From: Candidatus Schneewindia gallinarum
Lineage (GTDB): Bacteria; Bacillota; Clostridia; Oscillospirales; Ruminococcaceae
Length of the DNA: 64,000 bases
Assembly: GCA_904420175.1 (NCBI GenBank)
Contig: CAJFUF010000007.1
Location: 1 to 64,000, forward strand
Reading direction: 5' to 3'
Shown: piece after piece, positions 1 through 64,000 of the stretch
Position numbering within the stretch: position 1 is the stretch's first letter
Layout of the letters: each line of letters opens with the position of its first letter
Position numbers and translations under genes: made by a program
The notes under the pieces: generated by a model
The model's database searches: none
What the model was told of the DNA's origin: nothing
Seen by the model: only the letters and a program-made list of their open reading frames with translations

Positions 1-4
1 AATT

Positions 5-80
5 TGGTGCCTCCGGACGGAATCGAACCATCGACACGGGGATTTTCAGTCCCCTGCTCTACCAACTGAGCTACAGAGGC
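5..80 (-). tRNA. tRNA-Phe (anticodon GAA)
   Basis: The minus strand folds into a complete cloverleaf. The 7-bp acceptor pairs GCCTCTG with CGGAGGC, the anticodon stem GGGGA/TCCCC holds loop CTGAAAA with anticodon GAA, the T loop is TTCGATT, and an encoded CCA ends at position 5. It is the last of three tRNAs transcribed leftward from the promoter near 289-317, five bases after tRNA-Asp. Confidence 0.97.
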
Positions 81-85
81 AAAAA

Positions 86-162
86 TGGCGACCTGGATGG
101 GGCTCGAACCCACGACCTCTAGCGTGACAGGCTAGCGTTCTAACCAGCTGAACTACCAGGCC
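86..162 (-). tRNA. tRNA-Asp (anticodon GTC)
   Basis: The minus strand forms a cloverleaf with acceptor GGCCTGG/CCAGGTC (one G-T pair), anticodon stem CTAGC/GCTAG, loop CTGTCAC and anticodon GTC. The discriminator base is G and CCA is encoded at 86-88. It lies between tRNA-Val and tRNA-Phe in one short cluster. Confidence 0.97.
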
Positions 163-169
163 ATCCTAT

Positions 170-245
170 TGGTGGGAACAACAGGGCTCGAACCTGTGAC
201 CCTCTGCTTGTAAGGCAGATGCTCTCCCAGCTGAGCTATGCTCCC
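170..245 (-). tRNA. tRNA-Val (anticodon TAC)
   Basis: The minus strand forms a cloverleaf with acceptor GGGAGCA/TGTTCCC, anticodon stem TCTGC/GCAGA, loop CTTACAA and anticodon TAC. CCA is encoded at 170-172. It is the first tRNA of the cluster, about 40 bases downstream of a strong promoter. Confidence 0.97.
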
Positions 246-288
246 CGACCGGGTCACCGTGACTTCGTACCTCACAGCGACGAGATTT

Positions 289-317
289 ATTTTACTACAT
301 AATCCCTCTATTGTCAA
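289..317 (-). promoter_or_regulatory. Housekeeping-type promoter of the tRNA cluster
   Basis: On the minus strand a perfect -35 TTGACA (312-317) is followed after exactly 17 bases by TAAAAT (289-294). It points at tRNA-Val, Asp and Phe. The 103 bases between the tRNA cluster and hslO hold this promoter and no clear terminator for hslO. Confidence 0.9.
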
Positions 318-348
318 CCTGTTTTTTAAAGATTTTCGAAAAAAATCC

Positions 349-1233
349 CTATTCCGGTTTTGCCTGCGGTTTTCTCAGCTTTTCAATTTCCTGTTTTGAA
401 AAATGGTAAGCTTTTCCACAAAAATTGCACAAAATCTCCGTCTGCTCATCCTCCACAATTTCTGCCATGTCCGCGTCGCCGAGGCTGCACAGGGCGCGCT
501 GTACCCGTTCCCTGCTGCAATCGCACCGGTAGGCAGCATCAAACTCGTCCAGAACCTCAACCGTAAAGCCGTCCAGGGCGCGTTTCGCAATGTCCAATGC
601 GGACAGCCCCTGCTCCAGCAGGGTGGTAACAGGCGGAAGATTTTTCATGTTTGCTTCAATTCTGTCAATGATACCACTGTCCGCACCCGGCAGCAGCTGA
701 AGCAAAAATCCACCTGCGGTTTTCACGCTCAGGTCCGGGGCCACCAGTACCCCTAAAGCACAGACAGTTGGGATCTGCTCGCTGTAGGCATAGTAGGCGG
801 CAATATCCTCCGCAATTTCACCGGACTGAAGCGGGATTTGGCCGATATAGGGCTCCTTTAAGCCGATGTCCTTAATTACATACAACAGGCCGTCTGTACC
901 GACAGCCCCCTTAACATCCAGCTTACCACGGCTGTTCAGCGGCAGCTCTACCACCGGATTTCCAACATAACCCTTTACATTGCCGTCGCTGCTGCCCACT
1001 GCCACCAGTACCCCTACCGGGCCGTCCGCTTTGATGCGCAGGGTGATGGAATCACGCTCCCCTTTCATTGCTGCCCCCATCATGGAGGCGGCTGTCAGCA
1101 GCCGTCCCAGTGCCGCAGTGACCACCGCAGACGTTTTGTGAATGCGCTCCATCTCCGACACAATGGCGGTGGAGTCAATCGTAGTGACGGCAACCGCACC
1201 GTCCTGTGTAATTGCGCGCAGTAAATTTCCCAT
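349..1233 (-). CDS. hslO: Hsp33 redox-regulated holding chaperone
   Basis: This 294-residue protein has the usual length of Hsp33, a cytosolic chaperone switched on by oxidative unfolding. The C-terminus carries the zinc-binding redox switch, with Cys at 237 and 239 (CDC) and at 269 and 272 (CNFC), preceded by the conserved N-terminal domain. In the family, oxidation of these cysteines releases zinc and exposes the client-binding surface. The ATG follows a GGAGG SD sequence. It ends a three-gene run, yerC-methyltransferase-hslO, 13 bases after the methyltransferase. No strong terminator was seen beyond it. Confidence 0.96.
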   Translation of the reverse strand: MGNLLRAITQDGAVAVTTIDSTAIVSEMERIHKTSAVVTAALGRLLTAASMMGAAMKGERDSITLRIKADGPVGVLVAVGSSDGNVKGYVGNPVVELPLNSRGKLDVKGAVGTDGLLYVIKDIGLKEPYIGQIPLQSGEIAEDIAAYYAYSEQIPTVCALGVLVAPDLSVKTAGGFLLQLLPGADSGIIDRIEANMKNLPPVTTLLEQGLSALDIAKRALDGFTVEVLDEFDAAYRCDCSRERVQRALCSLGDADMAEIVEDEQTEILCNFCGKAYHFSKQEIEKLRKPQAKPE

Positions 1234-1246
1234 AAGTCCTCCGAAA

Positions 1247-1993
1247 TTACAGTTTCCTTGCTACATAGCAGCAGCGCTGCGTTCTTTCCCCGCAGGGGGC
1301 GTCTGTGTAATCATCTGTTGTTTCCAGCACCGTAAATCCCGCCTCTGACAGGGTTTGGCGTATCAACGCGTCGCTATAGCAGTATTCGCTAAACTCCTCC
1401 GTATCGCGGGCATAGAGGCCGTCCTGCACCGGGCGGAACAGATCCAGAGAGATATCCACCCTTCCGGTATCCTCATCCAGTGCATTGCGCCACAGGCAAA
1501 GCACATCCTCCGTTTCGTAGACAAAGGGGTTGTCCCCCAAAACCTGCCTGTGCTTATAGGCGGTGTTGACATCAAAAATGAACAGGCCGCCGCTTTCGCA
1601 GAAAAGGCCGACACGCTGAAAAAAAGCCCGGACGGACGCCTCGTCCGGCAGATGGTTGACCGTGTCCAGCGTACACACGAACAGCCGGGCCGTTCCGTAC
1701 AAATCCAGCTGTGTCAGGTCCTGACACAGCAGAAGCAGTCCTTGCCGCCCAGCTGCCTTGTCCCGCAATATATTCAGCATCAAAGGGGAAGCATCCACCG
1801 CAATGACATCATAGCCCTTGTCGCAAAGCAGCAGCGACAGGCTGCCTGTCCCACAGCCAAGATCCACTGTGATGACGTCCTGTGCGAGGCCCTCCCTACA
1901 GGCCCTTTTGGCAATATATTCCGCCATGCGTGCATACTGCACGTCGTCTGTCAGGCCGTCGTAAGCCTGCGCAAAGATGCCATAGCCGCTCAT
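1247..1993 (-). CDS. Class I SAM-dependent methyltransferase
   Basis: This 248-residue protein has a Rossmann-type methyltransferase fold. The SAM-binding motif I, DLGCGTG, lies at about residues 44-50, followed by an acidic motif II (VIAVDAS) and a motif IV-like LFVCTLDTVNHL. The early aromatic stretch (YGIFAQAYD) is typical of small-molecule or unknown-substrate methyltransferases of the UbiE-like group. The start ATG overlaps the yerC stop by four bases (ATGA), so the two are translationally coupled. The substrate cannot be read from sequence; the neighbours, a TrpR-like regulator and Hsp33, do not reveal it. Confidence 0.85.
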   Translation of the reverse strand: MSGYGIFAQAYDGLTDDVQYARMAEYIAKRACREGLAQDVITVDLGCGTGSLSLLLCDKGYDVIAVDASPLMLNILRDKAAGRQGLLLLCQDLTQLDLYGTARLFVCTLDTVNHLPDEASVRAFFQRVGLFCESGGLFIFDVNTAYKHRQVLGDNPFVYETEDVLCLWRNALDEDTGRVDISLDLFRPVQDGLYARDTEEFSEYCYSDALIRQTLSEAGFTVLETTDDYTDAPCGERTQRCCYVARKL

Positions 1994-2283
1994 TTTTTGC
2001 CGGCCAGCCTGTCAAAAGCAATGTCGTACCCCTGGCAGCCGTAATGAAGAGAGCGGTTTACCCTGCTGATGGTGGCAGTGCTGGCGCCTGTGGCCTTGAC
2101 AATGTCGCTGTAAACCATGTTATCCTTCAGCATCCTGGCCACGACAATCCGCTGCGCCATCGCCTTCAGCTCCGGCACTGTGCAGAGGTCGTCAAAAAAG
2201 TCATAGCACTCCTCGATGGATTTCAGCTGCATAATGGCGCTGAACAAATAGTCGATGTTTTCGTCTTTCAGCTTACTGTTCAT
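1990..2283 (-). CDS. yerC: YerC/YecD-family TrpR-related DNA-binding protein
   Basis: This 97-residue protein resembles the Firmicutes YerC/YecD family, which is related to the tryptophan repressor. It is almost entirely helical and carries a TrpR-type helix-turn-helix in its second half, with the run YSDIVKATGASTATISRVNR as recognition region. Unlike TrpR itself, the ligand of this family is not established. It heads the yerC-methyltransferase-hslO run, with SD GGGAGG nine bases before its ATG and a probable promoter just upstream. Autoregulation is possible but not shown. Confidence 0.88.
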   Translation of the reverse strand: MNSKLKDENIDYLFSAIMQLKSIEECYDFFDDLCTVPELKAMAQRIVVARMLKDNMVYSDIVKATGASTATISRVNRSLHYGCQGYDIAFDRLAGKK

Positions 2284-2316
2284 ATGACAGGCCCTCCCAG
2301 AAATGTGCTTTCTTGT

Positions 2317-2345
2317 ATTTTAGCATAATAAAGCATAAAAGTAAA
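2317..2345 (-). promoter_or_regulatory. Probable promoter of yerC operon
   Basis: On the minus strand TTTACT (2340-2345) and TAAAAT (2317-2322) are 17 bases apart. A TGC just before the -10 makes it an extended -10. The -35 lies inside the stem of the lysA terminator, so the two signals are packed together. Confidence 0.5.
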
Positions 2346-2373
2346 TGGCGGATTTGAAATCCGCCATTTACTT
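2337..2373 (-). terminator. Intrinsic terminator after lysA
   Basis: A near-perfect inverted repeat, AAAGTAAATGGCGGATTT paired with its complement around a very short loop, follows the lysA stop. On the minus strand it is followed by TTTTATG, a modest U-tract; the plus-strand side has a stronger T-run. Confidence 0.8.
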
Positions 2374-2384
2374 TTTTCTTTCTT

Positions 2385-3686
2385 TTATTCGCAGTCACAC
2401 CGGACCAAATCCTCATACGTCTCGCGCCGGACGGCAAGGCGGTCCTTTCCGTCTTTCACAAACACCACGGCAGGCCTGGGGATCCGGTTGTAGTTGGACG
2501 CCATGGAGTAATTGTAAGCACCGGTGGCAAGTACCGCCAGCACGTCACCCACCTCCACATGCTGAATGGGGGCGTTCTCTTGAATTAAATCGCCGCTTTC
2601 ACAGCACTTTCCGGCCACTGTGACAACCTCGGTCTTTTGCTGGGTTGCCTTGTTGGCAATCATCACATCGTAATCGGACTGGTAGAGGATGTAACGGGGG
2701 TTGTCACCCATACCGCCGTCAATGGATACATAGGTCCGCACGCCGGGGATCTCCTTTATGGCGCCCACCTTGTACAGCGTAATGCCCGCGGGTCCCACGA
2801 TGGAACGGCCCGGTTCGATGAGGATAAACGGCTCTGGCAAATCCTGCTGCGCCGCCGTCTTTTTCACCACGGTCGACACCCGCTTCATGTATGTATCGTA
2901 GTCGTCCGGGTCATGCTCCGGCAGATATTTAATGCCAAAGCCGCCGCCCAGATTCAGTTCCCTTAAAACAGCGCCGTGCTTCTTCTTGACGTCACCCATA
3001 AACTGAAGCATGACCTGCGCAGCATGCTCAAACGGCTCAATGTCAAAAATCTGGGAGCCAATATGGCAGTGCAGGCCCACAAGCGTCAGTTCCGGCAGTT
3101 TCAGCGCCTCATCCACCGCTGCCATCGCCTCGCCCGTTTCAAGGGCGAAGCCAAATTTCGAGTCGATTTGGCCTGTACGGATGAAGCTGTGGGTATGCGC
3201 ATCCACACCCGGCTTAATGCGGAACATAATCCGCACCTTCTTCCCCGCCGCGCGGGCAATGCCGTCCAAAAGATGCAGTTCGGAAATGTTGTCCACCACA
3301 ATGCGGCCCACACCTGTTTCCACCGCCATAGTCAGTTCGTCCGGGGTTTTGTTATTGCCGTGGAACACAATGTTTTCCGGCTGAAATCCAGCCTGTAAGG
3401 CGGTATAAAGTTCCCCGCCGCTGACCACGTCCACGCCGATTCCTTCGTCCTTACAAATGGCATACATGGCCTTGCAGGCAAAAGCCTTGCTGGCATAAGC
3501 AACCAGGCCGTGCCCGCCGTAGTACCGCTCGATAGATTTCTTAAAGCTTCGGATATTTTCCCGGATGAGGTTTTCATCCATCACATACAGCGGGGTGCCG
3601 TATTTTTCCGCCAGCTGCACTGTGCTGAGGCCGCCGATGGTAAGGTGGCCCTCCTTATTGACATTTAAGCAATCCGAAATAAACAT
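2385..3686 (-). CDS. lysA: Diaminopimelate decarboxylase
   Basis: LysA decarboxylates meso-diaminopimelate to L-lysine, the last step of lysine synthesis, with PLP. The 433-residue length is usual. The PLP lysine is in AYASKAF (about K67), and the glycine-rich phosphate loop GGGFGIKY, the EPGRS motif and the CCESGD motif with the partner-subunit catalytic cysteine are all present. It is the last gene of the tig-clpP-clpX-lon-engB-lysA series, 12 bases after engB, and is followed by a terminator. No lysine riboswitch was seen ahead of it, as expected for an internal gene. Confidence 0.97.
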   Translation of the reverse strand: MFISDCLNVNKEGHLTIGGLSTVQLAEKYGTPLYVMDENLIRENIRSFKKSIERYYGGHGLVAYASKAFACKAMYAICKDEGIGVDVVSGGELYTALQAGFQPENIVFHGNNKTPDELTMAVETGVGRIVVDNISELHLLDGIARAAGKKVRIMFRIKPGVDAHTHSFIRTGQIDSKFGFALETGEAMAAVDEALKLPELTLVGLHCHIGSQIFDIEPFEHAAQVMLQFMGDVKKKHGAVLRELNLGGGFGIKYLPEHDPDDYDTYMKRVSTVVKKTAAQQDLPEPFILIEPGRSIVGPAGITLYKVGAIKEIPGVRTYVSIDGGMGDNPRYILYQSDYDVMIANKATQQKTEVVTVAGKCCESGDLIQENAPIQHVEVGDVLAVLATGAYNYSMASNYNRIPRPAVVFVKDGKDRLAVRRETYEDLVRCDCE

Positions 3687-3698
3687 TTCCTTTCCCCC

Positions 3699-4292
3699 TT
3701 ATTCAGTTTCCGAGGCAACGTCTGTAATCACGGCGCGCAGTTGCTCAATCCCGGTACCATTTTCTGAAGATGTAATCAGTTTTGTAATTTTGTCGAAGCA
3801 CGGGATGAGTGAGGCAAAGCTTTGCACCTGTTTTTCAGCCGCCGTTTTCGACAGCTTATCCGCCTTTGTAAAAGCAATGAGAAACGGGATTTGCGATTCA
3901 ATCAGATAATCCACCATTGACACATCCAGCCTGCTCGGTTCATGGCGGATGTCCATTAACAGAACCGTCAGAACAAGCTCCCGATCGGCGGAGAGATAGC
4001 TTCCGATAAGAGACGGCCACTGGGAACGTGTCGCCTTGCCGACTTTGGCATAGCCATACCCTGGCAAGTCAACAAGCTTTACAGTATTGTCGACACCATA
4101 AAAATTGATGGTTGCAGTTTTTCCCGGTGTTGCGCTGGTCCGTGCCAGCTTCTTCCGGTTTAACACCCGATTGATGAGGGAGGACTTGCCCACATTGCTG
4201 CGGCCCACAAAGGCAACCTCCGGCCCTGCGGGTTGCGGAAGCTGGCTCAGTTTTGCTGCAGACAGCTCAAACGCTGCATTGTTCCAATTCAC
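3699..4292 (-). CDS. engB: Ribosome-biogenesis GTPase YsxC/EngB
   Basis: This small TrmE-Era-type GTPase takes part in assembly of the large ribosomal subunit. The G motifs are G1 GRSNVGKS (about 30-37), G2 threonine in TPGKTATINF, G3 DLPGYG, G4 TKAD and G5 SSENGTG. An ATG at 4298 lies only one base after the SD GGGAGG. The in-frame GTG at 4292 is seven bases away and gives the family's usual N-terminus (MNWNNAAFE), so I place the start at 4292 for 197 residues. It sits 12 bases behind lon. Confidence 0.95.
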   Translation of the reverse strand: MNWNNAAFELSAAKLSQLPQPAGPEVAFVGRSNVGKSSLINRVLNRKKLARTSATPGKTATINFYGVDNTVKLVDLPGYGYAKVGKATRSQWPSLIGSYLSADRELVLTVLLMDIRHEPSRLDVSMVDYLIESQIPFLIAFTKADKLSKTAAEKQVQSFASLIPCFDKITKLITSSENGTGIEQLRAVITDVASETE

Positions 4293-4310
4293 GGACATGC
4301 CTCCCTTCTC

Positions 4311-6734
4311 TCAACAGGTGGTGTAGTGCAGGTTATTCAGTTCCTCCGCGGTGGCGGGAATAATGGTTTTGCTGTGCGTCTCTTCCCCGTCCTTTTTCTC
4401 GTTAACGGCCACCTTCAGCACCTCGGTTGCATAGCGCACCGGTACAAAACGCAGCGCCTCCTTCACGGCGGAATCAATCTCGCTTAAGTCAGGGATGTTG
4501 TCCTGCGGGATAATCACGGTTTTAATGCCAGCGCGGTGGGCCGCCATGGTCTTTTCCCTGAGGCCGCCAATCGCCAGCACGCGCCCGCGCAGGGTAATTT
4601 CCCCTGTCATGGCCACGTCCCGCTTGATGGTACGGCCCGTTAAGGATGAGAAAATTGCGGTTGCCAGTGCGGTTCCCGCAGAGGGGCCGTCCTTCGGGAC
4701 AGCACCCTCCGGCGCGTGGATGTGGATGTCGGTATTTTTGTAGAAATCCGGATCAATGCCGTTATCCTGTGCGATGCTGCGCACAAAGCTGAGGGCCGCC
4801 TGCGCCGATTCCTTCATCACGTCGCCCAGGTTACCGGTCAGTAGAATTTTCCCGGTGCCCGGCATGGTGGACACCTCAACCGGAAGCAGTTCCCCACCGA
4901 CAGAGGTCCATGCGAGGCCGTTGACAGTTCCCACTTCGTCCCGGTCAAGCAGTGCATCCGGAATAATCTTTTTATTTCCGAGGAAATCGGTAATGTTTTT
5001 ATCCGTAACCCGGAACACCGGGTTCTCCTGGCCGCTTTCCACCAGCAGCAGCGCAGTTTTGCGCACAATGGCGCCAATCTCCCGCTCAAGATTGCGGACG
5101 CCGGACTCCCTTGTGTAAAGGTCAATGATACTCAGCAGTGCCGAGTCGGTAATTTTCAGCTGCTTTTTGCTGATTCCATGCTTTTTCAGCTGCTTCGGGA
5201 CCAGATACTGCTTTGCAATATGTAATTTCTCGTCCCTTGTATAGCTGGGCAGCTCAATAACCTCCATCCGGTCTAACAGCGGCGCCGGGATGGTATCGGT
5301 CCGGTTGGCGGTTGTGATAAACAGTACTTTGCTTAAATCAAAGGGGATCTCCAGATAGTGGTCACGGAATTCAAAATTCTGTTCCGCGTCCAGCACCTCC
5401 AGCATTGCGGCGGAGGGATCGCCCTTGAAGTCGCTGCTCATTTTATCGATTTCATCAAGCAGCAGCAGCGGGTTGCTGGTGCCTGCCCGGACAATTGTTT
5501 CCATAATGCGGCCGGGCATAGATCCCACATAGGTCTTGCGATGGCCACGGATGTCCGATTCGTCCCGGATTCCGCCCAGCGCCATGCGGGCGTAGCTGCG
5601 GTTCAGCGCCGCAGCAATGGAACGCGCCACGGAGGTCTTGCCCACACCGGGAGGCCCCACAAGGCAGATAATCTGCGGCGGGGATTCCGGATTGATTTTC
5701 CGGACAGCAATCATCTCAAGCACCCGGTCCTTGACCTTTTGCATGCCATAATGGTCGCGGTTAAGAATTTTCCTTGCCCTTTCAATATCAGTAGATTCCT
5801 TGGTGTAAACGCCGAAGGGAAGCTCCAGGCAGCGATCGAGGTAACCGCGCAGTACGGCTGCCTCCTGCGAGTTGTACGGCATTTTGGCAAGCCGTTCCAC
5901 TTCCTTGTCCAGCTTGTTTTTTACCTCGTCGCAGGCCTTCAGCTTCTCAATCTTTTCGTGGTATTCGTCAATTTCCTCCATCTCATTCTGGTCTTCGCCC
6001 AGTTCAGAGGAGATGACTTTCATCTGCTCGCGCAGGAAATATTCCCGCTGGTTTTTGTCCATCTGCTCCTTCACCTGGGTCAGGATGGACTGCTCCATGG
6101 ACAGCAGGTTGTTTTCATCGTCCAGAATGCCCACCATCAGTTCCAGCCGCTTCAGCGGGCTGGAGCATTCCAGAATTTTCTGTTTTATCTCTGTGCTGAC
6201 CATGATGTTGCCGATGATATCCTCCACCAGCTCCACCGGATCGTCACAGGTGGAAATGCCAAGGACGACTTCCTTGGGCATTTTGGGCATCATGGCTGCA
6301 TACTCGTCAAACAGTTCCTTCACTGTACGCATCAGTGCAAGGCACTTGTCGCTTTTCCTTGCAACCCGCAGCGGGAATGCGGCCACCTGGCAGACAAGGA
6401 ACGGATCCGTGCTGATAACGCTGGACAGCTTTGCACGGTAGCCGCCCTCAATTACCACTTTTACCGTCTTGTCCGGCATTTTGATAATCTGTTTGATGGT
6501 GGCGACAATACCCACTTTATAAATATCCTTTTCGGACGGGTCCTCCACCATCATATCCTTCTGGGAAACCAGAAAAATTCGCTGGTCCAATTCCATTGCG
6601 GCCTTTACCGCCTCAATCGACTTGGTCCTTCCGACGTCAAAATGAAGAGTTGTCCCCGGAAAAATCACAAATCCTCTAACGGCAATGGTTGGTATCGCCA
6701 TATAATTTTTTTCTTTATTGCTGTTTTGGTTCAT
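4311..6734 (-). CDS. lon: ATP-dependent protease Lon (LonA)
   Basis: This soluble AAA+ serine protease degrades misfolded and regulatory proteins. Its 807 residues contain the N-terminal LON substrate-binding domain (about 10-200), a coiled-coil linker, an AAA+ module with Walker A GPPGVGKT near 360 and Walker B LLLDEIDK, and the C-terminal protease domain with catalytic Ser685 in PKDGPSAGT and the partner lysine further on. There is no transmembrane insertion, so it is LonA rather than LonB. It lies between clpX and engB. A hairpin separates it from clpX, so its expression may be partly independent, but I found no convincing CtsR or CIRCE box. Confidence 0.98.
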   Translation of the reverse strand: MNQNSNKEKNYMAIPTIAVRGFVIFPGTTLHFDVGRTKSIEAVKAAMELDQRIFLVSQKDMMVEDPSEKDIYKVGIVATIKQIIKMPDKTVKVVIEGGYRAKLSSVISTDPFLVCQVAAFPLRVARKSDKCLALMRTVKELFDEYAAMMPKMPKEVVLGISTCDDPVELVEDIIGNIMVSTEIKQKILECSSPLKRLELMVGILDDENNLLSMEQSILTQVKEQMDKNQREYFLREQMKVISSELGEDQNEMEEIDEYHEKIEKLKACDEVKNKLDKEVERLAKMPYNSQEAAVLRGYLDRCLELPFGVYTKESTDIERARKILNRDHYGMQKVKDRVLEMIAVRKINPESPPQIICLVGPPGVGKTSVARSIAAALNRSYARMALGGIRDESDIRGHRKTYVGSMPGRIMETIVRAGTSNPLLLLDEIDKMSSDFKGDPSAAMLEVLDAEQNFEFRDHYLEIPFDLSKVLFITTANRTDTIPAPLLDRMEVIELPSYTRDEKLHIAKQYLVPKQLKKHGISKKQLKITDSALLSIIDLYTRESGVRNLEREIGAIVRKTALLLVESGQENPVFRVTDKNITDFLGNKKIIPDALLDRDEVGTVNGLAWTSVGGELLPVEVSTMPGTGKILLTGNLGDVMKESAQAALSFVRSIAQDNGIDPDFYKNTDIHIHAPEGAVPKDGPSAGTALATAIFSSLTGRTIKRDVAMTGEITLRGRVLAIGGLREKTMAAHRAGIKTVIIPQDNIPDLSEIDSAVKEALRFVPVRYATEVLKVAVNEKKDGEETHSKTIIPATAEELNNLHYTTC

Positions 6735-6772
6735 AGGAACGCCCCCTTCTTTTTCAAAATGAATATAGAAAC

Positions 6773-6803
6773 ATAGGCACCGAAACCCCTATTCGGTGCC
6801 TAT
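6773..6803 (-). terminator. Hairpin between clpX and lon
   Basis: A 12-bp perfect stem (ATAGGCACCGAA with its complement, 7-base loop) begins 3 bases after the clpX stop. The tail GTTTCTAT is only moderately U-rich, so it may be a leaky terminator that allows some transcription into lon. Confidence 0.65.
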
Positions 6804-6806
6804 TTC

Positions 6807-8123
6807 TTATGAAGCAGAACTCTGCTTTTTGCGATAGTCCACCGGACTTTTCGACATTTTCAGTTTCGTGGGTTTACGAAGCTCATCCCGCGTTGCAATT
6901 GGAGGAAGGCCCTTTCTGATGCAGTCGCCGTTAATGGTGACCGAAGCAATGGCGGGTTCACTGGGAAGCTCATACATGATGGGCTCCAGAATTTCTTCCA
7001 TAATGGCACGCAGGCCGCGGGCACCGATTTTCCGCTGCAGGGCTTTCTCTGCAATGGCCAGCAGCGCGTCGTCCGTGATGGTCAGCTTAACGTCATCCAG
7101 CCGGAACAACTCCTCATACTGCTTGACAAGGGCGTCTTTTGGTTCCTTCAAAATGCGAACCAGCGCCTTCTCGTCCAGCGAAGAAAGGGTCGTCATAATC
7201 GGAAGCCGTCCCACAATTTCCGGAATCAGGCCGTATTTTACCAGATCGTTGGGAATTAAATCCTTGAAGATCTTTAATTCGTCCTTTTCCTTCTTGCTTT
7301 TTACCTCTGCGCCGAAGCCAAGGCCCGACGAAGAAGTACGTTTTTCAATAATTTTATCCAGTCCTTCAAACGCCCCGCCGCAGATGAACAGGATGTTGGT
7401 GGTATCCACCTGGATAAACTCCTGCTGGGGATGCTTTCTGCCGCCCTGCGGTGGCACATTGCTGACGGTCCCTTCAAGGATTTTCAGCAGGGCCTGCTGC
7501 ACACCCTCTCCGCTGACATCCCGTGTAATGGAACGGCTTTCCGACTTGCGGGTGATCTTGTCAATCTCATCAATATAGATGATTCCGCACTGTGCACGTT
7601 CCACGTCAAAATCGGCGGCCTGCACCAGCTTAAGCAGGACATTTTCCACATCCTCGCCCACATAGCCGGCCTCTGTCAGGGTGGTGGCATCCGCAATGGC
7701 GAAGGGCACATTCAGAATCTTTGCCAAGGTCCGCGCCAGCAGGGTTTTTCCCACGCCGGAGGGGCCCAGCATCAGAATATTGCTTTTCTGAATGTCCACA
7801 TCACTGTTTTTGCCGTAAAATATTCGTTTGTAATGGTTGTAAACCGCCACCGACAGGGTAATTTTTGCCTCGTCCTGGCCGATAACATAATTGTCCAGGA
7901 TCGCTTTGATTTCCGTCGGCTTGGGGATAACGATTTCCTCCTCCTTGGAGGCGCGCCTTCCGGGACGAAGGACTCTTTCTTCCTCTACCAGGATATTCTT
8001 GCAGAGGTCGACACATTCGTCGCAGATATAGGCGTTGGGCCCTGCAATCAGGCGCTTCACCTCGTCCTGCGACTTCCCGCAGAAGGAACAGAACAATTCC
8101 TTCTGATCATCAAATTTTGCCAT
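6807..8123 (-). CDS. clpX: ClpX, ATPase subunit of the Clp protease
   Basis: ClpX unfolds tagged substrates and feeds them to ClpP. At the N-terminus a zinc-binding domain has two Cys pairs (CSFCGKS and CDECVDLC). This is followed by the AAA+ module with Walker A GPSGVGKT, Walker [10 protein letters not shown] and the C-terminal small domain. An IGF-like ClpP-docking loop is present as LGFGAE in a slightly different form. The start at 8123 is chosen because GGAG lies about eight bases ahead and the protein then begins MAKFDDQ, giving 438 residues; a longer frame would run into clpP. It lies 22 bases after clpP. Confidence 0.98.
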
Positions 8124-8145
8124 AACCAGTCTCCATTGCTGTTGT

Positions 8146-8727
8146 TTATCGTTTGTCGATGACCTTGTCAATCAGCCCGTACCGACAGGCCTCCTCCGCA
8201 GACATAAAATTGTCCCGCTCGGTATCGCGGATAATGGTTTCCAGCGATTGGCCCGTACGCTCGGCCAGCATTCTATTCAGCTCTTCCTTAATGCGGATAT
8301 AACGCTCGGCCTGGATTTTAATATCCGTGACCTGCCCCTGTGATCCGCCGGAGGGCTGATGAATCATGATTTCACTGTGAGGCAGCGCCAGACGTTTGCC
8401 CTTGGCGCCTGCGGCCAGCAAAAACGCACCCATGGACGCGGCAAGGCCCACGCAAATGGTGGAGACATCACACTTAATATACTGCATGGTGTCGTAGATG
8501 GCCAGTCCGGCTGTGACGGAACCGCCCGGGCTGTTGATGTACAGCTGAATGTCCTTGTCGGGATCCTGTCCCTCCAGATACAGCAGCTGCGCCACCACAA
8601 GGCTTGCCGTGGTGTCGTTCACTTCATCCGACAGCATGATAATTCTGTCGTTCAGCAGACGGGAAAAAATATCAAAGGAGCGCTCGCCCCTGCTTGTCTG
8701 CTCCACTACCATTGGTACTAAGCTCAT
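8146..8727 (-). CDS. clpP: ClpP, proteolytic subunit of the Clp protease
   Basis: ClpP forms the barrel-shaped serine peptidase that partners ClpX. The catalytic triad is complete with Ser98 (AASMGA), His123 (MIHQP) and Asp172 (DTERDN). Two ATGs lie close together. The SD GAGGTG is one base before the first and seven bases before the second, and only the second gives the family's normal N-terminus ([10 protein letters not shown]), so I use 8727 for 193 residues. Order tig-clpP-clpX is the standard bacterial arrangement. Confidence 0.98.
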
Positions 8728-8768
8728 GTCCATTCACCTCAGTTCTTTCGTTTCAGCCTGCTTATTTC

Positions 8769-10058
8769 CTATTTCGTTTTCTCAGTGACCTTGGCGCTGT
8801 CCTTGACAAGATCGATGGCCTTGTTAGCCAGGATGTCGCCCTTCAGCTCATCCGCCGGGAGCATCTCCTTGATTTTGTCAACTTCCATATTATAGGCATC
8901 CGCCAGTTTCTTATACTCTCTATCAAAATCTTCTTCCGTGGCCTCCAGCTTCTCTACCTTGGCAATCTCATCAAGGGCCAGGCGGATCTTCACCTGCTTT
9001 TCGGCCTGCTCGCGGAAGGTTTTCTTGAAGCTGTCCAGCTCCATGCCGGTGTACTGCAGATAGGTCTGCAGATTCAGGCCCTGGGCCTGCAGGCGCTGCT
9101 CGAAGTCGCGCACCATTTCATCCACGCGGTTGCTGAACATGCACTCCGGAATGTCCGCCTCCATCTTCTCAATCACCTTGTCGATAAGGGCGTTCTCCAG
9201 CGACTCCTGCGCACGTTTGTCCTTGCTCTGCTGCAGACGGTCGCTGATGTCCTTCTTCAGCTCATCCAGGGTATCAAACTCGCTGACGTCCTTGACAAAC
9301 TCATCGTCGATTGTGGGCAGCTCCCTCTTTTTCAGCTCGTGCAGTTTGATTTTAAAGACAGTCTCTTTTCCCTTTAACTCCTCAGCCTGATAATCCTCCG
9401 GGAAGGTGACGGTGATGTCAAACTCCTCACCAGGATTGTGGCCGATAACCTGCTCCTCAAAGCCGGGGATAAACTGGCCGGAACCCAGCGTCAGCTCAAA
9501 GTTTTCCGCCTTGCCGCCCTCAAAGGGGGTGCCGTCCAGAAAACCTTCGAAATCGATGGTGGCAATGTCGCCGTCCTCTGCAGCGCGGCCCTCCACTGTG
9601 ACAATGCGGGCGTTTCTGTCCGCCATGCGCTTCAGCTCACCCTCAAGCTCCTCGTCGGTGACCTTCTCAATCTGCTTCTCCGCTTCGATCCCCTTGTAGT
9701 CGGAAACCTTTACCTCCGGTCTGACAAAGACGGCGGCCTTAAAGGTGAAGCCGTCCTCACTTACCTCGTCCACTGTGACAGAGGGGTAGTCTACCGGATT
9801 GATGTCCGCTTCCTTTACTGCAGCAAAATATGCCTCGGGATAGCACTCGGAGATGGCGTCATTATAAAAAATGTCCTTGCCGTACATGCTTTCAATAATA
9901 TGTTTCGGGGCCTTGCCTTTTCTGAAGCCGGGAACGTTGATTTTCTTGGCCTGCTTACGGTATACCGTATCAACCGCCTTCTGGAAGGTTTCTTTATCTA
10001 CATTTATTTCCAACTCAACCTTATTTTTCTCGGGATTGTTGACTTTTACTAACGCCAT
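8769..10058 (-). CDS. tig: Trigger factor, ribosome-associated chaperone
   Basis: Trigger factor meets nascent chains at the ribosome exit tunnel. The 429 residues show the N-terminal ribosome-binding domain with the signature region around GFRKGKAPK, a central FKBP-type peptidyl-prolyl isomerase domain (about 160-240, with ATIDFEGFLDG and FIPGFEEQVIGH), and a long helical C-terminal cradle. The AGGAGG SD is close to the ATG. It is the first gene of tig-clpP-clpX, so it links folding and degradation in one transcript. Confidence 0.98.
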   Translation of the reverse strand: MALVKVNNPEKNKVELEINVDKETFQKAVDTVYRKQAKKINVPGFRKGKAPKHIIESMYGKDIFYNDAISECYPEAYFAAVKEADINPVDYPSVTVDEVSEDGFTFKAAVFVRPEVKVSDYKGIEAEKQIEKVTDEELEGELKRMADRNARIVTVEGRAAEDGDIATIDFEGFLDGTPFEGGKAENFELTLGSGQFIPGFEEQVIGHNPGEEFDITVTFPEDYQAEELKGKETVFKIKLHELKKRELPTIDDEFVKDVSEFDTLDELKKDISDRLQQSKDKRAQESLENALIDKVIEKMEADIPECMFSNRVDEMVRDFEQRLQAQGLNLQTYLQYTGMELDSFKKTFREQAEKQVKIRLALDEIAKVEKLEATEEDFDREYKKLADAYNMEVDKIKEMLPADELKGDILANKAIDLVKDSAKVTEKTK

Positions 10059-10132
10059 GTTTTCTCCTCCTGATTGTTAAATTACCTGTTCTGCCCCTGT
10101 TTCCCACAAATGGGCAAAAACCACTAAATTGT

Positions 10133-10138
10133 ATTATA
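10133..10138 (-). promoter_or_regulatory. Probable extended -10 promoter for tig
   Basis: On the minus strand TGCTATAAT is an extended -10 with a perfect TATAAT core, 75 bases before tig. The -35 at the expected distance (TAGAAG) is poor. The 109-base gap between the metallophosphoesterase and tig contains nothing else clear; no CtsR or CIRCE repeat was seen. Confidence 0.55.
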
Positions 10139-10167
10139 GCATAATGGTGTGTTTTCTTCTATACTTT

Positions 10168-10854
10168 TTACAAAATTTTAAGCGGGCAAAAACCGAGTGC
10201 ATCTGCGGATACCAGCCGGTATCGGATGCCGTCCCGCTCGCCTTCAAATGCAAAACGTCGCATATCCCCATGAATATGTCCGTAAAAGCAGCGGGATACG
10301 GAAAATTCTTTCAGCACCGCCACAATCTCGTCGCACTGAGCACCGTAATAAATGGGGGGATAGTGCAGAAAAGCAATCCGTTCGCCTGGGGTCTCCCCTG
10401 CACTCCGAAGGGACAGCCTTAAGCGCTCTGCCTCCCGCAAGACAATTTTGCGGTTGTGCTCATCCTTCATATCGTTAACCCAGCCGCGGGTTCCGCAGAG
10501 CACGGCCCCCTCCACCGCATACCAGTTGTTGTGAAGGAAGCGTATGCTGGCAATGCCATTCTCCACAAAGAAGCGCTCCATCTTCGTCACAGTGTCCCAC
10601 CAGTAGTCGTGGTTGCCCTTCAACAGGATTTTTTTACCCGGCAGGCCGTCCAGCAGCTGAAAATCGGTCAGTGCCTCCGCCAGGGACATTCCCCAGGAGA
10701 TATCCCCCGGCAGAACCACTGTATCCTCCTTTGCAATAAGACGGTTCCAATGATCCACAATCTGCTCCGTGTAATGCTCCCAGCCGCCGAACACATCCAT
10801 CGGCTTCTCCACCCCGGTGGACAGGTGCGGATCACCCAGCACAAAAACACTCAT
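10168..10854 (-). CDS. Calcineurin-like metallophosphoesterase
   Basis: This 228-residue cytosolic protein has the full set of metallophosphoesterase metal-binding motifs in order: GDPHLS near the N-terminus, GDISWG, GNHDYWW, an isolated His in the HYPPIYYG run, and GHIHGD near the end. The family hydrolyses phosphomono- or diesters using two metal ions; the substrate of this clostridial subgroup is not established. It lies four bases after thrC, and is the last gene of that run. No clear terminator follows. Confidence 0.85.
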   Translation of the reverse strand: MSVFVLGDPHLSTGVEKPMDVFGGWEHYTEQIVDHWNRLIAKEDTVVLPGDISWGMSLAEALTDFQLLDGLPGKKILLKGNHDYWWDTVTKMERFFVENGIASIRFLHNNWYAVEGAVLCGTRGWVNDMKDEHNRKIVLREAERLRLSLRSAGETPGERIAFLHYPPIYYGAQCDEIVAVLKEFSVSRCFYGHIHGDMRRFAFEGERDGIRYRLVSADALGFCPLKIL

Positions 10855-10858
10855 CCGT

Positions 10859-12358
10859 CTACGCCTTTCCGCCCAGGAATTGCAGCACTGCGTCCTTCAT
10901 CTCCGCCGCCTCGCAGCTTGCGGTAAAACGCACCGGGCTGGTTTTCAGCCGGGTAATGGCCTCGGGCACCGGCAGGCCGATTCTTTCGTGCAACAGTTCT
11001 ACGCACTGCAGGCCTGTTTTCCCCTGCGCCGACCCGCCAAGGGCGGTCAGCACGCTGTCGGAGAATTTGTACGGGTTGGCAGTGGATGCCACAATCGCAG
11101 GCGTGCCGTCCCCCGTCTGCGCCCGGTACTGCTCCAGAACATGATAAGCCACTGCGCTGTGCGGATCAAGGCAATAGTTTTTCTCTTCAAACACGCGGCG
11201 GATTGTCTCTGTCGTCTGCTCCTCGTCACAGAAGCCGCCGTAAAACAGGCCGTCCATTTTTGTCTTTGTCTCTTCATCCACCTGGAAGCTTCCACTTTGC
11301 TTAAGTTCTGTGTAAAGCTTTTTCACTTTATCACTGTCCCCGGCGCACAAATCACAAAGCAGGCGTTCCAAATTGCTGGAAATAAGAATATCCATGCTGG
11401 GGGACATGGTGGTATAAAAAGTGCGGTCAAGGCTGTAGCAGCCGGTTAGGAAAAAGTCAGTCAGAACCTTGTTTTTATTGGATGCACAGATAAACTTCCG
11501 GACGGGCAGCCCCATTTTCATACCGTAGTATGCGGCCAAAATGTTGCCGAAGTTGCCTGTGGGGACCACAATGTTTACCTTATCTCCCAGTGCCAGCTTT
11601 CCCTCTCTGACAAGGGTGAAATAGCTGTAAAAATAATACACGATCTGGGGGATCAGCCTGCCCAGATTGATGGAATTTGCACTGGAAAAAACAAAGCCTT
11701 TTTCCGATAAGGTTCTTTTTAGCTCCCCATCCGTAAAGATGGCTTTAACGCCGCTTTGTGCGTCGTCAAAATTGCCGTGGACACTTTCCACCCAGACGTT
11801 GCCGCCCTGCTGCGTGGTCATTTGCAATTTCTGTACATCGCTGACACCGTCCCGCGGATAGAACACCATAATACGGGTGCCGGGGACATCTTTAAAGCCC
11901 TCCAGCGCGGCCTTGCCTGTGTCGCCGGACGTGGCCACCAAAATAACCACTTCCCTGCCGTCACCGGTTTTGGCGGCGGAAAGCGTCATCAGGTGCGGAA
12001 GCAGCTGCAGTGCCATGTCCTTAAACGCATGGGTCGGGCCATGCCACAGCTCCAGAATATGGGTCGTTTCATCCAGCGAGACGGTGGGGGCCGTCTGCGG
12101 TGAATCAAACCCAGTGCCATAGGCCGCTGCCACGGCGGCGCTTACCTCCTCCTTCGTAAAATCATCCAGATAGCTCTCCAGCACCCGGACCGCCATCTGC
12201 TGATAATTCAAAGGAATCAGCTGTTCGAGTTCCTCCCGTGAAAAGCGGTGAAAACCGTCCGGCACGAACAGGCCGCCATCCTCTGACAGGCCCTGATAAA
12301 TGGCTCGGGAGGCGCTCAGGCGCAGTGTATTGTCACGGGAACTAAAATACTTCATCAT
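10859..12358 (-). CDS. thrC: Threonine synthase
   Basis: ThrC converts O-phospho-L-homoserine to threonine using PLP. The 499-residue length fits the long bacterial type. The PLP lysine is K113 in the signature HGPTHAFKDMA, followed by VATSGDTGKAAL for cofactor phosphate binding. Two ATGs are adjacent (12358 and 12355), and the SD region AAGGACGGATGGA does not separate them. It follows yraN by 17 bases. No threonine leader peptide or T-box was seen in front of it. Confidence 0.96.
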   Translation of the reverse strand: MMKYFSSRDNTLRLSASRAIYQGLSEDGGLFVPDGFHRFSREELEQLIPLNYQQMAVRVLESYLDDFTKEEVSAAVAAAYGTGFDSPQTAPTVSLDETTHILELWHGPTHAFKDMALQLLPHLMTLSAAKTGDGREVVILVATSGDTGKAALEGFKDVPGTRIMVFYPRDGVSDVQKLQMTTQQGGNVWVESVHGNFDDAQSGVKAIFTDGELKRTLSEKGFVFSSANSINLGRLIPQIVYYFYSYFTLVREGKLALGDKVNIVVPTGNFGNILAAYYGMKMGLPVRKFICASNKNKVLTDFFLTGCYSLDRTFYTTMSPSMDILISSNLERLLCDLCAGDSDKVKKLYTELKQSGSFQVDEETKTKMDGLFYGGFCDEEQTTETIRRVFEEKNYCLDPHSAVAYHVLEQYRAQTGDGTPAIVASTANPYKFSDSVLTALGGSAQGKTGLQCVELLHERIGLPVPEAITRLKTSPVRFTASCEAAEMKDAVLQFLGGKA

Positions 12359-12375
12359 TCCATCCGTCCTTTTCC

Positions 12376-12741
12376 CTACAGTGTAAATGCGTTTTCAATT
12401 TGTTCTATGCGTACCACCTTGTTCGGGTTTCCCTTTTGCAGAACAACCTCCACCACATCGAAGCGGGGTTGCAGCGGTGTCCGGCATCCGCTTAAATACA
12501 GCTCGGCAGTGAGGATAATCCGTCGCTGTTTTGCGGGGCCCACCGCCTCCCGCGGGGCGTAAGGCGTGTCCTCCGTTCTGGTTTTTACTTCCACAAAAAC
12601 AAGGAAGCCGTCTTTTTCAGCAATCAGGTCAATTTCGCCAAACCGGCAGGTAAAATTAACCGCCGTCAGCCGATAACCTTTTTTTCTCAGATAGCGGGCA
12701 GCCGCCCGCTCGCCAAGGGCGCCCAACTCACGGCTGTTCAT
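12376..12741 (-). CDS. YraN family protein, endonuclease-like fold
   Basis: This 121-residue protein of the YraN/UPF0102 family begins [14 protein letters not shown] and carries the nuclease-like signature GEIDLIA...VFVEVKTR, with the D-(E-x-K) residues of restriction-type nucleases. Its cellular function is not established, although an exchange of DNA or Holliday-junction function has been suggested for relatives. I choose the ATG at 12741 because GGAG lies eight bases ahead and homologues start this way. It overlaps the end of rnhB by 14 bases, a common pairing. Confidence 0.9.
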
Positions 12742-13333
12742 GGGCCATGCTCCATTTCCGCAAAAAGCTGCGCCGGTGAACCGGCGAGGGGCCGAATTCA
12801 TCCAACGCCGCGTAGTGCGCCTTTGTGCCATACCCTTTATGCCGGCAGAAGCCGTATTGGGGATAGGTCTCATCCAGCTCCATCATCAGCCGGTCCCTTG
12901 TGACCTTTGCAAGGATGGATGCCGCTGCCACACAGGCAGACCGTCCGTCCCCACCCACCAGGCAGCGGGAGGGATGGGGCCAATCCGGCGTCCGGTTCCC
13001 ATCCGCCAGAATAAGCTTGGGGGGCACGGAAAGCTGCTGCACTGCGCGCTGCATGGCCAGCATGGTGGCATTCAGGATATTCAGCGTGTCAATTTCTTCC
13101 ACGCTGGCAAAAGCGATGCCATATGTCAGGGCCTGCGCAGTGATCTCATCATACAGCTGTTCACGTTTCTTTGCGCTTAACTTTTTGGAATCCCCCACGC
13201 CCTCAATGGCGCAGTTTTCCGGCAGGACGACAGCCGCCGCACACACCGGACCCGCCAAAGGGCCGCGGCCCGCCTCATCCACGCCGCACAGCGGTGCGGT
13301 TTGCAGCGCGCGATCAAAATCATACAGGCTCAT
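12728..13333 (-). CDS. rnhB: Ribonuclease HII
   Basis: RNase HII cuts the RNA strand of RNA-DNA hybrids and starts removal of single ribonucleotides from DNA. The 201 residues contain the active-site acidic motif CGVDEAGRG (Asp19 and Glu20), followed by DSKKLS and, later, the conserved [10 protein letters not shown] and HKGYGT motifs. The start has SD GGAGG six bases ahead. It overlaps rbgA upstream and yraN downstream by 14 bases each, so these genes are tightly coupled. Confidence 0.97.
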
Positions 13334-14207
13334 TAAAATCCTCCGGCCTTTCTAAGGACAACCGCCCCAGTTTTCCGCCGCGGAATTCATCCAGCAGCAT
13401 GGTTGCAGCGCGAAGGGTATCCACCTGTCCGCCGGGCACCAACATCCCCCTTGCGCGGCCGATTGCTTCCAGTGCAGTAAAGCTGTCCTCATACGCTGTG
13501 ACGTCCACCTTGTAGCGGCTTTGCACCGCCTGTGGGTAGTTTTCCGCCAAAAACTCCAACAGCTTCATGGCCAGCCATTCTACATCCATAATCTGGTCGC
13601 GGATGGCGCCGGTAAAGGCAAGTTTTTTTCCAACGTTCTGGTCCTCAAACTTGGGCCACAGCACCCCAGGGGTATCCAGCAGCTCAATCCCGCCCGGCAG
13701 GGTAATCCACTGTTTGCCGCGGGTCACACCCGGCCGGTCCTCCACCTTGGCGCGTTTTCCACCCGAAAGGCGGTTAATCACAGAGGACTTTCCCACATTT
13801 GGAATTCCCACCACCATGACGCGGATGGGCATCCCCTTAGCACCCTTGGCGGCCATGCGCTCCATCTTATCCTTCAGTTTTGTCCTGATGGCGGGAAGGA
13901 TTGCGCCGACACCGTTTCCCGACTTGCAGTCAATTTTCAGTGCGGTAATTCCCTGTTTTTTGTAGTGGGAAATCCAACGGTCCGTTACTCCGCCGTCCGC
14001 CATATCACTTTTGTTAAACAGGGTCAAAAACGGCTTGCCGTCGATGAGATGTAACAACTCCGGATTTCGGCTGGAACGCGGTATGCGTGCGTCCACCACC
14101 TCAACCACGATGTCCACCAGTTTGCAGTTGGCTGTAATTAAGCGGCGGGTTTTTGCCATGTGTCCCGGGAACCACTGCAGTGTTATTTCCTGATTGTTTT
14201 CAAGCAT
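13320..14207 (-). CDS. rbgA: Ribosome-biogenesis GTPase RbgA/YlqF
   Basis: RbgA is a circularly permuted GTPase needed for late assembly of the 50S subunit. Permutation is visible: the G4 motif FNKSDM comes first, then G1 GIPNVGKSS and G3 DTPGVLWP. The N-terminal [12 protein letters not shown] is the family signature. Length is 295 residues. The ATG starts directly after the lepB stop (TAG-ATG), and its 3' end overlaps rnhB. The order lepB-rbgA-rnhB downstream of rplS matches that of Bacillus. Confidence 0.96.
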
Positions 14208-14747
14208 CTAAATCACCTTCACGGACTGGAACGGAAAAATCCTCAGTACCGCCCTGCCTACTATTTCGCTTCGCTTAACCGTGCCGATGGAGGTAAACCG
14301 CGAATCCTTGCTGTTGTTACGGTTATCGCCTAAAACGAAGTACTCCCCTTCCGGTACGGTCAGCGGCAATTCGGTGCCGCCGTCCAGATTGGTGGCTGTG
14401 AAAGTGTACGACTCGTCCAGCGCCACGCCGTCCACATAGACGATGCCGGCCTCATAGTCGATGTCCACCGTCTGCCCCTGTGTGGCGATAATACGTTTAA
14501 TTAAAGGCCTGTTGTTTTCATACCGTGGGGAGGCGAACACCACCACATCCCCCGGCTGTGGGTCATAAAACAGCTGGCTGACAACTACCCTGTCGCCGTC
14601 GTGCAGCGTGTCCAACATAGACGTCCCTTCAATGGTGACAATTTTGAACACAAAGGTGAACAGGAACATTACAACGGCCAGCGCGAAAACCAGCGCCTGA
14701 AACCATTCAAACAGATTACGTTTTCTTTCCACTGCCTGCTCGTCCAC
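14208..14747 (-). CDS. lepB: Signal peptidase I
   Basis: LepB cleaves signal peptides from secreted preproteins on the outer face of the membrane. There is one N-terminal membrane segment (about 15-36) and the catalytic dyad Ser43 (GTSMLDTL) and Lys84 (PLIKRII), then the GDNRNNSKDSR box D/E. The 179-residue length matches Gram-positive forms with a single anchor. The start codon is GTG, six bases after a strong AGGAGGGG SD. It lies downstream of the rplS terminator, so it is expressed by read-through or by its own, unseen promoter. Confidence 0.96.
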   Translation of the reverse strand: MDEQAVERKRNLFEWFQALVFALAVVMFLFTFVFKIVTIEGTSMLDTLHDGDRVVVSQLFYDPQPGDVVVFASPRYENNRPLIKRIIATQGQTVDIDYEAGIVYVDGVALDESYTFTATNLDGGTELPLTVPEGEYFVLGDNRNNSKDSRFTSIGTVKRSEIVGRAVLRIFPFQSVKVI

Positions 14748-14764
14748 AGCGCACCCCTCCTAAA

Positions 14765-14796
14765 ACAAAAAAGGGACTTATCAGCAAGTCCCTTTT
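14765..14796 (-). terminator. Intrinsic terminator after rplS
   Basis: An 11-bp stem (AAAAGGGACTT with its complement, six-base loop) is followed on the minus strand by TTTTTTGTTTT. It lies 8 bases after the rplS stop, so most rplS transcripts should be monocistronic. Confidence 0.9.
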
Positions 14797-14803
14797 CGGT
14801 AAA

Positions 14804-15148
14804 TCAGCGTATTTGCTCCTTGACTTTCGCGGCCTTGCCAACCCTGTCTCTAAGGTAGTACAGCTTGGCCCGACGGACACGGCCATATCTTACGACCTCA
14901 ACCTTTTCCACGTTCGGGGAGTGAATGGGGAAAACCCTCTCCACGCCGACACCGTGGGACAAACGGCGAACGGTGAAGGTCTCAGACACACCGCCATGCT
15001 TCATGGCAATAACAGTGCCCTCAAAAACCTGAATTCTCTCTCTTTCGCCCTCTTTGATTTTTACATGGACCCTGACCGTGTCACCGATGCTGAACTTCGG
15101 TGTCTCAGCCTTCAGGGAACCGGACGCAATGTGTTTCAGCGCATCCAT
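14804..15148 (-). CDS. rplS: 50S ribosomal protein L19
   Basis: L19 sits at the subunit interface of the 50S ribosome. The 114-residue sequence has the family's core: [13 protein letters not shown], the basic [13 protein letters not shown] run, and the C-terminal [10 protein letters not shown]. It has its own strong promoter, a 134-base structured leader and an intrinsic terminator, so it is a self-contained transcription unit in front of lepB. A good AGGAGG SD precedes the ATG. Confidence 0.98.
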
Positions 15149-15282
15149 TTATTTCGTTCCTCCTTCATTTCAGACATTCATGACCTTTTGTCAGAGGACT
15201 GTCCGCTCTAATGTCTGGACGGGAATATCCGCCCGGCATCAGTCCCCAACAGGGCGCACTACCCCGCGGAACACTCAAATGC
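15149..15282 (-). ncRNA. Probable autoregulatory 5' leader of rplS (L19 leader)
   Basis: The region between the rplS promoter and its SD is 134 bases long and structured on the minus strand. An 8-bp perfect helix (CAGACATT with AATGTCTG) closes just upstream of the SD, and GGACTG can pair with CAGTCC. L19 leaders are known in Firmicutes and let the protein repress its own mRNA. Identity with that family is inference from position and structure; a covariance search was not possible here. Confidence 0.55.
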
Positions 15283-15288
15283 CTATAT

Positions 15289-15317
15289 ACTATACCATAA
15301 AACAAACCATAATACAA
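15289..15317 (-). promoter_or_regulatory. Promoter of rplS
   Basis: On the minus strand TTGTAT (15312-15317) and TATAGT (15289-15294) are exactly 17 bases apart. The hexamers lie 55 bases and more after the end of the nucleoside hydrolase gene and drive the rplS leader. Confidence 0.85.
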
Positions 15318-15372
15318 GCATTATTTAAAAGAATACAAAGAATTTTTTGCTTCGTGCGTCTGCGCCTGCTTT

Positions 15373-16383
15373 TCAGTGCTGTTCATTGCTTCTTGCAAGG
15401 ATGTTTACAATGGCGTCGACATATTTCTTCCTGTCTGCACCCAGCGCCACATAGCAGTTGGGCGCCAGGGCGTCCATGCGGCCGTTCCGGATATCAAAGA
15501 TGGTCTGGCCATAGGCCGCCCCACCGCCGCAGTCGATTTCACAGTGTGCATGCTCGACTTCCTTTAGCACGGACGGATCCAGCAGGGCCACGACACACAG
15601 CGGGTCATGGACCGGTGTCGCATTTTCCTCCGCAACCTTCTGCCATGTGGAGTAACCGGTGATGCGCTGCTCAATAAGCGACGCCACCACCTCAGCCACC
15701 GGCGTGCCGATGGCACGGATCCGCGCCGCGTCCGCCGCGTTAAAATACGCCTCATGCGTTGCATCAAGCGGCACAAATGTAAATTTTCGGAACCCCGCAT
15801 TCAAAACGACCTGGGCCGCCTCCGGGTCGAGCCAGACGTTCATCTCCCCCACGGCGCTTTTGTTTCCAATTTTCCATCCGCCGCCCATAAACATGATTTC
15901 GTGAACCTTGGGGACAATGCGCGGCTCAATCGCCACGGCATGGGCGATGTTGGTCAGCGGGCCGATTGGAATCAAGGTAATGGAGTCATCCTCCGCTGCC
16001 AGAAGTGTCTCTACCAGCCAGGACACGGCATTTTGCCTCTGCTCCTTATGATGGGAAGGCGGACACTGGTCGATAAAATCGCCGTGAACCGCTGCATTGT
16101 TGGCCGGGCCAGAACCGTCGCGCCGCGGATAGCCGGGGCGCCTGCCCAGCATGATGGAGACATAGGTGGAGGCACAGCCCCGGAACACGGGGACTTTGTC
16201 CTCCATACCCATCAGCTCCACAATACGCAGTGTGTTTTCCGTTGTGTAGTCAACACACCGGTTGCCGTTCACTGTGGTGATGCCCAGCACCTCAAATGCT
16301 TCGGGACACAGCAGGGCCGTGATAATGGCAATGGAATCATCCGATCCGGTATCCACATCGAGAATCACTTTTCTTCTTTCCAA
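15373..16383 (-). CDS. Nucleoside hydrolase (IunH/URH family)
   Basis: The family splits the N-glycosidic bond of ribonucleosides to release base and ribose. The N-terminus has the calcium-binding signature DVDTGSDD (Asp9, Asp11, Asp15, Asp16), followed by VNGN and, later, the FMGGG and VWLDPEAA regions of the fold. Specificity for purine or pyrimidine cannot be read. The frame opens with TTG at 16401, but GGGAGG then lies inside it. The in-frame TTG at 16383 is ten bases after that SD and gives MERRKVILDVD, so I use it (336 residues). It stands alone between rplS and the radical-SAM pair. The 139 bases before it contain a lone TATAGT but no good -35. Confidence 0.9.
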   Translation of the reverse strand: MERRKVILDVDTGSDDSIAIITALLCPEAFEVLGITTVNGNRCVDYTTENTLRIVELMGMEDKVPVFRGCASTYVSIMLGRRPGYPRRDGSGPANNAAVHGDFIDQCPPSHHKEQRQNAVSWLVETLLAAEDDSITLIPIGPLTNIAHAVAIEPRIVPKVHEIMFMGGGWKIGNKSAVGEMNVWLDPEAAQVVLNAGFRKFTFVPLDATHEAYFNAADAARIRAIGTPVAEVVASLIEQRITGYSTWQKVAEENATPVHDPLCVVALLDPSVLKEVEHAHCEIDCGGGAAYGQTIFDIRNGRMDALAPNCYVALGADRKKYVDAIVNILARSNEQH

Positions 16384-16522
16384 TTGTACACAGCCTCCCA
16401 ACTGATTCAGCTGCCTTCATACTATACAGTGAAGTGCAAAAAAGCCAGGACAGCAGTCCAAAAACCTGTACAAAATTTTAAAGTTTTTTAGGCACTTTCT
16501 TTTTGCTAAACCGCACAGTTGT

Positions 16523-17179
16523 TTACCGGAACATCTCACCGCTGTCCGTGAGGATTGCCGTCCTGCGGATGGTGAAAAAGCGGAAAGGGCCTGTTGCAGG
16601 CGGGTTCAGGGCCCCTGCCACAAGCGACGGGTTGATGTTGAGACGGCTGCCCGCCGGAAGGGTCAACACAAGCAGGATGCAGTCCCCCTCCTGTGTTAAA
16701 GTGACATCGGACAGGTGCTGTTTTAAATCCACCTGTTTCATGCCCTTTTTTGTCTTTTTTTCCACCAGAAGCTGCGGCTTCTCCAGTGTCTGCCGGGCTG
16801 ATGCCAGCGCGTCAGGCAGACTGTCCTTGGGATAAAGCCGGATTTCATACTGGGCTGAAGCGATTTTGTCCGCACTGTATACGGGCGGAGCGGCCCACAG
16901 TGCCCGAACCCCCTCCGGTAAAACCTCGTTCAGGCGGTCAAGCACCTGCCCCATGGGGGTTTCTTCCGTCAGCCGGAAATCCACCGTTTCGCACAGGCTT
17001 TCAGTGCCCAGCGACAATGGCAGAGGAAAGGTCAGGTACACATGGGGATTAAATCCCTGCGTATACCATACGGGCAGGCCGCTGCGCTTGAACGCACGCT
17101 GAAACAGCCGGTTACAGTCGAGATGCGAGATATATGCCGCACGGTCCGTTTTGCTGAAGCCAAGCCGGATGTCAATCAA
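16523..17179 (-). CDS. TIGR03936/DUF2344 radical-SAM-associated protein
   Basis: This 218-residue protein belongs to the family that is almost always found beside, or fused to, the TIGR03960 radical SAM protein. It begins with the family's conserved IRLGFSKTDRAAYISHLD and continues with GFNPHVYLTFPLPLSLG. Its function is not established. It overlaps the radical SAM gene by eight bases, so they are translationally coupled. In many Firmicutes the pair lies ahead of an RNase E/G gene and rplU-rpmA; here neither follows. No clear terminator was seen behind it. Confidence 0.9.
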   Translation of the reverse strand: MIDIRLGFSKTDRAAYISHLDCNRLFQRAFKRSGLPVWYTQGFNPHVYLTFPLPLSLGTESLCETVDFRLTEETPMGQVLDRLNEVLPEGVRALWAAPPVYSADKIASAQYEIRLYPKDSLPDALASARQTLEKPQLLVEKKTKKGMKQVDLKQHLSDVTLTQEGDCILLVLTLPAGSRLNINPSLVAGALNPPATGPFRFFTIRRTAILTDSGEMFR

Positions 17180-19007
17180 AGCACCTGCCCCCTTTCAGCC
17201 GGTTCGCACCGCAGGCGGCACAGCCGCCGCGGCAGTCCGGCGTGGTTTTGCTTTCGTGCGCCCGTTTGTTTTCCCGGATTAAGAAGGATTTGCTGATACC
17301 ATAGTCCAGATGATCCCACGGCATAATCTCATCATACGGGCGCGTACGGTGTGCGTAAAAGGACGGGTCGACAGACAGGGCCTGAAAACATTCCTCCCAT
17401 GCGGCTTCATTGGGATGCTCGCACGTTTCAAAAAAAGCATCCTCCCGGTCGGCCAGCATTTCCAGCAGGTCTGCCAGCCTGCGGTCCCCTCTTGCCAGCA
17501 CCGCCTCCAGATAGCTGGTACCCTTGTCATGGCATTTTATTACAATTTTTCTTGAATTGTTCTGCGAATATAGCAGTTCCTGACGGCGTTTTATCTCCTC
17601 CGTGGTAATCTGAGGTTCAAACTCGAATGGGGTGAAGGGTTTCGGCACAAAGGTGGACACGCTGACCGTCACAGTCACCCCTTTACCGGCAGGACGGTTC
17701 TCCGTGTGGGAGAAAATTCCCAAAATGCGCTGGGCGATATCAATGATCCCCTTTAAGTCCTCGTCCGTCTCTGTGGGCAGGCCCAGCATAAAATACAGCT
17801 TGATGGCGGTATAGCCCCCTTCGAAGGCGATACGAACCGTCCGGTCGATGTCCTCATCCGTCACATTTTTGTTGATGGCATCGCGCAGGCGCTGGGTCCC
17901 CGCCTCCGGCGCAAAGGTCAGGCTGCTTTTGCGCACAGACGTGATTTTATCCAGCAGCTCCTTGGAGAAGTTGTCGACCCGGAGCGACGGCAGCGCCACA
18001 TTGATTTTCTCATCCTTTGTCCAGTCAATCAGTTCTTCCAGCAGGGGGACAATTCCAGACAAATCGCTGGTGCTTAAGGATGCCAGAGAGATTTCGTCGT
18101 AGCCCGTGTTGTCACACAGCGCTTTTGCCTGCCGGTTAATGGTTTCCGGCGTTTTTTCCCGCAGCGGCCGGTAGATAAAGCCGGCCTGACAGAAGCGGCA
18201 GCCGCGTACACAGCCGCGCATGACCTCCGCAACGGTACGGTCATGAACGATTTCAATAAACGGAACCACAAAGGATTCCGGGTAATAGGCCTTGTCCATA
18301 TCCTTGACAATGCGGCGCGTTATCTTTTCCGGTGCGAAAGGCTCGTGCCGGATGGCGCGGATCGTGCCGTCCTCATGATACTCCGGCGTGTAAAAGGAGG
18401 GGACGTAGACCCCGCCGATGGCGGTGGCCTTTCTCAGCAGTTCCTGTCTGGGGGTTCCCTTGCGCTTTTCCTCCTTGAAAAATGCCATAAATTCCGCCAT
18501 CTGCTCCTCCCCCTCTCCTAAAAAGAAAAGGTCGAAGAAGGGGGCCAGCGGCTCCGGATTGCATACGCAGGGGCCGCCTGCCACCAGCAGCGGGTCCGAC
18601 TCGGAACGATCGGCGCTGCGCAGGGGGATGTCCGCCAACTTTAACATTTTCAGCGTAGTCACAAAGCTCATCTCATATTGCAGGGTGAAGCCGACAATGT
18701 CAAACTCCTTAACCGGACGCATGCTTTCCAGCGACCACAGCGTGCGCCCATGCAGGCGCATCTGCTCAATCATGTCCTTTTCCGGCATAAACACCCGCTC
18801 GCACGCAACGTCGGGCAGGGAGTTTAACAGCCCATACAGTATTTTCATCCCCAGGTGGGACATGCCAATTTCATACAGGTCGGGGAAACAAAAAGCAAAC
18901 CGGGCGCCCATGTCGGAGACCGTTTTGGTTATCATGCCCGGTTCCCCTCCGATGTAGCGCGCCGGTTTCTGAACCGCCGCCAGCATTTCCTTCAGTTCCA
19001 AATCCAT
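17172..19007 (-). CDS. TIGR03960-family B12-binding radical SAM protein
   Basis: This 611-residue protein combines an N-terminal cobalamin-binding-like region with a radical SAM core. The [4Fe-4S] ligands are in RGCVRGCRFCQAG (C-x3-C-x2-C), and the C-terminus ends with further cysteines (CRGGCAACGANRLKGG). The chemistry is unknown for the family. It has a strong promoter of its own and is coupled to the downstream DUF2344 gene, whose product is presumably its partner. Confidence 0.93.
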   Translation of the reverse strand: MDLELKEMLAAVQKPARYIGGEPGMITKTVSDMGARFAFCFPDLYEIGMSHLGMKILYGLLNSLPDVACERVFMPEKDMIEQMRLHGRTLWSLESMRPVKEFDIVGFTLQYEMSFVTTLKMLKLADIPLRSADRSESDPLLVAGGPCVCNPEPLAPFFDLFFLGEGEEQMAEFMAFFKEEKRKGTPRQELLRKATAIGGVYVPSFYTPEYHEDGTIRAIRHEPFAPEKITRRIVKDMDKAYYPESFVVPFIEIVHDRTVAEVMRGCVRGCRFCQAGFIYRPLREKTPETINRQAKALCDNTGYDEISLASLSTSDLSGIVPLLEELIDWTKDEKINVALPSLRVDNFSKELLDKITSVRKSSLTFAPEAGTQRLRDAINKNVTDEDIDRTVRIAFEGGYTAIKLYFMLGLPTETDEDLKGIIDIAQRILGIFSHTENRPAGKGVTVTVSVSTFVPKPFTPFEFEPQITTEEIKRRQELLYSQNNSRKIVIKCHDKGTSYLEAVLARGDRRLADLLEMLADREDAFFETCEHPNEAAWEECFQALSVDPSFYAHRTRPYDEIMPWDHLDYGISKSFLIRENKRAHESKTTPDCRGGCAACGANRLKGGRCFD

Positions 19008-19036
19008 GGTATTACCTCACTTTTTCTACTTCCTTT

Positions 19037-19065
19037 ATCATACCTGATAGCGTGTGTTTTTTCAA
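19037..19065 (-). promoter_or_regulatory. Promoter of the TIGR03960-DUF2344 pair
   Basis: On the minus strand TTGAAA (19060-19065) and TATGAT (19037-19042) are exactly 17 bases apart. The -35 abuts the stop codon of the SpoIVFB-like gene. Confidence 0.78.
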
Positions 19066-19647
19066 TCAGTTTTTCATCATCAGGGCAGTGATATATAAAA
19101 TGGCAATCAGCAGTGTTATGTTAAAGGTGGAGCTGACAAACAGGTACACAAGAACGGTCACCAGCATCACCACGGTTACAATGCCGATGACATCCGCCGC
19201 GCGGTATGCCCGGCCGCTGTCCCGCAGAATCAGACCCAGCAGCACGCGAAGCGCGTTTCCCCCGTCCAGCGGCATCACCGGCAGAAGGTTGAACAGCCCC
19301 ACGGCAAAGTTAAAAAGGAACCAGCGCACATCGGCCTGCGCCAGATGAAGCACCAGCCCGGCTGCAAAGTTGCTTAATGGGCCTGCAAGGACAAAGCTCA
19401 GCTCCTGCCAGTCGGACAGGTGAAGCTCATCCACCGTCAGACGCATGCCAAACAGGCCAATCCGCAGGTCTGCAGGCCGCCGGTAACAGAGAAGCAGAAA
19501 CAGTAAATGCCCTGCCTCATGCAGAAAGCAGGCGCCTAAAGCAAAAAACACGCTGCCCGTCCTGTCAAAAAAGGGCAGCAGCGCAATAAGCCCCAGAAAA
19601 TAGATGGAGATACCGACGCGAAGGGACAGCAGGCGGAATCTCAGCAT
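19066..19647 (-). CDS. Site-2 protease (M50) of the SpoIVFB type
   Basis: This 193-residue multi-pass membrane protein has the zinc motif HEAGH at about 43-47 and the second ligand motif NLLPVMPLDGG, both in membrane segments. Small M50 peptidases like this include SpoIVFB, which processes pro-sigma-K at the outer forespore membrane. The adjacent upstream LytM-domain gene overlaps it by seven bases, matching spoIVFA-spoIVFB of Bacillus, so a role in sporulation is the best inference. No CBS domain is present, as in several clostridial forms. Confidence 0.85.
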   Translation of the reverse strand: MLRFRLLSLRVGISIYFLGLIALLPFFDRTGSVFFALGACFLHEAGHLLFLLLCYRRPADLRIGLFGMRLTVDELHLSDWQELSFVLAGPLSNFAAGLVLHLAQADVRWFLFNFAVGLFNLLPVMPLDGGNALRVLLGLILRDSGRAYRAADVIGIVTVVMLVTVLVYLFVSSTFNITLLIAILYITALMMKN

Positions 19648-20486
19648 GACAAATCTACCCCATAGGCCGGGTTGACAAACTGGCCATCCAGCCTTAGTTC
19701 AAAATGAAGATGCGGCCCAGTGGACACGCCGGTGGAGCCCACCAGGGCCACCGCCTGCCCCCTTGTCACCGTGTCCCCCTCCCGCATCAGTACCTCGCTG
19801 CAATGCTTATAGTAGGATTGCAGACCGCTGCTGTGGGTGATTTCAACATAGTTCCCGTACCCATCGTTATAGCCGACCTCCGTCACCGTTCCGCCCAGAA
19901 CCGCAAGAATTTCCGTACCCTCTGCCGCAGCGATGTCCGTACCGGTATGGAAATCCGGCTTCCCTGTCAAAGGATGCATACGGAATCCGAACGCGCTGGT
20001 AATTGTCCCCTGAACCGGCGCAATGGGGGAAGCCAGCAGGTAGTAGGGCGCCAGGGTTGCCCCCTTTAAATTGCCCATATTCTCTGCGTTATAGGTTACC
20101 CCGTCCACCGTAACGCCCCCGGCGCCGCCATCCTTTTGCAGCTGTTCCGCCAGTTGTTGGAACACCTCCAGATACCGGTCTTTCTCCTCCTCTATATCCT
20201 GTAAAGTTGTAATACTTGTCATCTTATTGTATTCCATTTTCAGGTTTTCGTAGGTTTCAGCAGAAAAAAGCTTAATGACCAGAACCAACAGCACCAGTGT
20301 GGCTGCAAGCATCCCCTGAACTGTCATAATTTTAAAGACATTGGACAGCTCGGCCGGATCTGTCCTGCGGGCTGTCCGAGCCGTTCTGTAGGTTCTGCTG
20401 CGGGAAGTGGCTCTTGCCGGCATGACCGTTTCTTTTTCACTTGTTGTCCCCTGTCCGGCAGTCGTACTGATTCTGCTGCTTCGCAT
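19641..20486 (-). CDS. M23/LytM-domain membrane protein, SpoIVFA/SpoIIQ-like
   Basis: The 281-residue protein has a basic cytoplasmic N-terminus, one membrane segment (about 58-75), a short coiled stretch, and a C-terminal M23 peptidase domain. The metal ligands look intact: HxxxD in FHTGTDIAA and HxH in GPHLHFELR. The SD GGAGG is one base from an upstream ATG and seven from the ATG at 20486, so the latter is preferred. Next to a SpoIVFB-type protease this suggests the SpoIVFA partner. Unlike Bacillus SpoIVFA, it could still be an active endopeptidase. Confidence 0.8.
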   Translation of the reverse strand: MRSSRISTTAGQGTTSEKETVMPARATSRSRTYRTARTARRTDPAELSNVFKIMTVQGMLAATLVLLVLVIKLFSAETYENLKMEYNKMTSITTLQDIEEEKDRYLEVFQQLAEQLQKDGGAGGVTVDGVTYNAENMGNLKGATLAPYYLLASPIAPVQGTITSAFGFRMHPLTGKPDFHTGTDIAAAEGTEILAVLGGTVTEVGYNDGYGNYVEITHSSGLQSYYKHCSEVLMREGDTVTRGQAVALVGSTGVSTGPHLHFELRLDGQFVNPAYGVDLSC

Positions 20487-20545
20487 TGTCATTCCTCCAA
20501 ACTGATGATGGTACAATACAGTTTATGAGAAAGAGGGACAAAATA

Positions 20546-20578
20546 GAAAAAGAAAGATGCAGGGCATCTTTCTTTTTC
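20546..20578 (-). terminator. Intrinsic terminator after the amidase gene
   Basis: A 15-bp perfect stem (GAAAAAGAAAGATGC with its complement, 3-base loop) is followed by a T-rich run on the minus strand. It separates the amidase operon from the LytM gene. Confidence 0.85.
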
Positions 20579-20618
20579 CTTATACCGTGTTTTATTGATG
20601 TGAAGGTTTTCTTACCGG

Positions 20619-23600
20619 TTAACTGTATGCCGCAACAATGGCGCGCACGGTCGCCTTGGCCAGCTGTGTCTGGGTCGCGGAATTTGTTAACTTCGCAAAG
20701 TCGGACGCATTGGTGCCGAAGCCGTACTCTGCCAGCACACCCGGCATCATGGTATTTCTTGTTACATAGTAGCCGTTGGACCACGCCAGCTCGCTGGAGG
20801 CCGCCAGATAACCGCCGCCCATGACGCCCTTCAGTTCATTCAACAGGTTCTTTGCCAGCTTGTAGTCTGTCGGGTAGAAGTAGAACACGCAGGGGCCGTG
20901 CGGGGTCGAACTGCTTACACCGTTGATGTGGATGGAGATGTAGACATGCGCCCCAAAGTTGGTCGCCTGCTGCACCCGCTGGGCCATGGTTAAGTTCTCG
21001 TTCAAATTGTCGTGCGTCATCACTGTCGCACCAAGCGCCTGCAGCTCCGCCACGACTTTTTTGCCAATCTGGTTGGTAATGGTGCATTCGCGCACACCGT
21101 TCCACGCGCCGCCCGTCACCAGGTCCGCCGCGCTGTGGCCTGGGTCGACATAAACCCGCAGACCGGACAGATTGCTGGAGGACACGCTGACCGGGTTCAA
21201 GAACCGCAGGGTCAGGTTTGTTCCGTTGTACGTGGTCTTGACAAGGCCGTAATATTTCCCGGCCTGACGCAGGGTCAGGGTGTATTTGATGGCCTGCTTG
21301 CCGCCCACCTCAATATACTGGGAGGTGCAGGAGGAGAACAGGCGGGAACCGCTGACGTCAATGGAAGAGGGGGCGTTGCTGGTGTAGTTCATGACAATTT
21401 CCACTGTGGTCGGCGTGTAGGATGTCACATCCCAATAGGCCCCCTCCCAGCGGGGATAGGTCACCGGCTTGGATTCCACCGAGTAGGTGACATTCTGGCT
21501 GTTGTGGAATGTGATGTCCGTATAGGTTCCTCCACCGTCCACCGAGATACCGGAAATGGTGTTCATCGGCAGTTCGCCGTCTCCTAGAATTTCAATATCT
21601 GAGGTGCGGACCTTGACGCCGGACAGGGTTTTGTAATAGGAGTAGTTCGAATCCAAATAAATCTTGTCACCGACAATGTAGTCAATCGAGCCTGCGGGCA
21701 GTGTGTAGCCGTGCGGCAAAGGGGTATAGTCGGTAATATAAGTCGGGTAAACCAGAGACTGGTTATTTTTCACCCGGAACATCTTGCCTGCCACCGTCTC
21801 ATCCACACGGCGGTTGACGGTGACGCTGGCGCCCGTCTTGGCCTCGGAGGTACCGTTCCATGTGGCACGGACTGTATATGCGCCAATACTGTATGCACTC
21901 GCCTGCGATGCGGGCACGGTGTACTTCCCGACATACTTTCCGTACATGGTGTTTTCACCGCCATCACCGTAGCTGACGGGCGACATGCTGACCGTTGTGC
22001 CGTTGATGGTGGCATAGACGCTCGCATCGCGGTAGGCAGTGGCCTCAATCGTCAAGACTGTGCCGCCGTCCACCGAGACGGTGCCCGTAGGCGACACGGC
22101 TTTAATCAGCTGCACTTTGCGGAACACGGTATATACCAGCTTGGTGCCCTTGCTTTCAAAGGTAATGCGGTTGCTTCCAACTTCCAGGTCCACAGGATAG
22201 ACAAAGCGTCCTGCACTGTCGAGGGTAATCTTTTCCCCGTTAATGTAGATGTCAAAATTGGGGTCCGCAATGCCGTAGAAGGAAATTTTATCCTCATAGG
22301 TGGTGGTGTTGACCTTCTCCGGGGACAGGATGGTCAAGTCCGTGAACAGGGAGTTTACATCCAGCTGGCCATCAAAATAGCGGAACAGCGCCGCAGTGCT
22401 TTCCTCATTTGCAAACATGGCGGACAAAGAGCGCAGCAGCACGCCGTTGCCCCCTGTCTTGGCTGCGGTGGCGGCCTGCCTTGCCAGCTGATCCACTCCG
22501 GACCAGCCGGTTTCATCCGTGCCCACCTTGTCGTTGGCAAGAATGAAGTAGGTCTGCATTTCCGTGTCCTTCGTCAGGCTTGTCCACCACTGGGAAACCG
22601 TCTCAAAGGGCTGCTCAGTATTGGTCAGGGAGCCGTAGTTTTCTACAAACAGGTTGTCGGCAAGGCCGTTTTCAACCATCATCCGGGTATCGGCGAAGCC
22701 TTCTGTCAGTGACTGGAAGCCGCTGGCCAGGCCAATGCCGCCCTCCTGTGTGTCGGCATAGGCCCACACCGGACCGACCCGCAGGCTGACCTGAACAGAG
22801 CGATCCGTCTCCCTCACTGCGGCAGAGGCGGACTCCACCAGGCGATAGGTTTGAAGCCGCTTCCAGTTGTCATAACCCACGCCGCCGCCGGACGTCCGGT
22901 ATGCGGCATAGTTCTCCGTAGTGGCATGGTTGTTGTACCCATCCAGAATAATGGAAGCCACCTTATAGTTGTTTACCAGGGTTTTTACTGTGGCGGTCGC
23001 CGCCTCGATCTGGGTGTCGTCCAAAACGGGGGCATCAGCCATCAGGCTGTTTTCATCCAGAGCCACATTCAGCTTGTGATTTATGTACAGATAGATGTTC
23101 TGTTCGGCCAACACCTCGGATACTACCTTCAGCACATCATATTCCACATAGGGGGTGCCCGTTTCCGAGGCGTAAAGAAGCTTGCCGTCCACTGTGGAGT
23201 CGATAACAAAAGCGTTAATGCCGTACTCGCCGGAATTATTGATGATTTCCTTCAGCTGGGCGCGCAGCTCTTCCTCAGAAGTTTTCCCTTCCGGCAGGAT
23301 ATCGACCCCCACCTGAAGGGTCACTGCCCGCAGTGTGACCGGCCGGTCAAAGGTCAGCGGCTCCTCTTCTTCAGACGCCGTATCTTCCGTATTCTGTTCT
23401 TCATTCTGCTCTTCGGAGGGCGCACTGCTACCCTGTTCTTCATCCGTCTGGCTCTGATTTTTATCATCGCCGGCAGAAGCCTGCCCCTCGTCGGATGTCT
23501 GCTCACTGCCGGAGGACGGATCCTCCGCCGTCTGTTCAGACGTGGTTCCCAGCAGGCCGCCGAACACCTGCTCCAGGTCCACAAGGTCTGACTGGACGAC

Positions 23601-23684
23601 GTAGCTTAATGTGCCCGACAGAACCGAAATTGTCAGAAATACGGCGGCAAGCACCGCCCACACCCTTGTTCTATGCTTCCTCAT
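20619..23684 (-). CDS. Large multi-domain N-acetylmuramoyl-L-alanine amidase
   Basis: The 1,021-residue protein has an N-terminal membrane or signal segment (about 9-30) and an acidic Ser/Glu/Gln-rich linker (about 47-108). Next comes a region of about 350 residues that resembles the glycoside-hydrolase-like fold of the neighbouring gene, then Ig-like beta domains (about 480-830), and a C-terminal Amidase_3 domain from about 842. Zinc ligands are His (VDPGHS), Glu (VRECTIT) and His (SIHIN), with catalytic Glu in GVLAEYG. It should cleave the amide between muramic acid and the stem peptide. The ATG at 23684 follows GGAGGAG five bases away. It lies 43 bases after the GHL10 gene. Confidence 0.88.
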   Translation of the reverse strand: MRKHRTRVWAVLAAVFLTISVLSGTLSYVVQSDLVDLEQVFGGLLGTTSEQTAEDPSSGSEQTSDEGQASAGDDKNQSQTDEEQGSSAPSEEQNEEQNTEDTASEEEEPLTFDRPVTLRAVTLQVGVDILPEGKTSEEELRAQLKEIINNSGEYGINAFVIDSTVDGKLLYASETGTPYVEYDVLKVVSEVLAEQNIYLYINHKLNVALDENSLMADAPVLDDTQIEAATATVKTLVNNYKVASIILDGYNNHATTENYAAYRTSGGGVGYDNWKRLQTYRLVESASAAVRETDRSVQVSLRVGPVWAYADTQEGGIGLASGFQSLTEGFADTRMMVENGLADNLFVENYGSLTNTEQPFETVSQWWTSLTKDTEMQTYFILANDKVGTDETGWSGVDQLARQAATAAKTGGNGVLLRSLSAMFANEESTAALFRYFDGQLDVNSLFTDLTILSPEKVNTTTYEDKISFYGIADPNFDIYINGEKITLDSAGRFVYPVDLEVGSNRITFESKGTKLVYTVFRKVQLIKAVSPTGTVSVDGGTVLTIEATAYRDASVYATINGTTVSMSPVSYGDGGENTMYGKYVGKYTVPASQASAYSIGAYTVRATWNGTSEAKTGASVTVNRRVDETVAGKMFRVKNNQSLVYPTYITDYTPLPHGYTLPAGSIDYIVGDKIYLDSNYSYYKTLSGVKVRTSDIEILGDGELPMNTISGISVDGGGTYTDITFHNSQNVTYSVESKPVTYPRWEGAYWDVTSYTPTTVEIVMNYTSNAPSSIDVSGSRLFSSCTSQYIEVGGKQAIKYTLTLRQAGKYYGLVKTTYNGTNLTLRFLNPVSVSSSNLSGLRVYVDPGHSAADLVTGGAWNGVRECTITNQIGKKVVAELQALGATVMTHDNLNENLTMAQRVQQATNFGAHVYISIHINGVSSSTPHGPCVFYFYPTDYKLAKNLLNELKGVMGGGYLAASSELAWSNGYYVTRNTMMPGVLAEYGFGTNASDFAKLTNSATQTQLAKATVRAIVAAYS

Positions 23685-23727
23685 TCTTGCTCCTCCACAG
23701 TTCCCTTTTACACATCTTTCCATACCA

Positions 23728-24981
23728 TCAATCAAGCAGTGAACGAAGCGCCTCCCGTTCCAGCAGGACCTGGGCGCTGACCGCCTCCTCCGGCCGGAAA
23801 AGCGAGGTAAAGCTGTACAGCGCAAATCCGCTGTAGTTTCCGTTCGCACGCAGATGCTGCACCATTTTCTTCAGGTTCTCGGTGCTGTGCTTCCATTCCT
23901 CCGCACCGGAGCCTGCATACTGATCGCTCTCGCCGATTTTGTAGGCGGGAAGCCCCGCATACAGCTTGACGCCGGGTGCCTGAAGCAGCTGGGCCCAGCG
24001 ATCCGCCGTATCATCGAATGGAAGGCTGCCATGCTCAAATCCAAAATAGATCTGCGGCATGACATAGTCCACATAGCCGTCCTCCGAAAGCCAAAGCGCC
24101 ACATCCGCGAACTGCTCGTTATAATTTTTTTCAATGTTTCCTCCCGGGCTGATGCCAAACTGCACATCCGGATTTTTTTCTTTTACAAGCCGGTAAATCC
24201 GCTGCACCAGGTCGTTGACATTCTCCCTGCGGAAAGAGGACAGATCCTCCGTGCCGCCTGCCGCAAGGTACGCGGCATAGCTGTCGCCGTCGTACCCCTC
24301 CTCGGCAGAGGGATAGAAGTAGTCGTCCATGTGAATCCCGTCAATATCGTACTGATCCACAAGCTCCGCAACGCCGTCCAGAATCAGTTGCTTGACAGGC
24401 TCTGCCGCGGGATTGAAGTACAGACTGCCGTCCACATTGACCACATACTCATTATCCATGTCATTATACCACTTCAGCGCCTGATTGTCAGCACTTAATT
24501 CCATGTTATTTTTTCCCTTCACACGATAGGGATTGATCCACGCGTGTATTTGGAGATTGTACCGGTGACATAGGCCCACCATGCTTTGCAGGGGGTCATA
24601 TCCCGGATCCCTCCCCTGTGTGCCGGTAATAATATGGGACCACGGGTATACCGCCGAGGGATACACCGCGTCTGCATAGGGGCGGACCTGCACAATCAAT
24701 GCGTTCAGCCCATAGGCCGCCGCCTGTGCGGCAATCTGCTCAAACCGCGCTTCAAACTCCTGCTGGTCCGCATCCTGAAACAGCTCCGTCAGTTCAAAAA
24801 AGGAAAGCCACGCCGCCCGAAGTTCTGTCTGTTCTCCACTGGAGGGTTCGGAAGAGCCCGGCTGCGGTTCGTCCGGGGCGGAGGGAACCCCCTCCCCGTC
24901 ATAGGGAACGGACAAAATCACCACCGTCAAAAAAACAGTCAGTCCCAAAATCAGCATGGCGGTAAACCGGAACAGCTTCAT
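23728..24981 (-). CDS. Secreted GHL10-type glycoside hydrolase-like protein (YngK family)
   Basis: The 417-residue protein starts with a hydrophobic signal or membrane anchor (about 5-25), a Pro/Ser/Glu linker and then the YngK/GHL10 domain, beginning ELRAAWLSF. Family features include NALIVQVRPYADA, HAWINPYRV, the acidic DIDGIHMDDY motif, GISPGGN and MPQIYFGF, which together suggest a TIM-barrel glycosidase acting on cell-wall or other glycans. The substrate is not known. It is upstream of the amidase gene, and both are probably one operon of envelope enzymes. Confidence 0.88.
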   Translation of the reverse strand: MKLFRFTAMLILGLTVFLTVVILSVPYDGEGVPSAPDEPQPGSSEPSSGEQTELRAAWLSFFELTELFQDADQQEFEARFEQIAAQAAAYGLNALIVQVRPYADAVYPSAVYPWSHIITGTQGRDPGYDPLQSMVGLCHRYNLQIHAWINPYRVKGKNNMELSADNQALKWYNDMDNEYVVNVDGSLYFNPAAEPVKQLILDGVAELVDQYDIDGIHMDDYFYPSAEEGYDGDSYAAYLAAGGTEDLSSFRRENVNDLVQRIYRLVKEKNPDVQFGISPGGNIEKNYNEQFADVALWLSEDGYVDYVMPQIYFGFEHGSLPFDDTADRWAQLLQAPGVKLYAGLPAYKIGESDQYAGSGAEEWKHSTENLKKMVQHLRANGNYSGFALYSFTSLFRPEEAVSAQVLLEREALRSLLD

Positions 24982-25047
24982 GTTTTCATCCCTCGTTTTC
25001 AGTCGTCTTTCTACAAGGATATTCGGGCACGTCCCTTCCTATGCGGC

Positions 25048-25094
25048 AAAAAGAAGTGGACGGAAGGCCTGTCCATTCCGTCCACTTCTTTTTT
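25048..25094 (-). terminator. Intrinsic terminator after the acyl-CoA synthetase
   Basis: A long inverted repeat (AAAAAGAAGTGGACGGAA with its complement, ten-base loop) starts at the stop codon of the AMP-ligase gene. It ends in a T-run on either strand. Confidence 0.85.
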
Positions 25095-26739
25095 ACTGGT
25101 CCTTCTTTTCCCGGATGGCAACCCGGCGAATCTTTCCGCTGATGGTTTTGGGCAGCTCATCCACAAACTCAATAATACGGGGGTATTTGTAAGGTGCAGT
25201 CAGGTTTTTCACATGGGTTTGAAGTTCCTTCACCAGCTCCTCGCTGGGCTCATAGCCACTGGTCAGAACAATGGTTGCCTTGACCACCTGCCCCCTGACC
25301 GGATGGGGTGCGCCGGTAATGGCGCAGTCCATGACAGCCGGGTGTTCCAGCAGGACGCTTTCAATTTCAAACGGTCCAATCCGGTAACCGGAAGACTTAA
25401 TAATATCGTCCTTGCGGCCCACATACCAGAAGTAGCCGTCCTCGTCACGCCATGCGGTGTCTCCGGTGTGGTAATAGCCGTCATGCCATACCTCGTCTGT
25501 TTTTTCCTGGTTGCGGTAATAGCCGATGAACAGTCCGACCTGCTTGCGGTCATCCACCTTAACAACAATTTCGCCCACCTCTCCGGGGGGCACTTCGTTG
25601 CCCTCATCGTCCACAAGGCTGATGCGGTACAGCGGGGATGGCTTGCCCATGGAGCCCGGCTTGGGTGTGGTTCCTGCAAGGTTGCCCAGCATCATTGTGG
25701 ACTCGCTCTGTCCGAAGCCCTCCATCAGGCTGAGGCCGGTAAACTCCTTAAATTTATTGAATACCTCGGGGTTCAGCGCCTCCCCTGCAATGGTGGCATA
25801 CTCCAGCGAGTCAAGATATCCCCCCTCAATTCCGGCCTTGATGAAGAAGCGGAAAATTGTGGGCGGCGCGCAGAAGGAGGTCACCTTGTGCCGCTTAATC
25901 GTCTCCAGCAGATCCTCCGGTACAAAGCGGTCGAAGTCATAGACAAACACGGCAGCCCCGGCGAACCACTGTCCGTAAATTTTGCCCCACGAGGCCTTTG
26001 CCCAACCGGTTTCCGCCACAGTCAGATGCAGGCTGTTCTCGTGCAGGTTCTGCCAAAATTTTGCAGTGATAATGTGCCCGATGGGATAGGTGAAGTCGTG
26101 CAGGGCCATTTTGGGGTAGCCCGTCGTCCCGGAGGTGAAGTACATCAACATGGGATCCGTCGCCTTGGTAACGCGGGGCAGCGGCGTGTCCGGCGACGCG
26201 TCCACCATGGCGTCAAAATCAATCCACCCCTCTCTGGTACCCCGGGCCAGCAGCTTGAATTCCAGCGTTTCACACTGGGACTCGGACTGCTCCACATGCT
26301 CTGCAATGTCACACTCCGCGCTGCATATCACGGCGCGGACGCTGGCGGCGTTCACACGGTAGATCACATCTTTCGCTGTCAGCTGGTTGGTAGCGGGGAT
26401 TGCAATGATACCAAGGCGATGCAGGGCCAGTACGGTATACCAGTACTGATAGTTGCGCTTTAATATCAGCATCACCGCGTCGCCTTTTTTTAGGCCCAGC
26501 GACTTTAGATAATTTGCGGTCTTGTTGCTTAAATCCCGCATCTCCCGGAAGGTAAAGGTTCGTTCTTCCCCTGCCACATTGCACCAGACAAGGGCGGTTT
26601 TGTCCGGCTCCAGCTCCGCAATTTTGTCCACGCAGTCATAGGCGAAGTTGAAATCCTCCGGATAGACCGGCTCGAAGTAGTTTAAAATCCCTTTTTTATT
26701 AAAGCCAATTTTGCAAAACTGCTTATAGATGTCCAGCAT
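25093..26739 (-). CDS. AMP-forming acyl-CoA synthetase
   Basis: The 548-residue protein is an ANL-superfamily ligase that activates a carboxylic acid to acyl-AMP and then to acyl-CoA. Motif A3 is MYFTSGTTGYPKM, A5 GFGQSE, A8 YVGRKDDIIKSSGYRIG, and the C-terminal catalytic lysine is in TISGKIRR. Length and motifs fit the short/medium-chain (AcsM-like) group, but the chain length or aromatic or branched nature of the acid cannot be read. It lies four bases after an XRE-cupin regulator, and both lie behind a T-box leader, so the acid may be connected with an amino acid. Confidence 0.9.
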   Translation of the reverse strand: MLDIYKQFCKIGFNKKGILNYFEPVYPEDFNFAYDCVDKIAELEPDKTALVWCNVAGEERTFTFREMRDLSNKTANYLKSLGLKKGDAVMLILKRNYQYWYTVLALHRLGIIAIPATNQLTAKDVIYRVNAASVRAVICSAECDIAEHVEQSESQCETLEFKLLARGTREGWIDFDAMVDASPDTPLPRVTKATDPMLMYFTSGTTGYPKMALHDFTYPIGHIITAKFWQNLHENSLHLTVAETGWAKASWGKIYGQWFAGAAVFVYDFDRFVPEDLLETIKRHKVTSFCAPPTIFRFFIKAGIEGGYLDSLEYATIAGEALNPEVFNKFKEFTGLSLMEGFGQSESTMMLGNLAGTTPKPGSMGKPSPLYRISLVDDEGNEVPPGEVGEIVVKVDDRKQVGLFIGYYRNQEKTDEVWHDGYYHTGDTAWRDEDGYFWYVGRKDDIIKSSGYRIGPFEIESVLLEHPAVMDCAITGAPHPVRGQVVKATIVLTSGYEPSEELVKELQTHVKNLTAPYKYPRIIEFVDELPKTISGKIRRVAIREKKDQ

Positions 26740-26743
26740 GTCT

Positions 26744-27331
26744 CTAACACTCCTTCAGCTTTTCCGGACGTTTCATGATGGCTGCAAGCAGAACGCAGTC
26801 CTCCCCGCCGGTGGCAATCATGCCGTGGTTGTTTCCCGACTCATAATAAATGGCGTCCCCCTCGTTGAGGATCTCTACGTTATCTCCAATAACGACTTTC
26901 AGCGACCCGCTTAAAATATAATCAAATTCCTGACCCTCATGGTGATTCAGCGGGATGGGCAGATTTTCTTCATTCGGATCATACGGGGCTGTGACAAGAA
27001 ACACCTCTGCAATTTTGTCCTTGAACAGCGGCGCCAGATGCCGGTAGATGAATCCCTTGCGCCGATCGATAGGCAGCCCCTTGCCCTTACGGGTAATGGT
27101 GTAGGAGGCAAGCTTCGGGTTATCGCCCGTAATCAGCTCAATGATGTCTACATGGAAAATAATGGCACATTTTGACAGGAAGGTGTAGGAAAAGTCCCTG
27201 TCACCCGACTCGTAGGAGGCATACTCCTCCTCACTGATGCCGAGTTCCCCTGCCATGTCTGCGTAGCTAAGACCCAATATCTCACGCAAATCCTTGATTC
27301 TTTCTGCAATTTCGGCAATTTGTGCTCCCAT
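26744..27331 (-). CDS. XRE-family regulator with C-terminal cupin domain
   Basis: This 195-residue protein has an XRE helix-turn-helix (about 9-63, including LGLSYADMAGELGISEEEYA) joined to a single cupin barrel (about 120-185, with HHEGQEFDYILSG and NNHGMIA). Such proteins act as ligand-sensing repressors or activators of the adjacent genes. The start at 27331 is chosen because GGAGG lies about eight bases ahead. It is first in the T-box-controlled unit, followed four bases later by the acyl-CoA synthetase. The ligand is not known; an acyl product or the acid itself is plausible. Confidence 0.9.
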   Translation of the reverse strand: MGAQIAEIAERIKDLREILGLSYADMAGELGISEEEYASYESGDRDFSYTFLSKCAIIFHVDIIELITGDNPKLASYTITRKGKGLPIDRRKGFIYRHLAPLFKDKIAEVFLVTAPYDPNEENLPIPLNHHEGQEFDYILSGSLKVVIGDNVEILNEGDAIYYESGNNHGMIATGGEDCVLLAAIMKRPEKLKEC

Positions 27332-27389
27332 TTTCTGTTCCTCCTTCAAAATATGGCTTTCGGCCCGGACGGGCCCATTTGTTCGGGAC

Positions 27390-27424
27390 AAAAAAATAAC
27401 TCGTCCCTGAAAACAGGGACGAGT
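27390..27424 (-). terminator. T-box terminator
   Basis: The minus strand forms ACTCGTCCCTG-TTTT-CAGGGACGAGT, an 11-bp perfect stem followed by TATTTTTTT. It sits directly after the T-box antiterminator sequence and is the off-state of the switch in front of the XRE-cupin gene. Confidence 0.93.
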
Positions 27425-27650
27425 CTACTTTACAGTATTCCCGCGGTACCACCCACGTTGCCTTTCGGCCACCTCACAGAGTTCCAACAAACCCCTGATC
27501 CTAACGCGATCTCACGGGCGCACCTACTTGTTTTACCGTTCAGCTGCCAGCTCGGAAGCGACAAGTCACGGACTGCCCTGCCGGCTTGCACCAACCGCCG
27601 GTTCTCTGTGAAAGGCCTTCACATGAATATTCTTCGTCATAGCCATTGCT
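27390..27650 (-). ncRNA. T-box riboswitch leader
   Basis: The minus strand carries the highly conserved T-box sequence TGGGTGGTACCGCGG (27441-27455) directly before an intrinsic terminator. Upstream are Stem I landmarks: CAGAGA, the distal loop GGTTGGTGCAAGCC, CCGAGCTG, CTGAAC and AAGTAGG, then CGCGTTA. A T-box binds uncharged tRNA and allows read-through. The specifier triplet is uncertain: GGT follows CTGAAC directly, GTA lies one base later, and AAC lies just before AAGTAGG. The region fills the 324-base gap between the gph and XRE-cupin genes. Confidence 0.94.
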
Positions 27651-27652
27651 TA

Positions 27653-27682
27653 TTATTATCCACGATTTTGTGTGTTTGTCAA
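27653..27682 (-). promoter_or_regulatory. Promoter of the T-box operon
   Basis: On the minus strand a perfect TTGACA (27677-27682) lies 17-18 bases from ATAATA/TAATAA (27653-27659). It overlaps the last codons of the gph gene and starts a transcript that begins with the T-box. Confidence 0.82.
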
Positions 27683-28324
27683 GATGTTTTCAAAAAATTT
27701 TTCCAGTTCGGCCGGGGTGTCAAAAATATAATCCGCCTTCTGCTGCTCCAGCACCGACCGGTCGCGGTAACCGTAGGAGACGCCCAGCACCGTCAGGCCC
27801 GCGTTCTGCGCGGTCTGCACATCCACCTCCGAGTCGCCCACGAAATACGCCTCCCCTTTCGTCACATCAAGCCGCTGCAGCATCTCGTTTACAAGAAAGG
27901 GGTCCGGTTTTCTCGGCACGCCGTCCCGCTGGCCGCTTATTAAATCGAAGGTATCCTTCCCGTACAGCGTCTGCACCACCTTGTGTGTAAAGGCGTTCGG
28001 TTTGTTGCTGACCACGCCGCAGCGGATCCCGTGCGCCTTTAAAAAAAGCACCAGTTCTTTCATCCCGCTGTATGCCTTTGTCCTTACGCAGCAGTGTTCA
28101 TCGTAGTAGGTGTTGAAGTCCCTTTTTACCCGGTCAAAGTACGACTGATCCGGAATAAGTTTGTTGATTAGGACGTCAATGCCATTGCCCACGCGCTGTG
28201 CAAATTCCTCATCCGTAAAGGTCGGAAGCCCCGCCTGTCTCAGGGCGAAGTTTCCACTGTCGGCAAGGTCGCCGATAGAGTCCACCAACGTTCCGTCCAA
28301 ATCAAAAAGCACCGCCTTTAACAT
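27656..28324 (-). CDS. HAD-family phosphatase, phosphoglycolate-phosphatase type
   Basis: The 222-residue protein has the HAD motifs: I FDLDGTLVDS (nucleophile Asp8 and Asp10), II VSNKP and IV VGDSEVD, with a helical cap between I and II. Its form matches Gph/PgmB-type phosphatases, which act on 2-phosphoglycolate or small sugar phosphates; exact substrate is inference. It is placed after the split transketolase, separated by a strong terminator. Its 3' end contains the T-box operon promoter. Confidence 0.88.
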   Translation of the reverse strand: MLKAVLFDLDGTLVDSIGDLADSGNFALRQAGLPTFTDEEFAQRVGNGIDVLINKLIPDQSYFDRVKRDFNTYYDEHCCVRTKAYSGMKELVLFLKAHGIRCGVVSNKPNAFTHKVVQTLYGKDTFDLISGQRDGVPRKPDPFLVNEMLQRLDVTKGEAYFVGDSEVDVQTAQNAGLTVLGVSYGYRDRSVLEQQKADYIFDTPAELEKFFENILTNTQNRG

Positions 28325-28349
28325 GTCTCTGCTCTCCTTTGTCAGCTTT

Positions 28350-28383
28350 AAAAAAATAAGGGCGCCGGTAACCGGCGCCCTTT
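28350..28383 (-). terminator. Intrinsic terminator after the transketolase genes
   Basis: A 13-bp GC-rich stem (AAGGGCGCCGGT with its complement) is followed by TTATTTTTTT on the minus strand. It begins about 10 bases after the stop of the transketolase C-terminal subunit gene. Confidence 0.93.
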
Positions 28384-28392
28384 ACAGTGCAA

Positions 28393-29343
28393 TTATTTCT
28401 TTAAGGAAATCGCCTGCTTTGCCTTTTCCGCAATCTTCTCCGCTGTCAGACCGAAGTACTTAAGCAGCTCCACAGCGGGACCGGACTTGCCAAAGGTGTC
28501 ATAGTTGCCAAGACGGACAACCGGCACCGGGCAGACCTCGCACACGGTCTCTGCAACCGCGCCGCCCAGGCCGCCGATAATGCTGTGCTCCTCCGCGGTA
28601 ACAATGGCGCCCGTCTCCTTCGCCGCTTTGATAACCAGCTCGGTATCCAGCGGTTTGATGGTATGGATGTTGATGACGCGCGCATTGATGCCGTCCTTCT
28701 CCAGCAGCTTCGCGGCCTCGACTGCTTCGTTGACCATCAGGCCTGTGGCGATAATGGTCACATCCGTGCCGTCCTTTAACGTGATGCCCTTGCCAAGCTC
28801 AAACTTGTAGGTGCTCTCATCATTGAAAATGGGGCAGGCAAGCCGGCCAAAACGCAGATAGACCGGGCCGTTGTAATTGATGGCAGCCTCGACCGCCGCC
28901 TTCGCCTCCACATAGTCGGCGGGGTTGATGATGGTCATGCCAGGGATGGTCCGCATCAGCGCGATATCCTCGTTGCACTGATGGGTCGCGCCGTCCTCAC
29001 CGACGGAGACGCCGGCATGGGTTGCGCCGATTTTAACATTCAGGTGGGGGTAACCGATGGTGTTACGCACCTGCTCGAACGCACGGCCTGCTGCAAACAT
29101 CGCAAAGGTGCTGGCAAAAGGAATGAAGCCCTCCGTGGAAAGGCCTGCTGCAACACCCATCAGGTTCGCCTCGGCAATGCCGCAGTCGAAGAACCGCTCG
29201 GGAAATGCGTTTTTGAAAGTAATGGTCATGGTCGCCTTTGCAAGGTCGGCGTCCAAAACCACCAGTTTATCATATTTTGCGCCAAGCTCGGCCAGCGCGT
29301 CGCCATAGGCCTGTCTTGTTGCCTTCTTTACTACTTCAGCCAT
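28393..29343 (-). CDS. Transketolase, C-terminal subunit
   Basis: The 316-residue protein is the pyrimidine-binding and C-terminal half of transketolase. It has the family's DADLAKATMT and GVSVGEDGATHQ motifs, including the conserved Glu region for cofactor activation, and the C-terminal domain ending EHSIIGGLGGAVAE. It works with the separate N-terminal subunit encoded two bases upstream. In anaerobes without oxidative pentose phosphate steps, this enzyme makes ribose 5-phosphate and erythrose 4-phosphate for nucleotides and aromatic amino acids. Confidence 0.93.
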   Translation of the reverse strand: MAEVVKKATRQAYGDALAELGAKYDKLVVLDADLAKATMTITFKNAFPERFFDCGIAEANLMGVAAGLSTEGFIPFASTFAMFAAGRAFEQVRNTIGYPHLNVKIGATHAGVSVGEDGATHQCNEDIALMRTIPGMTIINPADYVEAKAAVEAAINYNGPVYLRFGRLACPIFNDESTYKFELGKGITLKDGTDVTIIATGLMVNEAVEAAKLLEKDGINARVINIHTIKPLDTELVIKAAKETGAIVTAEEHSIIGGLGGAVAETVCEVCPVPVVRLGNYDTFGKSGPAVELLKYFGLTAEKIAEKAKQAISLKK

Positions 29344-29345
29344 GG

Positions 29346-30197
29346 TTATTTCGCCTCCTTGTTAATGCTTTCCTCAATCGCGTCAAGATCGCTCATGGCC
29401 TGGGCGAACTGCTCGTCGTTGGGAGCAGCGCCATGCCAGGAGGCCTGATCCTCCATAAAGGAAACGCCCTTGCCCTTGATGGTCTTCTGAATGATGACCG
29501 TGGGCTTGCCCTTTGTTGCCCGCGCCTCATTAAAGGCCTTCTCAATCTCATCAAAGTTGTGCCCATCGATGGAAATGACATGCCAGCCAAACGCCGCAAA
29601 TTTATCGGTGATAGGCTCAGGATCGTTGACCTCGGTCACACGGCCGTCAATCTGCAGGCCGTTGTTGTCCACAACTGCGCACAGGTTGTCAAGCTTCTTG
29701 GCAGCCGCAAACATCGCAGCCTCCCAGACCTGGCCCTCCTGGATTTCGCCGTCGCCCAGCACGGTGTAAATACGGTGATCCGCGCCCTTCAGCTTCGCGC
29801 CGAGTGCCATGCCGCAAGCGGTGGAGATGCCCTGGCCGAGAGAACCGGAGCTCATATCCACGCCGGGGGTTCCCTTCATGTCGGGGTGGCCCTGAAGCAT
29901 GGCGCCCACCTTACGCAGCTTTAACAGCTCCTCACGGGGGAAGTAGCCCCGCAGGGAAAGAACGGAGTACAGCGCCGGGCAGGTGTGGCCCTTGGACAGC
30001 ACCAGACGGTCGCGATCCTCCTTCTTCGGCTCCTTCGGGTCGATATTCATCTCTTTAAAATAGAGATAGGTAAGGGTATCCGCAACGGACAAAGAGCCGC
30101 CCGGATGACCAGACTTTGCGCTGTGAACTGCTTCCACGACGCCGCGACGGACTTCGTTGGCTTTCAGTTTCAGCTCTTTTCTCGTATCAAAATCCAT
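29346..30197 (-). CDS. Transketolase, N-terminal subunit
   Basis: The 283-residue protein carries the thiamine-diphosphate binding half of transketolase. Motifs visible are SAKSGHPGGSLS, LVLSKGHTCPALY, and the TPP/metal motif GDGEIQEGQVWEAAMFA with NNGLQIDG. Together with the next gene it equals one full-length transketolase; the split form is common in Clostridia and archaea. The SD GGAGGAG precedes the ATG. It lies 41 bases after a HAD-IIB phosphatase. Confidence 0.94.
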   Translation of the reverse strand: MDFDTRKELKLKANEVRRGVVEAVHSAKSGHPGGSLSVADTLTYLYFKEMNIDPKEPKKEDRDRLVLSKGHTCPALYSVLSLRGYFPREELLKLRKVGAMLQGHPDMKGTPGVDMSSGSLGQGISTACGMALGAKLKGADHRIYTVLGDGEIQEGQVWEAAMFAAAKKLDNLCAVVDNNGLQIDGRVTEVNDPEPITDKFAAFGWHVISIDGHNFDEIEKAFNEARATKGKPTVIIQKTIKGKGVSFMEDQASWHGAAPNDEQFAQAMSDLDAIEESINKEAK

Positions 30198-30238
30198 AGT
30201 AACTCCTCCTGCTTTTCTATCACTAAAGGCGGTGCCTT

Positions 30239-31060
30239 TTAGTTACAAAATGTATGCAGCACATGCTTAATCAAGGTGGCAATGCCGCACTCCTCCGGCG
30301 GCGGAATCAGAAGATCGGCCAGCGCCCTGACATCCTCCGGGGCATTGACGGGCACGGCGCGAAAATCTGCATGCTGGAACAGCTCAATATCGTTATAGTA
30401 GTCGCCGGCGGCAACCACCAGCTTCGCCCTGTCACCCAGCATACCGCGCAATTTCTCCAGTGCGGCGCCTTTATTGACGCCGGCGGCAATCACCTCAATA
30501 AAGCAATCGTTCGTCGGTACAAAGTATACATCATTTCCCGCGATTTGTCCAATGTATTTTAGGACTTCCGGCTGCAGTTCCGGCCCGGTCGCAAACAGGA
30601 GCTTACACCACTCCCCTTCAACCCGGCTGGGATCCGTCTCATGGATGTATCGCATCCCCTCCAGATCCTGCCTTGCCTGCAAATAACTGTTAAACCGGAA
30701 GCTGTAAAGCTTTTCAGCCAGGTGCAGCTCAATCCCCACCATGGGAAAGCGCTCCCTGACGGCAAGCAGGATGGCTCCGACTGATTTCGGAAGCGGGCTG
30801 CACCACAGGACCTGTCCCTTCTGATAGTCATACAGCACGGCCCCGTTAAATGTAATGGACGGCGCAGTAAACGGCACATGCTTTGTATAAAACCGAACTG
30901 AATCCACCGCCCTTCCCGTTGCCACGGCAAAATTGCCGCCAAGCGAGGTAAACCGGCGGATCCCCTCACAACTCCCCTCCGGGACCGGGTGCGGCGCGTG
31001 AATCAGCGTTCCGTCCATATCAGATAAAATCAAAATCTCGTCCGGTCGGTAAACAGGCAT
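30239..31060 (-). CDS. HAD-IIB (Cof-type) phosphatase
   Basis: The protein of 273 residues has HAD motif I LSDMDGTLIH, motif II VATGRA, a C2-type cap, and the C-terminal motif VVAAGDYYNDIELFQ. Cof-type enzymes dephosphorylate sugar phosphates, flavin or PLP intermediates; substrate is not decided here. The start at 31060 is chosen because GGAGG lies eight bases ahead and a longer reading frame would only run back into the preceding gene. It lies four bases after the rluA-type gene. A small inverted repeat overlaps its stop but lacks a U-run. Confidence 0.87.
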   Translation of the reverse strand: MPVYRPDEILILSDMDGTLIHAPHPVPEGSCEGIRRFTSLGGNFAVATGRAVDSVRFYTKHVPFTAPSITFNGAVLYDYQKGQVLWCSPLPKSVGAILLAVRERFPMVGIELHLAEKLYSFRFNSYLQARQDLEGMRYIHETDPSRVEGEWCKLLFATGPELQPEVLKYIGQIAGNDVYFVPTNDCFIEVIAAGVNKGAALEKLRGMLGDRAKLVVAAGDYYNDIELFQHADFRAVPVNAPEDVRALADLLIPPPEECGIATLIKHVLHTFCN

Positions 31061-31064
31061 TGGT

Positions 31065-31988
31065 TCATCCTCCCTTTTTTCGAAGCTTTGAAAGAAATGC
31101 TGTAAAATACTCTGGAAGCGGGCTCTCAAACCGGAGCCGCTGACCTGTGCGAGGGTGTGTAAAGCCAAGCACCGCGGCATGCAGGCACTGGCCGTTCAAT
31201 TCCCTGATAACTTTTTTGGGGCCGTAAACTGCGTCTCCTGCCACCGGATGGCCGATATATGCCATGTGTACCCTGATTTGATGGGTGCGTCCCGTCAACA
31301 ATTTGAGACGCAACAAGCTGAACCCCTCAAACTGCTCCTCAACATGAAAGGTGGTGACAGCCTCCTTCGGCATGTTGGTGTTGGGCGACATCTTCTTGCG
31401 GTCCGTTTTGTGGCGGCCGATGGGCACGTCCACCCTGCCGTCCGGCGTACTGAAGCCGCCGTATACCACGCTGTAATAAAAGCGGTCCACTGTATGCGCC
31501 TTGATTTGCTCTGCCAAAGACTGATGCGCCACGTCGTTCTTCGCCACCACCAAAAGGCCGCTGGTGTCCTTATCAATGCGGTGGACAATGCCCGGCCGCA
31601 CCACTCCGCCAATTCCGGACAGGCTGTTTTTCGTGTGGAACAGCAGTGCGTTAACCATCGTCCCGCTATCGTTTCCGGGCGCCGGATGCACCACCATGCC
31701 CTTGGGTTTATCCACCACAAGCAGGTCGTCATCCTCATAGACAATGGGCAGCGGAATATCCTCCGGCAGAATATCCGGTTCCACCGGCGGAGGGATGGAA
31801 GCGCACACGGTGTCCCCCGGCCGCAGCCGGTAGTTTTTTGCAGCAGGCGCCCCCTGTACCAAGACATGGCCATTTTCAATTAAATTCTGGATCCTAGAGC
31901 GTGTAAAGTCATTTAGCTTTCCAGATAAAAAGACATCTAAACGCTGCCCTGCATCCTCATTGGAAATTTGAAACAGGCGCTCATCCAT
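31065..31988 (-). CDS. RluA/RluD-family pseudouridine synthase
   Basis: The 307-residue enzyme converts specific uridines in rRNA or tRNA to pseudouridine. An N-terminal S4-like RNA-binding domain (about 10-70) is followed by the RluA catalytic domain with its aspartate in GIVHRIDKDTSG and the LLTGRTHQIRVH motif. It is directly downstream of lspA and overlaps it by eight bases, the classic lspA-ylyB (rluD) order of Firmicutes. The ATG at 31988 has GAGGAG seven bases ahead. A second paralogue lies at 53277-54236. Confidence 0.94.
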   Translation of the reverse strand: MDERLFQISNEDAGQRLDVFLSGKLNDFTRSRIQNLIENGHVLVQGAPAAKNYRLRPGDTVCASIPPPVEPDILPEDIPLPIVYEDDDLLVVDKPKGMVVHPAPGNDSGTMVNALLFHTKNSLSGIGGVVRPGIVHRIDKDTSGLLVVAKNDVAHQSLAEQIKAHTVDRFYYSVVYGGFSTPDGRVDVPIGRHKTDRKKMSPNTNMPKEAVTTFHVEEQFEGFSLLRLKLLTGRTHQIRVHMAYIGHPVAGDAVYGPKKVIRELNGQCLHAAVLGFTHPRTGQRLRFESPLPEYFTAFLSKLRKKGG

Positions 31989-32457
31989 GGGCAGGCTCCT
32001 CTTTCCCGGGCCGGTAAAAGAACAGCACGTAAATTGCAAGGGCGATGACGCCGGAAACCACCAGAATATCGGCAAAATTAAAGATGGGAAAATTGATAGG
32101 CGTGAAATAGATATAATCCACCACATACCCGCGGAAGATACGATCAATTAAATTGCCGACACCGCCCGGCAGAATTAGAAACAGCGACAATTTGGCCCAG
32201 AAGTGCTCGAATTTCATATACCGGTACAGAAACGGCAGGGCGATTAGCAGCAGTGCTGTCAGAACCGTTAAAACCTCAGTGTGGCCGCTGAACAGACTGA
32301 AGGCGCTGCCCGTATTCTCCGAGTATTTCAAAACAAGCACATCACCAAAGATTGGGATGATGCTGCCATCGCTGATGAGTGGTACCACCAGCAGTTTTAG
32401 GATCTGGTCCACAGCCACCAGGCCGACCATCCCCAGCACGGAAAGTAATATCGTCAC
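31981..32457 (-). CDS. lspA: Lipoprotein signal peptidase (signal peptidase II)
   Basis: LspA cleaves the signal peptide of lipoproteins after lipid attachment. This 158-residue protein has four membrane segments and the two catalytic aspartates in GGVGNLIDR and FNFADI, with the conserved asparagine and NTGSAFS motif. It sits between ileS and rluA; the last eight bases overlap rluA. A hairpin in the 71-base gap behind ileS may attenuate transcription into it. Confidence 0.96.
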   Translation of the reverse strand: MTILLSVLGMVGLVAVDQILKLLVVPLISDGSIIPIFGDVLVLKYSENTGSAFSLFSGHTEVLTVLTALLLIALPFLYRYMKFEHFWAKLSLFLILPGGVGNLIDRIFRGYVVDYIYFTPINFPIFNFADILVVSGVIALAIYVLFFYRPGKEEPAHG

Positions 32458-32479
32458 AAAAAATCTCCTACTTTACAAA

Positions 32480-32510
32480 TTGCGGCAAGACGAAAGCCAT
32501 CCTGCCGCAA
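32480..32510 (-). terminator. Hairpin between ileS and lspA, possible attenuator
   Basis: The minus strand forms TTGCGGCA paired with TGCCGCAA around 15 bases, followed by only TTTGT. The U-tract is short, so this may be a weak or read-through terminator rather than an operon end. Confidence 0.5.
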
Positions 32511-32528
32511 CCGGTTTTATTTTTGTTT

Positions 32529-35312
32529 TTACTCTGAAAGAATCCGGGCACAACGTGCGCACAGGGTGGGATGCTGTGCATCCTGTCCCACCGTATCGCT
32601 GTATACCCAGCAGCGCTCACATTTATGGCCGCCGGCCTTTTTCGCGTCAATGGACAGACCGGCCACCTCACCGGTAAACGCACCGGTCCCCTGCTTGCAG
32701 AGGGTGGTCTTTGAGACAATGAAGAGATCGTCCAAATCCTTCACTGTATTTAAGAAATCATACAGCTCCCCATCACAGTAGAGGACAAGCTCCGCCTCCA
32801 GCGAGGCCCCGATCACCTTGTCGGTACGGGCAATCTCCAGCGCCTTCTTTACATCAGAGCGCACGGCAAGCAGCTTCTCCCAATAGGCCGCATGTTCCTT
32901 CCCTGCAGGAATGGCGAACGCCTCCGGCATATCGGAGAACAGCACAGACTGTGCGCTTTCCCCCTTGCTGTGCGGCATGGCGCGCCAAATCTCCTCACTG
33001 GTAAAGGCCAGCAGGGGCGCCATCAGCCTTGTCAGCGCATTCAGGATGAGATATAGGCCGGTCTGCGCCTTTCTGCGCAGAGGGGAATCCGCTTTTTCTA
33101 CATACAGCCGATCCTTCAGCACATCGAGGTAGAAATTGGACAAATCCACAATGCAGTAATTGTGAATTTCATGATAGGCCACATGGAATTCAAAGCTGTC
33201 GTAGCCTTCCTTGCATTTGGCAATAACCTCATTCAAGCGGTTCAGCGCCCAAAGGTCGAGATCCGTCAGCTGATCAATGGGTACCAAGTCCGTATCCGGA
33301 TTGAAGTCCCCCAAATTGCTGAGCATAAACCGGGCGGTGTTGCGAATTTTCCTGTAAATATCGGACAGCTGCTTCAGCATCTCCTTGGAGATACGCACAT
33401 CGGAATGATAGTCGCTGGAAGCGACCCACAGCCGTAGAATGTCTGCGCCGTACTGTTTGATAATCTCCTCCGGCAAAATGACGTTGCCGATGGACTTGGA
33501 CATTTTCTTCCCTTCGCCATCCACTGTCCAGCCGTGGGTACAGGTGGCTTTATAGGGCGCCTTTCCTCCCGTGGCCACTGCCGTCAGCAGAGAGGACTGG
33601 AACCAGCCGCGGTACTGGTCGCCGCCTTCAAGATACAGGTCGGCCGGGAAGTGCAGATCCGGGCGCTGGGCCAATACGGCGGCGTGGCTGCTACCGGAGT
33701 CGAACCAGACGTCCATAATATCCTTTTCTTTTGTGAAGTGAGTGCCGCCGCAGTGCGGGCACTGAAAGCCCTTGGGCAGGATGTCCTCCGCCTCGGTATC
33801 AAACCATGCGTCGGATCCACGGGCACGGAACAACTCGGACACGGCGTGAATCGTCTCATCGTTGATGATGTACTTGCCGCAGTCGTCGCAGTAAAAAATC
33901 GGAATCGGCACACCCCAGGAACGCTGGCGGGAAATGCACCAGTCGGCACGGCCCAGAACCATCTCCGTCATGCGGTCTTTGCCCCATGCAGGAATCCACT
34001 GGACCTTCTCCACCTCTTCCAGAACCTTGTCCTTAAAGTCCGCAACGGAGCAGAACCACTGCTCTGTTGCACGGAACAGCACCGGCTTCTTACAGCGCCA
34101 GCAGTGGGGGTACTGGTGGACAATTTTGCTGGTGGCAAACATGGCACCGATGGAGACAAGATGCTCGGCAATCTTCTTGTTAGCCTCGTCCGTGGTAAGG
34201 CCGGCAAACATGCCCGCTTCCTCCGTCATTCTTCCATAGTCGTCCACCGGAACCACTACAGGAATCTCCGGGTAGTTCTGGCAGATAACAAAGTCGTCCA
34301 CACCGTGGCCGGGCGCTGTATGTACACAGCCGGTGCCGCTTTCCAGCGTGACGTGATCGCCGATAATAATCAGGCTGTCCCTGTCCATAAAGGGGTGGCG
34401 CGCCTTCATGTACTCCGCCTCGGAGCCGTAGAATGTTTTAAGAATTTCATACGACTCAATCCCGGCCGCTTCCATGGAAGGCTTAATTAAGTCGGTCGCA
34501 AGGATGTAGTACTCCCCTGCTGCGGCCACCAGGCTGTATTCAATGTTCGGGCCGAGGCAAATGGCCAGGTTGGCAGGCAGCGTCCAGGTGGTGGTGGTCC
34601 AGATGACAAAATAGACCTTCTCCTTGTCAATCGAAAGGTCGTCAAACAGCCCCTTGTCGTCCTTCAGCTGGAACTTGACATAGACGGAATCGCACGGGTC
34701 GTTGGCATACTCGATTTCCGCCTCCGCAAGTGCGGTGACGCAGTCGGGGCACCAGTAGACAGGCTTCAGACCCTTGTAGATGTAGCCTTTTTTGGCCATC
34801 TCCCCAAAGACCTTCACCTGCTCCGCCTCAAACTCCGGTTTCAGGGTAAGATAGGGATGCTCAAAATCGCCCAGTACACCAAGCCGTTTGAACTGCTCGC
34901 GCTGGCCGTCCACATAAGAAAGCGCAAACTCCTTGCAATGGCGGCGCAGCTCGATTTTGTCGTCCAGATTTTTAGCGCCCAGCTTCTTCATGGCCTTCAG
35001 CTCAATGGGCAGGCCATGGGTGTCCCAGCCGGGTACATAGGGGGACTTGAAGCCGGACATGTTTTTATAGCGGACAATAAAGTCCTTGAGGATTTTGTTC
35101 ATGGCAGTGCCGAGGTGGATGTCACCATTGGCATAGGGCGGCCCGTCGTGCAGCACATACAGGGGCTTCCCCTCATTCTTTTCCATGACTTTTTCGTACA
35201 GCTTCTCCTCTTCCCATTCGCGAAGCATCTCCGGCTCCCGCTTGGGTAAATTTGCCCGCATGGGGAAGTCAGTGGATGGCAGATTCAACGTCTGGTTGTA
35301 ATCCTGTGGCAT
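32529..35312 (-). CDS. ileS: Isoleucyl-tRNA synthetase
   Basis: IleS charges tRNA-Ile. The class I signatures are intact: the HIGH motif as GDIHLGT in [13 protein letters not shown] and KMSKS in KKMSKSIGN, with the CP1 editing domain between them. A C-terminal zinc finger has the pairs CERCW and CARC. The 927-residue length is that of the eubacterial short form. The ATG at 35318 is only three bases from the SD; the ATG at 35312, nine bases away, is preferred. Unusually for Firmicutes, no T-box lies before ileS; it follows divIVA by 47 bases in the cluster. Confidence 0.98.
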
Positions 35313-35359
35313 CAACATTTACTCCTTACTTCAATAAAATTCCTTTATTAGGCAAGTTT

Positions 35360-35995
35360 TCAGTCCTCTTCATGGAAGATAAATCCCGCACTGAAACCGG
35401 GGTTATCGGGTACCGGCGGCATGGTAAAAGACGGCTGTGCGGGTTCGGCAGCCGGTTCCTCCTGCTGCGGGGCAGGCGCAGCCTTCTCCTGCTGCGGCTC
35501 TTCCTGCGGGGCAGGCTTTACCTCCGCCGCAGGGGCGGAAGGCTCGGAATCATCATACGGGATTTTGCTGATAAGCTCCAAATGCTCCTTATACAGTGCA
35601 AGGATTCTGGCCTTGAAGTCGCCGACTTCCTTTTTGACCCGGGCCAACTCCTCCTGGTTTGCGCTGATTTGGCGGGTGGCCTCGCCAACGATGCCGTTCG
35701 CCCGCTCGCGTGCGTCATTAATCAGCATCTCAGCCGTTTCCTCCGCCTCTTTTTTGGTCTGCTCGGCCATGCGCTGCGCCCCGACCAGCACCTGCTTGAT
35801 ATTTTCCTCATCCCGCTTGTATTCCTCAATTTTCTCTGCAAGGATGACAATCTTTTTCTGCATATCGGCCTTTTCATTTTCAAGGGCTGTGACCAGTTCC
35901 ACAACCTGTGAGACAAACTCCTCCACGCCCTCTTTCCGGTAACCGCCTCTGGTCGTCTCCAGACTCAGGTTCTTGATGTCGTTCAAACTCAGCAT
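35360..35995 (-). CDS. divIVA: DivIVA-domain protein
   Basis: DivIVA binds negatively curved membrane at septa and poles and organises division and sporulation proteins. The 211-residue protein starts with the lipid-binding DivIVA domain (about 1-35: MLSLNDIKNLSLETTRGGYRKEGVEEF), then a long coiled coil (about 35-140) and a Pro/Ala/Glu-rich tail ending in a short tail motif. The start at 35995 is chosen from AAAGGAG about eight bases ahead and the domain boundary. It is placed between ylmH and ileS, as in many Firmicutes. Confidence 0.93.
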   Translation of the reverse strand: MLSLNDIKNLSLETTRGGYRKEGVEEFVSQVVELVTALENEKADMQKKIVILAEKIEEYKRDEENIKQVLVGAQRMAEQTKKEAEETAEMLINDARERANGIVGEATRQISANQEELARVKKEVGDFKARILALYKEHLELISKIPYDDSEPSAPAAEVKPAPQEEPQQEKAAPAPQQEEPAAEPAQPSFTMPPVPDNPGFSAGFIFHEED

Positions 35996-36008
35996 CCGTA
36001 ACACTCCT

Positions 36009-36758
36009 TTACAGGTATTTGAGATACGGGAGGCGAATCCTCCCCTTTTGCGTCTCGGAAAGCCCGTCCTGCAAAAGGAACTTCCCGACACCGCGAACCG
36101 AGATGCTGTCACCCCCGCTGACCTTTTCAGCAGGCGACTGCACCTGCACATGATTGACAAAACAGCGGCCGGAGCGGATCAATTCCGCCGCATCAGATCG
36201 GCTTTTTTTGCACAGCAGGGCGATGACACAATCCAGCCGCAGCGAAGCGACCACACCACTGAGCGCCTCTGTTCGCTGCTCCGGCAGTTCCTCTGCCGGG
36301 TCTGCCTCCGACAGGCGAAGGCCAACCCGGCCCGCCTTTGTCAGGTTGTGTAAAATAAAATCTGCAAGTTCCGCACGGACAGCAAAAAAAGCCCGTCCTT
36401 CGCCGATTTGGATGTCGCCCACGGCCTCCCGTTTTAGTTCAAGACCCATCAGCGCCCCCAGAATGTCCCGGTGGGACAGGCTGTCCTGACGCCGAAACTC
36501 CGCGCGGAGCACGCGTAAGGGAAAGCGATCTTCCGTACCCGGCACCTCCACAGGAAAGATGCCCAGCAACGTCCTCTGGGCATCAGGGAAGCCGCCGTAA
36601 AACACGGCCTGCACATCAGACTGGCGGCGCAGTGCCCCGGTCAGGACACTGCGCTGCCTCTCATCCAGAAAGCCGATAAACCGGGGCCCGCCGAAAGCCG
36701 CAGCCCTTACCGCGTCCTTCAGCCGGGACAGCAGCAGCTCGTCCTCTCTGTCCGTCAT
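36009..36758 (-). CDS. ylmH: YlmH-type S4-domain RNA-binding protein
   Basis: The 249-residue protein resembles Bacillus YlmH, an S4 RNA-binding protein linked with the division gene cluster and, more recently, with ribosome rescue. It has an N-terminal domain with the FIGFLDERQ and FYGGFPDAQRTLLGIFP motifs and a C-terminal S4 domain with SRSDAAELIRSGRCFVNH. The gene starts just after the sepF stop (TAA-TTG-ATG), with no distinct SD, so it is probably translationally coupled. Position between sepF and divIVA is the usual one. Confidence 0.9.
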   Translation of the reverse strand: MTDREDELLLSRLKDAVRAAAFGGPRFIGFLDERQRSVLTGALRRQSDVQAVFYGGFPDAQRTLLGIFPVEVPGTEDRFPLRVLRAEFRRQDSLSHRDILGALMGLELKREAVGDIQIGEGRAFFAVRAELADFILHNLTKAGRVGLRLSEADPAEELPEQRTEALSGVVASLRLDCVIALLCKKSRSDAAELIRSGRCFVNHVQVQSPAEKVSGGDSISVRGVGKFLLQDGLSETQKGRIRLPYLKYL

Positions 36759-36761
36759 CAA

Positions 36762-37199
36762 TTAATAGAAAACGCCGCTGCTCTCCAGCTCGTCCAGCAA
36801 GTCCCCCATAATATCCACGTTATAGGGGGTGATGATAAACGTGCTGTTGGCCACGCGCTTAATCTGGCCGTTGTTGGCATAGGCCACACCGCTTAAAAAG
36901 TCAACAAGACGCCGGGACACGTCCTTGTTGGCACTTTCAAGGTTCAGTACCACGGTGCGCTTCGCATTCAGATGATCCGCAATGGTGCTTGCGTCTGCAA
37001 ACAGCTCCGGCTTGACAAGAACAACCTGAAGCTGGGTGGTGGCATTGATATTGACAACCTTGTTCTTTTTGCTGGAAGAGGCTCGATCCTCCTCCGGCTC
37101 CGCACGATCACTGCGGTTGAACATGGCCATCTCTTCCTCCTCATACTCCTCGTCGTCGGGGCCGTTAAAAAAACGATTCAGTCTGTCAGAAATGCTCAT
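36762..37199 (-). CDS. sepF: Cell division protein SepF
   Basis: SepF anchors and bundles FtsZ at the membrane and forms arcs at the leading edge of the septum. The 145-residue protein has an N-terminal amphipathic membrane helix (about 1-12), a charged linker, and the C-terminal SepF fold with the VVLNLESANKDVSRRLVDFLSG run and FIITPYNVDI. The SD GGAGG is close to the ATG. It is one of four division-related genes in a row here. Confidence 0.96.
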   Translation of the reverse strand: MSISDRLNRFFNGPDDEEYEEEEMAMFNRSDRAEPEEDRASSSKKNKVVNINATTQLQVVLVKPELFADASTIADHLNAKRTVVLNLESANKDVSRRLVDFLSGVAYANNGQIKRVANSTFIITPYNVDIMGDLLDELESSGVFY

Positions 37200-37216
37200 T
37201 CGTATATCCTCCTAAT

Positions 37217-37903
37217 TTATCGTGAACCAAACAGACGGGTTCCGATGCGTACCTGGGTCGAACCTTCTTCGATGGCCTCGGCAAAGTCGCCGGACATGCC
37301 CATCGACAGAACATTCATATTGATATTATCTAATTTTTTTGCTCTGGTGTCAAGGAACAGTTTGTGCATTTCCTTAAAATAGCGGCGAATTTCCGCCTTT
37401 GTTTCACAAATGGGAGGAATTGACATCAATCCCTCCACCCTGATTCCCGGAAAAGCCTGAATTTTTTCCAGCATCTCCGGCAAACCGGCAGGATTCAACC
37501 CGCTTTTGGAGGCCTCCTCCCCGATGTTGATTTCAAGGAGTACCGGCATGACTTTGCCCTTTTTTACTGCCTGGCGGCTGATTTCTTCCGCAAGGGACAG
37601 GCTGTTCACCGATTCAATCATATCCACAGTGTCGATAAGGTACTTTACCTTGTTTTTCTGCAGCGTGCCGATAAAGTGAATTTCGCAGCCCGGCAGATAA
37701 TCGTCCTTTTTTGAAAGAAATTCCTGCACCCGGTTTTCCCCAAGCAGGGTGACGCCGGCGCGCACCACCTCATTCACCTGTTCAGCCGGTACGGTCTTTG
37801 TCACAGCCATCAGCCGTACGCTGCCTGGCTGCCGCCCCGCCCGCTGTTCCGCCGCATGGATTTCCTCCAGCACCTCGTCGAGACTAGACCTGTTTTCCAT
37901 CAT
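37217..37903 (-). CDS. yggS: YggS/PLPBP-family pyridoxal-phosphate-binding protein
   Basis: This 228-residue protein has the fold type III PLP barrel, with the PLP lysine in RLMAVTKTVPAEQV and the phosphate-binding MSGDFAEAIEEGSTQVRIG motif near the end. YggS keeps cellular PLP in balance and shows no catalytic activity of its own in known members. The start at 37903 is chosen because AAGGAAGGAA lies five bases ahead; the gene then overlaps the HlyD-like gene by 20 bases. It lies upstream of sepF as in Bacillus and many others. Confidence 0.95.
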   Translation of the reverse strand: MMENRSSLDEVLEEIHAAEQRAGRQPGSVRLMAVTKTVPAEQVNEVVRAGVTLLGENRVQEFLSKKDDYLPGCEIHFIGTLQKNKVKYLIDTVDMIESVNSLSLAEEISRQAVKKGKVMPVLLEINIGEEASKSGLNPAGLPEMLEKIQAFPGIRVEGLMSIPPICETKAEIRRYFKEMHKLFLDTRAKKLDNINMNVLSMGMSGDFAEAIEEGSTQVRIGTRLFGSR

Positions 37904-39167
37904 ACAGATTCCTTCCTTCCACAACCACTTCGTCGTACATTTTCAGATAATCGCTTCCTGTATTGCTTGCGTCCACGATGGTGAACACATCATTACTGTA
38001 CAGCACTTCGATTTTTTTGAACTGGATTACACTGCCGTTTTTGACGTACACGCCCTTTACGCCGTCAATCGCACGCACGGCGGAGGTGCTGACGCGGATG
38101 CCTGTGTAGCTGTTGGCGGTAATGTTGACGTCCTGCCCGCGCAGGTTGGCGATGGCCTCCGTCATGTAATTGCTTGTAAAGTAGGCGATGGCACGTCCGT
38201 CCCCTGTCTCCGTGACTTCCGTGACCTCCGCCGGGATATCCTGCGCCTCCGTTAACGGGAAGGACAGCGTGACCTTTTTGCCCTCTGTCAGCTTCTCCGC
38301 CTCAGTTGCGGAAATTACGGCGGCATAGCTCCACTGGTAGCCGCTGATGACCTTGCCGATTTTTTCCGTCTGCTTGGTTCCGGCCTTGGCACGCGCGGAC
38401 ATCTCCAGCAGCTGGTCCGCCGTATAGGTGGTCAGCTTATCGGTGGAGCAGTCGCTTTCAAAAGAGTCCAGGTTGGACACAAAATAGCCCGCCACCGGCG
38501 TTGTGATGGCAGTAGGGGCCGCAGAAATACCTGCCTCCAGTTCCGCAATCTGCGCTTCAATTTCCGCAATTCGGCCCTGCAAATCGATGTCCTTGCCCAC
38601 AGCCAGGTCCTTCGCAATCATGTTATACTCAAGGTCATTGCGCACTTCCTCAAAACCATCCAGCATGTTCCCGGAAACAATCCCGCTGAGTGTATTGATA
38701 TCCTCTGAAATATGGCCGTTGATGGTCTCCAGATAGCTGGAGGTGCTACCGCTTTGTATCATGACGGACTGTAGGGTCCCCACCTGCTCTTTCAGGCTGT
38801 CCGCCAGCAGCCGGTTCTGGGAGTCCTCCACCCGGCTGTAAATGGAGGCGATGGTGGAGCCGTTCGCCACCTTACTTCCATCCGACACGCTGTAAATCAC
38901 GGTGTCGTGCCGGTCAATGTTGATAATCTGCTCATCCCGGAACACCATGCCGGAAGCAGAGATGGTATCCCCCACTGTGTAAGAGTAGCAAATCTCCGTG
39001 CGCAGCGGTGCCAGCGCCACCAGATAAATCTGGTAGCCGATTACCGCCGCTGCGGTCAGTATCAGCACAGAAATTAAAATTCTTTTTGCGCCCCATCGTC
39101 TTTTCCGCTTTGCAGGGCGCTCCGCCCCCTCCGGTTTGACAACCGAGACCTGTTTTCTTTTCCTCAT
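37884..39167 (-). CDS. HlyD-like single-pass membrane protein
   Basis: The 427-residue protein has a basic cytoplasmic start, one membrane segment (about 30-50), and an extracytoplasmic region with a lipoyl-like beta domain split by a helical hairpin (about 110-230), as in HlyD/periplasmic adaptor proteins. No transporter partner gene lies nearby. The gene begins with an ATGA overlap with miaA and ends by overlapping yggS, so it is a fixed member of this cluster. A function in envelope biogenesis or division is only an inference from this context. Confidence 0.75.
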   Translation of the reverse strand: MRKRKQVSVVKPEGAERPAKRKRRWGAKRILISVLILTAAAVIGYQIYLVALAPLRTEICYSYTVGDTISASGMVFRDEQIINIDRHDTVIYSVSDGSKVANGSTIASIYSRVEDSQNRLLADSLKEQVGTLQSVMIQSGSTSSYLETINGHISEDINTLSGIVSGNMLDGFEEVRNDLEYNMIAKDLAVGKDIDLQGRIAEIEAQIAELEAGISAAPTAITTPVAGYFVSNLDSFESDCSTDKLTTYTADQLLEMSARAKAGTKQTEKIGKVISGYQWSYAAVISATEAEKLTEGKKVTLSFPLTEAQDIPAEVTEVTETGDGRAIAYFTSNYMTEAIANLRGQDVNITANSYTGIRVSTSAVRAIDGVKGVYVKNGSVIQFKKIEVLYSNDVFTIVDASNTGSDYLKMYDEVVVEGRNLYDGKQV

Positions 39168-40123
39168 GCTTCCTGCACCTCCCGTAAAAAGGATTCCGTA
39201 AGGCGGAACGCTGCCTCGTACAGCTCTGCCGTATTTTCATATTCATCCATCAGCAGCCAGTGGGTGTCCGGATTTCTGCGGAACCAGGTCAGCTGCCGCT
39301 TGGCATAGCGGCGGGTTGCCTGCTTGATGGCGCCCACGCAGTGCTCCAGGGTGTCAAAGCCGCCGAAGTAGGCGAACAGTTCCTTGTAACCGATGGCGCC
39401 GGACGCCGTTTTCCCAAACCCGCTGCTGTAAAGCCGGAATGCCTCGTCCAGCAGTCCCTGACGCATCATTTCGTCCACCCGCAGATCAATGCGCCGGTAC
39501 AGTACCTGACGGTCGCAAAAAGACAATCCCAGCCGCAGCACCCGATAGGGACTTGGCGCTTTGCGGGATTCCACCTTCAGCTGGCTCAGGGTCTTTCCGG
39601 ATACCTCCATCATCTCCAACGCACGAACAAGGCGCACCTTATTGTTTGGGTGGATGGTCTGCGCCGCCTGCGGATCCCTCTCGCAAAGCCTGCGGTACAG
39701 CGCCGCGGCCCCTTGCACGGCAAGCTCCTGCTCCAGCCGATTTCGCACCGAGGCATCCTCCGTGTGCAGCGTGAAATCGATTCCATACAGCAGGCTGTCC
39801 GCATACAGTCCGGTTCCTCCGGCCAAAACAGGCAGATGTCCGCGGGCACGGATGCCCTTAACCGCCTGCCCCGCAAGGTAGACATACTCCGCCACGCTGA
39901 AGGGGCTGCCGGGATCCACACAGTCGATGAGGTGGTGGGGAATACCGTGCTGCTCCTCCAAGGTGGGTTTGGCCGTGCCGATGTCCATGGTGCGGTAGAC
40001 CTGCATGGAGTCGCAGGAGACCACCTCACCCCCGAAGCGTTCTGCCAACGCCACGGCCAGTGCAGTTTTCCCGGAGGCGGTGGGGCCGCAGACACAGACA
40101 AGCGGAATTCTGTCTGCCGCCAT
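39164..40123 (-). CDS. miaA: tRNA dimethylallyltransferase
   Basis: MiaA transfers a dimethylallyl group to N6 of adenosine-37 in tRNAs reading UNN codons. The 319-residue protein has the P-loop GPTASGKTALAVALA, the catalytic-region motif SCDSMQVYRTMDIGTAKP, and HHLIDCVDP. It begins just after the mutL stop; GGGAGG lies about ten bases ahead of the ATG at 40123. The product is the substrate for MiaB, whose gene heads the same cluster, so both steps of ms2i6A37 formation are coded here, with mutSL between. Confidence 0.97.
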   Translation of the reverse strand: MAADRIPLVCVCGPTASGKTALAVALAERFGGEVVSCDSMQVYRTMDIGTAKPTLEEQHGIPHHLIDCVDPGSPFSVAEYVYLAGQAVKGIRARGHLPVLAGGTGLYADSLLYGIDFTLHTEDASVRNRLEQELAVQGAAALYRRLCERDPQAAQTIHPNNKVRLVRALEMMEVSGKTLSQLKVESRKAPSPYRVLRLGLSFCDRQVLYRRIDLRVDEMMRQGLLDEAFRLYSSGFGKTASGAIGYKELFAYFGGFDTLEHCVGAIKQATRRYAKRQLTWFRRNPDTHWLLMDEYENTAELYEAAFRLTESFLREVQEA

Positions 40124-40124
40124 A

Positions 40125-42047
40125 TCAGCCAAGCCTCCCAAACTGGCGATCCAGCGAAGCCTTTGGCAATGCAAAGGCCACCGGCCTGCCGTGGGGGCAG
40201 TAACGGATTTCACGGTAGCTGAGCACCAGCCGGATAATATTGTCAAGATCCGGCCCCGTGCTTGGAATGTGCCCTTTAATGGCCGCCTTGCAGGCGATGG
40301 AATGGTACAAATCCTCCAGTTCCTTCGGTTGTGCCAGCTTTCCAAAACGCACAAGGGAGCCCGCCGCCTCCATCACCACCTGCTCAATATTTTTACAGTT
40401 TGCAAGCAGCAGCGGCACTTCCCGCACCAGCACGGTTCCAGGGCCGAAATCCTCCACTGCAAAGCCGAGGGAGGCAAGCAGGTCCAGGTGGTTCAGCACT
40501 GCGTCGTATTCCTCGCCCGACAGGCTGATTTGCAGCGGCATCAGAAGCAGCTGCCGGTCAAGGCCGCCCTTTCTGTCCTTCAGCTTTTCAAACAAATACC
40601 GCTCGTGCGAGGCGTGCTTGTCAATAAACAGCAGCTCATTTTCCAGTTCCACAATGATGTATGTGGCATATGCCTCCCCAATCAGGCGGTAAAAAGGCAG
40701 CTGCGGTTCTGCAGACGCTGTGGGTGCAGAGGGGAACTCCCCTTCCACCACTTCATCCTCATCCACCTGCTGAAGCAGAAAGGAGGGGGCCGGAGGGGCC
40801 GTCTGTTCCACCTGAAGCGGCAGCGCAGAGGAGGAGAATACCTCCTGATGCTGCACCGTTTTCTCCGGCTGGGGCGCCGGCTTCACAGGCTGTGTGTCGA
40901 CAGGAGCTTTCTGCAAATCATGAATAAGGCGCTGCGCCTGCTCAGAAGGGGTGCTGGACAGGGGCACGCCCTGCTTCTGCTCCCCAAAGCGCAGGTTTTC
41001 GTACTTTGGCAGTTCCGGCTGCTTCACCTTCTCCACCTGAAGCTCCGGGAACTCCTGCCCGGAGAACAGTGCGGTTTTTACGCAGTAATAGACGGCGAGG
41101 AACACCTCCCGCTCGTTCTGGAAGCGCACCTCCGTCTTGGCCGGATGGACATTCACATCCAGCAGCTGAGCGGGCATCTCCACAAACAGTACGCAGGAAG
41201 GATACTTTCCCACCATGACAGAGCCCTGATATGCCTTTTCCAGTGCGGCGGCACAGGTGTTGGTTTTTACATACCGCCCATTGATAAAGAAGTGCTGCAT
41301 CCCCTTCGTGGGCCGCGATTCCGTCGGGCGGGAGATAAAGCCGCTTACCCTGATGCCAAACTCCTCCGCCGGGGCGGCGGGAATCAGTGTCTTGGCAAAG
41401 GGGGCGCCCAGCACACTGCGGATGGCGGACAGCAGCTTCCCGTCGCCAGGGGTAAAAAGTGTCTCCTTTCCGTCCCGCACAAAACGGAAAGATATTTCCG
41501 GATGGGACAGTGCCAACTTATCCAAAATGGCGGAGACAGCGTTTCCCTCCGACACATCCTTTTTTAAAAACTTCATCCGGGCCGGGGTATTGTAAAACAG
41601 GTCCTCCACCGTAATCTCCGTCCCGTCCGGGCAGCCGGCCGGTTCCAGCACACCGGGGCGGCCACCCTCAATGGTGTAGCTTGTGCCGAACTGCGCATTT
41701 TTTGTCTTGGTACGCAGATGCACCTTTGACACCGCGGCAATGGAGGCAAGCGCCTCCCCGCGGAAGCCCAGCGTCATAATGTTTTCCAAGTCATTCTCGG
41801 TGGCGATTTTAGAGGTGGCGTGGCGCACAAAGGCATTTTCTACGTCCTCCTCCTCAATGCCGGAGCCGTTGTCTGTTATTTTCATCAGTTTTGTCCCGCC
41901 GTTTTTAATCTCCACCGTGATGGCGGTTGCCCCTGAATCGATGGCGTTTTCCACCATCTCCTTAACGGCGGAAGCCGGGCGCTCCACAACCTCGCCTGCG
42001 GCGATAAGCTCCGCCAAATGGGGGCCGAGCACATGGATCTTTGCCAC
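40125..42047 (-). CDS. mutL: DNA mismatch repair protein MutL
   Basis: MutL couples mismatch recognition by MutS to strand cutting. The N-terminal GHKL ATPase has MVENAIDSGAT, NGSGI and GFRGEALASIAAVS; a Pro/Gln-rich linker follows (about 340-450). The C-terminal endonuclease domain shows DKHASHERYLFE (the DQHA-x2-E-x4-E motif with Lys for Gln), ACKAAIKG and CPHGRP, so it should nick DNA itself, as expected without MutH. The frame could start at GTG 42056, but AGAGGTG lies six bases from GTG 42047, which gives the standard MAKIHVL (640 residues). Confidence 0.97.
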   Translation of the reverse strand: MAKIHVLGPHLAELIAAGEVVERPASAVKEMVENAIDSGATAITVEIKNGGTKLMKITDNGSGIEEEDVENAFVRHATSKIATENDLENIMTLGFRGEALASIAAVSKVHLRTKTKNAQFGTSYTIEGGRPGVLEPAGCPDGTEITVEDLFYNTPARMKFLKKDVSEGNAVSAILDKLALSHPEISFRFVRDGKETLFTPGDGKLLSAIRSVLGAPFAKTLIPAAPAEEFGIRVSGFISRPTESRPTKGMQHFFINGRYVKTNTCAAALEKAYQGSVMVGKYPSCVLFVEMPAQLLDVNVHPAKTEVRFQNEREVFLAVYYCVKTALFSGQEFPELQVEKVKQPELPKYENLRFGEQKQGVPLSSTPSEQAQRLIHDLQKAPVDTQPVKPAPQPEKTVQHQEVFSSSALPLQVEQTAPPAPSFLLQQVDEDEVVEGEFPSAPTASAEPQLPFYRLIGEAYATYIIVELENELLFIDKHASHERYLFEKLKDRKGGLDRQLLLMPLQISLSGEEYDAVLNHLDLLASLGFAVEDFGPGTVLVREVPLLLANCKNIEQVVMEAAGSLVRFGKLAQPKELEDLYHSIACKAAIKGHIPSTGPDLDNIIRLVLSYREIRYCPHGRPVAFALPKASLDRQFGRLG

Positions 42048-42058
42048 GCAGTTCACCT

Positions 42059-44689
42059 CTACTTTCCTGCCAGACTGTGCAGTTCTGACAATAAATTCAG
42101 CGCCTCAATAGGCGTCAGGACGTTAATATCCAATTCTCTGAGCCGCTCAGCAACCTCACTGTCGCGGGAGGCGCCAAAATCAAGCTGTCCTCCCTCCGGC
42201 TGCTGTACAGGCCGGCTCATGGCCTGCTTTCGCTCCTGCTGGGGGCTGTCCCCTTCCAGCTGGGTAAGAATTTCATACGCGCGTTTAATGATGGGATTCG
42301 GCACGCCGGCCAGCTTTGCCACCTCAATGCCGTAGCTGTCATCCGTGCCGCCTGCAACGATGCGCCGCAGAAAGATGATTTCATCGCCGCGCTTTTTCAC
42401 TGCAATGTTGTAGTTCTTCACCCCGGGCAGCAGTTCCTCCAGCACGGTCAGTTCATGGTAGTGCGTAGCAAACAGTGTTTTTGCGCCAATCTTTTTCGTG
42501 TCAGCTATGTATTCTAACACCGCCCTAGCAATGCTCATTCCGTCAAAGGTGGAGGTGCCCCGCCCGATTTCATCCAGAAGAATCAGGCTTTTACGGGTGG
42601 CGTTTTTAAGGATGTAGGCCACCTCGCTCATCTCCACCATAAAGGTGGACTGGCCGCCTGCCAGGTCGTCCGACGCGCCGATCCTTGTAAAAATCCGGTC
42701 CACGATGGGAAGGCGTGCGCTTTCCGCCGGAACGAAACAGCCCAGCTGCATCATCAGTGTAATAATGGCCACCTGCCGCATGTAGGTGGATTTTCCCGCC
42801 ATATTGGGGCCGGTGATGATGGCCACCCGGTTGTCCCCGGTGTCCAGCACGGTATCATTCGGAACAAAGGGCGCCTGCAGCATTTTTTCCACCACCGGAT
42901 GTCGTCCGTTTTTAATGTGCAGCGCCTCCCCCGTGCCGATTTCCGGCCGGACATAGTGGTTACGCACGGACACCTCCGCAAAGGAGCACAGCACATCCAG
43001 CTTTGCAATGGCGGAAGCGGTGCGCTGCACGCGGGACGCCTTTTCCGCAATCTCGTCCTTAATTTTCTGGAAAGTCTCCTCCTCAAGGCGCAATAACCGG
43101 TCGCTTGCGCCGAGGATTTTGTCCTCCAGCTCCTTTAACTCCGGGGTGATGAACCGCTCGCAGTTGGCAAGCGTCTGTTTGCGGATATAGGTTTCCGGCA
43201 CAAGGGAGATGTTGGATTTTGTAACCTCAAAGTAGTAGCCAAAGACCCGGTTGTAGCCCACCTTCAGCTTGCTGATTCCGGTGGCTGCCTTCTCCTTTTC
43301 CTCCAACTCCCTGAGGTAGCCTTTTCCCCCCTTGACGATGTCCCGCAGCTCGTCAATCTCCTTGTTGAACCCGTCTTTAATAATGCCGCCGTCCTTGATG
43401 GAGACGGGCGGGTCCTCCGCAATCCCTGCGCTGACCAGCTGCTCAATATCCGTCAGGCAGTCGATGCTGTCGTAGATGTTTTTCAGCTCTCCGCACCGGA
43501 CATGGGACAGCTGATTGTGCAATTCCGGAAGGTGCGCTGCTGTGAAAGCCAGCGCAGTTACCTCCCGCGGATTGGCAGAGCCGTATACAATGCGGGTGAT
43601 CAGCCGTTCCAGGTCAAAAACCTGTTCCAGCGTGTCCATCAGTTCGCCGCGCAACAGCGCATCCCCCACAAGCTCGTCCACAGCGTTCAGCCGCCCCTGA
43701 ATCATGGCGGCAGAACACAGCGGCTGCTCCAGATACAGCCGCAGCAGGCGCTTGCCCATGGAGGTCTTTGTGCGATCCAGCACCCACAGCAGGCTGCCGC
43801 GCTTCTCCCCTGTGCGGATGGTGGAGGTCAGTTCCAGATTGCGTCTGGTCCCCGCGTCCAGCACCATGTACTGATCCTCCGCATGGACGGACACGTTTAA
43901 CAGCCCCACCACCCGGTCAAGGTGGTTTTCCATCAGGTAGTCCATCATCATGCCCACCGCTGCCGCGGCATTGGGCATGATCTCCACATCCAGACCGCCC
44001 AGGCGCTCTTTGGGGATGGCGGCAAGGGCCTTGCGCCGATAATCCTCCGCCTGGTCGTGTCCCGCCTCCCTGATGTCAAGGGTGCAGTTCAGCTTCCCGC
44101 TGATAAAGTCCCGCAGGGCGGGTTGCTTGTCCAGCTGATGGTTGAGCAGTAACTCATTCGGCATAAATTGGCTGAGCTCACTGATAATGGCTGCATCAAA
44201 GTTTGCACTGGAGAGCTCGCACACCTCAAGCAGGCCGGTGGACACATCCGCAAAGCAAAGGCCCACGTTGGGCTTGTCCATAAAAACGGCCGCAATGAAG
44301 TTGTTTTTCCCCTCGTCCAGCATGGCCCCCTCAATGACGGTTCCGGGGGTGATAATCCGTGTGACCTCCCGGCGGACAGGCCCCTTGGACAAGCCGGGCT
44401 CCTCCATCTGATCGCAGATGGCAACCTTGTAGCCCTTGGCAATCAGCCGTGCAATATACGCATCGCAGCTGTGATAGGGCACGCCGCACATGGGCGCCCG
44501 TTCGTCCCCTCCGCAGTCCCGGCCCGTCAAGGTCAGCTCCAGCTCTTTGGAAGCAAGCAGCGCGTCGTCAAAGAACATCTCGTAAAAGTCGCCGAGACGG
44601 TACATCAGGATGTGGTCTTTATGCTGGTTTTTTATTTGGAAATACTGCTGCATCATGGGCGACAGCTTGTCCGTGTTTACACCCGTCAT
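42059..44689 (-). CDS. mutS: DNA mismatch repair protein MutS
   Basis: MutS recognises base mismatches. The 876-residue protein has the mismatch-binding motif GDFYEMF near the start, the connector, lever and clamp domains, and the C-terminal ABC-type ATPase with Walker A GPNMAGKSTYMRQ, the signature region and Walker B LILLDEIGRGTS, then a helix-turn-helix dimerisation tail. The ATG at 44689 has GAGGTG six bases ahead. It lies 20 bases after the YlbF gene and 11 before mutL. Confidence 0.98.
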   Translation of the reverse strand: MTGVNTDKLSPMMQQYFQIKNQHKDHILMYRLGDFYEMFFDDALLASKELELTLTGRDCGGDERAPMCGVPYHSCDAYIARLIAKGYKVAICDQMEEPGLSKGPVRREVTRIITPGTVIEGAMLDEGKNNFIAAVFMDKPNVGLCFADVSTGLLEVCELSSANFDAAIISELSQFMPNELLLNHQLDKQPALRDFISGKLNCTLDIREAGHDQAEDYRRKALAAIPKERLGGLDVEIMPNAAAAVGMMMDYLMENHLDRVVGLLNVSVHAEDQYMVLDAGTRRNLELTSTIRTGEKRGSLLWVLDRTKTSMGKRLLRLYLEQPLCSAAMIQGRLNAVDELVGDALLRGELMDTLEQVFDLERLITRIVYGSANPREVTALAFTAAHLPELHNQLSHVRCGELKNIYDSIDCLTDIEQLVSAGIAEDPPVSIKDGGIIKDGFNKEIDELRDIVKGGKGYLRELEEKEKAATGISKLKVGYNRVFGYYFEVTKSNISLVPETYIRKQTLANCERFITPELKELEDKILGASDRLLRLEEETFQKIKDEIAEKASRVQRTASAIAKLDVLCSFAEVSVRNHYVRPEIGTGEALHIKNGRHPVVEKMLQAPFVPNDTVLDTGDNRVAIITGPNMAGKSTYMRQVAIITLMMQLGCFVPAESARLPIVDRIFTRIGASDDLAGGQSTFMVEMSEVAYILKNATRKSLILLDEIGRGTSTFDGMSIARAVLEYIADTKKIGAKTLFATHYHELTVLEELLPGVKNYNIAVKKRGDEIIFLRRIVAGGTDDSYGIEVAKLAGVPNPIIKRAYEILTQLEGDSPQQERKQAMSRPVQQPEGGQLDFGASRDSEVAERLRELDINVLTPIEALNLLSELHSLAGK

Positions 44690-44709
44690 GACATACACCT
44701 CAAAATTTG

Positions 44710-45129
44710 TTAATGGCAACCTCCGCAGCTGCCGCAGTCCCCGGCACAGGAGGCGATTTCACCATTCAGGTCGATGGCGTCCACGTCGTGGCCGTTTGCC
44801 GCAAGGGACAGGATCTGCATGATTTTGTTTAGCACCCCGTCCAGCTCCTTCTTGGCCGCCTCATACGCCTTCATGTTTTCGTTGGCAGTAATCTCCTCAT
44901 ATAAGGCGCGCATCTGCCGGTTCAGTTCCTGTACCTTCTCTGCGTCCTGGTCGGCCTCTTCCTTCTGCATCTGTGCACCGAGGTTCATTTTTACAAGGTT
45001 GAACTGGCCGATTTTGTTTTGCAGCTCCTCATCCTCGTCGTTGTTCTGCTTAGCCACCATAACGGCGGTGTAGCTCTTCTCCTCCTGGATGGCCCTGCCA
45101 AGCATCTTTGCAATTTCCAGCGTGTTCAT
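44710..45129 (-). CDS. YlbF/YmcA-family protein with Cys-rich tail
   Basis: The 139-residue protein has a long helical hairpin of the YlbF/YmcA (Com_YlbF) family (about 1-110) and a short C-terminal tail with four cysteines and a terminal His (CAGDCGSCGGCH). In Bacillus, YlbF, YmcA and YaaT form a complex that carries Fe-S clusters and affects RNase Y-dependent mRNA maturation, competence and sporulation. The order miaB-(flavoprotein)-YlbF-mutS-mutL matches the Bacillus ymcB-ymcA-cotE-mutS-mutL locus, so this is likely the YmcA/YlbF equivalent. Start at 45129 from the family's N-terminus. Confidence 0.82.
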   Translation of the reverse strand: MNTLEIAKMLGRAIQEEKSYTAVMVAKQNNDEDEELQNKIGQFNLVKMNLGAQMQKEEADQDAEKVQELNRQMRALYEEITANENMKAYEAAKKELDGVLNKIMQILSLAANGHDVDAIDLNGEIASCAGDCGSCGGCH

Positions 45130-45154
45130 ATCTCTTCCCTGCTCCTTTGTTTTG

Positions 45155-45781
45155 TTATCTGATAAAATTTGTCCTGTAGCGTTTCTCATTTTCCGGCCGG
45201 GTAATACCTGTCGCTTTTCCTGCGTCAATACACTTCAACAGCCAAGCCATGTTGTGCGCCAGATTGCGCATGGTCTGCAGGCCCTCCTCGTCCTTCCGTA
45301 CCTCCTCCGGCGTGTTGCCGTGCACCATGTTCCAATAGGTGGAGGAGACCACCGGCATCTGTGCAATGGTAAAGTACTTGTTCAGCACGTCGGTGCTGGC
45401 TGTGGTGCCTGCCCGGCGGGCGGAGGCAACCGCTGCGCCCGGCTTGTGGGCAAACGCCGCACCGCCTGCATAAAACGCCCTGTCCAGCACAGACAGGATC
45501 CTGCCGCTGGGGTGTGCATAGTACACCGGGGTGCCAAACACAAAGCCGTCTGACAAAGCGGCCTTGGCAATCAATTCATTCACCATATCATCGTCAAACA
45601 CACACTGGTTGTCAAGCTCCGCACACTTTCCACATGCGACGCAGTCCCGCACCGGACGCGGGCCCAGCTGAAAAATTTCTGTTTCAATCCCCTCTTCATT
45701 TAGCGTCTTTTCCACCTCGCTTAGCGCGGTAAAGGTGCAGCCTGCGCTTTTTGAACTTCCATTCACCAGTAAAACCTTCAT
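45155..45781 (-). CDS. Flavodoxin-family protein with iron-sulfur-flavoprotein Cys motif
   Basis: The 208-residue protein has the NADPH-dependent FMN reductase/flavodoxin-like fold, with the FMN phosphate loop VNGSSKSAGCT and GTPVYYAHPSG. It also has C-VA-C-GK-C-(6)-C near residues 50-62, the compact motif of iron-sulfur flavoproteins that bind a [4Fe-4S] cluster. It would be an electron-transfer flavoprotein. It lies between miaB and the YlbF gene, both tied to Fe-S chemistry, so a role as electron donor is possible but unproven. ATG 45781 is preferred over TTG 45787 from the GGAAGGAAG spacing. Confidence 0.82.
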   Translation of the reverse strand: MKVLLVNGSSKSAGCTFTALSEVEKTLNEEGIETEIFQLGPRPVRDCVACGKCAELDNQCVFDDDMVNELIAKAALSDGFVFGTPVYYAHPSGRILSVLDRAFYAGGAAFAHKPGAAVASARRAGTTASTDVLNKYFTIAQMPVVSSTYWNMVHGNTPEEVRKDEEGLQTMRNLAHNMAWLLKCIDAGKATGITRPENEKRYRTNFIR

Positions 45782-45804
45782 GTTCAAGCTTCCTTCCTGT
45801 TAAA

Positions 45805-47208
45805 TTACTCTATTGTGCCGGTCAGGCACCAGCTTGTGGCTCCCTCGGCCTTAAACTGCTTAAATTGCCCGATACTGTCCTCTGTCCCTGGTCCCTGGGC
45901 AACAATGCCACCGCTGGTTCTGCCGGACAGTGTCCCGGGGGTGCGCCCTGCCCCCTCCACCAGAATGCGGAAGGTGCGCCCCACACGGGCCCGGTTGTTT
46001 CTTTCGCTGATGTCCCGAACTGCTTTCAGCAACTGCCGCTGCCAGACAACCTTCGTTTCATAGGGGACCGGATCGTCCATCTCTGCCGCCTTCGTGCCGC
46101 TTCGTCTTGAGTAGATAAAGGAGTAGACCATGTCGTAGCCCACCTCTTCCACAAGGTGCAGCGTGTCCAAAAACTCCTCATACGTCTCACCGGGGAAACC
46201 GGTAATAATGTCCGTGGACAGCGTTAAGTCCGGAATTGTCTTTTTCGCGTAACCGACCAGATCCCGGTACTGGCCGATGGTATAATGCCGGTTCATGGCC
46301 GCCAACACACGGTCGTTCCCAGACTGCACCGGAAGGTGCAGGTGCCGCTCAATTTTTTCGCTTCCTGCCATGACATCAATTAACCTGCGGGAGGCATCCT
46401 TCGGGTGGGATGTCATAAACCGCAGCAGAAAATCGCCGGGCAAATCCGCCAGCTGCTCCAGCAGGGATGGAAAATCACATTTTTCGGAAAGCCCCCTCCC
46501 GTAGGAGTTGACGTTTTGTCCCAGCAGCGTAATTTCCTTATATCCCTCGTCAATCAGGCGCTTCGCCTCCTCCAGCACGTCCTGTGGGCGGCGGCTGCGT
46601 TCCCTGCCGCGGACGTAGGGGACAATGCAGTAGGAGCAGAAGTTGTTGCACCCGACCATGATGGGCAGATATGCCTTTGCGCCGGCCTCGCGCCGGACGG
46701 GCAGCTCCTCATGGATGGTGTTGTCGCTGTCGTCCAGGTTGAGCGTACGCCTCCCCTCCTGCAGCAGTGACAGCAGCATATCCGGCAGCTGGTGTGCCAC
46801 ATGGGTACCGAAAATCAGATCCACATAGGGGTAGCTTTTCTTCATTTTTTCTGCCACCTGAGGCTGCTGAACCATGCACCCGCACACCCCGAGAATGACG
46901 GAGGGGTTCTGCTCCTTCTTCTTTTTCAGGGCCCCAACATTGCCGAACACCCGGTCCTCCGCATGCTCGCGTACCGCGCAGGTGTTGTACAAAATAAGGT
47001 CCGCATTGGCTGTGTCCTCCGTAAAGCCGAAGCCCATGCCCGCAAGCAGGCCCTTCAGCTTCTCCCCATCCGCCACATTCTGCTGGCAACCAAAGCTGTG
47101 CACCAGTGCCAGCGGCGCATGCAGCGGAAAACGGGAGGGCAGCAGCTCCCTCACCTGCTCCATTTTGTACTGCAATTCCCTGTTCAATCCACACGTCAAC
47201 CTTTCCAA
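45805..47208 (-). CDS. miaB: tRNA-2-methylthio-N6-dimethylallyladenosine synthase
   Basis: MiaB adds a methylthio group to i6A37 of tRNA, using radical SAM chemistry. The UPF0004 domain has the auxiliary cluster cysteines (SFGCQQN, LYNTCAV, GVCGCM), the radical SAM motif is NNFCSYCIVPYVRGRE (C-x3-C-x2-C), and a TRAM domain ends the protein (about 395-455). The frame can begin at TTG 47208, but the predicted transcription start is only about six bases before it. An ATG at 47163 is a second choice, although homologues tend to be longer. The call is firm, the start is not. Confidence 0.95.
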   Translation of the reverse strand: MERLTCGLNRELQYKMEQVRELLPSRFPLHAPLALVHSFGCQQNVADGEKLKGLLAGMGFGFTEDTANADLILYNTCAVREHAEDRVFGNVGALKKKKEQNPSVILGVCGCMVQQPQVAEKMKKSYPYVDLIFGTHVAHQLPDMLLSLLQEGRRTLNLDDSDNTIHEELPVRREAGAKAYLPIMVGCNNFCSYCIVPYVRGRERSRRPQDVLEEAKRLIDEGYKEITLLGQNVNSYGRGLSEKCDFPSLLEQLADLPGDFLLRFMTSHPKDASRRLIDVMAGSEKIERHLHLPVQSGNDRVLAAMNRHYTIGQYRDLVGYAKKTIPDLTLSTDIITGFPGETYEEFLDTLHLVEEVGYDMVYSFIYSRRSGTKAAEMDDPVPYETKVVWQRQLLKAVRDISERNNRARVGRTFRILVEGAGRTPGTLSGRTSGGIVAQGPGTEDSIGQFKQFKAEGATSWCLTGTIE

Positions 47209-47221
47209 ACCTAATTAAATT

Positions 47222-47250
47222 AGTATACCAGAAAAACCGGCTTTTTTCAA
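47222..47250 (-). promoter_or_regulatory. Promoter of the miaB cluster
   Basis: On the minus strand TTGAAA (47245-47250) and TATACT (47222-47227) are exactly 17 bases apart. It overlaps the tail of the uvrA terminator and is the only obvious promoter ahead of the miaB-to-rluA gene run. Confidence 0.82.
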
Positions 47251-47279
47251 CAAAGGCACAGTCCGTCCCGGACTGTGCC
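47240..47279 (-). terminator. Intrinsic terminator after uvrA
   Basis: The stem GGCACAGTCC/GGACTGTGCC (47255-47264 and 47270-47279, five-base loop) is followed on the minus strand by TTTGTTG and a run of A. It starts 7 bases after the uvrA stop. Confidence 0.82.
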
Positions 47280-47285
47280 CCCCTG

Positions 47286-50111
47286 TTATTTCAGCACCTT
47301 TTTCAGATACTGCCCGGTATAGGAGTCTGCACACTGCGCGACCTCCTCCGGTGTGCCGCACACCACAATGGTGCCGCCCTTGTCGCCCCCCTCAGGGCCA
47401 AGGTCAATGATATGGTCCGCCGTCTTAATCACATCCAGATTATGCTCGATAACCACCACGGTGTTGCCTGTTTCCACCAGTTCGTTTAAAACTTCTATCA
47501 GCCGGTGGACATCCGCCGCATGCAGACCGGTGGTCGGCTCATCCAGAATATAGATGGTTTTTCCGGTGGAGCGCTTACTTAACTCTGTCGCCAGCTTGAC
47601 ACGCTGTGCCTCACCGCCGGACAGGGTGGTGGCAGGCTGTCCAATTTTTACGTAGCCGAGGCCCACCTCGCAAAGGGTCTGCAACTTACGCTTGATTTTG
47701 GGCAGATTCTGGAAGAATTCCAGCCCCTCCTCCACGGTCATTTCCAGCACATCGCTGATGGTTTTGCCCTTGTAGTGCACCTCCAGCGTCTCCCGGTTAT
47801 AGCGCTTTCCCTTGCACACGTCGCAGGGGACAAACACGTCCGGAAGAAAATGCATCTCGATTTTAATAATGCCGTCGCCCTGGCATGCCTCGCACCGGCC
47901 GCCCTTCACGTTAAAGGAAAACCGGCTGGAGGTGTAGCCGCGCAGCTTTGCTTCCGCCGTGGTGGCAAACACGTCGCGGATGTCGGTGAATACCCCGGTA
48001 TAAGTTGCCGGGTTGGAGCGGGGTGTTCTGCCGATGGGCGCCTGGTTGATGTCAATTACTTTGTCAAGGTATTCTATCCCATCCATCCCGTCAAAATCAC
48101 CGGCATGGATCCGCGCGCCGTTCAGCTCCGCCGCAAGGTGCTTGTAAAGAATTTCATTGATAAGTGAACTTTTGCCTGAGCCGGACACACCGGTCACACA
48201 GGTAAAGGTGCCCAGCGGGATGTCCACATCGATGTTTTTCAGGTTGTTCTGGCGCGCGCCCCTTATCTTCAGGTGCTTGCCGTTGCCCGGCCTGCGGCTT
48301 TCCGGCACAGGAACCTTTTTCGCGCCGGAGAGGTACTGGCCCGTGATGGAATCCTTACAGGCCATGATGTCGTCCACCGTCCCGGCACACACCACCTCGC
48401 CCCCGTGCACGCCGGCACCGGGGCCGATATCCACAATAAAGTCCGCTGCGCGCATGGTGTCGTCGTCATGTTCCACCACCAGCACGGTGTTGCCAAGGTC
48501 ACGCAGGTTTTTCAGCGTGCCAATCAGCTTGTCGTTATCACGCTGGTGCAGGCCGATGCTGGGTTCGTCCAAAATGTAGACCACGCCCATCAGAGAGGAT
48601 CCGATCTGCGTGGCCAGCCTGATTCGCTGGCTTTCGCCGCCGGACAGGGTGGTGGCGCTGCGGGACAGGGTCAGGTAGTCCAGCCCCACATTCAGTAAAA
48701 ATTGCAGGCGCGCGCGGATTTCCTTTAAAATCCGGTCGCCAATCATGTGCTCTTTCTCAGAAAGGGTAATGCCGTCTAAAAACGCCAGCAGCTCCCCGAT
48801 GCTCATTCCGCAAAGCTCGCTGATATTTTTCCCGCCGACGGTTACAGCCAAAGACTCTTTACGCAGTCGGGTGCCGTGGCATTCGGGACATGGCTCCTCG
48901 CTCATGCAGGACTCAATTTCATCACGGGCATAGTCACTGTTCGTCTCACGGTAGCGGCGCTCCAGATTGGTGATAATCCCCTCAAAAGCGGCCTGGTAGG
49001 TTCCCCGTCCATACTCGCTTTCCCTTGTGACCTGAAGCTTTTCCCCGTCTGTGCCGTACAGCAGGATGTTCACAATTTTCTTGTCCAGGTTTTTCACCGG
49101 CGTGTCCAGCGAAAAATTGTATTTTTTTGCCAGCGCCTTGTAATACATCATGGCAATGGTGGAGCTATCCCCCACCGACCAGCCGCTGGCCTTGATGGCG
49201 CCCTGCATGATGGACAGGTTTTTGTTGGGGATGACCAGTTTCGGGTCAATTTTCTTAAAGGTGCCCAGCCCTGTACATTTGGGGCATGCACCGTAGGGGT
49301 TGTTGAAGGAGAACATCCGGGGCGTCAGCTCTTCAATGCTGACGCCGTGCTCTGCACAGGCGTAATTCTGGGAGAACATCATCTCCTCCCCGTCCACGAC
49401 GTCCACAATGACAAGGCCGCCGGACAGCTCCGTCGCCGTCTCCACCGAGTCGGCAAGGCGGGAGCGAATGCTCTCGCTTACCACCAGGCGGTCCACCACA
49501 ATTTCAATGCTGTGCTTAAAATTTTTCTCCAGCTTAATGCTTTCGGACAGGTCGTAAAGGTTGCCGTCCACCCGCACACGGGCGAAGCCTGCGCGCCGTG
49601 CGGCCTCAAACTCCTTCACGTGCTCGCCCTTGCGCTGGCGCACCACCGGCGCCAAAACCTGAATACGGGTTTTCTCTGGCAGGGACAGCACCTGGTCCAC
49701 AATCTGGTCCACCGTCTGCTGCTTAATCTCCTTGCCGCACACCGGGCAGTGCGGGATACCAATACGCGCATACAGCAGGCGCAGGTAGTCATAAATTTCC
49801 GTGACCGTGCCCACTGTGGAGCGCGGGTTGTGGGAGGTGGTTTTCTGATCGATGGAGATGGCGGGGGACAGCCCCTCAATAGAGTCCACATCCGGCTTGT
49901 CCATCTGGCCTAAAAACTGGCGGGCATAGCTGGACAGGCTTTCCATATACCGGCGCTGGCCGTCCGCAAAAATGGTATCAAACGCAAGGGACGACTTGCC
50001 GGAACCGGACAGGCCGGTCAGCACAACCAGCTTGTCCCGCGGAATGTCCAAATTGATATTTTTCAGATTGTGCTCTCTGGCACCTCTGATTTTAATGATT
50101 TCCTTTGGCAT
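47286..50111 (-). CDS. uvrA: UvrA, excinuclease ABC subunit A
   Basis: UvrA finds bulky DNA lesions and loads UvrB. The 941-residue protein has two ABC-type ATPase modules, with Walker [11 protein letters not shown] near residue 35 and VSGSGKSS in the second half, ABC signatures LSGGESQR and LSGGEAQR, and zinc modules ([29 protein letters not shown] with CDVCKGKR). It is ten bases after uvrB. The terminator follows directly, so uvrBA is a two-gene unit. Confidence 0.98.
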
Positions 50112-50120
50112 AAAAAGGGC

Positions 50121-52100
50121 CTACTTCCTTCCTTTCAACTTGTTGTTTCCCTGCAGCTTACTAATTTTGTCGCGCAGGTAGGCGGCGTGCTCGAACTCCA
50201 GCAGTTTGGCCGCCTCCTTCATCTCTTTCTGCAGCTGGGCAATCAGTTCTTCCCGCTCCCTCTTCGTCAGGCGCTTCTTCCCTTCCAGGCCGCCCGTCTC
50301 CTTCTTGGAGATTTCAATAATATCACGCACACCCTTATGAATCGTGGTGGGGACAATGCCGTGCTCCGCGTTATAGCGGCTTTGGATCTCCCGGCGGCGG
50401 TTCGTCTCCGAGATGGCGCGCTCCATGCTGGGGGTAACGCTGTCTGCGTACATGATCACCTTACCGTCCGCATTTCTCGCGGCACGGCCGATGGTCTGTA
50501 TCAAAGAAGTTTCGCTGCGCAGGAATCCCTCCTTATCCGCGTCCAAAATGGCCACAAGGGAGACCTCCGGAATATCCAACCCCTCTCTGAGCAGGTTAAT
50601 GCCAATTAACACATCGATGGCACCGGTACGCAGGTCGCGGATGATCTCCATACGCTCCATGGTGTCAATGTCATAGTGCATGTAGGTCACTTTGACACCC
50701 AGTTTCTCAAAGTAATCCGTCAGGTTTTCCGCCATCTTTTTTGTCAGTGTGGTAATCAGCACCCGTTCGTGCCGCTCTACCCGCTTGTTGATTTCCCCGA
50801 GCAAATCCTCAATCTGCCCCTCCACCGGGCGCACGGAAATTTCCGGGTCAAGCAGCCCGGTGGGACGGATGACCTGCTCCGCGATTTGGGTGCTGTGCTC
50901 CCGTTCAAAGGGGCCCGGCGTGGCGGACACAAAGACAATCTGGTTTAGTTTGTTATAAAACTCGTCAAAATTCAGCGGACGGTTATCAAATGCGCTGGGC
51001 AGGCGGAAGCCGTAGTCCACCAGGTTCTTCTTCCTTGCATAGTCCCCGCCGTACATGCCGCGCACCTGCGGCAGGGTGACATGGGACTCATCCACGAACA
51101 GCAGGAAATCTTCAGGGAAATAGTCCAGCAGGGTGAAAGGGATACTGCCGGCCGGACGGCCTGCCAGCACGCGGGAATAGTTTTCAATTCCCTTACACAC
51201 GCCGATTTCTGCCAGCAGCTCCATATCGTAACGGGTGCGCTGCTCAATCCGCTGCGCCTCCAAAAGCTGGCCGCGCTCCTTAAAGTAACGGATACGCTCC
51301 TCCAGCTCCCGTTCCAGCTCCGCCAGGGCGGGCTTCATCTGTTCCTGCGGAAAGATGTAGTGCGAAGCGGGATAGATGGCCACATGCTGGCGCGTGGAAA
51401 GCAGCTCCCCCGTGGTGGTGTTGATGTCCGAGATACGGTCGATTTCATCGCCGAACAGCTCAATGCGAATGGCATTTTCCCCGGAGTAGGCGGGGAATAC
51501 CTCAATCACGTCACCGCGCACACGAAATTTGTTGCGGATGAAGTTCATATCGTTGCGCTCGTACTGCAGTTCCACCAGCTTGGCAAGCAGTTCGTCCCGG
51601 GGCTTCTCCATTCCCACGCGCAGCGACAAAATCATGTTTTTGTAGTCGATTGGGTTACCGAGGGAGTAAATGCAGCTGACGCTGGAGACCACAATGACGT
51701 CCCTGCGCTCTGCCAGGGATGAGGTGGCTGAATGGCGCAGCTTATCGATTTCGTCATTAATCTGGCTGTCCTTTTCAATGTAGGTGTCCGTTCCCGGGAT
51801 ATACGCCTCCGGCTGGTAATAATCGTAGTAGGAGACAAAGTATTCCACTGCGTTTTCCGGAAAAAACTCGCGAAACTCGGAACACAGCTGCGCTGCAAGC
51901 GTTTTGTTGTGCGCCAGTACCAGCGTCGGCCGGTTGGCCTGTGCGATCACATTTGCCATGGTAAACGTCTTGCCGGAGCCCGTGACGCCAAGCAGCGTCT
52001 GCTCCTTATCACCGCGGGCAATGCCCGCAACCAATTTTTCAATTGCCTCCGGCTGGTCGCCGGTGGGCCGGTAATCGCTGACCAACTTAAAATGGTCCAA
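50121..52100 (-). CDS. uvrB: UvrB, excinuclease ABC subunit B
   Basis: UvrB is the DNA-damage verifying helicase. The 659-residue protein has the Walker A motif [10 protein letters not shown], the beta-hairpin region with [12 protein letters not shown], the helicase motifs including [11 protein letters not shown] and TIGRAARN, and a C-terminal UVR domain. The start codon is TTG with AGGGGG seven bases ahead. It has its own promoter and leads uvrA. No LexA box was found near the promoter. Confidence 0.98.
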
Positions 52101-52148
52101 CGCGGTACCCCCTTTCAGTTTGTTTCTAGTATAGGCGCTTAGACACTA

Positions 52149-52177
52149 AGTATATCGTTTTTCCGAAACAAAATCAA
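52149..52177 (-). promoter_or_regulatory. Promoter of uvrBA
   Basis: On the minus strand TTGATT (52172-52177) and TATACT (52149-52154) are exactly 17 bases apart, about 50 bases before uvrB. A second TATACT lies closer to the gene but has no suitable -35. Confidence 0.75.
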
Positions 52178-52216
52178 TACCGGCACAGTATAGCTTGTCA
52201 ATTCCTGCCAATTTTC

Positions 52217-52255
52217 GTACAAAAAAGGACGGCACAAAGCCGTCCTTTTTTGTAC
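52217..52255 (-). terminator. Intrinsic terminator after radC
   Basis: A perfect 17-bp stem (GTACAAAAAAGGACGGC with its complement, five-base loop) has an A-run and a T-run on its two sides and can end transcription on either strand. It lies 99 bases after the radC stop and separates it from uvrB. Nothing else was seen in the 98 bases between. Confidence 0.85.
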
Positions 52256-52353
52256 GTTTTTTCACGCTGTTTTCCCGGTGGGTTTACAGAAGAACCTCTC
52301 CCCCGCCGCCTGTTTCAGTTCAGCCCGGGCGGTCGGCTTCTTCCCCGCGAACC

Positions 52354-53091
52354 TCAGTCCAAAAAGCCGCTTTCCTTAAAGGAAATATAGTCGTTATCGC
52401 AAAGAATGATGTGCTCGATCAGCTGGATATTCAGCAGATTCAGTGCACGCTGAAGCGTAGCGGTTGTGCTCCGGTCCTGCGCAGAGGGCAGCGCCGTGCC
52501 GGAGGGGTGGTTGTGTGCAACGGCAACGCGGGTCGCGCCAACCTTCAGGGCGAAGTCCGCAATTTTCTTTACGGAGATATCCACTGACGTGGAAGATCCT
52601 GCGCCCAGCATCTCCCATTTCAGCACCTTCAGCTTGTTATCAAGGCCGATAATCAGCACCGCCTCCTCCTTGCGTCCGAAAAACTTAGCCTTAACAAACT
52701 CGCCCACATCGGCGGTGGTGTTGAAGATGGTTCCTGTGCTGGAACGGTCATTCAGGTAGTAACGGCCGATTTCCGGAATCAGCTTTATCAGGGTTGCCGT
52801 GTGGTCCCCCACCCCCTTAACCTTGACAAGGCGGCTGTAGTCTGCGTCAAACACACCGGAGAAGGAGCCAAACTCCCGTATCAGCTCGTGTGCAAGCTCG
52901 TTGACGTCGCCGCGCGGGTTGGTGAAAAACAGAAGCAGTTCCAAGGCGTTATGCGGTTCAAAGTGGTCGAGCCCCTCTTTCAGAAAGCGCTTCTTCAGCC
53001 GTTCCCTGTGACCGGCATGCGGGTTCGCCGGTTTGTTTGCATTGTGTTCCTTTGGCAAGCCGTTTCCACCCTTTCCCCATGCGGTGCTCAT
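52354..53091 (-). CDS. radC: RadC/JAB-domain protein
   Basis: The 245-residue protein has a helix-hairpin-helix-like N-terminal region and a JAB/MPN domain with the metal motif HNHPSG-x4-S-x2-D. The name RadC is historical; a direct repair role is not supported in well-studied species. The frame opens at ATG 53091, but the predicted transcript start lies very near it and there is no SD. An in-frame TTG at 53058 has AAGGGTGG seven bases ahead and may be the real start. It is divergent from the plus-strand RluA gene. Confidence 0.92.
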   Translation of the reverse strand: MSTAWGKGGNGLPKEHNANKPANPHAGHRERLKKRFLKEGLDHFEPHNALELLLFFTNPRGDVNELAHELIREFGSFSGVFDADYSRLVKVKGVGDHTATLIKLIPEIGRYYLNDRSSTGTIFNTTADVGEFVKAKFFGRKEEAVLIIGLDNKLKVLKWEMLGAGSSTSVDISVKKIADFALKVGATRVAVAHNHPSGTALPSAQDRSTTATLQRALNLLNIQLIEHIILCDNDYISFKESGFLD

Positions 53092-53101
53092 TCATAGCTA
53101 C

Positions 53102-53107
53102 ATTATA
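53102..53107 (-). promoter_or_regulatory. Probable -10 of radC promoter
   Basis: On the minus strand TATAAT lies 17 bases from a weak -35 (TTCCAA). It starts only about ten bases before the radC ATG. Confidence 0.5.
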
Positions 53108-53211
53108 TACGAAAAATGGCGTTTTTGGAAGTAATATCCTCCATTTTCTTTTTTGGCGGACGCACGTTTACCGTTTCCCATGCGTCTTTCCGGCAGCAGC
53201 GCCAGATTTAT

Positions 53212-53219
53212 GCTATAAT
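53212..53219 (+). promoter_or_regulatory. Extended -10 promoter of the plus-strand rluA
   Basis: On the plus strand GCTATAAT with TG before it (TGCTATAAT) is an extended -10, 58 bases before the ATG. No good -35 lies at the usual distance (CGGCAG). It is divergent from the radC promoter. Confidence 0.6.
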
Positions 53220-53276
53220 ATAAAAATACCGTGGAAACTGGCCGCGGCAATCCACATAGAAGGAACAGAACCGTAT

Positions 53277-54236
53277 ATGAAGCAGATTACGATTACAAAA
53301 GACGACAGCGGACAGCGGCTTGACAAATTTATGGAGAAGGCCTTTCCGTTGCTGCCGCGCTCTCTGCTGTACCGGGGGCTGCGTCTAAAGCGCATTAAGC
53401 TTAACGGCAGGCGGTGCCAGGCTGGGGATCGGCTGCAGGAGGGCGATGTACTGAACCTGTATTTGAATGACGAATTTCTTGTCCGGCAGCCTGGAAAAGG
53501 CCCTTCCCTGTCCGCAGGGCCGGTTCAGGTCGTCTATGAGGATGACAACCTGCTGCTGGCGGACAAACCGGCCGGCCTGCTGTGCCACGAGGATGACAAG
53601 GAAAAATCCGACACGCTTATTGGCCGGGTGCAGCACTACCTGCTTGAAAAAGGCGACTACCGGCCGGATGACGCCCTGTCTTTTGCCCCGGCGCTGTGCA
53701 ACCGTATCGACCGCAACACGGCAGGGATTGTCATGGTCGCCAAAAATGCGCAGACACTGCGCATCCTGAACGAAAAAATCAAGCAGCATGAAATTGAAAA
53801 AGAATATCTGCTGATTGTCCACGGCCGCCTTCGTCAAAAGGAGGGTACCTTCTCCGACTGGCTGAAAAAAGACGCCGCCAGCAACACCGTGTCCGCCTGC
53901 CCCGCCGGTACGCCCGGTGCAAAACGCGCCGTTACCCACTACCGCGTTTTGAGAGAGAAGCCGGAGTTTTCACTGGTGCAGGTGCGGCTGGAGACAGGGC
54001 GCACCCACCAAATTCGTGTGCATTTTGCCTCCCACGGTCACCCGCTTCTGGGGGACGGGAAATATGGCAGCCACACAAGGCTCGGATCCAAAAGTTTTAA
54101 AAGTCAGTGCCTTTATTCCTACCGGCTGACGTTCGCCTTTGCCACCGACGCCGGAGCCCTCAACTATCTAAAGGGAAAAAGCTTTACAGTAAAAAACACG
54201 TGGGTGGAGCAGGAATTTGACCGGCTTCCGGAATGA
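53277..54236 (+). CDS. RluA-family pseudouridine synthase (RluC/D-like)
   Basis: This is the only plus-strand gene in the window. The 319-residue enzyme has an N-terminal S4-like domain (about 5-70) and the RluA catalytic domain with the aspartate in NRIDRNTAG and the GRTHQIRVHFASHGHPL motif. It modifies uridine in rRNA or tRNA; the site is not known. The chosen ATG at 53277 follows AGAAGGAA; a longer frame would run back across the radC promoter. A paralogue of it lies at 31065-31988. A strong palindromic terminator lies just downstream, shared with polC. Confidence 0.9.
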   Translation: MKQITITKDDSGQRLDKFMEKAFPLLPRSLLYRGLRLKRIKLNGRRCQAGDRLQEGDVLNLYLNDEFLVRQPGKGPSLSAGPVQVVYEDDNLLLADKPAGLLCHEDDKEKSDTLIGRVQHYLLEKGDYRPDDALSFAPALCNRIDRNTAGIVMVAKNAQTLRILNEKIKQHEIEKEYLLIVHGRLRQKEGTFSDWLKKDAASNTVSACPAGTPGAKRAVTHYRVLREKPEFSLVQVRLETGRTHQIRVHFASHGHPLLGDGKYGSHTRLGSKSFKSQCLYSYRLTFAFATDAGALNYLKGKSFTVKNTWVEQEFDRLPE

Positions 54237-54255
54237 ATGCTTGTGCCCACAGCAA

Positions 54256-54287
54256 AAAATGCGCCCGAACATGTTCGGGCGCATTTT
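54256..54287. terminator. Bidirectional terminator between rluA and polC
   Basis: A perfect 32-base palindrome (each arm AAAATGCGCCCGAACA or its complement) lies between the convergent rluA and polC genes. It has A- and T-runs on its two sides, so it can serve both. Confidence 0.9.
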
Positions 54288-54301
54288 CTTATGGCAGTTG
54301 G

Positions 54302-57300
54302 TTATTCAAACAGCGTCAACTGGCTGGTCCTTGGAATCCCCTCCAGTGCGCCTGCCTCCATTAAGCTGTCAATAATGGAGCTTGATACACCGGGGCAGCG
54401 GGCAATAATCTCATCACAGGAGATAAAGCTGCCCTCCTTCCTGCCCTCTGCAATGGTCTGGGCGGCAGCAAGGCCCAGGCCCTTAATGGCTGTAAACGGC
54501 AGGCGGATTTTTCCGTCCTCGATGGTATACACATTGGGGCTGGATTTGTAGATGTCCACGTTCAAGAACTCAATCCCGCGGCACAAAACCTCATTAATCA
54601 TGGTCAGGTTTCCAAGCTGCTCATTCTCCTTCACTTTGCGGTCGTTTCCCTTGGCAAGCAGTTCCTTAATTTTGTAGGAGGCAACCTGCCTGCCGCCGAG
54701 GGCCGCCTCGATATCGAAGTCCTCATTTTTAACTGTGAAGTAGGTGGAATAAAAGGCCAGCGGCTCATACACCTTGAACCAGCCGAGCTTCACTGCCCCC
54801 GTAACATAGGCGGTGGCATGCGCCTTCGGGAACATGTACTTGATTTTTAAGCAGCTGTCGATGTACCACTGGGGCACGCCGTGCTCCTTCATGGCGTCCA
54901 TCATCTCCTGCGTCAGCAGCTTCGGCGCCTTGCCCTTACGGGTAATTTCCATAATGGTAAAGGCCATTTTCGGCTCCAGCCCCTTATTCAGCAGGAAGGT
55001 CATAATGCCGTCACGTGTTCCGATAACCTGTGAGATGTCGCACACGCCCTGTTTAATAAGATCCTGCGCATTGTTCTGCCACACGTCCGTGCCATGGGAC
55101 AGGCCGGAAATCTGCACCAGGTCCGCAAAGGTTTTGGGCTTGGACTCCACCAGCATGCGTTTAACAAAGTCGGTTCCCACCTCCGGCAGGCCGTTGGTGC
55201 CGGTGGGGCTGAACAGCTCCTCTGGCGTGACGCCCAGCGCCTCCGTGGAGGTGAACAGGCTCATCACCTTTTGGTCGTTGACCGGAATATCCGCAATTTT
55301 TAAGCCTGTCACATCCTCAAGGTGCTTGTACCGCGTCGGCACATCATGGCCGAGGTTGTCCAGCTTCAAAATCGTGTCGTGCAGAGAGTGGAAGTCGAAA
55401 TGGGTGGTGGTGATGTCGCTGTCCGGGTCGTCCGCAGGGCGCTGGACCGGCGTAAACTCATACACCTCATACTCATTCGGGACGACAACCATGCCGCCCG
55501 GATGCTGCCCGGTGGTACGCTTAATGCCGGTGCAGCCCTTGGTCAGGCGCGCCTCCTCTGCCTTGTGCACCACCTGTCCGCGCTCTTCCAGATATTTTTT
55601 CACGTAGCCGTAAGCCGTCTTATCCGCCACGGTGGCGATGGTTCCGGCCTTAAACACATGGTCGGAGCCAAACAGCTCCTCCGTATATTTATGGGCGCGG
55701 GCCTGATATTCGCCTGAAAAGTTTAGGTCAATATCAGGGGACTTGTCCCCATCGAAGCCGAGGAATGTCTCAAACGGGATGTCGTGCCCCTCCCCCACCA
55801 GCTTTTCGCCGCAGCGCGGGCACACCTTGTCCGGCAGGTCAAAGCCGGAGCCGATGGAACCGTCTGTAAAGAATTCGCTGTACTGGCAGTGCGGACAGTA
55901 GTAGTGGGGGGGCAGCGGGTTTACCTCGGAAATGCCGGCCATGGTGGCCACAAAGGAGGAGCCGACAGAACCACGGGAACCGACGAGATACCCGTCCTCC
56001 ACCGACTTGTGTACCAGCTTCTGGGCGATGACGTACAGCACCGCAAAGCCGTGTTTGATAATGGAATCCAGCTCCTTATTCAGCCGCTTTTCGACAATTT
56101 CTGGCAGCGGGTCCCCGTACTGCTCGTGCGCCTTCGTCATGGTGACGTTTTTCAGAATCTCCTCCGCCCCGTCGATGCTGGGCGGGTAAGTGCCCTTGGG
56201 GATGGGCCGCACGTCCGGGCTTATCATGGCGGCGATCTTCGCCGGGTTGTCAATGACCACTTCCTTTGCCTTCTGCGGGCCGAGCCACGCAAAATCATTT
56301 AGCATCTCCTGCGTGGTTTTCAGGTACAGCGGCGCCTGCTGGCCGGCGTCGTCAAAGCCCTGACCGGCCATGAGAATTTCACGGTACTTTGCGTCCTCCG
56401 GGTCAAGGAAATGCACGTCGCCGGTGGCCACCACCGGCTTGTTCAGTTTTTCTCCCAGCTTGATAATTGTGCGGTTCAATTCATTTAATGCCTGCTCGTC
56501 CGCCAGCTTGCCGCTGCGGATTAAAAACGCATTATTGCCGTTGGGCTGAATTTCCAAAAAGTCGTACTTTTCCGCAATGCGGCACAGTTCTCCAAACGGC
56601 TTGCGGTCCAGCACCGCGCTGAACAGCTCGCCCGATTCACAGGCAGAGCCCACCAGCAGATGCTCCCGATACTGCTGCAGGTCGCTGTAGGGGATGCGCG
56701 GCTTGCGCTTGAAGTACTTGACATGGCTGTAAGACACAAGCCGGTACAGGTCCTTTAGTCCCTGCTTGTCCCGCACCAGCAGGATGATATGGTACATGCG
56801 CAGGTTTTTAGGGTCAGCGCCACTGAGGCCCTGATTGATGTTCTCAATCCGGCTGATTCCCATCTCCTGCATGTGGGAGAACATTTTAAGCAGAATACGT
56901 CCCAGTACGTCCGCATCGTCGCAGGCGCGGTGGTGGTTGAAATCGCCCACGGACAGCAGCTCTGCCAGCGTGTTCAGCTTGTAGTTTTTGGATTCGGGGT
57001 ACAGGTTCTGCGCCAGCGGCAGCGTGTCCATATAGGCGGGCGTAAAAGGGATGTCATGCCTTGCAGCGGCGGCGGACAGAAAGCCAATATCAAAGTCCGC
57101 ATTGTGCGCGACGAACAGCGGCTCCTCCCCACAGAAGTCCAGAAATTCCCGCAGGGCCTGCTCCTCCTTCGGGGCGTCCGCCACCATCTTGTCGTCAATT
57201 CCGGTCAGTTTCACAATGTTGTAGGGGATGGGCTTCTCCGGGTTAACAAAGGTGTTGAACCGGTCGGTGACCTCCCCGTCTTTTAACTTTACCGCGCCAA

Positions 57301-58642
57301 TTTCCGTCAGCCGGTCAGTCTGGTTGCTGAGGCCTGTGGTCTCCACGTCGAAAACAATCATTTCCCGGTTAAAATCGCCCTCCGCCCTGCCTTTTAAGGC
57401 GGGAACCATGTCGTTGACAAAATAGCCTTCCACCCCGTAAATCACCTTGAAATCCGGGTTGGTCTTACGGATGGCGTCCAGCGTGTTCATTGCCTCCGGG
57501 AAGGCCTGCACCACGCCGTGGTCCGTGACGGCCACGGCGGAGTGGCCCCATTTTTCCGCACGCTTAATCAGCGCCTCCGCCGAACTGACGCCGTCCATGG
57601 CGGACATATTTGTGTGCAGGTGCAGCTCCACCCGTTTTTCCGGCGCCTTGTCCATACGGGTGACCTGCTCCACCGTCATGACATTGCGCGGGGTAATAAC
57701 CAGGTCGTTTTCATACCGGTCCATAGTGACCCGCCCGTCCACAATCAGGGACATGCCGGGGCGAATGGACTCCAGCTTCTCCATATCATCCCCTTTCACG
57801 AAACCGGGTTTCAGGATGATGGAGCCCTTTTTGTCTGTAATATAAAAGCTGTAGAAGGTCCGTTTCCCGTCCCAGCTCTCCTTTTTGACGACGTCGAACA
57901 CCTCGCCCCAGACTGTGACATTGCCGCTTTCCAACACAATTTCATTCAGCGGCACAAACTCCCCCTTCACCGGCCGGCCAATCAGCACCTGCGCCGTCTC
58001 CCCCTTCAGGGGCTGGCCTGCAAAGTTAAGGGGGGCACCGCCTCCATATTGGAAGTTTCTGCGCGGTCGGGATTCACGACTCTCCTGCCGCTGGCGGCGC
58101 TCCGTATTTTCATGGATGGTTCGTTTCATGGTTACGGTGCTGTCCACGCCGGAGAGCTGCTCCGGTTCCACCGTTTCAGTCACACCGCAGAAAGTGATTT
58201 CCGGCCTTAGGCCGAATTCCTCCCCGATCAGGCGCTGCAACGCCTCCGGAAAGCCGGACTGCTTTAAAAAGTCAAGGCCGCCGTATTTCAGTTCAATCCT
58301 TAACACGCCGTCGCTGTAAAAGCCCTGCGCATCATTCAAAAAGCCATTGACAACCGGCGTTCTCTCCTTGATTTTTTCCGCCAGCGTGGGCAGATACTCC
58401 CCCGTCAGCAGGGCTGGATCGTATCCTGTTTTAATATGTACCTTTTTCAGGTTCAGCACCTTTTGCAGACGCAGCCTCAGCTTGTGCAGCGACGCATAGT
58501 CCACCGTGGAGGACGGATGCAGGCACAGCAGCATCTGGCGGGACTCTTTTGAGAGCTCCACCCGGCTGACCTCGCAGTTTGCAAAAGCAGGAAACTCTTC
58601 TATTGTCAAAAAATCAGAAAACAGGGATGCAAAATCCGCCAT
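54302..58642 (-). CDS. polC: DNA polymerase III PolC-type alpha subunit
   Basis: PolC is the replicative polymerase of low-GC Gram-positive bacteria. The 1,446-residue protein has the N-terminal OB-fold, a PHP domain split by the DnaQ-like 3'-5' exonuclease (MIVFDVETTGLSNQTDR and the later HRACDDA), the zinc ligands CPHCQ/CPRC, and the polymerase palm with its DIDLNFSG region. Length is close to the Bacillus enzyme (about 1,440). It follows ispG by three bases and is the last gene of the frr operon before a terminator. Confidence 0.98.
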   Translation of the reverse strand: MADFASLFSDFLTIEEFPAFANCEVSRVELSKESRQMLLCLHPSSTVDYASLHKLRLRLQKVLNLKKVHIKTGYDPALLTGEYLPTLAEKIKERTPVVNGFLNDAQGFYSDGVLRIELKYGGLDFLKQSGFPEALQRLIGEEFGLRPEITFCGVTETVEPEQLSGVDSTVTMKRTIHENTERRQRQESRESRPRRNFQYGGGAPLNFAGQPLKGETAQVLIGRPVKGEFVPLNEIVLESGNVTVWGEVFDVVKKESWDGKRTFYSFYITDKKGSIILKPGFVKGDDMEKLESIRPGMSLIVDGRVTMDRYENDLVITPRNVMTVEQVTRMDKAPEKRVELHLHTNMSAMDGVSSAEALIKRAEKWGHSAVAVTDHGVVQAFPEAMNTLDAIRKTNPDFKVIYGVEGYFVNDMVPALKGRAEGDFNREMIVFDVETTGLSNQTDRLTEIGAVKLKDGEVTDRFNTFVNPEKPIPYNIVKLTGIDDKMVADAPKEEQALREFLDFCGEEPLFVAHNADFDIGFLSAAAARHDIPFTPAYMDTLPLAQNLYPESKNYKLNTLAELLSVGDFNHHRACDDADVLGRILLKMFSHMQEMGISRIENINQGLSGADPKNLRMYHIILLVRDKQGLKDLYRLVSYSHVKYFKRKPRIPYSDLQQYREHLLVGSACESGELFSAVLDRKPFGELCRIAEKYDFLEIQPNGNNAFLIRSGKLADEQALNELNRTIIKLGEKLNKPVVATGDVHFLDPEDAKYREILMAGQGFDDAGQQAPLYLKTTQEMLNDFAWLGPQKAKEVVIDNPAKIAAMISPDVRPIPKGTYPPSIDGAEEILKNVTMTKAHEQYGDPLPEIVEKRLNKELDSIIKHGFAVLYVIAQKLVHKSVEDGYLVGSRGSVGSSFVATMAGISEVNPLPPHYYCPHCQYSEFFTDGSIGSGFDLPDKVCPRCGEKLVGEGHDIPFETFLGFDGDKSPDIDLNFSGEYQARAHKYTEELFGSDHVFKAGTIATVADKTAYGYVKKYLEERGQVVHKAEEARLTKGCTGIKRTTGQHPGGMVVVPNEYEVYEFTPVQRPADDPDSDITTTHFDFHSLHDTILKLDNLGHDVPTRYKHLEDVTGLKIADIPVNDQKVMSLFTSTEALGVTPEELFSPTGTNGLPEVGTDFVKRMLVESKPKTFADLVQISGLSHGTDVWQNNAQDLIKQGVCDISQVIGTRDGIMTFLLNKGLEPKMAFTIMEITRKGKAPKLLTQEMMDAMKEHGVPQWYIDSCLKIKYMFPKAHATAYVTGAVKLGWFKVYEPLAFYSTYFTVKNEDFDIEAALGGRQVASYKIKELLAKGNDRKVKENEQLGNLTMINEVLCRGIEFLNVDIYKSSPNVYTIEDGKIRLPFTAIKGLGLAAAQTIAEGRKEGSFISCDEIIARCPGVSSSIIDSLMEAGALEGIPRTSQLTLFE

Positions 58643-58645
58643 ATA

Positions 58646-59710
58646 CTATTCACCAGTTCTATCGCCTAAAATTTCATGCAGCAGGGCGTCAAGCAGCTCC
58701 TGCTCGGGATATTTTCCGATTACTTCGCCTTTTTTAAACAGCAGGCCGCAGTCCTGCCCGCCTGCAACGCCGAAGTCGGCCTCCTTCGCCTCTCCCGGGC
58801 CGTTGACTGCACACCCCATCACCGCCACAGTAATGGGCTTGTCCACGTTTTTCAGCGCTTCCTCCACCCGGCCGGCAAGGCCGATCAGGTCAATTTTCGT
58901 GCGGCCGCAGGTGGGGCAGGACACAATATTGACCCCAAAGCTGCGTGCGCCGGAGGCCTTTAAAATGTCCTTTGCCGCCGCAATTTCCTTCACGGGCGGG
59001 GCAGTCAGCGATACACGGATGGTGTCGCCGATGCCGTCCACAAGCAGGCTGCCGATTCCCACGGCAGATTTGACAAGCCCCATGCGCTCCGTTCCAGCCT
59101 CCGTCACGCCGAGGTGCAGCGGATAGGGCGCCCTGTCCGCCATCAGGCGGTAGCTGCGCACCATATTGGCGACATCGGAAGTTTTGATGGACACCACAAT
59201 CTGATCATAGTCGAATTTTTCGATTAGCCGCACGTGGTACATGGCGCTTTCCACCATGGCCTCCGGCGTGGGGGAGCCATATTTTGCAAGAATTTCTTTT
59301 TCCACCGACCCGCTGTTGACCCCGACACGGATGGGGATTCCTGCCTGTTTACATGCCTCCACCACAGCGCGTACACGATCGTCGTCTCCGATATTTCCGG
59401 GGTTGATCCGTATTTTATCAATCCCCTCGCTGACGCAGGCAAGCGCCAGCCGGTAGTCAAAATGAATATCTGCCACAAGCGGAATGCCCACCGCCTTTTT
59501 AATGGGGGCAATCAGGCCCACCGCCTGCTTATCCGGCACGGCGACGCGCAGCAGTTCGCACCCTGCTGCCTCCAGTTCCTTTGCCTGCCGGACATTCGCC
59601 TGCACATCGGACGCCGGCGCGTTCAGCATGGACTGGATAAGCACCGGGTTGCCGCTTCCAATCACACGGTCTGCAACCTTGACCTGTACGGTCTGCCTTC
59701 TTTCAATCAT
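58646..59710 (-). CDS. ispG: 4-hydroxy-3-methylbut-2-enyl-diphosphate synthase
   Basis: IspG reduces MEcPP to HMBPP, the penultimate MEP-pathway step, using a [4Fe-4S] cluster. The 354-residue protein has a TIM-barrel N-terminal half and the cluster ligands in NIVSCPTCGRT (two Cys) and VMGCAVNGPGEA (third Cys, with the nearby Glu). The SD is GGAGGGAG. With dxr, uppS and cdsA it forms the isoprenoid and phospholipid part of this operon. Confidence 0.97.
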   Translation of the reverse strand: MIERRQTVQVKVADRVIGSGNPVLIQSMLNAPASDVQANVRQAKELEAAGCELLRVAVPDKQAVGLIAPIKKAVGIPLVADIHFDYRLALACVSEGIDKIRINPGNIGDDDRVRAVVEACKQAGIPIRVGVNSGSVEKEILAKYGSPTPEAMVESAMYHVRLIEKFDYDQIVVSIKTSDVANMVRSYRLMADRAPYPLHLGVTEAGTERMGLVKSAVGIGSLLVDGIGDTIRVSLTAPPVKEIAAAKDILKASGARSFGVNIVSCPTCGRTKIDLIGLAGRVEEALKNVDKPITVAVMGCAVNGPGEAKEADFGVAGGQDCGLLFKKGEVIGKYPEQELLDALLHEILGDRTGE

Positions 59711-59725
59711 CCATTCTCCCTCCTT

Positions 59726-60751
59726 TTAGGTGAACAGCTTTAGAATATCGTTATAGGTTATCAGAACAATGAAGCCCAGCAGCAGAAAAAAGCTGACAAG
59801 GTGGATGGCGTTCTCATATTTGGGATTAACCGGCTTCCTGCGTACTGCCTCAATCAGCAAAAATACCAGCCGTCCGCCGTCCAGCGCCGGGATGGGAAGC
59901 AGGTTGAACAGTCCCACGTTGATGGTCATAAACGCCACAAGGAAAAAGAAATTGCGCATTCCTGTCTGCCGGACCTGCGAAATCACTGCGGAGGTGCCCA
60001 CCGGCCCGGAAAAGTCAGTGATGGAGTACTTGCCGGAAAACAGGTCGATAAGCGAGCTGAAAATCAGCCGGCCGGTGGACACTGTCCAGCCCGCCGCGTA
60101 ACCCAGAACGGAAAAAGGATTTTTTTCCAGCTCGTACACACTGAAGCCCACATAAAGCTTCTTCACACCGTCCTCTTCCACTGTAAAGTCGATGTCCTTT
60201 AGTTCCATATATTCCCCGTCGCGCCAAATGCCGACGGTTGCAATGCCGTTGTTACTGCGGCTCAGCTCTGTAAAAAAGTCATTGGCGATAAACAGCTTGT
60301 TGCCGTTTACACTGTCCAGTATGTCGCCCGGCTGCAGGCCTGCCGCAGCCACGGCGCTCTGTTCCCCCACGGCGGAGACCGTCTTGCTTTCCAGCTGCGG
60401 GGTGGTAATGGTCATAACAAGAATGATGAGGAAGCCCAGCAATAGGTTCATCAGTGCACCGGCCGCCACCACAAGGATACGCCGCCACACAGGTTTATTG
60501 CAGAAAGCATTTTCATCCGTGCTGTCGTCCTGCTCCCCCTCCATGGCACAAAAGCCGCCGATGGGGAACGCACGCAGGGAATACACCGTGTCCCCGCGCT
60601 TTCTGCTGAACAGTTTGGGGCCCATGCCCGCAGCAAACTCATTAACGCGGATGCCCATCAGGCGTGCCATCAGAAAATGGCCGCCCTCATGAATGATGAT
60701 GATGACGGCAAAAACCAGCACAGTCAGCAGGACGTCGATAAGTACGTTCAA
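59726..60751 (-). CDS. rseP: RIP metalloprotease RseP (site-2 protease)
   Basis: RseP is a membrane protease that cuts regulatory proteins inside the bilayer. The 341-residue protein has HEGGH in the first membrane segment (about 21-25), a PDZ domain (about 115-180), and the second motif NLLPIPALDGG near the end. The start is TTG with AGGAGG eight bases ahead. The position between dxr and ispG is standard. Its target anti-sigma factor is not seen in this window. Confidence 0.96.
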   Translation of the reverse strand: MNVLIDVLLTVLVFAVIIIIHEGGHFLMARLMGIRVNEFAAGMGPKLFSRKRGDTVYSLRAFPIGGFCAMEGEQDDSTDENAFCNKPVWRRILVVAAGALMNLLLGFLIILVMTITTPQLESKTVSAVGEQSAVAAAGLQPGDILDSVNGNKLFIANDFFTELSRSNNGIATVGIWRDGEYMELKDIDFTVEEDGVKKLYVGFSVYELEKNPFSVLGYAAGWTVSTGRLIFSSLIDLFSGKYSITDFSGPVGTSAVISQVRQTGMRNFFFLVAFMTINVGLFNLLPIPALDGGRLVFLLIEAVRRKPVNPKYENAIHLVSFFLLLGFIVLITYNDILKLFT

Positions 60752-60783
60752 GCGCAGTTCCTCCTAAATTTGGAAAAGATCGG

Positions 60784-61926
60784 TCATATCTGCTTCAGTA
60801 CAAATTCGCGGGCGGCCCTGTCCGCGGCGTAGACCTCCTCCACCGTCCGGTAGGTCTTTTGATACGGCAGTTCCAATGCCGCCTCCACCAGCTCCCCAAT
60901 CTGCAGGAAGCTGATTTTTCCCTCCAGAAACAGGGCGACCGCCTGCTCGTTCGCGCCGTTTGCAATGGCCGGCATGGTGCCTCCCAGCTCATTGGCGCGA
61001 ATACCTGCGGCAAGGCAACGAAATGTGTCGTAGTCCGGTTTTTCAAATGTCAGCGTGCCGTAATCAGTCAACGACAGGGGGGCCGCCATGGAGGGCACCC
61101 TGTCCGGATAAGTCAGCGCATATTGGATGGGGATTTTCATATCCGGCACGCCCATCTGACCGATGACGGAACAGTCCACAAACTCTACTGCGGAGTGCAG
61201 CACGCTTTGTCTGTGGACAACAATCTCAATCTGTTCCGGCTGTACATCAAACAGGAAAACCGCCTCGGTAAACTCCAGCGCCTTGTTCATCAGGGTTGCG
61301 GAATCCACTGTGATTTTGGCACCCATGCTCCAGTTGGGGTGCTTTAGGGCGTCCGCTACCGTTACATTGTAAAGCTGTTCCTTTGTCCGGCCAAAGAAGG
61401 GCCCGCCGGATGCCGTTAAAATAATTTTTTTCAGCTGCCTCCGCGCGTCATGGGACTGGAGGCACTGGAAAATGGCCGAGTGTTCGGAATCCACCGGATA
61501 CAGGTTCACACCCTTCTCCTTCACGGCGTCCATCACAAGGCGGCCGCCCGTCACCAACGTCTCCTTATTGGCCAGGGCGATGTCTTTTCCCGCGCTGATG
61601 GCGGCCAGTGTGGGCTTCAGGCCGGTCATTCCTACGACAGAGTTTAGCACCATACCGCTGTCATTCTCCGCGGCAAGTCTGCACAGGGCCTGTTCCCCGG
61701 CGGAGACACGGATAGAAGTATCTTTCAGGGCCAGCTTCAGCTCGCCATAGCGGCTTTCATCCGCAATAACCGCCTCTTTTACATGCAGGCTCCGCGCCTG
61801 TTTTTCCAGCAGGGACACATTCCGGTTGGCCGACAGGCCGTCTACGCGGTAACCCAGCGCTTCACAAACTTCTATCGCCTGTGTGCCAATGGAGCCTGTT
61901 GACCCCAAAATTGTCAAACTTTTCAT
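60784..61926 (-). CDS. dxr: 1-deoxy-D-xylulose-5-phosphate reductoisomerase
   Basis: Dxr converts DXP to MEP using NADPH, the committed step of isoprenoid synthesis. The 380-residue protein has the NADPH-binding GSTGSIGTQ at the start, the active-site DSEHSAIFQ and the ASGGPFFGR loop, and the conserved HPNWSMGAKITVDSATLMNK. The ATG has a GGGGGC SD. A hairpin in the 70-base gap after cdsA may modulate its expression. Confidence 0.98.
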   Translation of the reverse strand: MKSLTILGSTGSIGTQAIEVCEALGYRVDGLSANRNVSLLEKQARSLHVKEAVIADESRYGELKLALKDTSIRVSAGEQALCRLAAENDSGMVLNSVVGMTGLKPTLAAISAGKDIALANKETLVTGGRLVMDAVKEKGVNLYPVDSEHSAIFQCLQSHDARRQLKKIILTASGGPFFGRTKEQLYNVTVADALKHPNWSMGAKITVDSATLMNKALEFTEAVFLFDVQPEQIEIVVHRQSVLHSAVEFVDCSVIGQMGVPDMKIPIQYALTYPDRVPSMAAPLSLTDYGTLTFEKPDYDTFRCLAAGIRANELGGTMPAIANGANEQAVALFLEGKISFLQIGELVEAALELPYQKTYRTVEEVYAADRAAREFVLKQI

Positions 61927-61945
61927 GACAGCCCCCTAAAAACGG

Positions 61946-61979
61946 GAAGGTGCATACATGATACATGATATGCACCTTC
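61946..61979 (-). terminator. Hairpin between cdsA and dxr, possible attenuator
   Basis: The minus strand forms GAAGGTGCATA paired with TATGCACCTTC around 12 bases, followed by CCGTTTTTA. The U-tract is short, so it is likely a weak terminator or attenuator within the operon. Confidence 0.55.
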
Positions 61980-61996
61980 TTTTTATTTATTATTCC

Positions 61997-62818
61997 CTAT
62001 AGCAGAACAGGCAGATAATGGAACAGCACCACCGCTGCAGGCATCACAATCAGTGTGCTGTCGAACCGGTCCATAATGCCGCCGTGTCCTGGCAGAATGG
62101 TGCCAAAATCCTTAATGCCGCATTGCCGTTTAATAATGGAGGCAAACAGATCCCCCACCATGCCAAGCAGCGACAGGATAAAGGAAATCAGCGCCACCGA
62201 CCAATAATTGATGACCAGCGTGCGCCCAAGCTGGGCAATCACCAGCCCGTAAATAAAAGCCAGCAGCAAGTTGGTCAGTACTGTGCCGACCACCCCTGCC
62301 ACGGCGCCCTCCACCGTTTTTTTCGGGCTGATGAAGGGGCACAGTTTGTGCTTGCCAAAGGCGGATCCGATAAAGTACGCAAAGGAGTCCGCAAACCAGC
62401 ATCCTCCCACCATCAGCAGGAAATACAGCACAAAGTCCTGTGTATAAATTCTGCTGAGGACGATGGGTGCTGCAAAGGAGGAGGAGACAATGAACGACAT
62501 CATGAAAATGAAGCTGATTTGCTCATACCGGACCGTGCGGTATGATAGTAGCAGCAAAAACAACATCAAAAACCCATAGGCAAGGGTAATGGGAAACGTC
62601 CATGTAAAGTCCGCCATATAGGTGATCAGCGCGCCGTAAAGCATTGCCACCACCAGAATAAACTTGTTGGCCGACGCCTTCGTCGTTTCCACAATTTCGA
62701 ACACCGCCACCACACACAGCAGCGACATAATGATATTAAGCACAATGGTATAGCTGAATGCCATCGCTACAATCGCCACCGCAAGGCCAACCACAGCCGT
62801 TAATATTCTTTGTTTCAC
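61997..62818 (-). CDS. cdsA: Phosphatidate cytidylyltransferase
   Basis: CdsA makes CDP-diacylglycerol from phosphatidic acid and CTP, the branch point of phospholipid synthesis. The 273-residue membrane protein has about eight hydrophobic segments and the C-terminal CDP-DAG signature (KDFGTILPGHGGIMDRFDS). The start is GTG, which comes directly after the uppS stop codon, so the two are translationally coupled. Confidence 0.96.
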   Translation of the reverse strand: MKQRILTAVVGLAVAIVAMAFSYTIVLNIIMSLLCVVAVFEIVETTKASANKFILVVAMLYGALITYMADFTWTFPITLAYGFLMLFLLLLSYRTVRYEQISFIFMMSFIVSSSFAAPIVLSRIYTQDFVLYFLLMVGGCWFADSFAYFIGSAFGKHKLCPFISPKKTVEGAVAGVVGTVLTNLLLAFIYGLVIAQLGRTLVINYWSVALISFILSLLGMVGDLFASIIKRQCGIKDFGTILPGHGGIMDRFDSTLIVMPAAVVLFHYLPVLL

Positions 62819-63547
62819 TTAAACACCACCAAATCTTCTGTTGCGATGATTATATTCGCGAATGGCCTCATCAATGTGTGCCGGTGTGAAATCCGGCCAC
62901 AAAACATCCATAAAAATAAATTCCGAGTAGGCCGCCTGCCAAATCATAAAATTGGACAGGCGCTTTTCCCCGCTTGGCCGCAGGATGATATCCGGGTCCG
63001 GCTGGCCTGCAGTATACAGGCAGCGTTCCAGTGACTGCTCGTCAATCTGTTCAGGGGACAGTCCCTGTCTTACAAGCGCACGGGCAGCGTGCACAATCTC
63101 ATCCCTGCCGCCATAATTGACAGCAATGTTCAGCGTCAGGCCTGTGCAGTCCTTCGACTCGGCCTCCAGATTGTCGATCAGGGCGTTAATTTCCCCGTCA
63201 AGGGGCGTGCGATCCCCGATAATTCTGGTTTTTACATTTTCATCCTTGTACTGGGACGCGTCCCCGAGATAGCGCTTAAATAAATCCATCAGCGCATCCA
63301 CTTCCTTTTGCGGACGTTTCCAGTTTTCCGTTGAGAAGGCATACACTGTTAAGTACTGCACACCGATCCGGTTGCAGTACTTACAGATATCCATAAACGT
63401 TTTGGCGCCGGCAGAATGCCCGGCCTTGCGCGGCAGGCCGCGTTTTCTGGCCCAGCGGCCATTGCCGTCCATAATAATTCCGATATGCGCAGGAATGGTA
63501 AGCCCGTCAAGCGGGCTTACCTTCTCTTTGCGTTGTAACCACTTCAT
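62819..63547 (-). CDS. uppS: Isoprenyl transferase (undecaprenyl diphosphate synthase)
   Basis: UppS makes the C55 lipid carrier for cell-wall synthesis by cis-condensation of isopentenyl units. The 242-residue protein has the substrate-binding IIMDGNGRWA (about 25-34) and the conserved RPSGEKRLSNFMIWQAAYSEF region near the C-terminus. GAGGAC lies five bases before the ATG. It lies between frr and cdsA, as in most Firmicutes. Confidence 0.97.
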   Translation of the reverse strand: MKWLQRKEKVSPLDGLTIPAHIGIIMDGNGRWARKRGLPRKAGHSAGAKTFMDICKYCNRIGVQYLTVYAFSTENWKRPQKEVDALMDLFKRYLGDASQYKDENVKTRIIGDRTPLDGEINALIDNLEAESKDCTGLTLNIAVNYGGRDEIVHAARALVRQGLSPEQIDEQSLERCLYTAGQPDPDIILRPSGEKRLSNFMIWQAAYSEFIFMDVLWPDFTPAHIDEAIREYNHRNRRFGGV

Positions 63548-63574
63548 TGATTGTCCTCTTGGGAAACAGGGACG

Positions 63575-64000
63575 CTAGATCTCCATAATTTCCTTTTCTT
63601 TTTTCTCTATGACCTCGTCAATTTTCTTGCAGTAGCTGTCCGTCAGCTTCTGCACCTTGGTCTCGGCATTTTTCAGATCGTCCTCTGTCATCTCGCCCGC
63701 TTTCTTTTGCGCCTTGAACTTATCCAGCGCATCCCTGCGGATGTTCCGGACGGCAACCTTGCCCTCCTCCCCGTATTTGGAGATGGTTTTCACCAGTTCC
63801 TTTCTGCGCTCCTCCGTCAGCTGGGGGAACACAATGCGGATGAGACGTCCATCATTGGTGGGATTGATTCCAAGGTCGGAGGTCTGGATGGCCTTTTCAA
63901 TGCTGCCCAGGGTGGACGCATCCCACGGCTGGATAACCAGAATGCGCGCCTCCGATACGGATACGGCGGCCATCTGGTTAATGGCCGTCGGCGTGCCGTA
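63575..64000 (-). CDS. frr: Ribosome recycling factor, 5' end cut by window
   Basis: The reading frame runs through the right edge of the window, so the first part of the gene is missing. The 141 residues present begin YGTPTAINQMAAVS, which matches the RRF region some 45 residues into the protein, and continue to the C-terminal KKIDEVIEKKEKEIMEI. RRF with EF-G splits the ribosome after termination. A family length of about 185 residues means that roughly 45 N-terminal residues are outside. pyrH is the expected neighbour beyond the edge. Confidence 0.96.
   Translation of the reverse strand, partial: YGTPTAINQMAAVSVSEARILVIQPWDASTLGSIEKAIQTSDLGINPTNDGRLIRIVFPQLTEERRKELVKTISKYGEEGKVAVRNIRRDALDKFKAQKKAGEMTEDDLKNAETKVQKLTDSYCKKIDEVIEKKEKEIMEI

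Follow-up and report, generated by a model that had tools for sequence, protein, structure and literature searches.

In the window (the whole 64,000-nucleotide stretch of DNA that was analysed), positions 27390-27682 of the minus strand hold a promoter, a complete T-box leader and a terminator, which precede the genes for an XRE-cupin regulator and an AMP-forming acyl-CoA ligase. The ligase gene begins 4 nt past the stop codon of the XRE-cupin gene. A first-pass annotation of this DNA had described a T-box leader with an antiterminator sequence, a terminator and a TTGACA promoter, and an XRE-cupin regulator and acyl-CoA synthetase downstream; all of these are present, and the interval that it gave, 27331-27682, runs exactly from the promoter to the start codon. 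The features are the following:

27655..27682, minus strand: promoter, with TTGACA at 27682-27677, a 16 nt spacer and GATAAT at 27660-27655, read from the sequence
27412..27649, minus strand: T-box leader from stem I to antiterminator, RF00230, 81.9 bits, E 3.3e-18
27607-27603, minus strand: AGAGA motif, read from the sequence
27596-27589, minus strand: GGUUGGUG, read from the sequence
27560..27562, minus strand: specifier GUC (valine), followed by G and CUUCCGAGC
27440..27454, minus strand: T-box core GGGUGGUACCGCGGG, with a UGGU bulge complementary to the ACCA of tRNA-Val
27390..27425, minus strand: intrinsic terminator, a 12-bp hairpin of -22.0 kcal/mol with U7
27345-27340, minus strand: Shine-Dalgarno sequence AGGAGG of the XRE-cupin gene, read from the sequence
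26744..27331, minus strand: XRE-cupin regulator, 195 aa, with HTH_3 and Cupin_2 above the Pfam cut-offs
25093..26739, minus strand: AMP-forming acyl-CoA ligase, 548 aa, with PF00501 and PF13193, and Ala247 in the TGW(G/A)KA motif

The T-box leader and its specifier

A covariance-model search, which had been proposed as a check on the leader, matched it to the whole of the Rfam model (RF00230, model positions 1-219). The score is below the gathering score of 93 bits, so the leader gives no match in a default Rfam scan and is visible by an E-value scan only. Three other leaders of this genome score even lower with the same model: 76.8 bits before thrS, 73.8 before pheST and 64.6 before alaS. The shortfall is thus usual in this genome, and the score by itself speaks neither clearly for nor clearly against membership. 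Stem I carries AGAGA and GGUG motifs and a specifier loop, and the UGGU bulge fits an A73 discriminator. The terminator hairpin and the antiterminator have the sequence CGUCCC in common, which makes the two structures mutually exclusive. Most homologous leaders are preceded by a similar promoter arrangement. The 3' end of a HAD phosphatase gene (27656-28324, minus strand) overlaps the T-box promoter, with its stop codon near the -10 element. Adjoining the locus (28393-30197, minus strand), transketolase is encoded as two neighbouring genes, for the N- and C-terminal halves.

The specifier was absent from the first-pass annotation and was assigned in the present analysis, by a rule that reads three bases, which are followed by a single base and the 3' strand of the closing stem of the specifier loop. 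GUC is in exact register with the 82 homologous leaders (AUC A CUUCCGAGC, GUA A CUUCC). Nine further T-boxes were found in the same genome, among which the same rule reads Trp UGG, Cys UGC, Leu CUC, Thr ACC, Phe UUC and Asp GAC. The genes behind them, with functions read from their sequences, fit these assignments: a tryptophan-type binding protein, cysE/cysS, leuA, thrS, pheST and hisS, the last of which, behind the Asp-type T-box, was taken as a hisS-aspS pair. Additionally, the genome has a tRNA-Val(GAC) gene (locus L187) with A73 and the end ...CGTCCACCA, and the ACCA acceptor end of this tRNA is complementary to the UGGU bulge. The leader is best read as a valine-specific, transcription-terminating T-box with a predicted response to tRNA. 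Two side observations concern the other T-boxes of this genome. On contig 15, an AUC (Ile) T-box (L002 1501-1756) precedes a gene for a CstA-family peptide/pyruvate transporter (L206 1272-3134; 471 bits). On contig 8, a match to the streptococcal sRNA SpF59 (L008 2000-2052, plus strand; Rfam, 69.1 bits against a cut-off of 37.2) lies upstream of the pheST T-box on the opposite strand, in a genome that is not streptococcal.

Alignment of the leader and its genes across relatives, likewise suggested earlier, gave 83 T-boxes before XRE-cupin/ligase genes, the window included: 69 AUC (Ile), 13 GUA (Val) and one GUC, which was seen in the window only. None of these 83 leaders has a specifier for a third amino acid. 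Manual comparison with homologues settled seven specifiers whose automatic call was doubtful or off register; the specifiers read by hand include those of L124, L155 and L158 and the second ones of L204, L207 and L208. Ruminococcus flavefaciens (L076) and a cultured Angelakisella (L017) are in the set. The first-pass annotation had named homologous leaders before a now-lost synthetase gene as a finding that would speak against its proposal. An origin of the leader as the remnant of a lost synthetase is rejected, as all 83 leaders precede regulator/ligase genes.

Ligase kinship and branched-chain genes

The closest solved relative of the ligase is Macs (3ETC), at 700.6 bits over residues 20-546, and the next scores 432.5 bits. 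Macs of Methanosarcina acetivorans prefers 2-methylbutyrate (PMC10455477). The top NCBIfam match is NF047394 (MbcS), at 478.6 bits, which misses the curated cut-off of 850. Staphylococcus MbcS accepts 2-methylbutyrate and isobutyrate, but isovalerate hardly at all (PMC10026030), and this preference mirrors the presence of Ile and Val, and of no Leu, among the specifiers.

IlvB, IlvC and IlvD were not found in the genome, and neither was Bkd E1, for which the weak matches include the window transketolase gene; as the assembly is a MAG of 87% completeness, each of these absences alone is weak. The genome does have consecutive genes for the VOR subunits alpha, beta and gamma (552 bits for the VorB subfamily, whose cut-off is 399), a gene for a branched-chain aminotransferase (505 bits), and leuA under the Leu T-box. 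Its ligase and VOR genes are not adjacent. In one relative (G043, L204), the gene order is Ile T-box, fused ligase, Val T-box, fused ligase, NTPase, VOR alpha-beta-gamma, IlvE, Leu T-box and leuA, and much of this gene set is also present in L201-L203. The G043 locus reads as the predicted reductive carboxylation route plus its regulation. The NTPase is small, CobQ/ParA-like and of the P-loop type, has weak Pfam matches only, and lies beside VOR in the genome of the window and in relatives (L198 7804-8490, L204 8359-9033, L203 7722-8384).

Ruminococci and other gut anaerobes use branched-chain volatile fatty acids as growth factors and carboxylate them to form valine, leucine and isoleucine, and this reductive carboxylation has been known physiologically since the 1960s. 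In the rumen, 2-methylbutyrate is a precursor of isoleucine and isobutyrate a precursor of valine (PMC7356843). Across 295 genomes of the order, at least two ligases are present in 103 of the 153 genomes without KARI, compared with 17 of the 142 with KARI (Fisher p 3e-23). The association holds within families (194 ligase-bearing genomes; family-stratified Mantel-Haenszel OR 7.3, p 1.8e-8). When T-box presence was set against KARI loss by independent pairs on the ligase tree, the trend had the same direction, but the roughly four informative pairs are too few for it to be significant. Twelve T-box ligases are in KARI-bearing genomes.

The first-pass annotation had proposed that amino-acid starvation induces the activation of an acid for reductive carboxylation. 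This idea is now well supported, as judged from gene content and leader sequences: the specifiers are for Val and Ile, the ligase is akin to Macs, the genome has VOR, an aminotransferase and leuA whereas IlvB, IlvC and IlvD were not found in it, and T-box ligases of relatives lie directly before VOR and aminotransferase genes. Its choice of a branched-chain, aromatic or other acid can be narrowed to the branched-chain kind, with isobutyrate predicted for the window ligase.

A different use of the same acids deserves weighing. If the ligase salvaged branched acids as membrane-lipid primers, as MbcS does, then a T-box could be in place because valine and isoleucine are the usual source of such primers. 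In Staphylococcus, MbcS supplies lipid synthesis with activated 2-methylbutyrate and isobutyrate (PMC10026030), its family gives the top NCBIfam match, and the failure to find Bkd in the genome is in keeping with this reading. However, the 478.6 bits of that match are far under the MbcS cut-off, and T-boxes signal amino-acid charging rather than a need for lipid. In relatives, moreover, the ligases adjoin VOR and aminotransferase genes, and ligase copy number tracks loss of the IlvC pathway. A lipid role in place of the amino-acid route is thus unlikely, although the two uses can coexist.

Specifier changes and residue 247 on the ligase tree

The genome of the window has a second copy of the system on contig 13 (L155); its T-box reads AUC, and its regulator and ligase are joined in one 758-residue protein. 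Such fused XRE-cupin-ligases group together on the ligase tree, where a single change between the split and fused forms is needed. The window ligase is placed among split, AUC-type ligases (support 90), and its Val specifier therefore arose separately from the GUA ones. In all, three changes between Ile and Val specifiers are needed on the tree. The nearest relative on the tree, from Candidatus Soleaferrea massiliensis (L011 2954-3240), has an intact stem I and an AUC specifier, with no recognisable T-box core before its terminator; decay, rearrangement or an assembly fault may account for this. Elsewhere on the tree are split XRE-cupin/ligase pairs without a T-box (L199 5149-7384, L200 428-3345). 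The L200 pair sits directly after an oxidoreductase gamma gene, and its ligase perhaps takes a different acid.

Residue 247 (window numbering) adjoins the Trp of the TGW motif. Alanine is present here in the window ligase and in 10 of the 10 GUA-type ligases on the tree, compared with 0 of 67 AUC-type ligases (64 Gly, 3 Met), and Gly247Ala accompanies each of the three Ile-to-Val specifier switches; with three events only, this coincidence cannot reach formal significance. Ala247 was found too in 14 ligases without a T-box. When all Val/Ile-discriminating columns are considered, convergence is not unusual overall (window 5/37, rank 15/158, and 2/76 among split ligases), and site 247 is the only column that stands out cleanly. 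Ala247 may narrow the pocket for a shorter acid. The repeated retuning from Ile to Val offers a natural experiment on the co-evolution of riboswitch and enzyme.

These comparisons also bear on the specifier of the window itself, which comes from one MAG only. Given that 69 of the 83 homologous leaders read AUC and that the nearest ligases on the tree are AUC-type, the T-box could be of the Ile type, with a first specifier base that has drifted or was mis-sequenced (AUC to GUC), or it could answer both tRNAs. Yet a separate AUC copy (L155) is present in the same genome, the GUA copies of other genomes demonstrate that a Val class exists, and the window ligase shares its Ala247 with all GUA-type and none of the 67 AUC-type ligases. 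An Ile-type or dual assignment is therefore very improbable.

Proposed mechanism and comparison with known systems

Overall, the best explanation, to which we assign a probability of about 0.8, is a T-box that responds to valine starvation and governs an isobutyrate ligase, whose product would pass through VOR and an aminotransferase to valine. Uncharged tRNA-Val(GAC) would pair with GUC through its anticodon and with the UGGU bulge through its ACCA end, the antiterminator would form, and the XRE-cupin and ligase genes would be transcribed. The ligase would then convert isobutyrate, supplied by the gut community, to isobutyryl-CoA, which VOR and reduced ferredoxin would turn into 2-oxoisovalerate by reductive carboxylation, and the branched-chain aminotransferase would yield valine. 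Part of the predicted flux could also lead from 2-oxoisovalerate via leuA to leucine. The second copy, with its Ile T-box and fused XRE-cupin-ligase, would take 2-methylbutyrate to isoleucine by a similar route. That VOR, ligase and aminotransferase instead work catabolically, from valine to isobutyrate, can be virtually dismissed: VOR and acyl-CoA synthetases do run in that direction in peptide-fermenting archaea, but this ligase is AMP-forming, not ADP-forming, so that no ATP would be conserved on release of the acid, and a T-box induces its genes upon shortage of the amino acid, the opposite of a catabolic signal.

The regulator combines HTH and cupin domains and its gene adjoins that of a metabolic enzyme, as is typical of XRE-cupin repressors; it is probably a locally acting repressor, with the acid or its CoA ester as the signal sensed. 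XRE-cupin proteins of Pseudomonas repress neighbouring genes until a precursor is sensed (PMC7901475), and a similar precursor gate is thus plausible at the window locus. More tentatively, the XRE-cupin-ligase, whether fused or as a complex of the split pair, might be a BirA-like bifunctional enzyme-repressor in which specifier and pocket have shifted jointly from Ile to Val on three or more occasions. The adenylate-forming enzyme would in that case signal acyl-adenylate or acyl-CoA status to its own DNA-binding domain. With the enzyme sensing the precursor and the T-box sensing charged tRNA, one transcript would integrate supply and demand. We regard this extension as doubtful, though compatible with the evidence.

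The riboswitch class, the enzyme class and the physiology are already known, and what appears new is the link among them. No T-box/acyl-CoA-ligase link was found in the T-box papers that were read or by literature search, and priority for the link is not certain. Candidate genes and their regulation can now be proposed for branched-acid carboxylation, so far known only physiologically, with which the window system would agree in its predicted chemistry and ecology. Additionally, the substrates of this ligase family cannot be told from sequence, a gap that the specifiers would fill: each would name the product amino acid of its ligase copy and thus be a ready-made annotation. Because the set includes Ruminococcus flavefaciens and the cultured Angelakisella, the prediction lends itself to direct tests; it is also relevant to cross-feeding in the rumen and gut.

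Each part of the proposed system has known counterparts. Macs and the window ligase alike have Gly where Acs has its pocket Trp, but Macs is archaeal, no XRE-cupin partner of it is known here, and the substrate of the window ligase is a prediction. MbcS of Staphylococcus aureus belongs to the same superfamily and is a more distant relative; its substrates match the Ile and Val specifiers, whereas it feeds membrane lipids, its paper mentions no T-box, and the window ligase scores below the MbcS cut-off. ErfA, PsdR and PauR of Pseudomonas (PMC7901475) resemble the window regulator in domain make-up and in position beside a metabolic enzyme; unlike them, the window regulator is controlled by a T-box, and in an entire clade, to which the second copy of its own genome belongs, the regulator is fused to the enzyme. 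Similarly, the window leader shares its anatomy and specifier logic with the Ile, Val and Leu T-boxes that precede synthetases and ilv/leu genes, and in all of these the target is the supply of the cognate amino acid. The known T-boxes, however, govern a synthetase, a transporter or an ilv/leu gene, whereas that of the window governs the acyl-CoA ligase of a predicted reductive-carboxylation route.
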